From: Candidatus Omnitrophota bacterium | GTDB taxonomy: Bacteria; Omnitrophota; Gorgyraeia; Duberdicusellales; 4484-171 | DNA: 48,009 bases | Assembly (NCBI GenBank): GCA_023134705.1 | Contig: JAGLUN010000024.1 | Span: 1 to 48,009, forward strand | Direction of reading: 5' to 3' | Shown: positions 1 to 48,009 of the stretch, piece by piece | How the letters are laid out: the number at the start of each line of letters is the position of its first letter | How positions within the stretch are numbered: position 1 is the first letter of the stretch | Position numbers and translations under genes: made by a program | Notes under the pieces: generated by a model | What the model saw: only the letters and a program-made list of their open reading frames with translations | Database searches by the model: none | What the model was told of the DNA's origin: nothing

Positions 1-4
1 TTCA

Positions 5-23
5 AATGCATTTTTCCGGTTAA
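5..23. repeat. 19-bp inverted repeat, left copy
   Basis: The sequence aatgcatttttccggttaa is found here and, as an exact reverse complement, at 47900-47918. Both copies lie outside the outermost complete genes of the window. It is probably one member of a dispersed repeat family; the function is unknown. Confidence 0.7.
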
Positions 24-60
24 TTTTTTCCGTGCTCATCTGCGCGAATAAAATAGGTGT

Positions 61-2100
61 ATGGTAAACAATAAAAATACGCGATACGCGATACACGATA
101 CGCGGTACGATATTTTAATAGAATTCTGCCTAATTTTCTTAATAATTTTCACTCCCCTGGCCTACGGCGCAGTCCAGCTTTGGGCCATCGCGGTATTTGA
201 AATAACCGCCGTTTTTATGGCCTTTATCTGGCTTCTCAAAATGCTCAAAAACGGCATATTTGAATTTATCCGCAATCCAATTAACGTTTTTATTTTTCTT
301 TTTATCCTTTACATCTCTTTGCAACTTTTCGTTTCTTCCTTTGTTTCGCGTCCCTCGTCCCTTGTCTTTCGTCCCTCGTCTATCTACCTCTGGTCCACAA
401 AGACAGAGTTACTTAAGATAATTGCGTATTCCCTGATTTTCTTCACTACTCTGAACACAATCAAAACCAAACGCCAAATTACCCGGATTTTATCTGTGGT
501 CATAACTGTAGGTTTTATAATGAGCGTATTTTATTTAATCCGTTATTTCGGAGTAAAAGCGCCGCGCGGTTTTATTAATAGAGACCACTTCTCCGCCTAT
601 CTGGGAATGGTCATCCCTCTTGCCCTTGGTTTCCTTTTTGTTTCTTATCATTCTTCGTCCTTTGTCCACTTGCCCCGTTGGCGCGAAGCGGCTTTAGGGG
701 AGCGTCCTTCGTTTTCGCTGCGTTTTCTGTTGTTCTTCTGCGTAATAGTAATGTCGGCCGCCCTATTTTTCACCATGTCCCGGGGAGGGATGTTCAGCTT
801 TATCGCCGCTCTTTTATTCATGGCAATTTTGACAGCAAGAAAGAAATCCATTAAAAAAAGAAGGTGGATTTTATCAGCGGCAGCAATATTCATTGTCCTT
901 ACTATCACCTGGCTTGGCGCTACCCCGGTAATAGAGAGAATTTTGAGTATAAAAGTTGAAATAGCCTCCCGCTATTTCGGCGGACGTCTTCCTATTTGGC
1001 AGGGAACCTTGCGGATTATAAAAGATTATCCTTTATTCGGCACAGGATTAGGCACTTTTAACTACATCTTCCCCGGATATCAGCCTCTTGCAATAATGAG
1101 CGCGCATTATGCTTATGCCCATTCTGACATCCTCGAACTTCTCTCCGAAACCGGCATCATCTTTTTTTCTCTGTCTATGGTCTATGGTCTATGGTGTATA
1201 GCCTGGTTGTTCCGCCGTTTCAGCCGGCGCTATAACCCATGGGTTATAGGCATGTCCATAAGTCTTTTTGGTTCATTAGTAAGTATTTTCTTTCATTCTT
1301 TTACTGATTTTAATCTGCATATGCCGGCAAACGCTATTTTATTCATTCTGATATTGGTTGTAACTTTAATAACCCTGAATATGAAAGAGGATAGATTCGG
1401 AGAGAGGGTGAATTTAAAAAAAACCTATTTTTTATTTTCAAAAAGATCCGCGGTCAGGGAAAATATTTTTCAGAATATCCTGCGGGAAATTTTTAGAGTT
1501 TCCCTCTATCCATTCATTTCAATTGTATTCGGTTTCTACATCTTTATTGCTGTCCGCCCTGCCTTGGCTGATTACTACTTTCGCAAAGCAAAAGTTGATA
1601 AACGCAATACGCATGACGCACGACGCGATATGCAATACGCAATACGATTAGATCCCACAAACGCTCTCTACCACTACCATCTCGGTAAACTTTACTCCAA
1701 GCAAGCTAAAGATGATGAGCATCTAGCATCTAGCATCGAGCATCTAGTATCGAGTATCAAACTGAATCCTACAAACAGTAAGTACCACCAATCCCTCGCC
1801 TGGACTTACGGCCAACTCGCAGATTTACCTCAGACCTCAGACATCAGACCTCAGACATCAGACAAAAAACAAACTACAAACTACAGGCGAAAGGCTATTG
1901 ATGAGTTTAAACTTGCTATAAGCCTTGAGCCCAACAATGCTTATCGCCATCGCGCTTACGCCATTTGGCTGTTTAATCACCCTACAAAAGAAAACATTAA
2001 AGAGGGATTAGCTCAGTATAAAGAAGCCGTTAAACTTAATTCCTCTTTGGCTAAAGAAGTAGAAAAATATATGGCAAAATATGCGAGGCAAACGAAATGA
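61..2100 (+). CDS. O-antigen ligase / Wzy_C family membrane protein with C-terminal TPRs
   Basis: 679 aa. The first ~450 residues hold about ten hydrophobic segments. Residues ~308-368 carry the Wzy_C/WaaL loop signature: an R-x-P-I-W start, a GTGLGTF turn and [13 protein letters not shown]. Members of this family join or polymerise undecaprenyl-linked glycans on the outer face of the inner membrane; WaaL-like ligation to lipid A core or protein O-glycosylation are both possible. Residues ~505-670 form TPR-like helices (for example [15 protein letters not shown]), probably periplasmic. The ATG at 61 is the only reasonable start, because no other M, V or L start precedes the first helix. Six heptamer repeat tracts are translated within this gene: in the N-terminus, in the membrane-domain loops and in the TPR region. 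The TGA stop overlaps the gmd ATG (ATGA). Confidence 0.85.
77..111 (+). repeat. heptamer tract, units like atacgcg (5 units)
   Basis: Five consecutive 7-bp units (atacgcg, atacgcg, atacacg, atacgcg, gtacgat). The tract lies inside the N-terminal codons of the ligase-like gene and encodes the [12 protein letters not shown] stretch. The same unit family recurs at 3492-3533 and 3570-3597. Confidence 0.85.
342..383 (+). repeat. heptamer tract, units like cgtccct (6 units)
   Basis: Units are tgtttcg, cgtccct, cgtccct, tgtcttt, cgtccct and cgtctat. The tract is translated as [12 protein letters not shown] in a loop between membrane segments of the ligase-like protein. A weaker stretch of similar units follows at about 654-674. 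Confidence 0.8.
1173..1200 (+). repeat. heptamer tract, units like gtctatg (4 units)
   Basis: Three perfect gtctatg units followed by gtgtata. The tract is translated at the end of a predicted membrane helix of the ligase-like protein. Confidence 0.8.
1602..1650 (+). repeat. heptamer tract, units like acgcaat (7 units)
   Basis: Seven 7-bp units (acgcaat, acgcatg, acgcacg, acgcgat, atgcaat, acgcaat, acgatta). The tract forms part of the first TPR helix of the ligase-like protein. Confidence 0.85.
1717..1758 (+). repeat. heptamer tract, units like tagcatc (6 units)
   Basis: Units are gagcatc, tagcatc, tagcatc, gagcatc, tagtatc and gagtatc. Because three 7-bp units equal seven codons, the protein shows a 7-residue repeat (HLASSIE then HLVSSIK). 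Confidence 0.85.
1828..1883 (+). repeat. heptamer tract, cctcaga/catcaga then caaacta (8 units)
   Basis: Eight units: cctcaga, cctcaga, catcaga, cctcaga, catcaga, caaaaaa, caaacta, caaacta. It is translated as [14 protein letters not shown] in the inter-TPR linker. The cctcaga and catcaga units are the reverse complements of units in the array just upstream of topA (35874-35922). Confidence 0.85.
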
Positions 2101-3287
2101 GACAAGAGAAACGGAGCACGATAAAAAAAGCCTTAATTACCGGCATAACCGGCCAGGACGGCAGTTACTTGGCGGAATTCCTCCTGTCAAAAGGGTATGA
2201 AGTTCATGGAATTATAAGAAGGGCGTCATCATTTAATACCCAAAGAATAGACCACATCTATGTTGACCGGCATATGCCTGATGCCAAACTACTTCTTCAC
2301 TACGGTGACCTCTCTGACCCGGGCCTTTTAATTGATATGATGTGGAATATAAAACCGGACGAAATATATCATCTGGGGGCCCAGTCCCATGTGCGGGTTT
2401 CGTTTGATATGCCGGAATTTACGGCAAATATAACCGGCCTGGGTACAACAAGAATTTTGGAAGCAATAAGAAGAAGCAGGATAAAGACTAAGTTTTATCA
2501 AGCCTCTTCCTCGGAGATGTTTGGTTCATCTTCTCCTCCTCAGAGCGAAAAAACACCGTTTTATCCCAGAAGCCCCTATGCTATCGCGAAGGTTTATGCT
2601 TACTGGATGACGGTTAATTACAGGGAGGCTTACGGCCTGTTTGCCTGTAACGGTATTCTTTTTAACCATGAAAGCCCGCGCAGAGGAGAGACCTTTGTAA
2701 CGCGTAAAATTACAATGGCTCTTGCTAATATATTAGCCGGAAAGCAAAAGAAGCTTTATCTTGGCAACCTTGATGCCAAAAGGGATTGGGGTTTTGCTCC
2801 GGAATACATAGAAGCAATGTGGCTTATGTTACAGCAAGACGATCCTGATGATTATGTAATCGGTACCGGCCGAAGCCATTCGGTAAGAGAATTTGTAGAA
2901 AAGGCATTCAAATACGCGGGAATAGAGATTGGATGGCAGGGAAAAGGGATTGATGAGAAAGGTTTTATTAAATCTTTTTCATCACCCTTGATTTCACCCC
3001 TAACCTTAGCCTTGAAAACTGGGGATGTTCTTATTGAGATAGATCCAAAATATTTCAGGCCGGCAGAGGTTACATACCTTAAAGCTGACATAACAAAAGT
3101 AAGGGAAAGATTAAATTGGCAGCCGCGCGCGAACTTTGACGAACTCATAAAGATAATGGTTGATTATGATATGCGTTTTGTCGGGCTTAAGCCTCCAAGT
3201 GAAGGAATAGAGATTTCTAAAAGTAAGGGTTTTGAATATACCAATCATGAGTTTTCTTTTTGTGAAAAGATAAGGGAAGAGTGTTAG
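2097..3287 (+). CDS. gmd: GDP-mannose 4,6-dehydratase
   Basis: 396 aa. Converts GDP-D-mannose to GDP-4-keto-6-deoxy-D-mannose in the cytoplasm, the first step of GDP-L-fucose (or GDP-rhamnose/perosamine) synthesis. It is an SDR fold with the NADP-binding [15 protein letters not shown] near residues 15-29, the [13 protein letters not shown] segment, the catalytic SSSEMFG at ~137-143 and Y-x3-K in SPYAIAKVY near 161-165. [17 protein letters not shown] and [14 protein letters not shown] are typical of GMD. A short unusual insertion (about residues 286-304, serine and leucine rich) precedes the [11 protein letters not shown] motif. The start overlaps the preceding stop by 4 nt, indicating translational coupling. 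The reductase partner fcl follows after a repeat-filled gap. Confidence 0.95.
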
Positions 3288-3343
3288 GAGGGTTGGAGAA
3301 GTTATGAATTATAAGTTGGAAGCAGAAAAGAAAAAAAACATGA

Positions 3344-3373
3344 AACCACAGATAAACACAGATGAACACAGAA
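3344..3373 (+). repeat. decamer repeat (aaccacagat family), 3 units
   Basis: Units are aaccacagat, aaacacagat and gaacacagaa, in a perfect 10-bp register. The same three units occur at 41718-41827, but there each junction carries a 40-bp palindrome, so this copy looks like an uninterrupted version. Confidence 0.85.
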
Positions 3374-3491
3374 TAAATATTTAATTATTAAAAGACGGCA
3401 TATAAGGCACAAAGAGGAGAAATGAAGTAAAAAATGTCCGCGAATTTAGATAAAGATTAATACCGTATTATACCCTTTCCGTTTTCTTTTA

Positions 3492-3533
3492 ACGCGATAC
3501 GCGATACTCAATACGCGATACCCAATACTCATC
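3492..3533 (+). repeat. heptamer tract, units like acgcgat (6 units)
   Basis: Units are acgcgat, acgcgat, actcaat, acgcgat, acccaat and actcatc, directly upstream of the fcl start codon. The gap 3288-3491 holds the decamer repeat and otherwise only AT-rich sequence without a recognisable gene. Confidence 0.85.
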
Positions 3534-3557
3534 TTATAACTCATAATTTCTTAATCT

Positions 3558-4688
3558 ATGCCTGATAACACGCAATACGCGATATGCGATACGCGATACA
3601 ACAAGATTCCGAAGGAATCCGTTATTTATATAGCCGGCCATAGAGGGTTGGTAGGATCGGCATTGGTAAGGAAGCTCAAGGAAGATGGGTATACCAACTT
3701 AGTCTTTAAAACATCCCAAGAACTTGATTTAAAAAGACAGCGGGAGGTTGAGAAGTTTTTTGAACAGGAAAGGCCGGAGTACGTATTTCTTTGCGCCGGC
3801 AAAGTAGGAGGTATTTTAGCTAACAATACCTACAAGGCGGAGTTTATTTATGACAATACGATGATAGCGGCAAATGTAATTCATGCCTCATATAAATACG
3901 GAGTAAAAAAGCTTCTTAATTTAGGCTCTTCTTGCATATATCCCAGGCTTGTTCCCCAGCCCTTAAAAGAAGAATATCTTTTAAGCGGATATCTTGAGCC
4001 TACAAACGAGCCCTACGCGATAGCCAAGATATCAGCCATAAAACTTTGTAGATATTACAATGAGCAATACCAAACAAATTTTATATCAGTTATGCCGACA
4101 AATCTATACGGCCCCAATGATAATTTTAACCTCAAAACCTCGCATGTCCTTCCCGCGCTTATCTGTAAATTCCACCTTGCGAAATTCCTTTCAGAAAATA
4201 AATTTAAAGAAATTTTATGGGATTTAAATACGTTTGGAAATTCATCCGAGACTCTTCATTTCTTACACAATACAGAATACGCGATAGGCGTTACCAACTA
4301 TTTATCCCAATTCGGTATTCATCCCGATAAAGTAATGCTCTGGGGCAGCGGTGAGCCTTTTCGGGAATTTCTTTACGTGGATGACCTTATTGATGCCTGT
4401 TTGTTTTTTATGAAAAACTACAGTTATAAGCATACAGGTGAAATCATAAACATAGGAGCCGGAGAGGATTTACAGATTAAAAAATTAGCGGGAATTATTA
4501 AAGATATTGTTGGTTTTAAGGGAGAAGTTATTTGGGATACGCGAAAACCCGACGGCACCCCTAAAAAGCTATTAGATGTATCAAAAGCGAAATCTTTAGG
4601 CTGGCAGGCAAAAGTTAGCTTAGAGGAAGGGTTAAAGAAAACATTAGCCTGGTATGAGGGCCGGTGTTTTGACAAGGTGAACGTATGA
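3558..4688 (+). CDS. fcl: GDP-L-fucose synthase
   Basis: 376 aa. NADPH-dependent epimerase/reductase that turns GDP-4-keto-6-deoxymannose into GDP-L-fucose. Evidence: [18 protein letters not shown] (nucleotide-binding loop, ~24-41), [11 protein letters not shown] with the catalytic Ser, and YAIAK (Tyr/Lys near 152-156). [16 protein letters not shown] and [13 protein letters not shown] are family hallmarks. The protein belongs to the longer subclass, which has a ~50-residue insertion (about 212-262) absent from the ~320-aa enzymes. The first ~17 residues are encoded by heptamer repeat, no better in-frame start exists, and no Shine-Dalgarno sequence is visible. Further heptamer units lie within the insertion (4265-4285). 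Works with gmd. Confidence 0.93.
3570..3597 (+). repeat. heptamer tract in the 5' codons of fcl (4 units)
   Basis: Units are acgcaat, acgcgat, atgcgat and acgcgat. They are translated as [10 protein letters not shown] ahead of the conserved fold, close to the [11 protein letters not shown] stretch of the ligase-like protein. Confidence 0.85.
4265..4285 (+). repeat. short heptamer tract inside fcl (3 units)
   Basis: Units are acacaat, acagaat and acgcgat, encoding HNTEYAI inside the fcl insertion. The tract is exactly 21 bp, so it keeps the reading frame. Confidence 0.6.
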
Positions 4689-4787
4689 GTGTTTTAATTC
4701 CGGGGACACAATACTTAATCCTTCATTTTTAACCGCAGATTAAACGGATTAACAAGATAAAACTTTATAATATTTTCTTTTTCTCCA

Positions 4788-4814
4788 ATCCTGTCTATCC
4801 TGTTCATCCTGTCA
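4788..4814 (+). repeat. nonamer repeat (atcctgtcn), 3 units
   Basis: Units are atcctgtct, atcctgttc and atcctgtca, in a strict 9-bp register. They lie between fcl and the rfbH-like remnant. The preceding ~4730-4760 (aaccgcagattaaacgg) resembles the decamer family. Confidence 0.8.
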
Positions 4815-4826
4815 AAAATATTCAAA

Positions 4827-5000
4827 ATGGCTCAAACAGATCAAATACGAATTCAGATCGCGAAACTTGTTGATAAATTCTATAGCATAAAGAGCGCTGA
4901 GGAAAAGTTTATTCCCGGTAAAACGCCGGTAAGATATGCCGGCCGGGTCTATGACGAAAAAGAGATTCAAGCCGCGGTAGAGGCATCGCTTGATTTTTAG
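4827..5000 (+). pseudogene. 5' fragment of an rfbH-like CDP-dideoxyhexose dehydrase (DegT family)
   Basis: A 57-codon reading frame, start MAQTDQIRIQIAKLVDKFY, then EEKFIPGKTPVRYAGRVYDEKEI and AAVEASLDF, ending at TAG. This matches the N-terminus of RfbH-type CDP-6-deoxy-4-keto-hexulose 3-dehydrase, which is normally ~430 aa with SLDFW at this position. All catalytic parts are missing. The sequence after the stop reads as an epimerase instead, so this is the left half of a deletion junction. The parent enzyme makes 3,6-dideoxyhexoses for O-antigen. Confidence 0.75.
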
Positions 5001-5002
5001 TG

Positions 5003-5443
5003 GAAGTATCGGAACCGAAGGTGATTACCCTGAAACTATTCGGCACTTACGGGTCCGGATGCTTCCAGTCCGAAGTTTTTCGCTCTGCTAAGGAAAGTTG
5101 CGCAGGATCAGACCGAATTAGCTATGTCATCAGGCGAACAATTGATTGATTTTCTCTATATCAATGATGTCATTGATGGCTATCTTCTGGCAGTAAGGCG
5201 TTTAATGGATAACAAGGTTTCAGGTATGGAAGAATATGCTATCTCTTTGGGCAAACCGATTTCGCTAAAGGAACTGGTTATGCTTTATGGCAAGATTATT
5301 AAAAAATCGATGCTAATAAACTGGGGCGGCAGGCTCTATCATTCACGTGAGGTTATGGTGCCATAGAACAAAGGCAGAAGACTTTTTGGCTGGAAATCGA
5401 GGAGCAGGTTAGCTGAGGGAATTAAAACAATGGAGCAATAAAT
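5003..5443 (+). pseudogene. 3' fragment of an NAD-dependent sugar epimerase/dehydratase
   Basis: The reading begins VITLKLFGTYG (5021 onward), needs a one-base shift near 5052-5057, continues PDASSPKFFALLRKV and SSGEQLIDFLYINDVIDGYL, then NWGGRLYHSREVMVP. There TAG (5364-5366) replaces what is usually a Trp codon, and the frame runs on as NKGRRLFGWKS to TAA at 5443. This is the C-terminal ~140 residues of an extended SDR sugar enzyme of the kind found beside rfbH in dideoxyhexose loci. A frameshift, a nonsense codon and the absent Rossmann half show it is dead. It abuts the rfbH fragment almost base to base. Confidence 0.75.
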
Positions 5444-5569
5444 AGTGGCAAGACGCATAGCTAACGAATACGTTTATGGAAAAAAGGGGAATAAAGGAAT
5501 ACCTGTAAAAATCAAAACAGCTTATTTTTGTATAGTAATCATGCTGTTAAGCGGTTTGAAGGAGTTAAC

Positions 5570-6202
5570 ATGGTAATTCTGTCACATCGTGGCTGCTGGA
5601 AATCGACGGAGGAGAAAAATACCACGATAGCTTTCAAGCGGACTTTCAGCTTAGGTTTTGGAACGGAACTTGATCTGCGTGATTACTGCGGGGGGTTGGT
5701 GATATCACATGATATCCCTGGTCCTAATTCAATGGATTTTAGGGATTTTCTTGGAGTATATTCTGGATATGATCCCAATTTATACTTGGCCATCAATATA
5801 AAAGCTGACGGACTTCAGGGCTTATTGCTCGATTTGCTGAACGAATATAAAGTCGAGAATTATTTTATTTTTGATATGGCTGTTCCTGATGCATTGGCAT
5901 ATTTGTATCTTCAAATGGAGGTTTTTACACGTGAAAGCGAGTTTGAAACAAAGCCGTCATTTTACGAGCAAGCAGACGGAGTCTGGATGGACCAATTCAG
6001 AACTCCTTGGATAATGCCACAAAGAATTAAATACCACTTAGATAACGGCAAAAAGGTATGTATCGTTTCACCGGAACTTCATCAAATGGACCATTTAGCA
6101 AGATGGAAGGATTATAAGGCGGTATCCAAGAATTTGGATAAAGGGGAATTAATGCTTTGTACGGATTTTCCTGAAGAAGCAAGGAGATATTTCAATGATT
6201 AA
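5570..6202 (+). CDS. glycerophosphodiester phosphodiesterase-like protein
   Basis: 210 aa from the ATG at 5570, chosen because gaaggag lies 6-12 bases upstream; a TTG start at 5528 would add 14 unconvincing residues. The fold is the PI-PLC/GDPD TIM barrel: SHRG near the N-terminus (His/Arg), GTELDLR (Glu and Asp metal ligands) and ISHDIPG (His/Asp). These residues are those used by GDPDs to cleave glycerophosphodiesters. The protein is shorter than typical GDPDs (~240-330 aa) and has no signal peptide, so it acts in the cytoplasm. It overlaps the next gene by 8 nt. Together with the nucleotidyltransferases downstream it may handle a polyol- or glycerol-phosphate decoration of the polysaccharide; that role is inference. 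Confidence 0.7.
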   Translation: MVILSHRGCWKSTEEKNTTIAFKRTFSLGFGTELDLRDYCGGLVISHDIPGPNSMDFRDFLGVYSGYDPNLYLAINIKADGLQGLLLDLLNEYKVENYFIFDMAVPDALAYLYLQMEVFTRESEFETKPSFYEQADGVWMDQFRTPWIMPQRIKYHLDNGKKVCIVSPELHQMDHLARWKDYKAVSKNLDKGELMLCTDFPEEARRYFND

Positions 6203-7580
6203 AGTAATCATTTTTGATCTGGATGGTGTATTGATTGATGCAAGAGAATTACATTATGAAGCGTTAAACAGGGCATTGGATATATTCGGCTATACTATTA
6301 CACGGGACGAACATCTCTCTACATTTGATGGGTTGCCGACAGCTCAAAAGCTGCAAATGCTCACAGAACTTAAGGGGCTTCCAAAGAATCTCTATGATAA
6401 AATCTGGAAGGAAAAACAAACTCAAACGAGAGAGATTATTGACAAAGAATTTGTCTATGATGAACGAATGCGGGCGATATTACGCCAATTTAAGACTGAT
6501 GGATACAGGATGGTGGTTTGTTCGAATTCAATACGTGAATCGACAAAGATGATGCTGATTCGAAAAGGGTTACTTGAATTTATGGAGTTTTTTGTATCAA
6601 ATCAGGACGTCCGCTTGCCAAAACCGAGTCCAGAAATGTTTCTTAGAACGATGGTTAAATTAGGGGTGGGCCCAAAAGAATGTGTTATCGTGGAAGATTC
6701 ACACTATGGCCGTCAGGCGGCATTTGACTCTGGCGCGCATCTCTGCGCTGTTGAAAATGTTGAAGATGTTACTTATGAAAAAATAAGGTCGGTAATTAGC
6801 AGCGCAATTGAGAAGAACAGTAATGGAAAATTTATCCCAAAGTGGCAGGGAGGTAATTTAAAAGTTGTTATTCCAATGGCTGGAGAAGGGAAAAGTTTCA
6901 AAACTGCAGGGCATGTCTTTCCTAAGCCGTTGATTGATATAAAGGGAAAACCAATGATTCAATGGGTTGTTGAAAATGTTAATGTTGATGGAAAATTCAT
7001 ATTTATTGTTCAGAAAAAACATCTCGAAAGATATAACCTGCAGTATCTTTTAAATCTTATCGCGCCCGGTTGTGAGATTATTTCAGTAAAAGACCCGGGA
7101 AAAGGGGCAGCCGAGAGTGTTTTACATGCAAAAGGCTTATTTAATGACGAGGATCCCATAGCAATCATCAATTCAGATCAACTTATTAAATGGAATAGTA
7201 ACGAATTTTTCTATGCAATGGCTGCGGATGAATGTGATGGAGGCATTGTTACGTTTGAGTCAACTCACCCTAAATGGAGTTTTGTCAGGACGGGTGACGA
7301 TGGCTTTGCCGCGGAAGTTGCCGAAAAGAAACCGATAAGTAATCTTGCCACTGCCGGGGTTTATTATTTTAAAAAAGGAAAGGATTTTGTCAAATACGCG
7401 GAACAAATGATTGCTTCAAATATCAGAACATTGAATGAATTTTATATATGTCCGGTTTACAATGAATATGTCAGGGATGGGAAAAAGATCAGAATATTTC
7501 CCGTGAAGAAAATGTGGAGTTTTTCAACGCCAAAGGATGTGGAATTCTTCATGCAAGAGTATGATCAGTCATCAAGCTAA
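6195..7580 (+). CDS. HAD phosphatase fused to a sugar nucleotidyltransferase-like domain
   Basis: 461 aa. Residues 1-~212 are a HAD-superfamily phosphatase of the beta-phosphoglucomutase type: FDLDGVL (Asp8/Asp10), VVCSNS (motif II), KPSPEMF (motif III Lys) and VEDSHYG (motif IV). Residues ~222-461 are a nucleotidyltransferase fold close to BcbE-like capsule enzymes: VVIPMAGEGKSF, FPKPLIDIKGKPMI and INSDQ. In the phosphate-binding loop the usual Arg of G-x-G-x-R is replaced by Ser (GEGKSF against GAGSRF in the next gene), so activity of this half is doubtful. The fusion suggests that a sugar or polyol phosphate is processed and activated by coupled steps. A paralogue of the C-terminal half follows immediately. 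Confidence 0.8.
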   Translation: MIKVIIFDLDGVLIDARELHYEALNRALDIFGYTITRDEHLSTFDGLPTAQKLQMLTELKGLPKNLYDKIWKEKQTQTREIIDKEFVYDERMRAILRQFKTDGYRMVVCSNSIRESTKMMLIRKGLLEFMEFFVSNQDVRLPKPSPEMFLRTMVKLGVGPKECVIVEDSHYGRQAAFDSGAHLCAVENVEDVTYEKIRSVISSAIEKNSNGKFIPKWQGGNLKVVIPMAGEGKSFKTAGHVFPKPLIDIKGKPMIQWVVENVNVDGKFIFIVQKKHLERYNLQYLLNLIAPGCEIISVKDPGKGAAESVLHAKGLFNDEDPIAIINSDQLIKWNSNEFFYAMAADECDGGIVTFESTHPKWSFVRTGDDGFAAEVAEKKPISNLATAGVYYFKKGKDFVKYAEQMIASNIRTLNEFYICPVYNEYVRDGKKIRIFPVKKMWSFSTPKDVEFFMQEYDQSSS

Positions 7581-7599
7581 ACGAATGGAGGTGAAGAAG

Positions 7600-8340
7600 A
7601 TGACTAATGTTGTCATTCCAATGGCTGGCGCAGGCAGTCGCTTTCTTAATGCCGGGTATCTCATGCCCAAACCGTTTATTAATGTCTGTGGTGTAGTGAT
7701 GATAGAGAAGGTTCTTGAGAACCTGGAAATAAAGAATGCAAGGTATATCCTCATCGCCAGAGAGGAGCATCTATTAACTGAAGAATCGTTTTTTGAACGT
7801 TTACGAGAGAAATATAATTGTGAAATTTTAACAGTTAACAAACTTACCGAAGGTGCGGCCTGTACAATCTTGCTTTCATGTCGGCTTATAAACAATGACA
7901 ATCCGCTTCTGCTGGCGAACAGTGATCAAATTGTTGAAATGGATATGGGAAACTTTATCTATGACAGCGTAAAGCGAAAGCTTGACGGTTGCATTCTTAC
8001 TTTTCCTGCGAACCATCCCAAGTGGAGCTATGCAAAGACAGACAGCAATGGTCACCTCGTGGAATTACGTGAAAAAGAGGTGATCAGCGAACACGCCACA
8101 GTCGGTCTCTATTATTATCAAAGAGGAAGAGACTTTGTAAACAGCGCGATTCAGATGATTGCGAATAATGACCGTGTGAATAATGAATTCTATACTGCAC
8201 CGGCTTACAATTACTCAGTAAAAAATGGCTTAAGAATCGGTATTTATGGGATACAAGAATCTCAGATGTATGGATTAGGAACCCCGGAAGATTTAAATAT
8301 CTACATTGAACATCTTAAGGATTTAGAAAAGAAAACATGA
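7600..8340 (+). CDS. sugar nucleotidyltransferase, BcbE-like
   Basis: 246 aa from ATG 7600, picked because ggaggtg (7587-7593) sits six bases upstream; earlier in-frame starts lie inside the previous gene. It has an intact N-terminal NTP loop, PMAGAGSRF, followed by MPKPFINVCG, and the metal-binding ANSDQ. Related proteins occur in capsule loci and are presumed to activate a sugar or polyol phosphate as an NDP derivative. It is clearly paralogous to the C-terminal half of the upstream fusion: both have HPKWS, a TVGLYYY/TAGVYYF block, a GRDFV/GKDFV block and NEFY. The substrate cannot be told from sequence. The stop overlaps the next start (ATGA). Confidence 0.8.
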   Translation: MTNVVIPMAGAGSRFLNAGYLMPKPFINVCGVVMIEKVLENLEIKNARYILIAREEHLLTEESFFERLREKYNCEILTVNKLTEGAACTILLSCRLINNDNPLLLANSDQIVEMDMGNFIYDSVKRKLDGCILTFPANHPKWSYAKTDSNGHLVELREKEVISEHATVGLYYYQRGRDFVNSAIQMIANNDRVNNEFYTAPAYNYSVKNGLRIGIYGIQESQMYGLGTPEDLNIYIEHLKDLEKKT

Positions 8341-8657
8341 GAAAATTTTGTTTACAAGATATGAAAAGCGGATGGTTTGTTGGTAATTTTGTGCCTACTT
8401 GTTTAAAAACTTCGGATTGTGAAGTTGCGTGTAAACATTACAAAAAGGGAGATTCAGAAGAACGGCACGTTCACAAAATTGCGACTGAAATAACTTTGAT
8501 TGTTGAAGGATTGGTCAAAATGAATGATGTTGTATATAAAACAGGAGATATTATCGTTTTAGATCCTGGCGATGTCACGGATTTTCATGCATTGGAAGAT
8601 ACCACGAATGTGGTAGTTAAGGTTCCTTCGGTGGCTGGAGACAAACATCCGGGATAA
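8337..8657 (+). CDS. small cupin-domain protein
   Basis: 106 aa, a single conserved beta-barrel. GDSEERHVHKIATEITLIVEG matches cupin motif 1 (with H-x-H and a Glu) and YKTGDIIVLDPGDVTDFHAL matches motif 2 (with a His), so the metal ligands are present. Small cupins in sugar loci are often epimerases or isomerases, or bind the product. It is translationally coupled to the nucleotidyltransferase through a 4-nt overlap, which argues that it acts on the same sugar. The specific function is not known. Confidence 0.75.
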   Translation: MRKFCLQDMKSGWFVGNFVPTCLKTSDCEVACKHYKKGDSEERHVHKIATEITLIVEGLVKMNDVVYKTGDIIVLDPGDVTDFHALEDTTNVVVKVPSVAGDKHPG

Positions 8658-8707
8658 GTATTATTTCACAGTTTTGTATTTTGAGAGGCAAAGCGCTTTA
8701 ATAAACA

Positions 8708-10237
8708 ATGATCAATCGTACTAAACAGGCTTTTTGGGGGGTGGCTTCTAACGTATTCTGGCAATGTGTCCTGACAATAGCCACATTCGCTGCAATTCCA
8801 ATTATATTACAGTTTGTCCCTAAACCGCTTTATGGGTTCTGGATTGTTGCGCTTTCAATTTTAGGCTATCTGGGGTTTCTGGATTTAAGCATTGGTGTGG
8901 CCTTAACACATTTTGTAGCCAGGATATCCAGAACGGATGGTAAAGCCTTTGATCAAGTTGCAAGTACCGCCTTTTTTTCTTTTCTCGGTATCGGCCTGCT
9001 GGTTCTGGTGCTTGGTTGGGGGATGTCATCGTATGTTCCTTTGTGGTTTGATATTTCCCATAATGATTCTGCGGAAGTTATCCTGGCGTTTCGTATTGCC
9101 GTAATGGGATTAGCAATGTCTTTGCCTCTGTCAACCTTCAGTGGGATTATAACAGGCGGACAGCGAATGGCAGTCGCGATAACAATAAGGAGCGCCACTG
9201 CATTTATAGGAATTGTGCTTTCAATCGTTTTACTCTATCAGGGCGTTGGGCTGATAGCTTTAGCTTTATCGCAACTTTTTACTGTATTAATTGGAGGATT
9301 GGTTAGTTATTTATTCTGTAAATTTCGTTATTATCCAAGGCTCAAAATATCGGTGCTTCTTATTACAAAGACTGTCATTAGCCGCCTTTGGTCGTTTGGT
9401 GGGTATTTCCAATTAGGTCGTATAGCCAATACCGTGGCTTTAAGCACTGATGCTATATTGATTGCGGCCATTTTAGGCGCAGCAAAAGTTCCCGCTTATA
9501 CGTTCACATCTAAGTTGGCAGTGCTCGTAAGTGTTTCGTTGGCAAGCAAGTTGCCGGTTGCCCTTTTTCCCGCACTTTCACAAATGTATGCGCGTGGTGA
9601 AATAGGAAAGGTGCGTAGCATTTTGATTAGGTTGGCAGGTTATTCTACGCGCATGGCAGCGGTTTTCGGCGTTTTTCTTGTTATAGGGAACAGGAAATTT
9701 ATTTCCCTCTGGGTTGGTTCTGATTTTTTTGGAGGGGATATTCTGAACATAATATTTGTATCCTGGGTGTTTTTAGATTCACTTTACCGTGGAACAGGCA
9801 CTGTTATACAAGCTTCTGGTGATTTGAGGAAATGGTCGATGGTATCTATTATAGAAGCCCTGCTCAATATAGGTATCAGCCTTGTCCTTGTAAGAACATT
9901 GGGGCTTATTGGAATTGCTTTGGGGACTACTATTTCAAGAACAGTATCTGGTATTTATACTATGATGTTAACTTGCGACAAGACTCAGTTTTCGATTTGG
10001 TCATTTGTATGGAGGGGTGTATTTTTTCCTATGCTGCGAAGCATTCCGTCATGTTGTGTGATCATTATATTTGCTCTTTTGGTATCTCAAACTCTGGGGT
10101 GGTCTTGGCTATGCCTGATGGGATTAGCGGGTATGGTGACAAATATTTTGTCTTTTGAAGGGCTGGAGCTAATAAGGCTTTCTAATATACCGTTTAAAGA
10201 TCGTTTTCGAAATATTTTCGTATTGGGGCCTGTTTAA
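8708..10237 (+). CDS. O-antigen/polysaccharide flippase (Wzx-like)
   Basis: 509 aa, hydrophobic throughout, with about 12-14 membrane helices and no soluble domain. It belongs to the MATE/MOP exporter superfamily: N-terminal block ASNVFWQCVLTIATFAAIPI, the FLDLSIGVALTHFVARISR stretch and the central GGYFQLGRIANTVALSTDAI stretch are typical of polysaccharide flippases. It would move undecaprenyl-diphosphate-linked repeat units to the periplasmic face. With the Wzy-like polymerase (19379-20785) and the initiating transferase (23587-24183) it completes a Wzx/Wzy route. The start at 8708 has only a weak ribosome site. Confidence 0.88.
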   Translation: MINRTKQAFWGVASNVFWQCVLTIATFAAIPIILQFVPKPLYGFWIVALSILGYLGFLDLSIGVALTHFVARISRTDGKAFDQVASTAFFSFLGIGLLVLVLGWGMSSYVPLWFDISHNDSAEVILAFRIAVMGLAMSLPLSTFSGIITGGQRMAVAITIRSATAFIGIVLSIVLLYQGVGLIALALSQLFTVLIGGLVSYLFCKFRYYPRLKISVLLITKTVISRLWSFGGYFQLGRIANTVALSTDAILIAAILGAAKVPAYTFTSKLAVLVSVSLASKLPVALFPALSQMYARGEIGKVRSILIRLAGYSTRMAAVFGVFLVIGNRKFISLWVGSDFFGGDILNIIFVSWVFLDSLYRGTGTVIQASGDLRKWSMVSIIEALLNIGISLVLVRTLGLIGIALGTTISRTVSGIYTMMLTCDKTQFSIWSFVWRGVFFPMLRSIPSCCVIIIFALLVSQTLGWSWLCLMGLAGMVTNILSFEGLELIRLSNIPFKDRFRNIFVLGPV

Positions 10238-10263
10238 TGTCTCTGGCTGATTAGGCCTATCAT

Positions 10264-11052
10264 ATGAATTATATGAAATCAAGACTTAAAGCTTTCAAGT
10301 GTGTGCTGGGAAGTTATAAAAGGATTGGCGTATATGATTTGGCCAGGTTCCGGGTGCTTTCGCGGTGCGCTTGCATGGGGCACAATATATTGGAGGAATT
10401 AGGCTGGAAAAGAGTGACTTTGAATCATCAAAAATCGAGAGTGGATCACTTGCTGAAGTTATCAGAATCGCCGTGGATTAAGCCCAAACCCATTTTTGTT
10501 GAGCCGTATTTGAACCGAAAGGACATCCTTCCGCTTATATGCCAGGAGCGTCAGAATTTTTGGAACTATAGAAGACCGGATGTTGTGTTTATGGATTCAT
10601 ACTCAGAGCTTACAGATCAATTATTTGTGCATAGGAAAGGGTGGCAGTTTTTAGCGAATTACACGGATATTGATCATAGCAATACTTTTAGTCAATATTT
10701 TGAGTCTTATGGCTTGCTTGAGTTAAACGAATTAAAGAAATTATATTCCTCGTTTTTTTCTATGCTGAGAAAGGTATATGGCAATATTCCTATCATATAT
10801 TTGCATTTTCCTACTACTCTTGATAAACGCACGAAATTTCAAGATAGGGGACAAACAATTGTAGAAATTGTTGATTCTATAGCGCATAAATTTGAGAAGT
10901 TGTATTCTATGAAAATTCCTGACCAGATTGTTAACAATAGTTTTAAAGACTGTTCTAAGCAAACACTAAAAGATTTTCCGTATCACTTTAACAAACAAGT
11001 TTACAGTTATTTCGCCGAAAAAATCCGTTCTTTGGGGATCAGGGCAAAATGA
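10264..11052 (+). CDS. hypothetical protein, possibly SGNH-hydrolase-like
   Basis: 262 aa, soluble, no signal peptide. I do not recognise the family with certainty. The middle reads as alternating beta-alpha (PDVVFMDSYSELTDQL, then NIPIIYLHFPTTLDKR), and near the C-terminus there is FPYHFNKQVYSYFAEKI, the kind of His-bearing helix that closes SGNH/GSCFA-like hydrolases in capsule loci. If so, DSYSE would be near the nucleophile region. Its place directly after the flippase suggests a role in modifying the polysaccharide, for example as an acyl esterase, but this is inference. Confidence 0.55.
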   Translation: MNYMKSRLKAFKCVLGSYKRIGVYDLARFRVLSRCACMGHNILEELGWKRVTLNHQKSRVDHLLKLSESPWIKPKPIFVEPYLNRKDILPLICQERQNFWNYRRPDVVFMDSYSELTDQLFVHRKGWQFLANYTDIDHSNTFSQYFESYGLLELNELKKLYSSFFSMLRKVYGNIPIIYLHFPTTLDKRTKFQDRGQTIVEIVDSIAHKFEKLYSMKIPDQIVNNSFKDCSKQTLKDFPYHFNKQVYSYFAEKIRSLGIRAK

Positions 11053-11139
11053 TCTATTAAAAAAATCAGAAGTGGATGGCACAAGTTGGTAGCGTTTCTA
11101 TATCCATAACATGATTTCGATTAAAGAGGCATATTTATA

Positions 11140-12189
11140 GTGAAGACTATTCTACGAAAAACAATAACAACTCTATTCAAGGCGATATGGGGATTTATTC
11201 GGAAAGCCCTGGGGTCAAGAGGCCACGGACTATTAAGGGACCTGATTGAAGTGGTGGAAGAAAACGCAAAGGTTTTTATCACTTATCATTCTCGTCCAAT
11301 GGATTCAGCCTCGGTCTGCACTAAGAGGGATGATGTCAGAAACCAGAAGCGATTGGCGATTATTATACAGGGGCCAATTGTCTGCAAAAATGATTTTACT
11401 CTGGAGACCGTGAGAATATATAAGGAGCATTACAGTAACGCGCTTATCATACTATCAACTTGGGAGGATGAGAACTCTGATGCGGTCAAGCGCTTTGAAG
11501 AGTTGGATGTATCAGTAATATTAAATAAAAAACCAGACTATTCCGGCATAAGTAACATAAATTTCCAGATTGTTTCTGCGGGGAGCGGTATTAGAAAAGC
11601 GCAAGAACTTGGTGTTGAATATGCATTAAAGACAAGGACAGATCAAAGGATTTATGCGCCTAATGTGGCGGATTATTTATCCAACATAGTAGAGGTATTT
11701 CCGGTTAGCCGCGGTTATGAGAGGCAAAGAAAAAGAATCGTTGGAGTAAGCCTGAATACATTCAAGTACAGGATGTATGGCCTGTCAGACATGATGATTT
11801 ATGGGTATATAGACGATATGCTTTTATACTGGAATGCAGTACTTGATCAAAGGAAATTTAGTGATGAAGAAACACAAAAAGCTTCTACTTCACTAAGAAA
11901 TTTTGCTCTCTGGAGAGTGTGTGAGGTTTATCTGTCCACTGAATTTTTACTGAAAGTGGGCCGCAAATTGGAATGGACGCTAAAAGATAGCTGGGAGGCT
12001 TTTGCAGACCATTTCTGTATTATTGATAGGGAACAATTGGACCTGTTTTGGCCCAAGTATAACCGTTTTGAATATCGGTGGCTGGGTTATACGGAGAAAA
12101 TTAATTCTGAAGAAATGAATTTCAGGGAATGGTTAAATATTTACAATAATTTAGGTAACAAAAATATACGTGAGAATATTTTGGATTAG
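11140..12189 (+). CDS. WavE-family glycosyltransferase
   Basis: 349 aa with a GTG start, preceded by aaagagg at about ten bases. From residue ~70 it shows RLAIIIQGPIVCKNDFTLETVRIY and LIILSTWEDENSD, the signature of WavE-type lipopolysaccharide synthesis proteins (first described from the Vibrio cholerae core locus). Later blocks YALKTRTDQRIY and IVGVSLNTFKYRMYGLSDM fit the same family: a GT-A-like fold with a T-R-x-D acid motif. It would add one sugar of the repeat unit in the cytoplasm. The ~70-residue N-terminal extension is lysine/arginine rich and not part of the family domain. Confidence 0.75.
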   Translation: MKTILRKTITTLFKAIWGFIRKALGSRGHGLLRDLIEVVEENAKVFITYHSRPMDSASVCTKRDDVRNQKRLAIIIQGPIVCKNDFTLETVRIYKEHYSNALIILSTWEDENSDAVKRFEELDVSVILNKKPDYSGISNINFQIVSAGSGIRKAQELGVEYALKTRTDQRIYAPNVADYLSNIVEVFPVSRGYERQRKRIVGVSLNTFKYRMYGLSDMMIYGYIDDMLLYWNAVLDQRKFSDEETQKASTSLRNFALWRVCEVYLSTEFLLKVGRKLEWTLKDSWEAFADHFCIIDREQLDLFWPKYNRFEYRWLGYTEKINSEEMNFREWLNIYNNLGNKNIRENILD

Positions 12190-12287
12190 GGTTTTAGATT
12201 GCCTATATAAGCAAGTCTGTGTGGGTGAATGACTTAATCGAGGTAGGTGATTAGCTGTTCCTAAACAGAATAGCCAAAAAGGTCGTT

Positions 12288-13259
12288 ATGCTTAAAAATT
12301 TAGCTTGGCGTTTATTTAGTAAGATTATAATTGTGTTATATGACTTTAAAATTAAATCACCCGCTTCTGGAAAACTGGAACTAGTTGAAGATTTGAGGAA
12401 GGAGTTTCAAAACATTCTTCCTAAAGAGATGAAAAACTGTTCACTAGTTGAAAAAGAGTGGGAAGAGAATATGAATCGTCTTCGCGAATTGATTTTAACA
12501 AAAAACCCGAGAGAATTCTTGCGTTGGGATGTTATTCGTAAAACAATGTCTGTGGACCATGCCCCGTATATCAGGACTGAATTGAATCATCTCAAAGGGA
12601 GGCATGATTGGAATGAACTGTGGAGAGATGCAATTAAAAAGGATGTAACTGGGAGCCCGATGCCTTTTCCTTTATACCCACGTAGTAGCGGGAATGTAAT
12701 TCATCATGCATATCACTTATGTCAGTTTGAAGAAAAGACTAAGATAAGAGGTGAGAAGACCAATTTTATTTTTGAATTCGGGGGCGGTTATGGAGGGATG
12801 TGTAAACTGATTCATAATTTAGGATTTAAAGGGAAATACTTGATTTTTGATTTGCCTCCATTTTTTTTTCTGCAAAAGTTCTTTTTGCGTTCATCAGGGA
12901 TACCCGTTCATACCATTGACACTTTCATGCGAGCAGACAGTGGAGTGGTTTGTGTTTCGGATATTGAGGAATTAGACATTATCCTCGATAATCACCGTGA
13001 CGAAAAACAGTCTCTTTTTATCGCAACTTGGTCAATAAGTGAAGTTCCCGTGAGTCTTAGGAAGATGATACTTCCTCTAATCTCTCGCTTTAGTTCTTAC
13101 CTGATTGCCTTTCAAGATCGTTTTGGCAAAGTAAATAATAATGAGTTTTTTGAAAACTGGCAAAGAAATTATAATAATGACTTATTATGGTTTGGATGGA
13201 AGATAGGACATCTACCTGGGCATAATTATCTTATCGGTACCAGATTCATAAGTGAATAA
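12288..13259 (+). CDS. putative sugar O-methyltransferase
   Basis: 323 aa. A helical N-terminal part (~1-100) is followed by PYIRTELNHLKGRHDWNELW and PLYPRSSGNVIHHAYHL, then a SAM-binding loop FEFGGGYGGMC near residue 161 and KYLIFDLPPFFFLQKFFL. This arrangement is that of the putative sugar O-methyltransferase family found in O-antigen and capsule clusters. The substrate is probably a hydroxyl of a repeat-unit sugar or of its nucleotide precursor. Preceded by aaggtc about four bases from the ATG. The 98 bases before it hold nothing recognisable. Confidence 0.7.
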   Translation: MLKNLAWRLFSKIIIVLYDFKIKSPASGKLELVEDLRKEFQNILPKEMKNCSLVEKEWEENMNRLRELILTKNPREFLRWDVIRKTMSVDHAPYIRTELNHLKGRHDWNELWRDAIKKDVTGSPMPFPLYPRSSGNVIHHAYHLCQFEEKTKIRGEKTNFIFEFGGGYGGMCKLIHNLGFKGKYLIFDLPPFFFLQKFFLRSSGIPVHTIDTFMRADSGVVCVSDIEELDIILDNHRDEKQSLFIATWSISEVPVSLRKMILPLISRFSSYLIAFQDRFGKVNNNEFFENWQRNYNNDLLWFGWKIGHLPGHNYLIGTRFISE

Positions 13260-13301
13260 TCAATTCTCTGACTCACTGAATGTAGATTTTCAACTGCCTA
13301 A

Positions 13302-13421
13302 GAGGGAGTTTTGGCGCAATGGTTTGGCTGGGGTAATGAGCCAAGTTCTATTGACCATTTTGAAAGTATCAACCCTAGTGAATTATATGAGAGTGAATTT
13401 CATTAGGAAAATGCTCGGCTT
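13302..13421 (+). pseudogene. short in-frame remnant upstream of the CgeB-like glycosyltransferase
   Basis: Thirty-four codons in the same frame as the following gene read EGVLAQWFGWGNEPSSIDHF then ESINPSELYESEFH. They end in TAG (13404-13406) and continue without a gap as ENARLM into the annotated start at 13422. The composition looks protein-like (WFGWGNEPSSIDHF), and the block runs smoothly into the next gene, so it is either an ancestral N-terminal part cut off by a nonsense mutation or the tail of a lost gene. It is too short to name a family. Confidence 0.45.
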
Positions 13422-14627
13422 ATGAAAGAAAAGCTCAAACAAATAGGCTGGATATATGACGCAAATGCTTACCTTAGAGCAAAAATACAAGATAGAAAGG
13501 CTGAAAGTGAGTTGAATTACTATCGAGCACGAGCTGCAAGAGAGAATATTGTTTGCTTAGAAAATGAAAAGCTGATTGAGGAATTTCAAAAAAGATTAAA
13601 AAATCGTGGCGTTACTCCTTCCTTTAAGGAAAAAGGAGAGCTTCATATCTTTTTAGCTTATTATGTAAGCAACTGGGAAGCGATTTTACCAAAGACACTG
13701 AGATCTTTTGGTAGAGTTACAGAATTTGAATGGGGTTGCCAAGGCTTTGATATTCATTCTTTTGGCCAAAAGTCGTATAGAGATAAAATGAATAATGCGA
13801 TGTTGAACGCTTTTTATGAAGCGCACAAACAGCAGCCAATAGATATAGTTGTAGGGTATTTGGCTGGTAAAAATACTTCCCCTGAAGTGTTGCAAAAGAT
13901 GGGGGAAAATAGGGCAATTATTTTTAATTTTTGTTTTGACGATAAGTTGTCTTTACGAGGGAAAATGCTTAATGGGCAGTGGACCGGTCCTGCTGCTCTG
14001 GCTTCGTCGGTTGACTTGAATTTGACAAATGCTCCTGAAACGCGCATCAAGTATTTGGTAGAGGGAGGACTGAGCATGTTTTGGCCGGAGGCCGCTGACC
14101 CTGGCACCCACAAACCTTATGATGTTCCTTTTAAATTTGATGTTTCCTTTGTAGGCCAAAAATATGGATGGCGTCTAAAGTTTATTGCGAAATTGGAAAG
14201 AACGGGCATAAACGTTACTTGTTTTGGGAATGGCTGGGAAAACGGCCCGTTGTCTGATGAAGAAATGATTAAACTTTATTCCCGCAGTAGGATCAATCTT
14301 GGTTTTGCCGGCGTCGGGCACTCGAAAAAACTGATGTGCCTTAAAGGAAGGGATTTTGAGGTGCCGATGAGCGGGGGGCTGTACTTGACACAGGATAATC
14401 AAGAACTTTCCTTGGTTTATGATGTAGGCAAGGAAATTGTTACGTATAAAGATGAAAATGATTGCGCTAAAAAGATAAAATGGCTTTTGTCAAATTCTGA
14501 TGAAACGGATAAAATCAGGAAAGCAGGCAGGAACAGGGCAGTAACAGAACATACCTGGGGAAAGAGATTCCATCATATTTTTTCACTTGCAGGGTTGTTA
14601 GAAGATTCAACACCGGAGGATATTTAA
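13422..14627 (+). CDS. CgeB-like glycosyltransferase (GT-B)
   Basis: 401 aa. An N-terminal coiled region (~1-65) is followed by a GT-B pair of domains. The C-terminal half has FDVSFVGQKYGWRLKFI, CFGNGWENGPLSDEEMIKLY, INLGFAG and VPMSGGLYLTQDN, the pattern of Glyco_trans_1_2 (CgeB-type) transferases, where the E/D-VPMSGG block binds the nucleotide-sugar diphosphate. It probably adds a sugar to the lipid-linked repeat unit. A decayed relative of its 3' end occurs at 15550-15866, and a second intact CgeB-like gene at 17236. No good ribosome site is visible before the ATG; see the remnant directly upstream. Its stop overlaps the next start by one base. Confidence 0.78.
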   Translation: MKEKLKQIGWIYDANAYLRAKIQDRKAESELNYYRARAARENIVCLENEKLIEEFQKRLKNRGVTPSFKEKGELHIFLAYYVSNWEAILPKTLRSFGRVTEFEWGCQGFDIHSFGQKSYRDKMNNAMLNAFYEAHKQQPIDIVVGYLAGKNTSPEVLQKMGENRAIIFNFCFDDKLSLRGKMLNGQWTGPAALASSVDLNLTNAPETRIKYLVEGGLSMFWPEAADPGTHKPYDVPFKFDVSFVGQKYGWRLKFIAKLERTGINVTCFGNGWENGPLSDEEMIKLYSRSRINLGFAGVGHSKKLMCLKGRDFEVPMSGGLYLTQDNQELSLVYDVGKEIVTYKDENDCAKKIKWLLSNSDETDKIRKAGRNRAVTEHTWGKRFHHIFSLAGLLEDSTPEDI

Positions 14628-15409
14628 TGGCTTTAGATTCTAAACTGAAGGCAGGGGCTTATCTTGTCAAGTCATACGTGACTGCTATGCCACGTGTGAT
14701 TTATCGCGCGACATTCTCCCTTATGTTTGACCCCAAAGGGACACAAAAGTTTGTGCATCAGATATTGAATGCACAGGATATTGAAACAGATGATCCAATA
14801 TTGGGCAGTAGAGACATTACTGAACTCATGAACGGGGGGGGAGATATACAGATCACAGGTCCTTATTATGCGCGACGTAGCAGTGACACCCGGTTATTAA
14901 TGGAATTGGCTTGTTTGGCTTATCTTGCGCAGAATTTACATCCTAAATTGATATTTGAGATAGGTACATTTGTTGGGCGTACTACTCGCTTGCTGGCAGT
15001 GAACATCGCGCCAAATTCTCAGATTGTAACTCTTGACTTACCGCAAGAGCAAGTCAAACAGGATATAGGCGTAGACTACAGGAACACCACGGAGGCTTCT
15101 CGTATACGCCAAGTGTACGGAGACAGCCGTTTTTATGATTTTTCGGCATGGCACGGAAAATGTGATTTTGTATGGGTAGATGCATGCCATGACTATGACT
15201 TTGTTGTGAGCGATACCAGAAATGCTCTGAATATGTGCCGTCCAGGAGGATGGATTGGTTGGCATGATTACCGCCATACTGCATGGTGGTCCGGGGTTAC
15301 ACGGGCTGTTCGTGAATTGCGTTTTGAGTATCCAGGGCTAAGGCATGTGCGAGGAACCACAATGGCACTTCTGAAAAAGCCGGAGAAAGAGGATAAAAGG
15401 AATGAGTGA
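14627..15409 (+). CDS. class I SAM-dependent methyltransferase
   Basis: 260 aa. The SAM loop is LIFEIGTFVGRTTRLLA near residue 108, followed by IVTLDLPQEQ (acidic motif II) and CDFVWVDACHDYDFVVSDTR (metal/catalytic Asp-His region), then GGWIGWHDY. This is the Methyltransf_24-like group. It probably methylates a repeat-unit sugar, but the substrate is unknown. It starts one base inside the preceding stop, so it is coupled to the CgeB-like transferase. Its own stop overlaps the next, decayed reading frame. Confidence 0.75.
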   Translation: MALDSKLKAGAYLVKSYVTAMPRVIYRATFSLMFDPKGTQKFVHQILNAQDIETDDPILGSRDITELMNGGGDIQITGPYYARRSSDTRLLMELACLAYLAQNLHPKLIFEIGTFVGRTTRLLAVNIAPNSQIVTLDLPQEQVKQDIGVDYRNTTEASRIRQVYGDSRFYDFSAWHGKCDFVWVDACHDYDFVVSDTRNALNMCRPGGWIGWHDYRHTAWWSGVTRAVRELRFEYPGLRHVRGTTMALLKKPEKEDKRNE

Positions 15410-15866
15410 TTATCGCATCCGAATATATCGGAAATATGCTTCAAATATGCAGGATGCAACTGCTGTTTTTGATAAAGCTTTTGCTGAATGCTGGGGAATT
15501 GCGTATGACACGTTTTTAAAAGGTTGGCTTCCTGAAAAAAAAGACGCGCTATCCTTGATCTGGCTTGCGGGAGTTGGGTTTTCAAAAAAAATTATGTGTC
15601 TCAAGGGCTGGGATTTTGACAATTCCAATGAGTGGAGGTTTATATTTTACTCAGGATAATCCAGAGTTTTCTCTGGTTTATGATGTTGGTAAAGAGGTCA
15701 TAACTTATAAAGATGAAAAAGATTGTATGCAAAAGATTAAATGGTTTTGGCAAATCCTACCGAGGCAGATAAGATTCGAAAAGCAGGACGCAAAAGGGCT
15801 ATGAAAGATCATACTTGGGAAAAGAGATTTGAGGATATTTTTAGATTGGCTGAGGTAATGAAATAA
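15402..15866 (+). pseudogene. chimeric relic: methyltransferase 5' end joined to a CgeB-type glycosyltransferase 3' end
   Basis: The left part (15402-~15545) reads MSDYRIRIYRKYASNMQD then WGIAYDTFLKGWLPEKKDA, the usual N-terminus of a class I methyltransferase that should continue into ILDVGCG. Instead it runs into GVGFSKKIMCLKGWDF, IPMSGGLYFTQDN, VYDVGKEVITYKDEKDC and DHTWEKRFEDIFRLAEVMK, the C-terminus of a CgeB-like transferase related to the gene at 13422. Frame changes are needed near 15615 and 15755. Neither half can make a working enzyme. It looks like a deletion that removed the end of one gene and the beginning of the next. Confidence 0.8.
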
Positions 15867-15913
15867 GAGGAAATAGTTGAAGATTGAAACTTCAAAATTA
15901 AGGAGAGTGCAAG

Positions 15914-16897
15914 GTGACAAAGCGATTGTTGAAAAGATTGAAAGAGATTGTTTGCGAAAAAGGGATAAAAGGGTATTTGTTGCATATTAAATGGTGTTTA
16001 TATAACAAACCGTTTATAGACGAGATTTGGTATCTGCTGAATTACTATTTACATCCATTGCGAAAGGTTTTAAAAAATGTTCAGGGGTCTAAAATGCTAT
16101 TGGATTTATCGGATAGTGGGATAAATAGAGATCTTTTTCTCTTTGGGTGTCGTGAGCCTGAGAGCACCAAAATTTTCAAGACCGAATTACGCGAAGGCTC
16201 GAAAATCGCAGAAATAGGCGCAAATATTGGTTATTATGTTTTAATAGAATCCCAGATTGTAGGTAATACTGGAAGAATTTATGCGATAGAACCTGCTCCG
16301 CAAAATTTCGCAAGGCTTAAGGAGAATATCAAAATAAATTCGTATCCGATAGATATAACGCTTTACAATACAGCGCTCTCGGATAAAAAAGGTAAAGCGC
16401 GATTTTCTATAGCAACAACCTGTAATAATTGCAGGTTATTTTTACCTGGGGTTGACGATGGGAAAAGTGTAGAAGTTACAACTAATATCTTTGATGAGTT
16501 GTTTTTTGATAAAGAAATTGATGTGATACGCATGGATTCTGAAGGGGGTGAATGGCTTATAATAAAAGGGATGGAATGCATTTTTAGAAGTCGCAAGCCG
16601 CTAAAAATGTTCATTGAAGTTCATCCCATGCTCATTGAAGAATATGGCGGGAATATTGAGGAATTTTTAAGTATTTTGGCTAATGCCGGTTTTGAACTTA
16701 AATACCTTGTTGTTTGGGAGCCATTATCACATTTTATAATACCATATATAAAAGGAAGGACTGCGCGGGAACAAAGCATTGAGTACAATATGCCTTTGAG
16801 GGATTTGTTGGAAGATGAGACAGAAAGAGAAAATCTTTGTTGTAAATCGGGGCATAAGTATGAGGCGGGATATAAGATGTTTTTAAACCGGGAATAA
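15914..16897 (+). CDS. FkbM-family methyltransferase
   Basis: 327 aa, GTG start with aggag (15901-15905) eight bases upstream. SAM-binding IAEIGANIGYYVL near residue 97, then IYAIEPAPQNFARLKENI (motif II, acidic) and IDVIRMDSEGGEWLIIKG, which correspond to the FkbM fold (V-I-K-x-D-x-E-G in typical members). FkbM proteins O-methylate sugars or polyketides. The extra ~90-residue N-terminal segment is rich in hydrophobic and basic residues. It sits between two decayed gene pieces in the polysaccharide locus. Confidence 0.78.
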   Translation: MTKRLLKRLKEIVCEKGIKGYLLHIKWCLYNKPFIDEIWYLLNYYLHPLRKVLKNVQGSKMLLDLSDSGINRDLFLFGCREPESTKIFKTELREGSKIAEIGANIGYYVLIESQIVGNTGRIYAIEPAPQNFARLKENIKINSYPIDITLYNTALSDKKGKARFSIATTCNNCRLFLPGVDDGKSVEVTTNIFDELFFDKEIDVIRMDSEGGEWLIIKGMECIFRSRKPLKMFIEVHPMLIEEYGGNIEEFLSILANAGFELKYLVVWEPLSHFIIPYIKGRTAREQSIEYNMPLRDLLEDETERENLCCKSGHKYEAGYKMFLNRE

Positions 16898-16919
16898 AAG
16901 GAAAGGGTGGGACTTTGTT

Positions 16920-17027
16920 ATGAGAATATTGTATGTCAAACTACTTAATGAAGGTGGAACGTGTTTTCAGAGGATGGAAGCGACTATGTCCTTGGGGTAT
17001 GATGTAACGCATATTGATACGAAGTAA
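16920..17027 (+). pseudogene. 5' fragment of a CgeB-like glycosyltransferase
   Basis: Thirty-five codons, MRILYVKLLNEGGTCFQRM then EATMSLGYDVTHIDTK, and a TAA stop. The match is to the first 35 residues of the intact gene at 17236 (MRIFYVGPLWQGNTCLQRY, LGHVVFPFDTE), so this is the start of a paralogue whose remainder is lost. Confidence 0.65.
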
Positions 17028-17235
17028 GATCATCCCTAAAGTCAAGACAAAAAACAGGGTTGGTGAAGGTGCTTAGAGTAAGAAGTCTGTTTTGTTATAT
17101 GGGAGATATTTAATTTGGAAGGTGGTATGGGTAACCTTGGCATTGTATAACTTTGTCTATAAATTGGCAGCATAGGAACCGGCATTTATACACGAGTTTT
17201 TTGATATCAGGTTTAAAGAAAGGTGAGTAGCTGAT
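17028..17235. other. non-coding spacer after decayed gene start
   Basis: About 208 bases with stops in all forward frames and no recognisable protein, hairpin or repeat. It is probably degraded sequence from the lost glycosyltransferase gene. Confidence 0.5.
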
Positions 17236-18258
17236 ATGCGGATTTTTTATGTAGGCCCATTATGGCAGGGCAATACCTGCCTTCAGCGCTATCATGCGTT
17301 GTCTGATTTAGGCCATGTGGTCTTCCCTTTTGATACTGAATGCTATTTTCCGTCTAAGTACAGGGGAATACACACCCTTATACGGAAGATCGCGTTTGGT
17401 CCCCGGCTGTGGAGACTGAACAATGATATTATAGCGAGGGCCAAAGAGTTTAATCCAGACTTGATATGGGTCGACAAAGGTCTCCTGATTGATCCGAAAA
17501 CATTAAAAGATTGCAAGAGGCTGCCAAACTCACCGATATTGATTCATTATTCCCCTGATGACATGATGAACCTGAATAACCAGTCAAGGTTTTATCTTCG
17601 CTCTATCCCGCTATACGACATTCATATTACCACCAAGACGCCAAATATAGAAGAGTTGAAAGGATTGAGGGCTAAGAGGGTCTATTTTATGGATAATGCA
17701 TATTGCCCTGCCATGCACAGACCTGTTCCTATTGCTGATGTTGACCGCAAAATGTATGGGGGGTATATGGGGTTTATTGGTTCGTATGAGAAAGAACGTT
17801 CAAATTCCATGATTCATGTTGCAAAATCCGGCTTGCAAGTTCGGATATGGGGCCCGGGCTGGGAAAATTGTAACCTAGTTCAGCATCAAAATCTTCTTAT
17901 TGAAAACAGGTCCCTTTGGAGAGAAGAATACGCACAGGTGATATGTTCCACAGAGCTCAACCTGTGTTTTCTCAGAAAGGTAAACCGGGACACGCAAACC
18001 ACAAGAAGCATTGAGATTCCTGCGTGTGGAGGGTTTATGGTTGCTGAAAGAACGGATGAACACCTTCGACTGTTTAAAGAAGATGAAGAGGCTGTCTTTT
18101 TTTCATCTGATGTCGAATTAGTAGAAAAGCTTCGATATTATATTAAGCGCCCGGAAGAGAGGAGGCGCATTGCAAGGGCGGGCCGAGATCGCTGTCTAAA
18201 GTCAGGTTACAGTAATGAAAACAGGCTTAAGGTATTCTTCCAGGAACTTGGTTTATGA
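17236..18258 (+). CDS. CgeB-like glycosyltransferase (GT-B)
   Basis: 340 aa. N-terminal MRIFYVGPLWQGNTCLQR and DLIWVDKGLLIDPKTL, where a Rossmann-like half recognises the acceptor; then LIHYSPDDMMN. The C-terminal half has GYMGFIGSYEKERSNSM, VRIWGPGWENCN and RSIEIPACGGFMVAERTDE, the nucleotide-sugar site of the CgeB/Glyco_trans_1_2 group. It likely transfers a sugar to the lipid-linked unit. The ending GRDRCLKSGYSNENRL is common to the family. It overlaps the following GT9 gene by 4 nt. Confidence 0.8.
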   Translation: MRIFYVGPLWQGNTCLQRYHALSDLGHVVFPFDTECYFPSKYRGIHTLIRKIAFGPRLWRLNNDIIARAKEFNPDLIWVDKGLLIDPKTLKDCKRLPNSPILIHYSPDDMMNLNNQSRFYLRSIPLYDIHITTKTPNIEELKGLRAKRVYFMDNAYCPAMHRPVPIADVDRKMYGGYMGFIGSYEKERSNSMIHVAKSGLQVRIWGPGWENCNLVQHQNLLIENRSLWREEYAQVICSTELNLCFLRKVNRDTQTTRSIEIPACGGFMVAERTDEHLRLFKEDEEAVFFSSDVELVEKLRYYIKRPEERRRIARAGRDRCLKSGYSNENRLKVFFQELGL

Positions 18259-19349
18259 GAAGGGCTAAAGGATCGATGCATCAAATACGAATTCGGAAAT
18301 TAAACCGGCAGCAGAGGCTGGTGGTTTTCCGTCCCGGCGCTTTAGGGGACACTCTTGCGGCGGCACCTGTTATTTGGTCACTTCGCAAAGAGTTTTCGGA
18401 TACATGTATCGAATACCTTTCGGAAGAGCACACAAAATCATCAATTATAGCGGCCTCGGATGCGGCCGATTTAATCCCGGAAATTGACAGAACCTATCAA
18501 TACTCACCTTCGACCGGTTGGAGAGTGAGATTGCTGGAACTCCGTTCCATAATAATGCCGCGCCGAAAAGATATATTAGTCTACTTGTGCTATCAGCGTA
18601 CATCCGCCTTTGAGGTGTTGCGTGATTGGATTTTTTTTATATTAGTTGGTTTCAGGCATTTTATTGGTTTTAGAGATGCGTTTAAGGATGCCGTGCGAGG
18701 TAATGTTTCTGATTCGACTGAGACAGAGTATGAAAGACTTTTTAGAATAGTAAGCTCATCGGGCATTTACCTTGATCGCTCTGCCTGCGGGGCATTGCGT
18801 ACTGATAACTCATGGGGAAAAGAATTCTGGCATAAGAATAAACTTAATGGTTCTACTGTAATAGCTGTGTGCCCCGGATCAAAAATGCAGGCTAAACGAT
18901 GGCCCGCTGAACGTTATGCCCAGGTTATTACTGAACTGGATAGAGATGCGCGGCTGTCCTTTATACTTATTGGAGATGATAATGACCGGGATGTTGCAGA
19001 ATATATATGCCATAATACAACAGCTACGGTAGTATCGGCCGTCGGAGCAACACTTCTTCAAACCAGCACAATCCTGTCTCGCGTGAAAATGTATATTGGA
19101 AATGATACCGGGCCAATGCATATGGCTGCCTTGCAGGGCGTGCCCTGTGTGGCTATTTTTTCTGCCCGCGATCGTAATAAAAAATGGTACCCCTGGGGTG
19201 AAGGACACATTATATTACGTGCAGAAATTGAATGCGCTGGTTGTATGCTTGAGAACTGCCTTGCAACTCCTCCGGAATGCTTATCAAATATCAAAGTGGA
19301 ATCAGTAATAGAATCGGTCAAGCGAATTTTTAACAGGCGGTGCGTTTAA
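18255..19349 (+). CDS. GT9 (heptosyltransferase-family) glycosyltransferase
   Basis: 364 aa. N-terminal VVFRPGALGDTLAAAPVIWSL, middle IAVCPGSKMQAKRWPAERYA and C-terminal YIGNDTGPMHMAALQGVPCVAIF with D-T-G-x-x-H, all classic GT9 (ADP-heptose:LPS heptosyltransferase) motifs. The donor may be ADP-heptose or another sugar; inside an O-antigen-type locus the activity cannot be fixed. The ATG at 18255 overlaps the previous stop; a second ATG at 18276 is also possible, since conserved sequence begins only around residue 20. Confidence 0.85.
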   Translation: MRRAKGSMHQIRIRKLNRQQRLVVFRPGALGDTLAAAPVIWSLRKEFSDTCIEYLSEEHTKSSIIAASDAADLIPEIDRTYQYSPSTGWRVRLLELRSIIMPRRKDILVYLCYQRTSAFEVLRDWIFFILVGFRHFIGFRDAFKDAVRGNVSDSTETEYERLFRIVSSSGIYLDRSACGALRTDNSWGKEFWHKNKLNGSTVIAVCPGSKMQAKRWPAERYAQVITELDRDARLSFILIGDDNDRDVAEYICHNTTATVVSAVGATLLQTSTILSRVKMYIGNDTGPMHMAALQGVPCVAIFSARDRNKKWYPWGEGHIILRAEIECAGCMLENCLATPPECLSNIKVESVIESVKRIFNRRCV

Positions 19350-19378
19350 CGCCTGTATTATCATGATAAAATAAAGCC

Positions 19379-20785
19379 ATGGAATTTAATACAATTGTTC
19401 TAGGCATTATTGCCTTGATAATGTGGTCTTTTATTTGGCTGCACGCATCACGAGGCCCTTTGGGATGGATATCTCCAATTAGTTTGTTTGCAATGGGAGT
19501 GCTTATATTTTATATCATTCCACCTCTTTACTGGCAGTTTAGACCATGGAACTACTGGGTTCCTCCTTATTTTGAGGGATTGCCCCTTGTTCTTATCGGT
19601 GCAATCGTACTCGGCCTGCCTTTTATGTTCGTTAAATTGCGTCGAGCAAGGCATGGCAAAGTTTCTTGCGAGATCATGGATTTTCAAGTGGGTCGCTTTG
19701 GTTCGGGATTATGGCTATGTGTTTTGCCTGTCTTAGCAGGGCTGGGATGGAAAATCCATCTGCTTATACTGGGTTATCAGAGCAGACTTGCCCGTACTGC
19801 ACCCGTATTGTTTGGTTCTAAATCCCTCGCATTTCTAATAGGTAATATTGGATACTACTACTTTCCATTTTACTTTGCCCTGGCTATCCTTGGAAACAAG
19901 AGACAGCGGTGGGTTGGTATACTGCTCTGGATTTGTGACGGAATATTTCAAATGTATACGCTGCATCGTCATGCTATGCTGTTTTTTGTCTTTCGTTCAT
20001 TGGTATTCATAACAATATTAGGTTTCAAGATGAGCAGAAAGCAATGGGTAGGCATGGCCTTTTTCGGCATATTTGTTATTGCAATTATTGGCAAAACACC
20101 TCACCTGGCCTATCAGGCTGTGACCATTGAAATGCCCTATTTAACACCGGTTCAGGTTGTACAAATCGTGGGAAAGACTACAGGATCATTTTTGGCCAGT
20201 GGAACGAACGATGAGGAATTTTTCTTGTTTAAGGCAGTGGATGATACTATGTTTCGTTTATATGACGCCCGATCGGCTTCTGCTGTAATGATGGATGTAC
20301 CCAATGTAATTCCTTATCACTATGGCGTAACATTTCTTCAGATATTTTATGCGCCAATACCCCGATATTTTTGGCCGGATAAGCCATCATTAGGTGATAT
20401 CCATATGGTAACTACGCTGGTGATGCCTGATGACAGCGGTATCAATCCTACTGGTACAATTGCTGAATTGTATATGAATGGTAACTTTATATTTGTCTTC
20501 TTTGGTGGTGCTATCTGTTTTATGATTTGCCGCTGGATTGAACGTGTGTTGCTACGAAAGGAGTTGAATCAATACATCTTGCTGTGTGTTTATCCTATAA
20601 TGACGCAATGGATAATTGGGGCTAATTACAACCTGACTCAACGATTGAGTGAAGGGCTTCGCATTGTCATATTTATATGGCTATTTTGGTTATTCATTAG
20701 ATTTATCAGAGGACGTTGGATAGTAAGATTCCCAAATCGTGTTAAAGCTTTTTCACAGGGAATCGTGATTCCTATAGGTGATTGA
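19379..20785 (+). CDS. Wzy-like oligosaccharide repeat unit polymerase
   Basis: 468 aa, about 10-12 membrane helices. N-terminal hydrophobic pairs are followed by a large periplasmic loop (~245-355) that includes FFLFKAVDDTMFRLYDA, the PIPRYFWPDKPSLGDIH block and DDSGINPTGTIAELYMNG, which resemble the conserved loop of O-antigen/oligosaccharide repeat polymerases. Such enzymes join flipped repeat units at the outer face of the inner membrane. Its position after Wzx and the glycosyltransferases fits. Wzy proteins diverge strongly, so family assignment rests on topology and this loop. Confidence 0.72.
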   Translation: MEFNTIVLGIIALIMWSFIWLHASRGPLGWISPISLFAMGVLIFYIIPPLYWQFRPWNYWVPPYFEGLPLVLIGAIVLGLPFMFVKLRRARHGKVSCEIMDFQVGRFGSGLWLCVLPVLAGLGWKIHLLILGYQSRLARTAPVLFGSKSLAFLIGNIGYYYFPFYFALAILGNKRQRWVGILLWICDGIFQMYTLHRHAMLFFVFRSLVFITILGFKMSRKQWVGMAFFGIFVIAIIGKTPHLAYQAVTIEMPYLTPVQVVQIVGKTTGSFLASGTNDEEFFLFKAVDDTMFRLYDARSASAVMMDVPNVIPYHYGVTFLQIFYAPIPRYFWPDKPSLGDIHMVTTLVMPDDSGINPTGTIAELYMNGNFIFVFFGGAICFMICRWIERVLLRKELNQYILLCVYPIMTQWIIGANYNLTQRLSEGLRIVIFIWLFWLFIRFIRGRWIVRFPNRVKAFSQGIVIPIGD

Positions 20786-21963
20786 TGAAAATTCTTTTGT
20801 ATTCAACCTACAGGCCGGATATGCTGGATGGAGCATCGGTTTCTGGCCGTAACCTGGTACGAGCGTTGCGGGAGCGCCAGGCTGATGTAACCGTGTGTAC
20901 TACTGATCTGGGATGGACCCAAAATCATATTGGTGCTCACGGCGATAAGCGCAAAGACTTGCACCTATCCCATGCATGGTTTTCTCATATTTTGGAGATA
21001 TCTCCAGGTTTGGTGCTGTTCTTTTGCAAAACGATCAGATCATTTAATGTGGTTCATTTTCGGGGAGTCTTCTCGTTGGGCACTATTGTTGGTTCTTTTA
21101 TCGCCCGTCGATTAAAAAAACCCTATATCATATCACTTGTTGGAGACCGTGTTCCTTCTTGGAATGAGCGGTCGGCTATAAACCATGGAACCATAAAGTA
21201 CTTCTATTCCAAGTTTCTTATAAGACGGTCGCTGCAGGACGCCGATTATATTGTATGCACAAGTGAGATGGAGTGTAATCAGATAACAACCCAGTTTAAC
21301 ATTCATAATGTGAGAGTTACTTCTATCCCGGACGGATTAGCGATATCCGCTTATTCAAAATCTATTGAACGTTCAATTTTGCAAAAAAAGCTTGGGATAA
21401 TGCCTACTAAGTCAATATATCTATTTTTAGGGCGACTATCCAAAGAGAAGGCTTTGGAATTTCTCATAGAGGCCTGGAAAAAGGTTATTGCTCAAAGAAA
21501 AAATAGTGTTCTGGTTATTGCTGGTGGCAACAGACTGAACCTAAAATACATTGAATCTTTGAGGAAGAGGATAACTGCGTTGGAACTCTCCGAAAGCGTG
21601 CTTTTGCCCGGTTCTGTTTCAGGCGAGTTGAAAAACGCGCTTCTCCAGAATAGCTGTTGCCTCCTTTTGTCTTCATACCGGGAAAGCTTTGGGATTGTGG
21701 TTCTGGAGGCCTTAGCATCCGGTATACCTGTATTAACCAGCATGGGAACTCCATGGGAATGTTTGGAAAATGAAGGATTAGGCCGTTGGCTTCCATGGGA
21801 TACGAATATTTGGGCAGAGGCTATGATTAAACAGGCTGATATGGCTAAATCAATGGACAAGAAGTTTCTTTTAAAAAGCAGACAGTGGGTTAATGAAAAT
21901 TTTAGCTGGGAGAAAGTAGCTGAACGTTATATCGAAGTTTATCAGGAAACCGGCAAATGTTAA
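20785..21963 (+). CDS. GT4 glycosyltransferase
   Basis: 392 aa from ATG 20785, which shares one base with the preceding stop (TGATG); an in-frame TTG three bases earlier is less likely. MKILLYSTYRPDMLDGASVS starts a GT-B fold; C-terminal SIYLFLGRLSKEKALEFLIEAW, VLVIAGG, SVLLPGSV and LLSSYRESFGIVVLEALASG with the E-x7-E motif (ESFGIVVLE) mark retaining GT4. Adds a sugar from an NDP donor to the growing repeat unit. The following 96 bases hold nothing recognisable. Confidence 0.88.
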   Translation: MKILLYSTYRPDMLDGASVSGRNLVRALRERQADVTVCTTDLGWTQNHIGAHGDKRKDLHLSHAWFSHILEISPGLVLFFCKTIRSFNVVHFRGVFSLGTIVGSFIARRLKKPYIISLVGDRVPSWNERSAINHGTIKYFYSKFLIRRSLQDADYIVCTSEMECNQITTQFNIHNVRVTSIPDGLAISAYSKSIERSILQKKLGIMPTKSIYLFLGRLSKEKALEFLIEAWKKVIAQRKNSVLVIAGGNRLNLKYIESLRKRITALELSESVLLPGSVSGELKNALLQNSCCLLLSSYRESFGIVVLEALASGIPVLTSMGTPWECLENEGLGRWLPWDTNIWAEAMIKQADMAKSMDKKFLLKSRQWVNENFSWEKVAERYIEVYQETGKC

Positions 21964-22059
21964 GTTCTGTCGTCTAAAAGATGAGGAGCGCGATAAAGGC
22001 AGGCAGAAAGAAATGCATGGCGATATGATTACAATGATAGTTTTTGCGGATGGTGGTTT

Positions 22060-23337
22060 ATGAATATATGGCTTATAACAATTGGTGAGACACTGCCTTT
22101 AGAACAGAATGTGCGCAAACATCGCACAGGTATGCTTGCGGATACGCTTGTTGGGCGCGGATATACTGTGCGTTGGTGGGTAAGCACTTTTGAGCATCAG
22201 CGAAAGGCAATGCAATTTGCAAAAGATCGGGAGGTTTCATTATCGGACGGATTTGCACTTCAGGTTCTTCGAGGCTGCGGTTACAGGAAAAATGTTTCTC
22301 TTGCGCGTTATATTGATCATCTGGTTGTAGCGTTTAAATTTCGGGTACAGTCGAAAAAATTCCCCAAACCTGATGTCATTGTAGCATCTATGCCTGATCA
22401 TCTGTTGGCTTACGAAGCGGCGCGTTATGCGCGGAAAAATAGAATCCCTTTTATCGTTGATATAAGGGATCTCTGGCCTGATATTTTTCTGGATCGTTTT
22501 AGAAGCATGGGATTGTATGGTGTGGGGAAGATAGCCTTAGCCCTTGATTTTGCGAAATTGTCTTTTTTATTGAAGAATGCGGATTCTTTGGTGGCGGTTT
22601 CGAAAGGTTATCTCAAATGGGGGCTGGATAAGATTGGGAGACCTGAAAGTCCCTTTGATAAGATGTTCTATCTCGGCTATAAAAACAGCAATGCAAGAAA
22701 CCAGGTTAATAAAGAGGAAAGCTTGTGTGTTCCTAACTGGCTGAAAGGAAGAGAAAAACAAAAAGTGTTTGTTTTTATCGGAACCTTTGGCGTTTCTTAC
22801 GAGTTAGAACTTATTTTGGATGCGGCCAAATGTTTTAGCAGATCGAGTAGAACAGATATCTGTTTTGTTCTGGCTGGCGCTGGTGAAAATTTTGATTTGA
22901 TCAATAAGATGGCCGCTGGATTGCAGAATGTTGTGTTGCCGGGCTGGATAGGAAAAAAAGAGATTAATGTTCTTTTGAAGATTGGCTTCGCGGGCTTGCT
23001 TTTATATGTTAAGGATGCTCCCCAGGGTTTGCCCAACAAGCCCTTTGAATATCTGTCTGCCGGACTGCCCCTTGTCAATTCACTGGAAGGCGAGATGGCG
23101 GAATTGATAGACTTGCACGGATTTGGCCTGAATTATCTTCCGGGTGATTTGGAGGGGCTGTGCCAGTGCATTGAACGCTTTGTTGATGATGCTAAGTTGC
23201 ATGATGAGATGTCCCGAAACGCTTCTCAATTTTTCAATAAATATGCGGATGCCGACAAAATTTATGATGAATATTCTGGACATATTGAACGGTTGGTTGA
23301 GTATAAAAGACATACTAACAGTAAAATGCGGAGTTAA
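22060..23337 (+). CDS. GT4 glycosyltransferase, WbuB-like
   Basis: 425 aa. MNIWLITIGETLPLEQNVRK, HRTGMLADTLVGRGYTVRWW and a central IPFIVDIRDLWPDIFLDRF are the pattern of WbuB/WbpH-type retaining transferases, which often add N-acetyl-fucosamine-type sugars. C-terminal VFVFIGTFGVSYELELIL, LAGAGENFD and NKPFEYLSAGLPLVNSLEGE contain the donor-binding site. The donor is not determinable. The gene ends three bases before the start of a decayed methyltransferase fragment. Confidence 0.82.
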   Translation: MNIWLITIGETLPLEQNVRKHRTGMLADTLVGRGYTVRWWVSTFEHQRKAMQFAKDREVSLSDGFALQVLRGCGYRKNVSLARYIDHLVVAFKFRVQSKKFPKPDVIVASMPDHLLAYEAARYARKNRIPFIVDIRDLWPDIFLDRFRSMGLYGVGKIALALDFAKLSFLLKNADSLVAVSKGYLKWGLDKIGRPESPFDKMFYLGYKNSNARNQVNKEESLCVPNWLKGREKQKVFVFIGTFGVSYELELILDAAKCFSRSSRTDICFVLAGAGENFDLINKMAAGLQNVVLPGWIGKKEINVLLKIGFAGLLLYVKDAPQGLPNKPFEYLSAGLPLVNSLEGEMAELIDLHGFGLNYLPGDLEGLCQCIERFVDDAKLHDEMSRNASQFFNKYADADKIYDEYSGHIERLVEYKRHTNSKMRS

Positions 23338-23339
23338 AA

Positions 23340-23580
23340 ATGGATAATGATTATATATCAGTAACCGAAATTGCCGGTGAGGAGATTACTCAAGAACAGG
23401 TCGATCGGCTGTGCAACCGCTACTATTGGGTGAGGCAGTATTGCACTGGTAAAGATATGTTGTAGAAGCGGCATGCGGGACAGGACAGGGGTGGGATATC
23501 TAAGTGGGATTGCGAAGAGCCTTGAGGCGGGCGATTGTTCCGGCGAGATTTGCGCGGCTATTTTGGCCAGGAAAATGTAA
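23340..23580 (+). pseudogene. 5' fragment of a SAM-dependent methyltransferase
   Basis: The start reads MDNDYISVTEIAGEEITQEQ then VDRLCNRYYWVRQYCTGKDM. A frame change gives VVEAACGTGQG (the SAM loop), a second gives YLSGIAKSLEAGDCSGEI, then the piece ends. A real enzyme would continue for another ~170 residues. Two frameshifts and truncation show decay. It lies between two intact genes, like the other relics. Confidence 0.75.
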
Positions 23581-23586
23581 GATAGA

Positions 23587-24183
23587 ATGAAACGTATTTT
23601 TGACATAATATGCTCGGCATGTGGGCTTTTGGTTTTAAGCCCGTTTTTAATCCTTGTTGCTTGTATGATAAAGGTCGGTGATGGAGGGCCTGTTCTTTAT
23701 CGTGGGGTTCGGGTAGGGCTGAATGGAAAGCTGTTCCGTATTTCCAAATTTAGGACGATGATTGTTAATGCTGATAAGATAGGAGGGGCGTCTACAGCTG
23801 ATGATGATTCGAGGATAACAAAAATCGGGAGATTTTTAAGAAAGTGGAAATTAGATGAACTGCCGCAACTCATCAATGTATTTAAAGGGGAGATAAGTTT
23901 TGTGGGGCCAAGGCCGGAGGTCAAGCATTATGTAGATATGTTTAGCAAAGAAGAAAGGGCAATTTTGAGCGTACTTCCCGGAATAACAGATTGGGCTTCA
24001 TTATGGAATCCGGATGAGGGGGCAGTTCTCGCGGGGAGCGCTGATCCGGAAGAGACATACATGGAAAAAGTAAGGCCGACAAAATTGAAACTTCAGCTAA
24101 AATATGTAAAAGAACACTCGTTTTTGACCGATATCAAGATCATTTTTCAGACACTGATAGCAGTTGCGATAAGGAGAGGGTGA
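23587..24183 (+). CDS. initiating phosphoglycosyl transferase (WcaJ/PglC type)
   Basis: 198 aa, the short monotopic form. MKRIFDIICSACGLLVLSPF is the re-entrant membrane helix; GPVLYRGVRVGLNGKLFRI, KFRTM, then DSRITKIGRFLRKWKLDELPQ, INVFKGEISFVGPRPE and LPGITDWASLWN complete the bacterial sugar transferase domain, including the catalytic Asp-Glu of the DELPQ block. It transfers a phosphosugar from an NDP-sugar (UDP-bacillosamine/QuiNAc-type or UDP-Gal/Glc) to undecaprenyl phosphate, starting each repeat unit. The WbpM-like dehydratase at 29794 could supply its sugar. Confidence 0.9.
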   Translation: MKRIFDIICSACGLLVLSPFLILVACMIKVGDGGPVLYRGVRVGLNGKLFRISKFRTMIVNADKIGGASTADDDSRITKIGRFLRKWKLDELPQLINVFKGEISFVGPRPEVKHYVDMFSKEERAILSVLPGITDWASLWNPDEGAVLAGSADPEETYMEKVRPTKLKLQLKYVKEHSFLTDIKIIFQTLIAVAIRRG

Positions 24184-25160
24184 TGGAATATTCCGCGGAA
24201 TTACTAAAAGATCTATACCGGGCAATGGCTCGAATTCGATACTGTGAGGAGAGTCTTATCGCTTCGATCCTGAATGGCGATGTGCGTTGTCCCTGCCACC
24301 TTTATTCTGGTGAAGAGGCCGTTGCTGTAGGGATTTGCGCTTCGTTGAACGAAACGGATTATATCTTTGGCAACCACCGTTCTCATGGGCATTTTCTTGC
24401 CAAAGGCGGTGGGATGAAAGAACTTGTGGCGGAAATTTATTGCAAAGAAACAGGTTGTTCGCGCGGGAGGGGCGGCTCTATGCATTTGATTGACCCTGAT
24501 GTGGGGATGATGGGGTCCGCGCCGATTGTCGCGGGCATTATTTCTTTAGCTCTGGGCGCCGCGCTCGCGGTATCAATTAGAAAGGATAATCGGGTGGCAG
24601 TTTGTTTTTTTGGCGATGGCGCGGCAGGCGAAGGTGTTTTGTATGAGTCATTGAATTTCGCGGCGCTTAAAAAATTGCCGATTATATTTGTTTGTGAAAA
24701 CAATTTGTATGCTACTCATATGCCTGTTCGGGAATGTCGTGTTGAAAATAACATTTACAAGATCGCGGAACCTTTTTTTATTGAAAGCCGCGTGGTTGAT
24801 GGAAATAATGTATTGAAAGTTTATGAAGCGGGTCGAAAAGCGGTTGATAAGTGTAGGCTTGGTGAAGGCCCGGTTTTCCTTGAACTCCTGACGTATCGTT
24901 TCCGGGGTCATGTGGGAGCTGACGATAATATCCATGGAACGCATACTGATATCCGGCCGAAGGAGGAGATTGAAGCGTGGTTTCAGAAAGATCCGATAAG
25001 ACTGTTTGAAAATTATTTATCGCGGAATAAACTGGTGAATGAAGAGGCATTAAGTGAAATAAGGCGGGAAGTCCGGAATGAAGTTGAGGATGCTCATATA
25101 TTTGCCAGAAGCAGTCCTGCGCCTGATAGGAGGGAATTGACAAAATATGTCTACAGATAG
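24183..25160 (+). CDS. thiamine diphosphate-dependent dehydrogenase E1 alpha-like subunit
   Basis: 325 aa, ATG at 24183 overlapping the previous stop by one base, with aaggagaggg upstream; a GTG three bases earlier is possible. Family: PDH/acetoin dehydrogenase E1 alpha. The ThDP motif GDGAAGEGVLYESLNFA ... CENN is present from residue ~142, together with HRSHGHFLAKGG, SRGRGGSMHLIDPDVGMMGS (the usual RGGSMH) and TYRFRGHVGADDN (phosphorylation-loop region). It pairs with the next gene. No E2 lipoyl transferase or E3 is encoded near, and the site is inside a polysaccharide locus, so it probably makes a thiamine-bound acyl donor for a sugar rather than acyl-CoA. Confidence 0.88.
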   Translation: MEYSAELLKDLYRAMARIRYCEESLIASILNGDVRCPCHLYSGEEAVAVGICASLNETDYIFGNHRSHGHFLAKGGGMKELVAEIYCKETGCSRGRGGSMHLIDPDVGMMGSAPIVAGIISLALGAALAVSIRKDNRVAVCFFGDGAAGEGVLYESLNFAALKKLPIIFVCENNLYATHMPVRECRVENNIYKIAEPFFIESRVVDGNNVLKVYEAGRKAVDKCRLGEGPVFLELLTYRFRGHVGADDNIHGTHTDIRPKEEIEAWFQKDPIRLFENYLSRNKLVNEEALSEIRREVRNEVEDAHIFARSSPAPDRRELTKYVYR

Positions 25161-26133
25161 GAAATTACAATATAGTCTTGCCATAAATGAAGCCTTGCGT
25201 CAGATGATGGATATTGACCCGTCGGTTTTTTTGATTGGCCAGGGCCTAAAAAGTCCCTGGTATGTTGGTAATACGGCTCAGGGATTATTAGAGCGGTTTG
25301 GTTCTCAGCGGGTGGTTGATACACCTGTTTCCGAAAACGCCATAACAGGCGCGGCTGTTGGGGCAGCGATTATCGGGATGAAACCGATCGTTGTACATCC
25401 GAGAATGGATTTTCTGTTGTATGCTATTGATCCGATAATAAATGAAGCGGCCAACTGGCACTACATGAATGGAGGCAAAACTTCTGTTCCGGTGGTTATC
25501 TGGGGAATTATCAACCGTGGAGGGGAACAAGCGGCACAGCATTCTCAATCCTTCCACGCGATGTTCGCGCATATCCCGGGTTTGAAGGTGGTAATGCCTT
25601 CGACGCCTTACGATGCAAAGGGTTTGATGATTAAGGCGGTTAGAGATCCCAATCCTGTGATATTTATTGATGATCGCTGGCTTTATGGTTGTGAGGATAT
25701 TGTTCCTGAAGAAGTGTATGAAGTGGAAATCGGAAAGGGTGTTGTCAGAAGAGAGGGTAAGGATATAACCGTAGTTGCCGTTTCCTTCATGGCGAATGAA
25801 TCTATGAAAGCGGTTTGGAAATTGGAAAAAGAGGGTATAGACGTTGAGTTTATTGATCCCCGTACGGTGAAGCCGATTGATCAGGAGTTAATAGTTAGAT
25901 CGGTTATGAAAACAGGCAGGCTGCTTGTTGTGGATGGTGGCTGGAAAACATGCGGCTTTGCCGCGGAAGTATCGGCAATGATATCCGAGAGTGTATTCGA
26001 ATATCTCAAAGCTCCGATTAAAAGGTTAACTCTTCCGGACTGTCCGGCGCCGGCCAGTGCGGAGTTAGAGCGGGTATTTTATAAATACAGCGGAGATATT
26101 GTGGAAGCGGTTAAGCAGGTTTGTAAGAAATAA
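25147..26133 (+). CDS. thiamine diphosphate-dependent dehydrogenase E1 beta-like subunit (transketolase-like)
   Basis: 328 aa. LQYSLAINEALRQMMDIDPS, VVDTPVSENAITGAAVGAAI (the conserved T-P-I/V-x-E motif whose Glu activates ThDP), WGIINRGGEQAAQHSQSFHA, VVMPSTPYDAKGLM and the C-terminal VEFIDPRTVKPID are all typical of E1 beta subunits of the PDH/acetoin type. It overlaps the alpha gene by 14 nt. The pair forms an alpha2beta2 enzyme. Similar E1-only pairs (AviB1/AviB2 of avilamycin biosynthesis) attach a two-carbon branch to a keto sugar; transfer of that role here is inference. Confidence 0.88.
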   Translation: MSTDRKLQYSLAINEALRQMMDIDPSVFLIGQGLKSPWYVGNTAQGLLERFGSQRVVDTPVSENAITGAAVGAAIIGMKPIVVHPRMDFLLYAIDPIINEAANWHYMNGGKTSVPVVIWGIINRGGEQAAQHSQSFHAMFAHIPGLKVVMPSTPYDAKGLMIKAVRDPNPVIFIDDRWLYGCEDIVPEEVYEVEIGKGVVRREGKDITVVAVSFMANESMKAVWKLEKEGIDVEFIDPRTVKPIDQELIVRSVMKTGRLLVVDGGWKTCGFAAEVSAMISESVFEYLKAPIKRLTLPDCPAPASAELERVFYKYSGDIVEAVKQVCKK

Positions 26134-26248
26134 GTTTTACGTTTTATATTTTGAGTCTTAGGTGGCTTAGGTGTCGCGTTGGCAGAGCGGCATTTCAAAA
26201 AAGGCCAAATCCGCTGAGTTGATAACGCAAAGGAGAAGAAAAAAAACG

Positions 26249-27388
26249 ATGGTTCGTAATGTTAAATTTGTGGAACCGGCAAAAGTTTACCGTATGATCA
26301 AGGATGAACTTGATGCCGTTTACTTTGAGGTAATGTCCAAAGGAGACCTGATTGACAGGGAGCAGCTTAGAAGTTTTGAAAAGAATCTCGCGGATTTTGT
26401 GGGGACAAAATACGCGGTGGGGCTCAACAGTGGTTATGATGCTCTTCATATGTCGCTGTTGGCCGCGGGGATTGGCCTCGGCGATGAAGTAATCGTCCCG
26501 GCGCATACCTTTGTAGCGACCTGTTCGGCGGTGGTAAATGTAGGGGCGAAGCCGGTGCTGGTTGATGTGGGCAAGGATTTCAATATTAATGTGGACCTCA
26601 TTGAAGAGGCTATAACGGAAAACACCAAAGGCATCATTCCGGTTCATCTGAGTGGGTATATGGCGGATATGCCGAGGATTATGGAGATCGCGGAAAAGTA
26701 TAATCTTGCGGTTGTTGAAGACGCGTGCCAGAGTTTGGGATCAAGTATAGCTGAAAGCCCAAAGCTGAGAACTAAAAGCAAAAAGAAGATGGCGGGTTCG
26801 TGGGGGCTTACCGGATGTTGGAGCTTTTATCCGTTTAAGATTTTGGGAGGATATGGCGACGGCGGGGCTATTACCACGGATGCTCCGGATGTTGCTTTAT
26901 TTGTAACGCGTATGCGCTATAACGGCGAAGACAGAAATGCGGGCGAGTATCACGGGCATGGTTTTACCTGCCTGCTGGATAACCTGCAGGCGGCATTCTT
27001 GGATGTGAAACTGAAGCATTTGCCTGACTGGATTGCCAGGAGAAAACAAATTGCGGAAAGATACAGGGCGGCATTATCGAACATTCCGGATATTTTACTG
27101 CCTCATTATGACCGGCCTGGATTTGATCATATCTATCAGAATTATACGGTGCGGGCAAAACAAGGGAATGAGTTTTCGGAGTATTTGAAGAAAAATGGAA
27201 TTGAGATTCTGACTCAATTTCGAAAGCCGTATTATAAGCACGAAGCATTAGGATTGGAAGATAGAGGATTTTCGGAAACAGAGTCGTTGAGTAGAGAGGT
27301 ATGTTCTTTGCCGATGAATGTGGAAATTACGGATGAAGAAGTGAAGTATGTGATTGAAACCGTTCGTAGATTTTATGGGAAGTTTTAA
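26249..27388 (+). CDS. DegT/DnrJ/EryC1/StrS sugar aminotransferase
   Basis: 379 aa from ATG 26249, preceded by aaggag at 26230-26235; a GTG at 26171 would add 26 unconserved residues. PLP fold type I: FVGTKYAVGLNSGYDALHMS, DEVIVPAHTFVATCSAV, NTKGIIPVHLSGY and VVEDACQSLGSS, then catalytic Lys in SFYPFKILGGYGDGGAI near residue 196. It most resembles NDP-3-keto-hexose 3-aminotransferases of the FdtB/QdtB group, by general pattern rather than a diagnostic residue. Transfers an amino group from glutamate to an NDP-keto sugar. It follows the E1 pair closely, so it probably works on the same sugar. Confidence 0.88.
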   Translation: MVRNVKFVEPAKVYRMIKDELDAVYFEVMSKGDLIDREQLRSFEKNLADFVGTKYAVGLNSGYDALHMSLLAAGIGLGDEVIVPAHTFVATCSAVVNVGAKPVLVDVGKDFNINVDLIEEAITENTKGIIPVHLSGYMADMPRIMEIAEKYNLAVVEDACQSLGSSIAESPKLRTKSKKKMAGSWGLTGCWSFYPFKILGGYGDGGAITTDAPDVALFVTRMRYNGEDRNAGEYHGHGFTCLLDNLQAAFLDVKLKHLPDWIARRKQIAERYRAALSNIPDILLPHYDRPGFDHIYQNYTVRAKQGNEFSEYLKKNGIEILTQFRKPYYKHEALGLEDRGFSETESLSREVCSLPMNVEITDEEVKYVIETVRRFYGKF

Positions 27389-27426
27389 ATTTTAACTTAG
27401 CCCTTAAAACGAAAAAGGAAAAAACA

Positions 27427-28587
27427 ATGAATCTGAAACTTAGTAACCGTCATGAATGGGTGATCCAGTCTGAAATACGGAATATGTCGATTGAGTGCGG
27501 CCGGATAGGCGGTATTAATTTGTCTCAGGGAGTGTGTGATTTGGAGGTGCCTGAATTGGTGCGTATGGGCGCAAAATCGGCAATCGATAAAGGGATTAAT
27601 TCATATACGCGATATGATGGCATTGATGAATTACGGGCGGCGATTGCAAAAAAGCATAAAGTATTTACAGGCCGGGATGTGAATCCCGAAACAGAGATTG
27701 TTGTGAGCGCCGGGGCTACCGGAGCTCTATATTGCGCGTGTCTGGCGCTTTTGAACCCGGGGGATGAGGCAATCGTCTTTGAACCTTATTACGGGTATCA
27801 TATTAGCACATTGATTGCTACTCAAGCTGTGCCTGTTTACGTGCGGATGAATCCGCCGAAATGGATGTTTAGCAAAGAGGATCTTGAAGCCGTTGTTACA
27901 GAACGGACAAAAGGAATCATTGTATGTACACCGTCTAACCCTTCCGGTAAAGTTTTTAGCAGGGAAGAACTGGATATGATTGCCGGATTTGCCGAAAGAT
28001 ACAATCTTTTTGTTTTTACGGATGAAATCTACGAACACTTTGTATATGACGGCAGAGAACATATTTCACCAGTCACTTTGCCGGGAATGAGGGATCGGAC
28101 GATCACCATTTCCGGCCTTTCCAAAACTTTTAGCATTACCGGGTGGCGTATCGGATATTCTATTTGTGATGCTAAATGGTCTCAGGCAATCGGCTACTTC
28201 AATGATTTGGTATATGTTTGCGCTCCGGCTCCGCTTCAGATGGGTGTGGCGCGGGGGCTTAAGGAGCTTAAGCCTGGATATTACCAAAAAATATCTGAGG
28301 AATACAGGGGCAAGCGGAATATGATATGTGACGCCTTAAATAAAGCGGGTTTGAAACCTTATATCCCGCAGGGCGCATACTATGTATTGGCAGATATCTC
28401 AGGCTTGCCCGGAGAGAGCTGTAAGGAACGGGCAATGTATTTATTGCATAAGACTGGAATAGCATGCGTTCCGGGAGAGGCATTCTACCATGATGATTCA
28501 GGCGAAGGCCTTGCCCGCTTTTGCTTTGCAAAGGATAATGCTGTGCTTGATAAGGCGTGCCAGAAATTGGAGGAATTGAGAACATAA
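27427..28587 (+). CDS. class I/II aminotransferase (aspartate aminotransferase fold)
   Basis: 386 aa, aaaagga just upstream of the ATG. NLSQGVCDLEVPELV, YTRYDGIDELRAAIA, CTPSNPSGKVFSREEL, VFTDEIYEHFVYDG and ISGLSKTFSITGWRIGY (PLP Lys near residue 231) define the aminotransferase class I family. Its natural substrate would be an amino acid or keto acid, so it may supply or recycle the keto acid used by the E1 pair or aminate a branched-chain sugar. It is the last gene of the central locus before a repeat region. Confidence 0.88.
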   Translation: MNLKLSNRHEWVIQSEIRNMSIECGRIGGINLSQGVCDLEVPELVRMGAKSAIDKGINSYTRYDGIDELRAAIAKKHKVFTGRDVNPETEIVVSAGATGALYCACLALLNPGDEAIVFEPYYGYHISTLIATQAVPVYVRMNPPKWMFSKEDLEAVVTERTKGIIVCTPSNPSGKVFSREELDMIAGFAERYNLFVFTDEIYEHFVYDGREHISPVTLPGMRDRTITISGLSKTFSITGWRIGYSICDAKWSQAIGYFNDLVYVCAPAPLQMGVARGLKELKPGYYQKISEEYRGKRNMICDALNKAGLKPYIPQGAYYVLADISGLPGESCKERAMYLLHKTGIACVPGEAFYHDDSGEGLARFCFAKDNAVLDKACQKLEELRT

Positions 28588-28655
28588 AAAATAGGGACAA
28601 AATAGGAAACAAAATAGGGACAAACAAAATAGAAATAGGAAATAGGGACAGCGAC
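28588..28655 (+). repeat. aaatagggaca iteron tract (REP-like)
   Basis: Five irregular units of the type aaatagggaca or aaataggaaac, ending in aatagggacagcgaccattt and a T-run. This kind of tract commonly accompanies REP-associated Y1 transposases (RAYT) in environmental genomes. No transposase gene is present here. Confidence 0.55.
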
Positions 28656-28875
28656 CATTTTTTTTGACAGAGCGAAGGATTTGCTATCCACAATCAGTTT
28701 GGGGATTATGACAACGATATCGATTCTATTGCCGGTAAAAAGAATTTTAGCTTTAGGCTAACAGCTGACAATAAGTAAACCTTACCTTTACCTAATATAC
28801 TACATAATACTGTACTTGTATTTCGGCCTTACTTTCACCGCGTAGGTGAAAGTGTCGATTATACCAGGAGGGGGC
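28656..28875. other. intergenic region with a possible gene-tail remnant
   Basis: About 28660-28780 has two overlapping short forward readings that look partly protein-like (DLLSTISLGIMTTISILLPV in one frame, GDYDNDIDSIAGKKNFSFRL in another). Neither can be named, and one must be accidental. The rest is AT-rich and contains the hairpin at 28831-28853. Confidence 0.35.
28831..28853. promoter_or_regulatory. perfect 9-bp hairpin before the receiver gene
   Basis: Arms actttcacc and ggtgaaagt with a gcgta loop. It ends 22 bases before the chosen start (28876) of the receiver gene and has no T-run, so it is more likely a leader structure or operator than a terminator. It also covers an alternative GTG start at 28846. 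Confidence 0.45.
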
Positions 28876-29289
28876 ATGATACGCGGGTATGTGAGATACT
28901 TTTTATCAAAAAATGTTAAGGCAAGAAAGAAAATCTTAGTTATAGATGACGATAGAGTTATCCGCCGGCTTTTATTCTCATGTTTAAGGAAACAAGGATT
29001 CAAAGTGATTATTGCTAAAGACGGCAGGAAAGGACTAAAAAAGGTAAGGCAGCTGCTTCCTGACCTTGTTATCTTAGATTTAATGCTTCCTAAATTACCG
29101 GGTGAAGAGGTATGCAGGGAGATCAGAAGGGATCAGAATAATGTGCCGATTATTATGTTAACCGGTAAAGACAAAGATGTGGATAGGGTTGTTGGCAAGG
29201 TTATTGGAGCGAATTCATACATTACCAAGCCTTTTGATTTGCCAAAATTAATGGAGGAGGTAGATAGTTTGATTGGAGAACACAGATGA
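28876..29289 (+). CDS. stand-alone response regulator receiver domain
   Basis: 137 aa from ATG 28876 with aggagg (28866-28871) close upstream. After ~18 basic residues it is a single CheY-like receiver: KKILVIDDDRVIRRLLFSCL (acid pair at 24-26), LVILDLMLPKLPGEEV (phosphoacceptor Asp68), IIMLTGKD (Thr) and YITKPFD (Lys118). There is no output domain, so it signals through protein contact. No histidine kinase is in the window. A related receiver is fused to the sugar dehydratase 500 bases downstream, so the two may share a kinase. Confidence 0.85.
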   Translation: MIRGYVRYFLSKNVKARKKILVIDDDRVIRRLLFSCLRKQGFKVIIAKDGRKGLKKVRQLLPDLVILDLMLPKLPGEEVCREIRRDQNNVPIIMLTGKDKDVDRVVGKVIGANSYITKPFDLPKLMEEVDSLIGEHR

Positions 29290-29379
29290 TTGCAGATTGA
29301 TAAACGCGTCCCCCTTCGCTAAAGCTTACTCCTTTGGGGACTCCAGCTTGGATATTTACCGGGGTAAATTCCCAAAATC

Positions 29380-29721
29380 AATAGTAACTGATAGAAAACG
29401 CTTTGGAATAACAAGGGACGAACTCTACGAGGCATTAAAGGCAGAAAACATCCAGACAAAAGAATATTTTTACCCTGCGGTTCATATGCAAAAGGCGTAT
29501 TTTTCATTAGGGGTTAAATATAAAGGTAAGCTTCCTGTTACTGAAAAGGCCGCAGACCGTTAGAGAACAAAGTTCTCTAACGGGGTTTAGCTTTACCTTT
29601 GTATGGACATACGGATCTGGAAGTGTTTGAGAAGGTCTGTTGGGCGATAAGGAGAATATACAGTTACAATCTCAGAGAACAGAGAACGGAAGATAGAGAG
29701 CAGATTGCAGGAAAAGTTTGA
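29380..29721 (+). pseudogene. 3' fragment of a DegT-family aminotransferase interrupted by a palindrome
   Basis: It begins SIVTDRKRFGITRDELYEAL then KAENIQTKEYFYPAVHMQ, KAYFSLGVKYKGKLPVTEKA, and stops at TAG (29561-29563). That stop lies in a 12-bp-arm palindrome (29557-29583). Beyond it, in another frame, the family sequence resumes as LALPLYGHTDLEVFEKV then CWAIRRIYSYNLRE, ending at 29721. Only the last third of an aminotransferase is present; 29290-29380 has no recognisable protein and carries a gtcccc/ggggac pair. Confidence 0.75.
29557..29583. repeat. palindromic element ccgttagagaac-aaa-gttctctaacgg
   Basis: Perfect 12-bp arms with a three-base loop, followed by ggt. It interrupts the DegT remnant and shifts its frame. 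The arm sequence (ccgttaga ... tctaacgg) is shared with the hairpins at 41728-41820 and with a half site at 40492-40510, so this is one family of palindromes. Confidence 0.75.
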
Positions 29722-29793
29722 CTTCTGATTTCCCTTGACTTCGCGCGGGACTCTCTATGGGCGCTGACTTCTATTTTTTGATGAGGTAATAAT

Positions 29794-32100
29794 ATGAATA
29801 GATATAAAATTAGCTGGCAGGAAAATCTGGTTTTTCTAACTGATATAGTTATTATTATTTTTTGTTATACTGCCGCTTTTTTTATAAGGTTTGACGGGGT
29901 GCTGTCTTTAGAATATTTTTCAATAACTTTAAAAACACTGCCTTTAGTGATTGTTTTTAGGACCGCGGCTTTGATGTATTTTAAACTTCATAAGAGTATA
30001 CGCGAGTACGCGAGTATAAAAGATTTAACCCAGATAATTAAAGCGGTGACTGTAAGTTCGGTGGTCGTTGTTGCCGGCATTATGACCTTTCGGCTTGAGG
30101 GGTTTCCTCGTTCTATTTTTATTATCGATTGGCTCTTGCTCGTTATCGCCTTGAGCGGAACGCGCTTCATTATCCGTCTTAGCAGGCCTATAAGAAACCG
30201 CAGGGAAAACGGTAATGGCCGGCCTAAAAAAGTTCTTATTGTGGGCGCCGGTGACGCCGGTGAGATGATATTGCGGGAAATGATTTACCACTATGGCCAT
30301 AATTATAAAGTTGTGGGTTTAGTTGATGATAACCCTAAGAAATATAGAAGGTGTATCCATGGAGTCACGGTTTTAGGCGCAAGGGTAGATATTCCCGATA
30401 TTGTAAACAAGAGGCATGTTCAAGAGATTGTTATTACGATTCCCTCTCTTAAATCTGATGAGATGCGGGATATCGTTAACTATTGTATAAAGAGCGGAGC
30501 AAAATACAGAACGGTCCCTGATATTTCAAACATAATGGATGGAACAGTAAAGGTAAAAGAATTACGAAAGGTAAAGATTGAAGATCTCCTCAATAGAGAG
30601 GAGGTGTTTTTGGACAGACAGAAGATAGGGAGCTATATTAAAGACAAATGCGTGCTTATTACAGGCGCGGGAGGCTCAATTGGCTCTGAAGTTTGCCGGC
30701 AGGTGGCAAGATTTTCGCCTAAAGAATTAGTTCTTTTTGAGAAATCGGAAAATTCACTCTTTTATATAAACATGGAATTGGAGCAGTTTTTTAGCAGTTT
30801 GAAGAAGGTTCCTGTTGTAGGCGATATGTGTGACCGAAAAAGAGTAAAAGAAGTTTTTTTAGAACACAAACCGCAGATTATATTTCATGCGGCGGCCCAC
30901 AAGCATGTTCCGCTTATGGAAACCAATTCTATGGAAGCGATTAAAAATAATGTTTTTGGAACCAGAATAATTGCTGAAGAAGCCATTGCTATCGGCGCGG
31001 AGAGGTTTATTATGCTCTCCACCGATAAGGTAGTTGAGCCAAAGAGTCTTATGGGGGTATCAAAGAAGATTGCGGAGATGTATATAACTGCTCTTGCCGG
31101 GATAAATAGGACAAAGTTTATGGCCGTGAGATTTGGCAATGTTTTGGGAAGCGAGGGAAGCGTTATACCTACGTTTAAAAAACAAATAGAAAAAAGAGGC
31201 CCAATTACAATTACTCATCCGGAAATCAAAAGATATTTTATGACCATACCGGAAGCCGCAGGGCTGGTATTAGAAGCCGGTTTTATGGGTGAAGGAAGAG
31301 AAATATTTATTTTGGAAATGGGAAGGCAGATAAAGATAATAGATTTAGCTCATGATTTAATAAGACTCTCTGGATTGGAGCCGAATAAAGATATCGAAAT
31401 ATTATTTACCGGTCTTCGGCCGGGCGAAAAAATGCACGAGGCTCTTGTTGAGGTGGATGAGAAATTAAAGAAGACGAGCCATGAAAAAATATTGGTTGTG
31501 GAGGCTTCAAGAAAGAATGGGCGCGGCATTTTGGAAGACATAAAAATATTAGAAAAAATAGTCAATATAGGAGATATGAATATCCTGTTGAAGAAACTCA
31601 AGCAGATAGTGCCGATGTATACTCCGAGCCTCCGGATTCTTGGAATTCGGAAGGAAGAGAAGCCGCAGCGCAGGGAAACAAAGATTATGATAGTTGATGA
31701 TGAGAAAATAGTCCAGGAATTCCTGAGTAAATTTTTAGAAGGTAGAGGATATAATACGCTTTTGGCCTCTAATGGCAGAGACGCACTGGAGATTATTAAA
31801 GGCAATGATGTGCGCATCGCAATTGTTGATATAAGGCTTTCAGGCTTTATGGATGGGATTAAGATTCTTAAACATATAAAAAAGACAAATAAAAATATCG
31901 GGGTAATAATTATTACTGGATTTGGGACTGAGAAGACAAGGAAACTTAGCAATCGCTTAGGCGCTTACGCTTATATTGAAAAACCCTTAGATCTTCCGGA
32001 TATCAAGAGGCAGGTGGAGGGTATTTTGAATGCGCACCTGCCTGCCGCAGCAGGGATGATCATAGATAAAAAAGGAGGAGAATTGGTATGGTCCCGATAG
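29794..32100 (+). CDS. WbpM/FlaA1-type NDP-sugar 4,6-dehydratase fused to a receiver domain
   Basis: 768 aa. Residues ~1-130 hold about four membrane helices; ~145-265 a Rossmann domain (VLIVGAGDAGEMILREM); ~285-600 the dehydratase core with GAGGSIGSEVCRQ (~290), HAAAHKHVPLMETN, STDKVVEPKSLMGVSKKIAE (Met420-x3-Lys424, the Met-for-Tyr form typical of this group), MAVRFGNVLGSEGSVIP and GLRPGEKMHEAL. This converts UDP-GlcNAc to a UDP-4-keto-6-deoxy sugar. Residues ~630-750 are a complete receiver: Asp635/636, phosphoacceptor Asp679 in IAIVDIRLSG, Thr in IIITGFG, and Lys730. Normal family length is ~600-660, so the receiver is an addition. rpoN starts inside the last codons. Initiator ATG follows aggtaataat, a weak site. 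Confidence 0.92.
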   Translation: MNRYKISWQENLVFLTDIVIIIFCYTAAFFIRFDGVLSLEYFSITLKTLPLVIVFRTAALMYFKLHKSIREYASIKDLTQIIKAVTVSSVVVVAGIMTFRLEGFPRSIFIIDWLLLVIALSGTRFIIRLSRPIRNRRENGNGRPKKVLIVGAGDAGEMILREMIYHYGHNYKVVGLVDDNPKKYRRCIHGVTVLGARVDIPDIVNKRHVQEIVITIPSLKSDEMRDIVNYCIKSGAKYRTVPDISNIMDGTVKVKELRKVKIEDLLNREEVFLDRQKIGSYIKDKCVLITGAGGSIGSEVCRQVARFSPKELVLFEKSENSLFYINMELEQFFSSLKKVPVVGDMCDRKRVKEVFLEHKPQIIFHAAAHKHVPLMETNSMEAIKNNVFGTRIIAEEAIAIGAERFIMLSTDKVVEPKSLMGVSKKIAEMYITALAGINRTKFMAVRFGNVLGSEGSVIPTFKKQIEKRGPITITHPEIKRYFMTIPEAAGLVLEAGFMGEGREIFILEMGRQIKIIDLAHDLIRLSGLEPNKDIEILFTGLRPGEKMHEALVEVDEKLKKTSHEKILVVEASRKNGRGILEDIKILEKIVNIGDMNILLKKLKQIVPMYTPSLRILGIRKEEKPQRRETKIMIVDDEKIVQEFLSKFLEGRGYNTLLASNGRDALEIIKGNDVRIAIVDIRLSGFMDGIKILKHIKKTNKNIGVIIITGFGTEKTRKLSNRLGAYAYIEKPLDLPDIKRQVEGILNAHLPAAAGMIIDKKGGELVWSR

Positions 32101-33476
32101 ATATGAGTTCAGAAAATGTTCAGAAGATGATGCTTACGCCTAAGATGCTTTTAAGCATGCACGTATTGCAGCTTAACCTTATGGATTTAAGAATGTTTAT
32201 GCAGGCAGAGTTAGAAGAAAATCCTCTTCTTGAAGAAGAGGGGCAAGAGGTTTTGCCTGATAAGGATGAGATTAAGCTTGATAAAGAGCTTTCAATGCTT
32301 ATTGATGAGGATTTAGAAGGCCAGGATTTACATCTAGACGTAGATGAGAGGCCTTACAACATTAGTGAAGAAAAAAGATGCTATTTAGGAAGTCTGATTA
32401 TGAAAAAGGAAAGCCTCTATGAACATCTTCATTGGCAATTAGAAATATTAGCCAAGAATGATGAAGAAAAGCGAATAGGCGAGTTTATAATTGGTAATCT
32501 TGATGACAATGGTTTTCTGAATATGGATTTAGACCGGATGCGCGAGAAAATCGGCGCAGATATTGAAAATTTCAAGCGCGCCCTTTCTCTGGTAAGAAGT
32601 TTTGATCCTATTGGCGTAGGAGCGCGTAATATAGAGGAAGCCCTGCTGATACAGCTTATCTTTAGCGGCAAAGGAGATACGCATCTATACAGAATAGTTT
32701 ATTCGTATTTGGAGGATTTGGAGAAAGGAAATTATGAGAGGATTGCGCGCGCCATTTCTGTTTCACTCAAAGAAGTTAAAAAAGCTAAAAGGAGAATAGC
32801 TCATCTTAATCCCAGGCCCGGTGCTGCTTTTGGCGGAGAGGCGGCCAGTCGTATAGAACCGGATGTTTTCTTATCTAAAAATAATGGCTCTTATGATGCC
32901 CAAGTAAATGAACAAGGCCTGCCCAGGCTTGGAATAAACCGTTTTTATAAGAGTATCTTAAGAGAAAAAAAAGCGCCTAAAGAAACAAAGGAATATATAA
33001 AAAAGAAGCTATTAAATGCCCGCTGGGTTATCAATGCGGTAAGACAGAGAACGAACACAGTTACTCGAGTTTGTGAGTATTTATCTGAAGCACAAAAAGG
33101 TTTTTTAGAGAGCGGTGATCTCGCCGCGAAACCCTTGACCTTAAAACAGGCGGCAAGCGCCCTTTCTGTAAGTGAAGCTACTGTAAGTAGAGTTGTTTCT
33201 AATAAATATGCCCATATACTTAATAGGCTATTCGCGCTCAAAGACTTTTTTGCCGGAGCTATAAAAACAATGGATGGCAATATTGTCTCCGACAGATCTA
33301 TCAAGCAAAGAATACAAAATTTTATTGAGCAAGAAGATGTTGAGAGGCCTTTAAGCGACGAAAGGATAACTTCAGCTCTTAAAAAGGAAGGCGTCAATAT
33401 TGCCCGCCGCACCGTAGCTAAGTATAGAGATAGCCTAAAGATATTACCCTTTAATCTGCGTAGAAAACACAGATGA
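32088..33476 (+). CDS. rpoN: RNA polymerase sigma-54 factor
   Basis: 462 aa, strong aaaggaggag (32071-32080) seven bases before the ATG, overlapping the dehydratase-receiver gene by 13 nt. Region I: LTPKMLLSMHVLQLNLMDLR, which receives activator contacts; an acidic region II (~45-75); a core-binding region; HTH LTLKQAASALSVSEATVSRV near 345-365 followed by FALKDFF; and the RpoN box ARRTVAKYR at ~440-449 that reads the -24 element. It directs sigma-54 to promoters that need bacterial enhancer-binding activators; none is in the window. Its place next to polysaccharide genes recalls known sigma-54 control of exopolysaccharide. Confidence 0.95.
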   Translation: MVPIDMSSENVQKMMLTPKMLLSMHVLQLNLMDLRMFMQAELEENPLLEEEGQEVLPDKDEIKLDKELSMLIDEDLEGQDLHLDVDERPYNISEEKRCYLGSLIMKKESLYEHLHWQLEILAKNDEEKRIGEFIIGNLDDNGFLNMDLDRMREKIGADIENFKRALSLVRSFDPIGVGARNIEEALLIQLIFSGKGDTHLYRIVYSYLEDLEKGNYERIARAISVSLKEVKKAKRRIAHLNPRPGAAFGGEAASRIEPDVFLSKNNGSYDAQVNEQGLPRLGINRFYKSILREKKAPKETKEYIKKKLLNARWVINAVRQRTNTVTRVCEYLSEAQKGFLESGDLAAKPLTLKQAASALSVSEATVSRVVSNKYAHILNRLFALKDFFAGAIKTMDGNIVSDRSIKQRIQNFIEQEDVERPLSDERITSALKKEGVNIARRTVAKYRDSLKILPFNLRRKHR

Positions 33477-33520
33477 AAAATGACAACGTTGTTTAAAGGT
33501 TTAAAGTATTAAAATTAGAA

Positions 33521-33871
33521 CCCGCCAATACTTTAATCTCCTCTGGAACCTCCGTAATTGCCCGTCCTGAAATCCTTCCGGCTTCTCACGCCGCAAATAT
33601 TCAAAGATTGTTTTGGCTTCCAGCCCGGGATTAGCCTCTAAAGGCTCTTTTTCTTTTATCTTTTTCCATGCCCCTTCAAACGGGTCCCGGCGCGAGTCCT
33701 CCAGTCGTGATCCTTCCTGATTTTGTTGGGTAATTTGCCTAATTTGACGTATTTTGTGGCGGTTCTTACGTCCATTCCCGCTTTAGCCGCTGCTATTGCT
33801 TTAGTCTTTTCACTGTTCATGGGTGACAATAACCTCCTTACTTGTTGATTAGTTATTGAATACATAGACAT
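33521..33871 (-). pseudogene. IS21-family istA transposase, 5' fragment
   Basis: Minus strand reading from 33871: MSMYSITNQQVRRLLSPMNS then EKTKAIAAAKAGMDVRTATK, YVKLGKLPNKI and DHDWRTR. After a frame change near 33690 it continues RRDPFEGAWKKIKEKEPLE, ANPGLEAKTIFEYLRREKPE and GFQDGQLRRFQRRLKYWR. This is the N-terminal helix-turn-helix region of IstA; the DDE domain and istB are missing. It marks an old insertion between rpoN and aroK. No terminal repeats could be recognised. Confidence 0.8.
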
Positions 33872-33953
33872 CGTAGTGTAAAACTAATTTTTTAAAATAT
33901 ACCATTTTAAGGAGTCCACTTTTAATTCTTAAATGACAGCAAAAAAGGGGCGC

Positions 33954-33982
33954 TTGACAAAAGTCTGATTATATTATAAATT
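33954..33982 (+). promoter_or_regulatory. candidate sigma-70-type promoter upstream of aroK
   Basis: ttgaca at 33954-33959, then 17 bases to taaatt (33977-33982); tataaa at 33975-33980 would give 15 bases. It is about 145 bases upstream of the aroK ATG, in the non-coding strip after the istA remnant, where a promoter for the aroK-lpxK run is expected. The leader 33983-34127 has no riboswitch I can recognise. Confidence 0.45.
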
Positions 33983-34127
33983 ACGGGGTAATAACAAAGG
34001 CGATATATATAGGTAAGTAAGCCCGCGGGATTGTTTGATTGAATAATTTGTTTAGAGCGGCGGCGCTAAAATTCTTTTTATGCGGAGAAAATATCGGCTG
34101 GAAACAAGCTGAGTAATTTAGGTTAAT

Positions 34128-34640
34128 ATGCTGCCGGATAAAAATGTTTATTTGATCGGGTTTATGGGAACGGGAAAAACCGTTGCCGGTAAGCTTTTGG
34201 CGGACAGGCTCGGAAGAAGTTTTGTGGAGATGGATGAAGAGATAGAGAGAAGAGAGGGTAAAAAGATTGTGGATATCTTCTCCCAGCGGGGAGAAGATTA
34301 TTTCAGAAAGGTGGAAAAACTGGTTTTGAAAGAGATTGCGGGAAAGAATAATTTAGTGGTGAGTTGCGGAGGGGGGGTGGTTATCGACCCGGAAAATTTA
34401 AAGATATTAAAGGAAACAGGTATTGTTGTGCGTTTAGATGCTGATTGCGGAGTAATTTATGAACGGACAAAGAAGCATACTCACCGGCCTCTTTTGAATG
34501 TGGCCGATCCCCAGGCAAAAATAAAAGAAATTCTTGATAAACGTGAGCGTTTTTACCGCCAGGCTCATCATAGTATTGATACAAGCTTTATCCCGGTTAA
34601 CCGGGTAGTAGAAAAGATTGTTGAAATTTTAGAAAAATGA
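34128..34640 (+). CDS. aroK: shikimate kinase
   Basis: 170 aa, normal length. NVYLIGFMGTGKTVAGKLLA holds the Walker A loop; MDEEIERREGKKIVDIF the shikimate-binding Asp; FRKVEKLVLKEI and SCGGGVVIDPENLKIL the GGG shikimate-binding loop; THRPLLN the lid Arg. It phosphorylates shikimate at the 3-hydroxyl with ATP in the chorismate pathway. It is the first gene of a tight run, its stop overlapping dprA by 4 nt. Confidence 0.95.
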   Translation: MLPDKNVYLIGFMGTGKTVAGKLLADRLGRSFVEMDEEIERREGKKIVDIFSQRGEDYFRKVEKLVLKEIAGKNNLVVSCGGGVVIDPENLKILKETGIVVRLDADCGVIYERTKKHTHRPLLNVADPQAKIKEILDKRERFYRQAHHSIDTSFIPVNRVVEKIVEILEK

Positions 34641-35704
34641 TAAAAAAATCGTTATTTCTTCTTAATAAAATAAAGCTGTCCTCCTCTAAAATTAATAAAA
34701 TACTTTCTTTTTTTCCTGATCCGGAAGTTATTCTAAGCATAAAGCGGAATGATTTAGAAAATCTATCTTTTCTGAGTGAGAGTGAAAGAAGGCGTTTGGT
34801 AAAATTAAAAGAATCTAAAGAGGCGGAGAAAGAAATGGAGCTTGCTTATAAAGAGAAAATCGAACTTTTGGATATTTTTTCACCGGAGTATCCGTCCCTT
34901 CTAAAAGAAATCGATTCCCCTCCCCTTGTTTTGTATATAAAAGGGGACAAAGAAGTTTTAAACAAAATGTGTTTTTCCATTGTGGGAACCAGATTGCCGA
35001 GTATTTACGGTGTAAATATGGCTCAAAAGTTATCTTTTAGCTTAGCTTCTTTAGGGTTTGTTATTGTTTCCGGGCTTGCCCGGGGGATTGATACTCAAGC
35101 GCATAAGTTAGCTTTAAAAGCAGGCCGGACAGTTGCTGTTTTAGGAAGCGGTTTGTTTAATCTTTATCCTAAGGAAAATAAAGAATTAGCCCGGGAAATC
35201 GCCGAAAATGGGGCTGTAATTAGTGAATTTCCCCTTTTTGAGCCTCCTTTAAAAGAGAATTTTCCCCGGCGTAACCGGATAATAAGTGGTTTATCCAAAG
35301 GGGTTTTGATTGTGGAAGCAGCTCAAAGAAGCGGAGCTTTGATTACGGCGCGTTATGCTTTAGAACAAAACCGGGAGGTATTCGCGCTTCCCGGGGAAGC
35401 GAATTCGCCTTTAAGTAAAGGGCCGCATTCTCTTATAAAGCAAGGGGCAAAACTCGTGGATTCTATCGACGATATTCTGCAAGAGCTGAACATAAGTTTT
35501 ACAAGAAAAAAACAGGATTTGAATTTAACTGCTCAAGAAAGAATAGTTTTTGATATGGTTAGCCAAAAAGGGGTGTATTTAGAAGAGCTTATTCTAAAAA
35601 GCAATCTTGAAAGAAATTTCGTGAATAAAACAATTTTATCTTTGCAGATTAAAGGTATAATCAAAGAATTAAGGCCTTTGTATTTCGTAAAAGCAAATCT
35701 TTGA
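34637..35704 (+). CDS. dprA: DNA processing protein DprA (Smf)
   Basis: 355 aa. The Rossmann-like DprA domain: EYPSLLKEIDSPPLVLYIKG, FSIVGTRLPSIYGVNMAQKL, IVSGLARGIDTQAHKLAL, GRTVAVLGSGLFNLYPKENK, RRNRIISGLSKGVLIVEAAQ and SGALITARYALEQNREVFAL. An N-terminal helical region and a C-terminal winged helix (residues ~290-355) flank it. DprA loads RecA on incoming single-stranded DNA in natural transformation. Start overlaps the aroK stop. Confidence 0.94.
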   Translation: MIKKSLFLLNKIKLSSSKINKILSFFPDPEVILSIKRNDLENLSFLSESERRRLVKLKESKEAEKEMELAYKEKIELLDIFSPEYPSLLKEIDSPPLVLYIKGDKEVLNKMCFSIVGTRLPSIYGVNMAQKLSFSLASLGFVIVSGLARGIDTQAHKLALKAGRTVAVLGSGLFNLYPKENKELAREIAENGAVISEFPLFEPPLKENFPRRNRIISGLSKGVLIVEAAQRSGALITARYALEQNREVFALPGEANSPLSKGPHSLIKQGAKLVDSIDDILQELNISFTRKKQDLNLTAQERIVFDMVSQKGVYLEELILKSNLERNFVNKTILSLQIKGIIKELRPLYFVKANL

Positions 35705-35730
35705 TTGAGAAAGATTCTATCGGTATAGAT

Positions 35731-35786
35731 GTCTGATGTCCGTAGTCTGTTTGTCTGTTCTCTGATAGCTATTATCTATTCTCGAT
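35731..35786 (+). repeat. heptamer tract between dprA and topA, first array (8 units)
   Basis: Units gtctgat, gtccgta, gtctgtt, tgtctgt, tctctga, tagctat, tatctat, tctcgat: a drifting 7-bp register in which the sequence changes along the array while the period is kept. Confidence 0.7.
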
Positions 35787-35788
35787 TT

Positions 35789-35859
35789 TTCCGCCGAAGG
35801 CCCTCCAGAGGCGGGCAGGCGGATCTTTCGCCTACAGGCGGATCCGCTTTGGAGGAGCC
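35789..35859. repeat. imperfect palindromic element between heptamer arrays
   Basis: cctccagaggcgg (35802-35814) pairs imperfectly with ccgctttggagg (35844-35855); the centre has direct aggcggatc copies. A degenerate relative starting ttttccgcc lies at 37905-37985. No T-run, so a repeat rather than a terminator. Confidence 0.55.
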
Positions 35860-35873
35860 TATGGCAGACTATC

Positions 35874-35922
35874 TTCTAAGGTCTGATGTCTGATGTCTGA
35901 TGTCTGTAGTCTGAGGTCTATT
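35874..35922 (+). repeat. heptamer tract directly upstream of topA (7 units)
   Basis: Units ttctaag, gtctgat, gtctgat, gtctgat, gtctgta, gtctgag and gtctatt, ending five bases before the topA ATG, where a ribosome site would be expected. Confidence 0.85.
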
Positions 35923-35927
35923 ATATT

Positions 35928-37889
35928 ATGGGAAAATATTTAGTAATTGTCGAGTCTCCTACAAAAGCTAAAACAATCTCTAGGATTTTAGGTAAAGATT
36001 ACGAGGTGACTTCTTCTATGGGGCATCTTGTGGATCTTTCTCCAAAGTCTTTGTCGATAAATATTGAAAAAGATTTTTCCCCGAGATATAAAATTATTCC
36101 CGGTAAAGAAAAAATTATTAAACTTCTTAAGGATAAGGCAAAGAAAAAAGATATCGTTTATTTAGCGACAGATCCGGATAGGGAAGGGGAGGCTATCGGG
36201 TGGCATATAAAAAATAAATTATCTAAAAGCGCGAAAAAATTCTTAAGAGTGATTTTTCATGAAATAACTGAGGAAGCAATCCATGAGGCCTTTCAATCCC
36301 CTAAGGAAATAGATATGGACAGGGTTAATGCTCAGAAAGTGCGAAGAATCCTGGATAGGATAGTCGGCTATCTTCTTTCCCCTCTTCTCTGGAGAAAAAT
36401 CGCGAGAGGGCTTTCGGCGGGGAGAGTACAATCTGTCGCTTTGAAGTTTATCGTAGAAAAAGAAAAAGATATTAAAAAATTCAGTTCCAAGACTACTTAT
36501 GGAATCGAGGCAATTCTGCGTTCGGGGCATAGAACATTTAAAGCGAAACTTTTAAAATTCGAGAATAAAAAAAGTCCTTTTGAAGAAGAAAACAGCGCCA
36601 AACAAGCTTTAGAGAAGATAAACGCGGAGAAATTTTTTGTGAAGAGTGTAAGCGAAAGGGATTTAAAAAGAAAACCGCCTCCGCCTTTTACCACTTCACT
36701 TCTGCAGCAGGAAGCTTTCAATCGGCTTAATTTTTCTTCTCAAAAGACTATGCTTGTAGCCCAGAAATTATATGAGGGTATTCAGGTTGAAGATACGATG
36801 GTCGGACTTATTACTTATATGAGGACCGACTCTTTTGCCGTTTCCGATAAAGCAAAAAAAGAAGCGAAGAATTATATAAATGAAGTATTTGGTAAAAATT
36901 ATCTGCCGCTGAAAGATTATAAGTATAAAGAGAAAAAAGGCGCGCAGCTTGCCCATGAAGCGATAAGGCCGACCAGTGTCTTTAGAACACCGGAATCTCT
37001 TGAACAAAGCCTTCCTCCGGATTTGCTGAAATTATACGGACTTATCTGGAAGCGTTTTTTAGCCTCTTTTATGGAGGAAGCAACGATACGTTTAACCAAA
37101 ATCAAAATAACTGCTGACGGAGGTGAATTTTTGTCCGAAGGTAAAAGGATAGCCTTTGACGGTTTTCAAAAGGTTTCAGGGAAAGATATGGAAATCCTTC
37201 TGCCGCCTTTAAAAGAAAAAGAAGAGCTTATTCCGGAAGAGTTAAAAATAGTAGAGCATAAAACAAAGCCGCCCGCGCGTTTTACAGACGCTTCTCTGGT
37301 GAAATTGTTGGAAGAGAAAGGTATCGGCAGACCCTCGACTTATGCCCCGACAATTTTTACTTTAATTAAAAGGAATTATGTGCATAGAGAAAAAGGACAT
37401 TTTATCCCTACGGAATTAGGGTTTAAAGTTTGTGAATTGCTTCTGGATCACTTCAAAGTAATTATGGAAGAAGATTTTACGGCTAAGATTGAAGAAAAGC
37501 TGGATGACGTGGAAGACGGGAAGTTAGATGGCGTGAAAATTTTACAAGAGTTCTATCCTCCGTTTAAAGAGAAAATCGATAAAGCAAAAGATCTAATTAA
37601 AAAATATGTAGAGGTTACCAAAGAGAAGTGTCCGCAGTGCGGCCGTTTTCTTATCGTGAAATGGTCAAGAAAAGGGAAATTTTTGAGTTGTGCCGGATTT
37701 CCGGAGTGTAAATATGCCAAGGGTTTTTCCACAAAGTTTGACTGTCCCGATTGTAAAGAAGGTAAACTTATAGAAAGGAGAAACCGAAGAGGCCAGAGAT
37801 TTTATGGATGCACAAGATTCCCTGAATGCAGATATACTTCAAGAGATTTACCGGAAGAGCAAAAAGAACAGAAGGAAGGAAAAGACTAA
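35928..37889 (+). CDS. topA: DNA topoisomerase I
   Basis: 653 aa. TOPRIM domain at the N-terminus (YLVIVESPTKAKTISRIL with the catalytic Glu, and LATDPDREGEAIGWHI with D-x-D), then the type IA cleavage domain with active Tyr297 in GLITYMRTDS, and RPTSVFRTPESL and GIGRPSTYAPTI. The C-terminus has two Cys4 zinc ribbons (CPQCGRFL ... CAGFPECKY and CPDCKEGKL ... CTRFPECRY). It relaxes negative supercoils. The ATG has no Shine-Dalgarno; a heptamer array occupies that place. Confidence 0.96.
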   Translation: MGKYLVIVESPTKAKTISRILGKDYEVTSSMGHLVDLSPKSLSINIEKDFSPRYKIIPGKEKIIKLLKDKAKKKDIVYLATDPDREGEAIGWHIKNKLSKSAKKFLRVIFHEITEEAIHEAFQSPKEIDMDRVNAQKVRRILDRIVGYLLSPLLWRKIARGLSAGRVQSVALKFIVEKEKDIKKFSSKTTYGIEAILRSGHRTFKAKLLKFENKKSPFEEENSAKQALEKINAEKFFVKSVSERDLKRKPPPPFTTSLLQQEAFNRLNFSSQKTMLVAQKLYEGIQVEDTMVGLITYMRTDSFAVSDKAKKEAKNYINEVFGKNYLPLKDYKYKEKKGAQLAHEAIRPTSVFRTPESLEQSLPPDLLKLYGLIWKRFLASFMEEATIRLTKIKITADGGEFLSEGKRIAFDGFQKVSGKDMEILLPPLKEKEELIPEELKIVEHKTKPPARFTDASLVKLLEEKGIGRPSTYAPTIFTLIKRNYVHREKGHFIPTELGFKVCELLLDHFKVIMEEDFTAKIEEKLDDVEDGKLDGVKILQEFYPPFKEKIDKAKDLIKKYVEVTKEKCPQCGRFLIVKWSRKGKFLSCAGFPECKYAKGFSTKFDCPDCKEGKLIERRNRRGQRFYGCTRFPECRYTSRDLPEEQKEQKEGKD

Positions 37890-38066
37890 ACGATTGCGGA
37901 TAAATTTTCCGCCCGAGAGGCGCCTGCCTGCCGCGGACGGGAATCCGCCCTCTGGTTAGCGGGATGCCGCCTTGAAAGGGCGAAATAAATAGGACCATGG
38001 ACTTAAGTCTGAGGTGCTTCATTTATGCCGTGTGATTTTATCCGCGGTGGTTTTTAGTTTATAATC
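37890..38066. other. intergenic repeat region between topA and xer
   Basis: A 177-base strip with ccgcccgagaggcg and ccgccctctgg pieces of the palindromic family seen at 35789, and a tataat at 38060-38065 immediately before the xer ATG without a matching -35. Nothing else recognised. Confidence 0.5.
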
Positions 38067-38951
38067 ATGATCCCTTTTTCTTATTATCAGGAAAAGTTTC
38101 TTTCTTACTTAGAAATAGAAAAGAACTATTCTCCCCATACGATTTCTAATTATCATAAGGATTTGAAAGGATTTCAATCCTATCTTGCCGGGAATTTTAA
38201 GAATAGAGACATAAAAGAGATAGATTATTTCACTCTGAGGAAATTTTTAAGCTTTCTTTATACCAAAACGCTTAGTAAGAGAACTATTTCCAGAAAAATT
38301 TCTACCTTAAAAAGCTTTTTTAAATTTTTATCAAGGGAAAGTATTATAAAAAACAACCCCGCGGTCAGCTTGATTTATCCTAAACTTGATAAATTTCTTC
38401 CCAAATTTTTAACTGAAGAGGAAGTTGTCAAAGTTTTGGATGTAGTAAAAGGGGATGATTTGTTAAGTTTGCGGGATAAGGCGATTTTAGAGTTTCTTTA
38501 TTCTACGGGAGCTCGTGTCGGTGAGGCCGCTTCTTTAAAACTGGAAAATGTCGATTTGATAGGAGGAATGGTTAAGGTAAGAGGAAAAGGCAGAAAGGAA
38601 CGGATTTTACCTTTAGGGGAACCGGCGATTTTAGCGATACGAAATTATTTGAAAGCCCGCAGGGATAAAAACAAGTATTTATTTTTGAACCGGAGAGAGG
38701 CTAATTTGAGTGAAAGATCTTTTCGTCTGGTGGTAGATAAATATATTAATAAAGTTTCTTTTAATTTAAAAATTTCTCCGCATACCTTTCGTCATTCTTT
38801 TGCCACGCATCTTCTGAACCGGGGGGCGGATTTAAGAAGTGTCCAGGAGCTTTTAGGCCATGCGAGTATTTCTACAACTCAGGTGTATACACATCTTTCC
38901 ATAGAGAGCTTAAAGAAAGTTTACGATAGAACACATCCCAAGGCAAAATGA
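38067..38951 (+). CDS. tyrosine recombinase of the XerC/XerD family
   Basis: 294 aa, typical length. N-terminal SAM-like core-binding domain (EKNYSPHTISNYHKDLKGF, TISRKISTLKSFFKFL). C-terminal catalytic domain with Arg in FLYSTGARVGEAASL, Lys in VRGKGRKERILPLG, His/Arg in ISPHTFRHSFATHLL, His in LLGHASISTTQVYTH and the nucleophile Tyr of that same block. Resolves chromosome dimers at dif with its Xer partner. XerC and XerD cannot be separated from this sequence alone. The topA-xer neighbourhood is common in bacteria. The stop overlaps waaA by 4 nt. Confidence 0.92.
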   Translation: MIPFSYYQEKFLSYLEIEKNYSPHTISNYHKDLKGFQSYLAGNFKNRDIKEIDYFTLRKFLSFLYTKTLSKRTISRKISTLKSFFKFLSRESIIKNNPAVSLIYPKLDKFLPKFLTEEEVVKVLDVVKGDDLLSLRDKAILEFLYSTGARVGEAASLKLENVDLIGGMVKVRGKGRKERILPLGEPAILAIRNYLKARRDKNKYLFLNRREANLSERSFRLVVDKYINKVSFNLKISPHTFRHSFATHLLNRGADLRSVQELLGHASISTTQVYTHLSIESLKKVYDRTHPKAK

Positions 38952-40246
38952 TTCTTTTTCTTTTTCTATACGAAATTATTTTGGTTGTTTGTCTGCTTGT
39001 TTATGTGCCGGCGCAGGCTTTCAGGAGAAAAATTGATTTAAAAGCCTTAAAGGAAAAGTTTACTTTTTATCATCAAAATATAAAGGAAACACTGCGTAAT
39101 ACGAATGGTTCAATATGGATACAAGCAGTTAGTGTGGGAGAAGTTTCTCTTATAAAGAGTCTGGTTACGAAGCTAAGAGAGCTTACTGACCGCGAAATTA
39201 TTATTACCACTACTACTCTTACCGGGAATAAGGTCGCCAGAAAGAATTATCCTCAATTTCCGGTGTTGTATTTTCCTTTTGATTTTAGTTTTTTGGCGAT
39301 GAGAGCGGTTAAATTATTCAAACCGGAGTTATTTATTTCTATAGAGACGGAAATTTGGCCGAATCTCTACCGGAATTTAAAGAAAAACAATGTCCCGGTA
39401 ATTATATTAAATGGGAGAATATCGGCTAAAGCCTTTAATCGTTATAAAAAAGTGAAATTTTTTACAAAGAAAATATTTGAAATGGTTAATTTTGTGGGTG
39501 TGCAGGACGGTTTTTACGGCAAAAGATTTTTGTCTTTGGGATTAGAGGCGGCGAAAATTTCTGTAACCGGGAATTTGAAATTTGCCGGTTTTGACGTGGA
39601 TAAAAATTCCCTCCGGCAGTTTAAATCAAAATATGCCGGGTTAAAAACAGAGAAAGAATTCCTTATTATCGCGGCAAGTACTCATTATCCCGAAGAAAAG
39701 AATCTTTTGGAAATTTTCGGATATCTTTTGAAAAAGTTTTCTCATCTAAAAATAATGTTTGCTCCCCGCCACATAGAGAGGATCTCTTCTTTAGAAAGAT
39801 TATTGATTTCTAAAAGGTTTAATCCGCGCAAAATAAGTACTTTATCCTTTGACGCTCATTCTCCAAAGGACGTTTTTCTTTTGGATACAGTAGGCGATTT
39901 GTTCTATTTTTACAGTTTAGCCGATATCTGTTTTGTGGGCGGTAGTTTAGTTAAGTTCGGAGGACATAATATTTTAGAACCCCTCTATTTTCTGAAACCC
40001 ACAATTTTTGGGCCGCATATGGAAAACTTTCAAGATATAAAACACAAGGTTTTAAAAGAACAGGCAGCAGTTAGCGTGAAAGATAAAGAGGAGTTAAGAA
40101 TAGTTTTGGAAAAGTTAATCTCGGATGAAAACAGGCGTAAAGATTTAGCTTCAAAGGCTTTAAATGTATTTGAAAAAGAAAAAGCTAACCTGAAAAATAA
40201 TCTGCGGATAATTTCAAGGTATATCCCCTTACGCGGGTTCGAATGA
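38948..40246 (+). CDS. waaA: Kdo (3-deoxy-manno-octulosonate) transferase
   Basis: 432 aa. N-terminal membrane anchor (LFLFLYEIILVVCLLVYVPA), then IWIQAVSVGEVSLIKSLV with the catalytic Glu, TTTTLTGNKVA, ISIETEIWPNLYRNL and VIILNGRISAKAFNRY. The GT-B C-terminal half has ISVTGNLKFAG, LIIAASTHYPEEKNLLEIF, FAPRHIERI and FVGGSLVKFGGHNILEPL. Transfers Kdo from CMP-Kdo to lipid IVA at the inner membrane. It shows that the organism makes Kdo-lipid A. Followed by the repeat module at 40259. Confidence 0.94.
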   Translation: MILFLFLYEIILVVCLLVYVPAQAFRRKIDLKALKEKFTFYHQNIKETLRNTNGSIWIQAVSVGEVSLIKSLVTKLRELTDREIIITTTTLTGNKVARKNYPQFPVLYFPFDFSFLAMRAVKLFKPELFISIETEIWPNLYRNLKKNNVPVIILNGRISAKAFNRYKKVKFFTKKIFEMVNFVGVQDGFYGKRFLSLGLEAAKISVTGNLKFAGFDVDKNSLRQFKSKYAGLKTEKEFLIIAASTHYPEEKNLLEIFGYLLKKFSHLKIMFAPRHIERISSLERLLISKRFNPRKISTLSFDAHSPKDVFLLDTVGDLFYFYSLADICFVGGSLVKFGGHNILEPLYFLKPTIFGPHMENFQDIKHKVLKEQAAVSVKDKEELRIVLEKLISDENRRKDLASKALNVFEKEKANLKNNLRIISRYIPLRGFE

Positions 40247-40258
40247 ATTAGACGGCGA

Positions 40259-40332
40259 TTATACTCGCTGAGGCCAAAAAAAGTGAATTCTACATGTTTG
40301 AAAACCGAAAATACTGAGGGAAAATGAAAAGG
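40259..40332 (+). repeat. 74-bp dispersed repeat, copy 1
   Basis: It runs from ttatactcgctgagg to aaaatgaaaagg. Compared with copy 2 (41594-41667) there are five substitutions in 74 bases and no indel. Each copy follows the stop of a lipid A gene (waaA here, lpxK there). Confidence 0.85.
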
Positions 40333-40531
40333 TAAGGGTATGGAAAAAAGAAGAGAAAAATATTTAAACACAGAAAAAAAGGCACAGACAGACGCGTTTT
40401 TTTAAAATTATGATTTAAAAACTATATTTTCATATCAATCTTCTGAGAATCTCGTGAAAATCTTGTGGTTAAAAATAATCCGCAAAATCGGCGGCTTTCT
40501 CTAACGGGGTAAAAATTTGGGAATAAATATC
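40333..40531. other. intergenic remainder of the waaA-lpxK repeat module
   Basis: AT-rich, with aaacacagaaaaaaaggcac (decamer-like), tgtggttaaaaataatccgc (40464-40483) and a half palindrome tctctaacggggt (40498-40510). The same order of parts occurs at 41594-42087 with extra cargo. No gene seen. Confidence 0.6.
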
Positions 40532-41572
40532 ATGCGGTTGACGGCAGGCGTAAGAATAAAGAAATGGTATATTTCGTTTCTAAGCAAAGAGAAGAAGAAT
40601 CTGCCTGAGGGTTGCTTATTCTTTGTGCTTCTGCTTCTTTCTTTTATTTTTGCGATAATTGTTAGGTTACGGAATTTCCTTTACGATAAAAAAATATTAG
40701 AAGTATCGAAATTAAATAAAAAAATTATTAGCGTGGGCAATTTATCCTGGAGCGGTTCAGGAAAGACATCTTTTGTTGTCAGCCTGCATAAAAGGCTTTT
40801 TTCTGATTTTAAGGTTGCTTCCGTAACAAAAGGTTATGCCCAAGATGAGTATTTGCTTATTAAAAATGAAGTTACCGATGTTTTTGACGCCAAAGACAGA
40901 GTAGGGTTAATCAAAAAATTATCGGATAGTTTTAACCTTTTTATTCTAGATGACGGTTTTCAGTACAGGAAATTATATAGAAACCTGGATATCGTCCTTA
41001 TAAAAAGAGAGGATTTAACCAGGAAAATATTTCTTATCCCCGCGTCATCTTTCCGGGAGCCAATCAGTTCTCTTAATAGAGCCGATATCGTGGTTATAAC
41101 CTATTGCGGCAAAGAAGGTTTTTTAGAGAACCGGGCGAAGATTTTAAAGGAGAATAAAAATCTGAAGATTTTTTACGCGGATTATTTACCTGTCGGGTTT
41201 CTGGATAAAAATAAAGATTTTGTGCCTATTGATTATTTTAAAGAGCGGAAATTCGGTCTTTTGACCGCGATCGGATATCCGGAAGGATTTTTGAACAAAC
41301 TTTCTGAGGCAGGTTTAAAACCGGGGAAAACTTTAGTTTTTCCCGACCATTACCAGTTTGGAGCGGAAGAATTACAAAAGATCGAGAATGATTTTTTTAG
41401 AGCGGGGATAGAAGATATAGTTATTACCTATAAAGATTATTATCATTTAAATTTTACAGGAAGCAAATTGAATTATTTTATCTTTCGGGTAGAATTAAAG
41501 ATAGCTGATGAGGAAGATTTTTTTAAAGCAGTCAAAGAAAAGCTTGATATATCGGATAGTTTAACGAGTTAG
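40532..41572 (+). CDS. lpxK: tetraacyldisaccharide 4'-kinase (LpxK)
   Basis: 346 aa from ATG 40532; a TTG at 40517 could add five residues. An N-terminal membrane segment (CLFFVLLLLSFIFAIIVRL) precedes ISVGNLSWSGSGKTSFVVSL, the P-loop, which here has S-W-S-G-S-G-K-T where most LpxK proteins have G-G-T-G-K-T. FILDDGFQYRKLYRNLDIVL, VFPDHYQFGAEEL and VITYKDYYHL (catalytic Asp-His and Lys region) are diagnostic. Phosphorylates the 4'-position of the lipid A disaccharide at the inner membrane. Its last codons and stop lie in a taacgagtt-type repeat. Confidence 0.93.
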   Translation: MRLTAGVRIKKWYISFLSKEKKNLPEGCLFFVLLLLSFIFAIIVRLRNFLYDKKILEVSKLNKKIISVGNLSWSGSGKTSFVVSLHKRLFSDFKVASVTKGYAQDEYLLIKNEVTDVFDAKDRVGLIKKLSDSFNLFILDDGFQYRKLYRNLDIVLIKREDLTRKIFLIPASSFREPISSLNRADIVVITYCGKEGFLENRAKILKENKNLKIFYADYLPVGFLDKNKDFVPIDYFKERKFGLLTAIGYPEGFLNKLSEAGLKPGKTLVFPDHYQFGAEELQKIENDFFRAGIEDIVITYKDYYHLNFTGSKLNYFIFRVELKIADEEDFFKAVKEKLDISDSLTS

Positions 41573-41593
41573 CTAGTTAACGAGTTTTACGAG

Positions 41594-41667
41594 TTATACT
41601 CGCTGAGGTCATAAAGAGTGAATTCTACATGTTTGAAAACTGAAAATACTGATGGAAAATGAAAAGG
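41594..41667 (+). repeat. 74-bp dispersed repeat, copy 2
   Basis: Partner of 40259-40332 (69 of 74 identical). Preceded by tandem acgagtt-like units that overlap the lpxK stop. Confidence 0.85.
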
Positions 41668-41717
41668 AATAAAACATAATTAGGCGGATTATGTTGGTTA
41701 AAAAAAGAGGGATATAA

Positions 41718-41827
41718 AACCACAGATTTACCCCGTTAGATAATACAATTTAACCATCTAACGGGGTAAACACAGATGAACCCTGTTAGATAATATAATT
41801 GAACCATCTAACAGGGTGAACACAGAA
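41718..41827. repeat. decamer array with two 40-bp hairpins
   Basis: Three decamers (aaccacagat, aaacacagat, gaacacagaa) are separated by two 40-bp inserts (41728-41767 and 41778-41817, boundaries shifting by up to three bases). Each insert is a hairpin: accccgttagat/atctaacggggt in the first, accctgttagat/atctaacagggt in the second. The C-to-T change in the left arm is matched by G-to-A in the right arm, so pairing is kept. It can also be read as two tandem 50-bp units with seven differences. Confidence 0.85.
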
Positions 41828-42037
41828 AAAGGATTTTTTTATAAAGAACTAACAGAAGAAAGTAGAAGCTCTTCATATAATATTCTTAATACATTAGGAT
41901 GTGGATTATTGGAAAAAATATACGAAAATTTACTCGCAGGGGAGTTAGAACTAAAAAAAAAGAAAGTTTTGCCGAAAAAAAAGTTTAATTGCAAATTTTC
42001 CAAACCGAAGCTGCGGTGCGAAAGATTAGTAGTTTAA
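41816..42037 (+). pseudogene. GxxExxY-family protein, 5' fragment
   Basis: 73 codons from a GTG that lies at the end of the second hairpin: NTEKGFFYKELTEESRSSSY then NILNTLGCGLLEKIYENLLA, GELELKKKKVLPKKKF. This is the start of the GxxExxY family (a small PD-(D/E)XK-like fold of unknown role, ~120-130 aa), with the L-G-x-G-x-x-E-x-x-Y motif as LGCGLLEKIYE. The second half, including the D-x-V-x-E-x-K strand, is lost, and the final residues CKFSKPKLRC are out of register. Inverted decamer copies lie on both sides (41718-41728 and 42063-42073). Confidence 0.65.
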
Positions 42038-42062
42038 AGCTGTGTGTACTTGTACCTGTGTT

Positions 42063-42073
42063 AATCTGTGGTT
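42063..42073 (-). repeat. inverted copy of the decamer unit
   Basis: aatctgtggtt, the reverse complement of aaccacagatt at 41718-41728. Together the two bracket the hairpins and the GxxExxY fragment. It is followed by taaaaaataatccgc, also present after the empty module at 40469-40483. Confidence 0.7.
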
Positions 42074-42124
42074 AAAAAATAATCCGCGTTAATCTGATAA
42101 AGCCGCGGTTAAATTAGATATCAA

Positions 42125-43942
42125 ATGGATAAGATATACTTTTTAGCAAAGACAACAGAAAAATTCCTTAATTTTTTACCTTTAGGTTTTTCTCTTTATT
42201 TGGGGAAGCTTGTAGGAATTTATTTCTATTATTTTGATAAAAAGAAGAGGAGAAATGCCTTTGTGAATATTAAACAGGTATTCCCTCATAAATCCAATAA
42301 AGAGCTTTTTTCTATTATTAGAAAGAGCTTTGTGTCTTTCGGGATGAGCCTGGTTGAACTTTTTTTGATAGATAAGATGAAAGAAAGAGTTTCCCTGGAG
42401 TTTAAAGAGAGCCGGTTCCCTTCCGGGCATATTTTTGTGGGTATCCATGGCGGCAGTTGGGAGGTTTACAGCGCCCGCTTAGCGGGGATTCTTAATTACG
42501 CGGTTTTTGCCAGGAAGCAGAAGAATAAGTCTTTAGATGTGTTCCTGAATGAGTTGAGAAAAAGAAGTAACATCAGGGCATGTTTTTCACTTAGAGAATT
42601 CGTTAGTATGATTAAAAAAGGGTTTTGGGTGACGGTGGTTATTGACCATGGTGCCGAAGAAAAAGCTCAATTTGTAAATTTTTTTAATAAATTAGTCCCT
42701 ACGCCCGGAGGTGCCGTATACTTAGCTAAAAAGTTTAATAGAAAGATATTCCCGAGTTTTGGCTACCGGAAAGGAACCCGGCACAGGCTTATTATAGGGG
42801 AGCCTATAGATTGCCGGGATGGAGAGGAAAAAGATATCTTGGAGAAGTTGAACCGGATTTATGAAAAATACATATCTTCATATCCTTCTCAATATCTTTG
42901 GTGGTATAAGCGTTTTAAGAAAAAAAAGAGCCGGAAAATTTTAATCTTAAGCGATAATAAAACAGGACATCTTACGCAATCTCTATCTTTATTGGAAATT
43001 CTTAGAGAGAGTGATTATAGAATAGAGGAAGAAATTATGACTCTAAAGTATAAAAATAGATTCACGCGTGCTTTAGCGGAAATTATTGCTCTATCTTCCG
43101 GGAAGCTGTGCCTGGGATGCGGGAAGTGTTTGAGATTCTTATTAGAGAAGGAATCTTTTCAATTTTTAAACAAAAGATTTTTTGATATAGTAATAAGTAC
43201 AGGATCGTTCCTTGCTTCGGTCAATCTTATTTATTCCCGTAGCTTAGGGGCAAAATCCTGCGTAATTTTAAAGCCTAATTTGCCGGTTTCAAAATTTGAT
43301 TTAGCCGTAATCCCTGAACATGACCGCATAAAAGCCGGAAATGTGATAAATGTAAAAGGGGCTTTAGCTAATTTTGATAATCCGGAGAAAAAAATAAAAG
43401 AAGGGAAGGATTTTTTTAATTTAAGCGAAGGTAAAAAGATATCCCTGTTCTTGGGTAACTTTTTGAACCAGGGAGAAATATTCCTTTCCAATTTGAAAGT
43501 ATTTCTAAGGAGATTAAAGGAGTTTTCTTTAAAGGAGGATTATAAGCTTCTTGTTACTACTTCCCGGAGAACATCTTTGCCGGCCGAGAAAATCCTTAAA
43601 GATGAATTGTCTGGTTTTAAAAATACCGAGGCCGCGGTTTTCGTGAGAGAAAAGAATTATCCTTTTGTTGTAGCGGTTTTCCTTGCCTTTAGTGATATCG
43701 TTTTCGTTTCCGCTGAGAGCGTCTCGATGATTTCCGAAAGCCTGAATTTGGGCAAGACCACAGTGAGTGTGTTTCTGGAGAAGGTAGAAGGCCGTCATAA
43801 GGAATTTCTTTCCTCTTTAAAAGACGGTTTTGTGAATTTTTTAGATTATCCCTATGATGATTTTAGTTTTGATACGCCGAAGAAATCGCTGTATCAAGAA
43901 AATCGTTCATGCCTTAAAAAGGCACAGGAAATGCTGTTCTAA
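42125..43942 (+). CDS. LpxL/HtrB-type lipid A acyltransferase fused to an ELM1-like domain
   Basis: 605 aa. Residues 1-~265 are a lysophospholipid/lipid A late acyltransferase: membrane start LPLGFSLYLGKLVGIYFYYF, RRNAFVNIKQVFPHKSNKEL, FVGIHGGSWEVYSARLAG with the H-x4-E motif at ~107-112, VTVVIDHGAEEK and TPGGAVYLAKKF. Residues ~270-605 match the ELM1/GtrOC1-like family (Mito_fiss_Elm1): ILILSDNKTGHLTQSLSLLE, IVISTGSFLASVNLIYSRSL, KPNLPVSKFDLAVIPEHDRI and FVSAESVSMISESLNLGKTT. Members look like GT-B glycosyltransferases and occur in LPS loci. One polypeptide may therefore acylate and glycosylate lipid A; the second activity is inference. Confidence 0.88.
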   Translation: MDKIYFLAKTTEKFLNFLPLGFSLYLGKLVGIYFYYFDKKKRRNAFVNIKQVFPHKSNKELFSIIRKSFVSFGMSLVELFLIDKMKERVSLEFKESRFPSGHIFVGIHGGSWEVYSARLAGILNYAVFARKQKNKSLDVFLNELRKRSNIRACFSLREFVSMIKKGFWVTVVIDHGAEEKAQFVNFFNKLVPTPGGAVYLAKKFNRKIFPSFGYRKGTRHRLIIGEPIDCRDGEEKDILEKLNRIYEKYISSYPSQYLWWYKRFKKKKSRKILILSDNKTGHLTQSLSLLEILRESDYRIEEEIMTLKYKNRFTRALAEIIALSSGKLCLGCGKCLRFLLEKESFQFLNKRFFDIVISTGSFLASVNLIYSRSLGAKSCVILKPNLPVSKFDLAVIPEHDRIKAGNVINVKGALANFDNPEKKIKEGKDFFNLSEGKKISLFLGNFLNQGEIFLSNLKVFLRRLKEFSLKEDYKLLVTTSRRTSLPAEKILKDELSGFKNTEAAVFVREKNYPFVVAVFLAFSDIVFVSAESVSMISESLNLGKTTVSVFLEKVEGRHKEFLSSLKDGFVNFLDYPYDDFSFDTPKKSLYQENRSCLKKAQEMLF

Positions 43943-43961
43943 AGAGAATAGTTATATTGAT

Positions 43962-46013
43962 ATGAAAATAATGCAAATATTACCCAAGGTGAATTTAGGC
44001 GGTGTGGAGAGGGGAGTTTTGGACTTAAGTAAGTGTTCTAAAGATAAAACCGTGGTAGTTTCGGGTGGAGGGAGATTAGTCGAAGAATTAAAAACGGCCG
44101 GAGTAATTCATTATACTTTGCCTGTTTACAAAAAATCTTTTTCCAGCCTTTTTTTGATTGGGAAGATAAAAAAGATAATTAAGAAAGAAAGCGTCGAAAT
44201 CGTACACGCGCGTTCACGTGTTCCCGCCTGGATTAGTTTTTTCGCGACTCGTAATTTGGATGCCGATTTTATTACTACCGCGCACGGAGTTTATTCAAAA
44301 CATATTCTTAGTGAAGTTATGGGGTGGGGAAAGTTTGTTATCTGTCCTTCTAAGGTGATTGCCCGCCATATGATGCAAAACTTCGGGGTGGATGAAGAAA
44401 AGATCAAAATAATAACTCGTTGGGTAGATTTGGATAAATTTAAATTTAAAGACCCGAAAGAGAGGCTTACAAGTAATTCTATCGTAAGTATTGGAAGAAT
44501 TTCTCCTTCTAAAGGGTTTGAGTATCTTATTGAAGCTTTTCGCGAAGTCATTAGAACCAACCCTTATTTAACTTTGAATATCGTGGGAGAACCGGAAGAG
44601 AAGAAATTAAAATATTTTGAATATTTAAAAAGTTTAGTCCGGCGTTATTCCTTGAACTATAGTGTTAAATTTTTGGGATTCAAAGGTGATGTAGAAAGAG
44701 TTTTAAATAATTCTTTGCTCTTAGTTGTTCCCTCAGTGGTGGAAGAAGCCTTTGGCCGGGTAGTTATAGAGGCTTTTGCCTGCGGTGTGCCTGTTATAGC
44801 TACTAAATCCGGGGCTTTGGAAGAAATTATAAAGCATAGAGAGGATGGTATGCTGGTTTTGCCGCGTAATCCCGGTAATTTAGCAGAGACCATCCGGGAA
44901 GTTGCGAATAATCTGCCTTTAGCAAGGAAATTAGCTTTGAATGCCCGCAAAAAGGCGGAAAAACTTTATTCTTTAAGCAGTTGTGTTTCCCGGATAGAGG
45001 AGGTATATCGAGAAGTTAAAGAATTTAAGCGGATTTTAGTTATAAAAATCTCTTCCTTAGGTGATTTAATTTTGGCTTTACCTTCACTTAAAGCGATAAA
45101 AGAAACTTTCCCCAAAAGTAAGTTAGTGCTTTTAACTTTGAAAAAGCATACTCCTTTATGTTACGGATGTCCGTATATCGATAAAGTGATCGGCATAAAT
45201 TTTGATTACAAAAAGATAAAAAATATTTTTAATATTGCCAAAAATTTACGCCGGCAAAGTTTTGATTACATAATAGATTTCCAAAATAATCCGGTATCGC
45301 ATTTAATCACTTTTTTCAGTTTCCCCCGGAGATCTTTCGGGTATGCCCGGAAATTAGGATTTCTTTTGACTTCCCGGGAGAAAATATCTCCAAAAAAGAT
45401 TTCTCCTTTAGATTCTCAGGAAAAGATTTTAAAGCTTTTAGGAATAAGGTTTAAGGAAAAAAAGTTAACTTTTTGGAAGATAGAACCGGCATCTTTAGAG
45501 CATTTTGGGATAAAAGATAAAGACAGACTTATCGGGATAAATATTTCCGCTTCAAAAAAGTGGCGCAGTAAAAACTGGCCTCTTGAGAATACCAAAAAAT
45601 TAATCGGGTTTATATCAAAAGAGATGGGTAACTTTAAAGTAGTTCTTCTCGGGGACCGGGATAGTATGGATTTGAGCAGAGGAATAGAGGTCTTTTTTAA
45701 GAAAAAGATTATTAATCTCTGCGGTAAAACCAGCTTGAGAGATTTAACCCAAGTTTTAAAAAGATTGAATCTTTTTGTCTGTCAGGATACGGCTTCTCTG
45801 CATCTTGCTTTATCTTTAGGGATAGAAACAATAGGTTTATTCGGCCCCACGGACCCTTTGAAACATACGGTAAAAGACAAAAAACTCCATGTATTTTTAA
45901 AGAAAATGCCCTGCTCTTTTTGCTATAAACCCGGCTGTAAAAATAATATCTGCATGAAAAAGATAACTCCCCAAGAGGTATTCGTGCAGATAAAGCAGAT
46001 ATTAGGACGATGA
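43962..46013 (+). CDS. GT4-GT9 bifunctional glycosyltransferase
   Basis: 683 aa from ATG 43962, chosen because family sequence (KIMQILPKVNLGGVERGVLD) begins there and because an earlier start would lie deep in the previous gene. Residues 1-~350 are GT4: SIVSIGRISPSKGFEYLIEA, LNIVGEPEEKK, VVPSVVEEAFGRVVIEAF with E-x7-E, and GVPVIATKSGALEE. Residues ~355-683 are GT9: FKRILVIKISSLGDLILALP, IGINISASKKWRSKNWP and VCQDTASLHLALSLGIETIG. Both halves look complete. They would add two successive core sugars, the second possibly a heptose. Confidence 0.88.
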   Translation: MKIMQILPKVNLGGVERGVLDLSKCSKDKTVVVSGGGRLVEELKTAGVIHYTLPVYKKSFSSLFLIGKIKKIIKKESVEIVHARSRVPAWISFFATRNLDADFITTAHGVYSKHILSEVMGWGKFVICPSKVIARHMMQNFGVDEEKIKIITRWVDLDKFKFKDPKERLTSNSIVSIGRISPSKGFEYLIEAFREVIRTNPYLTLNIVGEPEEKKLKYFEYLKSLVRRYSLNYSVKFLGFKGDVERVLNNSLLLVVPSVVEEAFGRVVIEAFACGVPVIATKSGALEEIIKHREDGMLVLPRNPGNLAETIREVANNLPLARKLALNARKKAEKLYSLSSCVSRIEEVYREVKEFKRILVIKISSLGDLILALPSLKAIKETFPKSKLVLLTLKKHTPLCYGCPYIDKVIGINFDYKKIKNIFNIAKNLRRQSFDYIIDFQNNPVSHLITFFSFPRRSFGYARKLGFLLTSREKISPKKISPLDSQEKILKLLGIRFKEKKLTFWKIEPASLEHFGIKDKDRLIGINISASKKWRSKNWPLENTKKLIGFISKEMGNFKVVLLGDRDSMDLSRGIEVFFKKKIINLCGKTSLRDLTQVLKRLNLFVCQDTASLHLALSLGIETIGLFGPTDPLKHTVKDKKLHVFLKKMPCSFCYKPGCKNNICMKKITPQEVFVQIKQILGR

Positions 46014-47116
46014 ACCTTCTTATTATGACAACCCATTTGAACCCGGGCGGGATATCCCGTTACGTAATAAATTTATCTAAGGGATTAACCGGAAATCATA
46101 ATGTCTGGGTAGCGGCTTCCGGAGGCCGATGGAAGGATAAGCTAACGGATAACGGGGTTGGATTCTATCCGATTTCTATAAATACCAAATCAATATTAAG
46201 CATAAAAGTATTTGTATCCTTTTTCAAATTAATTCCTTTTGTATTAAAGAATAAGATTGAACTGATTAGCTCTAATACCAGAGTTACTCAATTCCTTTCT
46301 TATCTTTTATACCGGGCTTTGGGGATAGGGTATGTCTCGGTTTTTCACGGGTTTTACCGGCCTTCTTTGGAGCGCAGGTTATTTAAATTTGAAGGATTAG
46401 AGACAATAGCCGTAAGCCAGGCGGCAAAACTGCATCTTATAAAGGATTTAAAAATTAAAGAAGAGAGAGTAAAGGTTATTTATAATGGTATAGACAAAGA
46501 GGAATTCGGCGTAAAGAGGTGCCGGAAAAGTGATTTTGGGGTTAACGAAAACGATGTTGTTATTGGAATGCTGGGAAGGATATCCGAAGAGAAAGGCCAT
46601 TTTTTAGTCGTGGAAGCATTTAGACTTCTTCAGGTTGAACATAAGAATGTCTGTCTTTTAATCTGCGGAGAAGGGAAGTTAAAAGAAAAGCTTAAAGGAG
46701 TTGTATCAAAGCAAGGATTAAAAGATAGAGTAAGATTCCTTTCTCGGGATGCGGAGGATTTTTTGGACTTAATCGATATTCTCGTGGTAGCTTCTTCCCG
46801 GGAAGGATTTGGTTTTATTGTCCTGGAAGCTTTTGCCAAGAGAGTCTGTGTGGTTGCTTCAGGGGTAGGAGGATTAAAAGAAATAATTAAAGATAAAAAG
46901 AACGGGGTGTTTTTTAATGAGTATACCCCCCAGTCTCTGGTAGAAGTTCTGGAAGGACTGCTTAAAGATGTTTCCTTGAGAGAAGCGATTGCCGTGGCCG
47001 GGAAAAAGTCGTTAGAAGAATTTTCTCTAAGCAAGATGGTTAAAGCCACGGAAGAAGTTTATAAGGAAATCCTTGGGCGAAATTTTCACAGACATAAAAA
47101 CTTGGATTATAAATGA
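46010..47116 (+). CDS. GT4 glycosyltransferase
   Basis: 368 aa, start overlapping the previous stop by 4 nt. NLLIMTTHLNPGGISRYVIN is the acceptor-side glycine loop; VVIGMLGRISEEKGHFLVVE, VCLLICGEGKLKEKL, VRFLSRDAEDFLDLIDILVV and SSREGFGFIVLEAFAKRVCV hold the donor site with E-G-F-G-F-I-V-L-E. Probably extends the lipid A core after the GT4-GT9 fusion protein. Acceptor and donor are unknown. Confidence 0.88.
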   Translation: MNLLIMTTHLNPGGISRYVINLSKGLTGNHNVWVAASGGRWKDKLTDNGVGFYPISINTKSILSIKVFVSFFKLIPFVLKNKIELISSNTRVTQFLSYLLYRALGIGYVSVFHGFYRPSLERRLFKFEGLETIAVSQAAKLHLIKDLKIKEERVKVIYNGIDKEEFGVKRCRKSDFGVNENDVVIGMLGRISEEKGHFLVVEAFRLLQVEHKNVCLLICGEGKLKEKLKGVVSKQGLKDRVRFLSRDAEDFLDLIDILVVASSREGFGFIVLEAFAKRVCVVASGVGGLKEIIKDKKNGVFFNEYTPQSLVEVLEGLLKDVSLREAIAVAGKKSLEEFSLSKMVKATEEVYKEILGRNFHRHKNLDYK

Positions 47117-47132
47117 ATAATTAAATCAGATT

Positions 47133-47903
47133 ATGAAAAAGAAGAGATTGCTGATTTCGCTGGTTATTTTAATTATAGGGGGGGGCTTTTTTTGGCTCTG
47201 GCTCTATAGCAATTATTCCCCGCCGATATTTATGTATCACGCTTTTGATAAAGAAAAAGTAGGAACCTATGCTAGTGTGTCACCGGAAACTTTTAGTAAG
47301 CAGATGGCGTTTATTAGAAAGAGAGGATATAAGGTTATTCCGCTTAGGGAGTTATGCGCTCTTCTTAAAGGGAAGAAGGAAATTCCTCATAATCTTGTGG
47401 TGATTACCGCTGATGACGGTTACAAAGATAATTTGAAAGCGATAGAGATTCTAGATGAATTTGGATATCCGGCGATCATATTTCTTGTTGTGAATAAAAT
47501 CGGAGAAGAGGACTATTTAAACAGAGAAGATATAAGGTGGTTTTTAGAGAATACCAATGTGAGTATAGGTTCACATACCTTAAATCATGCTTATTTGCCT
47601 GAGACTGATAAACAGAATTTAAAAACAGAGATAAGAAATTCAAAGGTTGATTTAGAAAAGATGTTTTCTCTGAGTGTGGATGTAATAGCTTATCCTGTGG
47701 GGGGATTTGATAATCGGGTTTTGGAGGAAGTGGAAAACGCGGGGTACTTATGTGCTTGTGCTACCAACCGTGGTTTTTCTTCTGATTTAGATATTTTCGC
47801 CTTGCGCCGGATTAAAATAACCGAGCGGGATCTGGGTATTAGATTATGGGCAAAACTCAGCGGTTTCTATAATATTTTTAGAAAAGTTAAAAATCCCTAT
47901 TAA
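47133..47903 (+). CDS. polysaccharide deacetylase (NodB/CE4 family), membrane anchored
   Basis: 256 aa. N-terminal signal anchor (LLISLVILIIGGGFFWLWLY) places the catalytic domain in the periplasm. CE4 motifs: PIFMYHAFD, VVITADDGYKDNLKAIEIL (Asp-Asp, motif 1), VSIGSHTLNHAYLPETD (H-x3-H, metal-binding motif 2) and VIAYPVGGFDNRVLEEVENA (motif 3 region). It would remove acetyl or formyl groups from a surface glycan or lipid A-linked sugar. It ends the right-hand cluster. Confidence 0.88.
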   Translation: MKKKRLLISLVILIIGGGFFWLWLYSNYSPPIFMYHAFDKEKVGTYASVSPETFSKQMAFIRKRGYKVIPLRELCALLKGKKEIPHNLVVITADDGYKDNLKAIEILDEFGYPAIIFLVVNKIGEEDYLNREDIRWFLENTNVSIGSHTLNHAYLPETDKQNLKTEIRNSKVDLEKMFSLSVDVIAYPVGGFDNRVLEEVENAGYLCACATNRGFSSDLDIFALRRIKITERDLGIRLWAKLSGFYNIFRKVKNPY

Positions 47904-47918
47904 CCGGAAAAATGCATT
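47900..47918. repeat. 19-bp inverted repeat, right copy
   Basis: ttaaccggaaaaatgcatt is the exact reverse complement of 5-23; it overlaps the deacetylase stop codon. Confidence 0.7.
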
Positions 47919-47962
47919 CAAGAAAATCGCTTCGCGACAACTTTTAAGAATTTTTCAGTGGT

Positions 47963-48003
47963 TAGGAAAGTTTTACCTGTGCCCGCAAGGGTATACTTTC
48001 CTA
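47963..48003. other. imperfect hairpin after the deacetylase gene
   Basis: taggaaagt (47963-47971) pairs with actttccta (47995-48003), and the pairing continues inward with tacc/ggta after small bulges. No T-run follows within the window, so it cannot be called a terminator; it may be a repeat end. Otherwise 47919-48009 shows no gene. Confidence 0.4.
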
Positions 48004-48009
48004 TACCAT

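Follow-up and report, generated by a model that had tools for sequence, protein, structure and literature searches.

The window analysed here, a stretch of 48,009 nucleotides, is contig C17 of a genome of 1.41 Mb that is assembled in 94 contigs and has an estimated completeness of 91%. It is a surface-polysaccharide region, containing genes for glycosyltransferases, DegT aminotransferases, a PglC-type sugar transferase and a flippase, as well as lipid A/KDO genes. Among the genes of the window there are two apparent natural fusions, one of a lipid A acyltransferase with an ELM1-like domain (42125-43942) and the other of a GT4 glycosyltransferase with a GT9 heptosyltransferase (43854-46013), which overlap by ~90 bases in different frames.

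A single open reading frame at 29794-32100 (+ strand, as are the genes and domains of the window located below) encodes a protein of 768 residues in which a sugar-nucleotide dehydratase is fused to the receiver domain of response regulators. The frame starts with ATG and is free of stops throughout, both alternative frames are closed by stops at the fusion junction, and the Pfam domains CoA_binding_3, Polysacc_synt_2 and Response_reg all pass their cutoffs. The initial annotation had the coordinates and frame of this gene right, and the residues that it named were confirmed, as Met420-x3-Lys424, Asp679, Thr708 and Lys730; its description of a complete dehydratase continued by a complete receiver is confirmed by the one open frame, the Pfam domains and the intact residues in both halves.

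The protein begins with a membrane region of four helices (residues 1-138, 29794-30207), evident from hydropathy and present in the AlphaFold model as helices 2-32, 39-62, 75-98 and 106-138. The protein also has a CoA_binding_3 domain (PF13727, residues 76-242, 30019-30519, Pfam 5.8e-15) and an SDR dehydratase core (PF02719, Polysacc_synt_2, residues 287-569, 30652-31500, Pfam 2.5e-113) that scores 378.6 bits against a curated cutoff of 20.2. The closest solved structures are those of Campylobacter jejuni PglF (8e-84, ~41% identity over the PglF core); the modelled core matches PglF entries 5bju/5bjw, with a target TM-score of 0.93 for the PglF match of the full-length AlphaFold model. The active site, T410-D411-K412 ... 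M420-x3-K424 (31021-31065), has the same spacing as T395/D396/K397/M405 of PglF, as these residues are named in the PDB entries. PglF and WbpM are UDP-GlcNAc 4,6-dehydratases in which Met replaces the catalytic Tyr within the motif TDKxnMx3K (PMC8987622). The PF02719 score, the TDK...Mx3K motif, the N-terminal membrane helices and PF13727 thus place the window protein in the PglF/WbpM class, whereas the soluble, C5-inverting Yx3K type of FlaA1 and PseB does not fit, given Met420 in place of Tyr, the membrane helices and an NCBIfam PseB score of 172 bits against a cutoff of 408. Of the label WbpM/FlaA1-type first given to the protein, only the former part can be kept, because FlaA1 and PseB have Yx3K. 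The dehydratase half is accordingly predicted to be an inner-membrane enzyme of the PglF/WbpM class, for which the family points to UDP-GlcNAc as the probable substrate.

The two halves are connected by a linker of ~20 residues (residues ~606-627, 31609-31674), which has low pLDDT and is 33% identical between the window protein and the other fusions described below, against 62-68% on the flanking parts. The receiver (PF00072, Response_reg, residues 631-741, 31684-32016, Pfam 3e-23) scores 82.5 bits against a cutoff of 30.2 and has all of its key residues intact, namely the acid pair D635/D636, D679, T708 and K730. When modelled alone, with 46 receivers, it adopted the (beta-alpha)5 fold (pLDDT 87.7), and the best PDB match of this model was the NtrX receiver (E 1.7e-11). 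A scan of genome contigs returned mostly ordinary receivers. Prediction of the structure of the fusion, which had been proposed as a check, was successful for the dehydratase core, as seen in the match to PglF; the receiver, by contrast, was poorly placed when the whole protein was modelled (pLDDT 42-68, from a shallow alignment), because few fused sequences exist, and therefore we claim no interface between the domains.

Distribution and conservation of the fusion

Searches for the fusion covered 58 relatives, 384 genomes of the phylum, 384 genomes of the class and the families of the carriers, amounting to ~500 distinct genomes; since the large scans scored the best two candidates per genome, weaker fusions may be missed. 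Two further complete joins were found, besides one candidate cut by a contig end. The entire fusion protein is present in G502 (locus L200), with 63% identity to the window copy, and G203 (locus L170) encodes residues 200-746 with 65% identity, its 5' side ending at the contig start. In G443 (locus L204) residues 1-410 are encoded with 70% identity and the contig ends before the position of the receiver, so that this copy counts only as a candidate fusion. Receiver-less homologues in the same families are 42-48% identical and all terminate near residue 612. In a maximum-likelihood tree the window protein groups with those of G203, G502 and G443 in a single clade (support 100/100) that is separate from every receiver-less sequence. 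Because its four members belong to four different families (f1, f4, f13 and f21), the clade suggests that the module was either spread horizontally or lost many times.

These joins bear on whether the fusion is a product of assembly, binning or a lone frameshift; the initial annotation had named as fatal to it an assembly or sequencing artefact, and a lone frameshift with the receiver a separate gene in close relatives. All genomes concerned are metagenome assemblies, and contig ends cut the copies of G203 and G443; yet the same join occurs in independent assemblies at 63-65% identity, the frame of the window gene is open, and none of the close relatives encodes this receiver as a gene of its own. 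An artefact or frameshift origin is thereby refuted, and we give this explanation almost no credence.

Wherever a copy extends over the catalytic and phosphorylation residues, it has kept all of them, including the counterparts of D635/D636, D679, T708 and K730 in L170 and L200. Between the two closest copies, G502 and G203 (dS 0.46-0.76), dN/dS was 0.138 in the receiver and 0.155 in the core, while the linker reached 0.417; the near-equal values of the two domains indicate that the receiver is constrained as strongly as the enzyme. By these sequence comparisons the fusion is real and maintained by selection. It could also be supposed that a single ancestral event joined two adjacent genes whose products have since worked independently, so that the fusion is functionally neutral, as the low identity of the linker (33%) and the lack of a predicted domain contact would allow. 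We consider this very improbable, given that the join has been kept since that ancestor in descendants from three families that share 63-65% identity, and that neither re-splitting nor, among the three fusion copies, a conserved internal start for a separately made receiver was seen.

The fusion was not found outside this group of genomes: none of the 60 best plasmid places had a match reaching the receiver; only four of 72,556 records, and no phage record, passed 80% coverage; no plasmid or phage record with this architecture was found; and no fusion was seen in 37 genomes, mainly of other phyla, to which named loci had led. Some candidates proved to be of another kind. Long frames in G005, G088, G085, G103, G099 and G153 are N-terminal sugar-transferase (Bac_transf) fusions and not receiver fusions (identified from the full sequence for L019, L171 and L172, and from matches for the others), and a 1015-residue frame of G530 is an out-of-gene read-through. 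Elsewhere in the phylum (L019, L171 and L172; also L173, L174 and L177) a PglF-type dehydratase carries an N-terminal PglC-type sugar transferase in a protein of 811-817 residues, which apparently unites two enzymes that act one after the other in the pathway.

The gene module and its second rpoN

The fusion gene belongs to a recurring module that comprises a stand-alone receiver, a WecA-type transferase, a DegT aminotransferase, a PilZ protein, the dehydratase-receiver protein and a second rpoN gene. In G443 the order is stand-alone receiver, WecA-type transferase (PF00953), intact DegT, PilZ protein and dehydratase. In the window the module is eroded upstream, with the transferase, the PilZ gene and most of DegT gone; the stand-alone receiver gene (28846-29289, Pfam 4.4e-29) is retained and its product is 84% identical to the receiver that heads the G443 module. 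What is left of DegT is a pseudogene (29381-29688) that has lost its 5' two thirds and contains a frameshift, matching the intact G443 protein at 81% over 59 residues before continuing in another frame. The DegT gene of G502 is likewise broken in frame at its 3' end. Given these losses and the DegT breaks in both genomes, the conserved nucleus of the module consists of the fusion and the second rpoN.

Inside the DegT pseudogene, at 29557-29583, there is a perfect palindrome, CCGTTAGAGAAC-NNN-GTTCTCTAACGG, that is also found twice on contig C34 (L191:5970-5992 and L208:673-695), one copy lying in frame within the gene of a histidine kinase. Upstream of the palindrome, the C34 copies have ~40 nt more in common. 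This sequence resembles small dispersed palindromic elements of the RPE/MITE kind.

The second sigma-54 gene (rpoN2, 32088-33476) encodes a protein with AID, core-binding and DNA-binding domains all present (TIGR02395, 370.9 bits against a cutoff of 277.35), which is distinct from the RpoN encoded on contig C58 (37.6% identity). Its start overlaps the stop of the fusion gene by 13 nt and the identical 13-nt overlap is found in G203, whereas in G502 a PMT-like glycosyltransferase gene lies between the two, rpoN being two genes downstream of the fusion. The initial annotation had noted neither this linkage nor the wider module. An origin in which an ancestral receiver-rpoN gene pair was later joined to the dehydratase was rejected, as a search of the relatives for a separate receiver gene immediately preceding rpoN found none.

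The rpoN linkage raises the question of whether the receiver acts chiefly in the sigma-54 branch, controlling or titrating RpoN2 or an activator, in such a way that the level of the enzyme, or the flux through it, would signal to transcription. The exact 13-nt overlap in two genomes, the position two genes downstream in a third and the resemblance of the receiver to those of the sigma-54 activators NtrX and AtoC agree with such a role. We nevertheless regard it as improbable: the glycosyltransferase gene separates fusion and rpoN in G502, and the window has no excess of -24/-12 sigma-54 promoter sites (24 seen, 27.6 expected). Receivers are also not known to act on sigma-54 in proteins that lack an AAA+ domain.

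Only two strong sigma-54 activators are encoded in the genome. One has a kinase gene next to it, close to the rpoN of C58; the other, on C47, is PrsR-like and adjoins a PrsK-like kinase and PEP-CTERM-like proteins. The occurrence together of these C47 genes (L180, L185 and L212), whose PEP-CTERM-like products carry PIPEPATILLLGSGL..., suggests a PEP-CTERM/exosortase system in the lineage. Proteobacteria use PrsK/PrsR and sigma-54 to regulate PEP-CTERM genes that are linked to exopolysaccharide (PMC1569441). PilZ and a receiver are paired once more on contig C84 (L210), where both lie close to a small kinase, downstream of a GspF-like gene.

Proposed control of the dehydratase

Starting from the observed domains, intact residues, conservation, selection and gene linkage, we propose that phosphorylation of the fused receiver sets dehydratase output at the level of the enzyme itself, alongside a dedicated sigma-54 factor. 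We hold this to be more probable than not; the substrate, the phosphorylation, the direction of its effect and the role of rpoN2 are what we infer in it. In this scheme, Asp679 of the C-terminal receiver would be phosphorylated and the shift of the alpha4-beta5-alpha5 face of the receiver would alter the oligomerisation, access or membrane clustering of the dehydratase, thereby setting its output. The UDP-4-keto-6-deoxy-HexNAc made by the dehydratase would pass to the DegT aminotransferase, so that a sugar of the bacillosamine type becomes available to surface polysaccharide, and the co-production of RpoN2 from the overlapping gene would allow sigma-54 to set transcription for the same process.

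The intact residues and the purifying selection in both halves are consistent with control at the enzyme level and lend partial support to the view of the initial annotation, in which a histidine kinase would gate precursor supply; we also cite in its favour the short, fast-evolving linker and the neighbouring genes for DegT, the WecA-type transferase, PilZ, the stand-alone receiver and RpoN2. The PF13727 domain of the related protein WbaP binds uridine nucleotides and has been proposed to be an allosteric regulator (PMC10942596), so that a second regulatory domain on an enzyme that already carries PF13727 is plausible. Three points count against such gating. The full-length model, with its poorly placed receiver, predicts no interface. 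WbpM is functional without its N-terminal region (PMC8987622), and therefore regulatory appendages are dispensable for catalysis. In addition, the module has no kinase gene. Seven kinases, CheA included, were found in the ~91% complete genome, on C10, C27, C34, C47, C58, C84 and C53, and six of them have a receiver gene nearby, the exception being the CheA on C53; we therefore assign no partner kinase, and the gene for the phosphodonor could lie in the missing 9%.

A different view is that catalysis is not gated at all, and that the dehydratase anchors or scaffolds the receiver at the site of polysaccharide assembly, for docking or as a phosphate sink, or else that a kinase recruits the enzyme. 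The receiver is closest to those of the Spo0F/NtrX type, some of which are purely phosphate relays, the linker is flexible and fast-evolving, and the module has a second, stand-alone receiver. We find this view unlikely, since a dehydratase whose active site is intact and constrained in all copies is more than an anchor. At the other extreme, the gating of the dehydratase that we favour may be part of a horizontally spreading module with one phosphorylation input and two outputs, one being direct allosteric gating through the fused receiver, the other the reprogramming of promoters by a dedicated, translationally coupled sigma-54, to which PilZ and the second receiver would add inputs. This wider proposal is tentative, and we remain rather doubtful of it.

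Relation to known systems

Two-component control of surface polysaccharides is usually placed at transcription or at c-di-GMP. With a receiver in a membrane dehydratase, phosphorylation would be expected to act directly on precursor supply, and an enzyme with both PF13727 and a receiver could combine metabolic feedback with an external signal. The rpoN linkage also offers a way to approach what duplicate sigma-54 factors do in bacteria that have not been cultured.

PglF of C. jejuni and WbpM of Pseudomonas aeruginosa share with the fusion the four-helix membrane region, PF13727 and the SDR core with TDK and Mx3K, but they have no receiver and end where the linker of the fusion starts. In the enzymatic-output response regulators described by Galperin and colleagues, receivers are likewise found on metabolic enzymes, which are thought to be placed in this way under environmental control (PMC5847659). 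The receiver of the fusion is C-terminal and is carried by a membrane enzyme. Many classical regulators with enzymatic output, CheB among them, carry their receiver at the N-terminus. Another protein of this kind, MTH_548 of Methanobacteriaceae, joins one or more receivers to a polysaccharide enzyme, a BcsA-like glycosyltransferase, and has a similarly narrow phyletic spread, although it is archaeal, from a methanogen, and a GT2-type transferase for which no link to rpoN is drawn (PMC5847659). Therefore, the early statement that no described enzyme with this architecture was known needs qualification: no description of the exact pairing was found in the open-licence literature, but receivers on metabolic enzymes were already on record, that on MTH_548 included. 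The regulation of PEP-CTERM/EpsH systems by PrsK/PrsR resembles the fusion module in tying two-component signalling and sigma-54 to exopolysaccharide (PMC1569441), but there the control is transcriptional, through an NtrC-type activator, and involves no enzyme fusion. Fusions of receivers to metabolic enzymes are thus already known, and what we regard as new here is a receiver on a membrane dehydratase of the PglF/WbpM type that is tied to its own rpoN.
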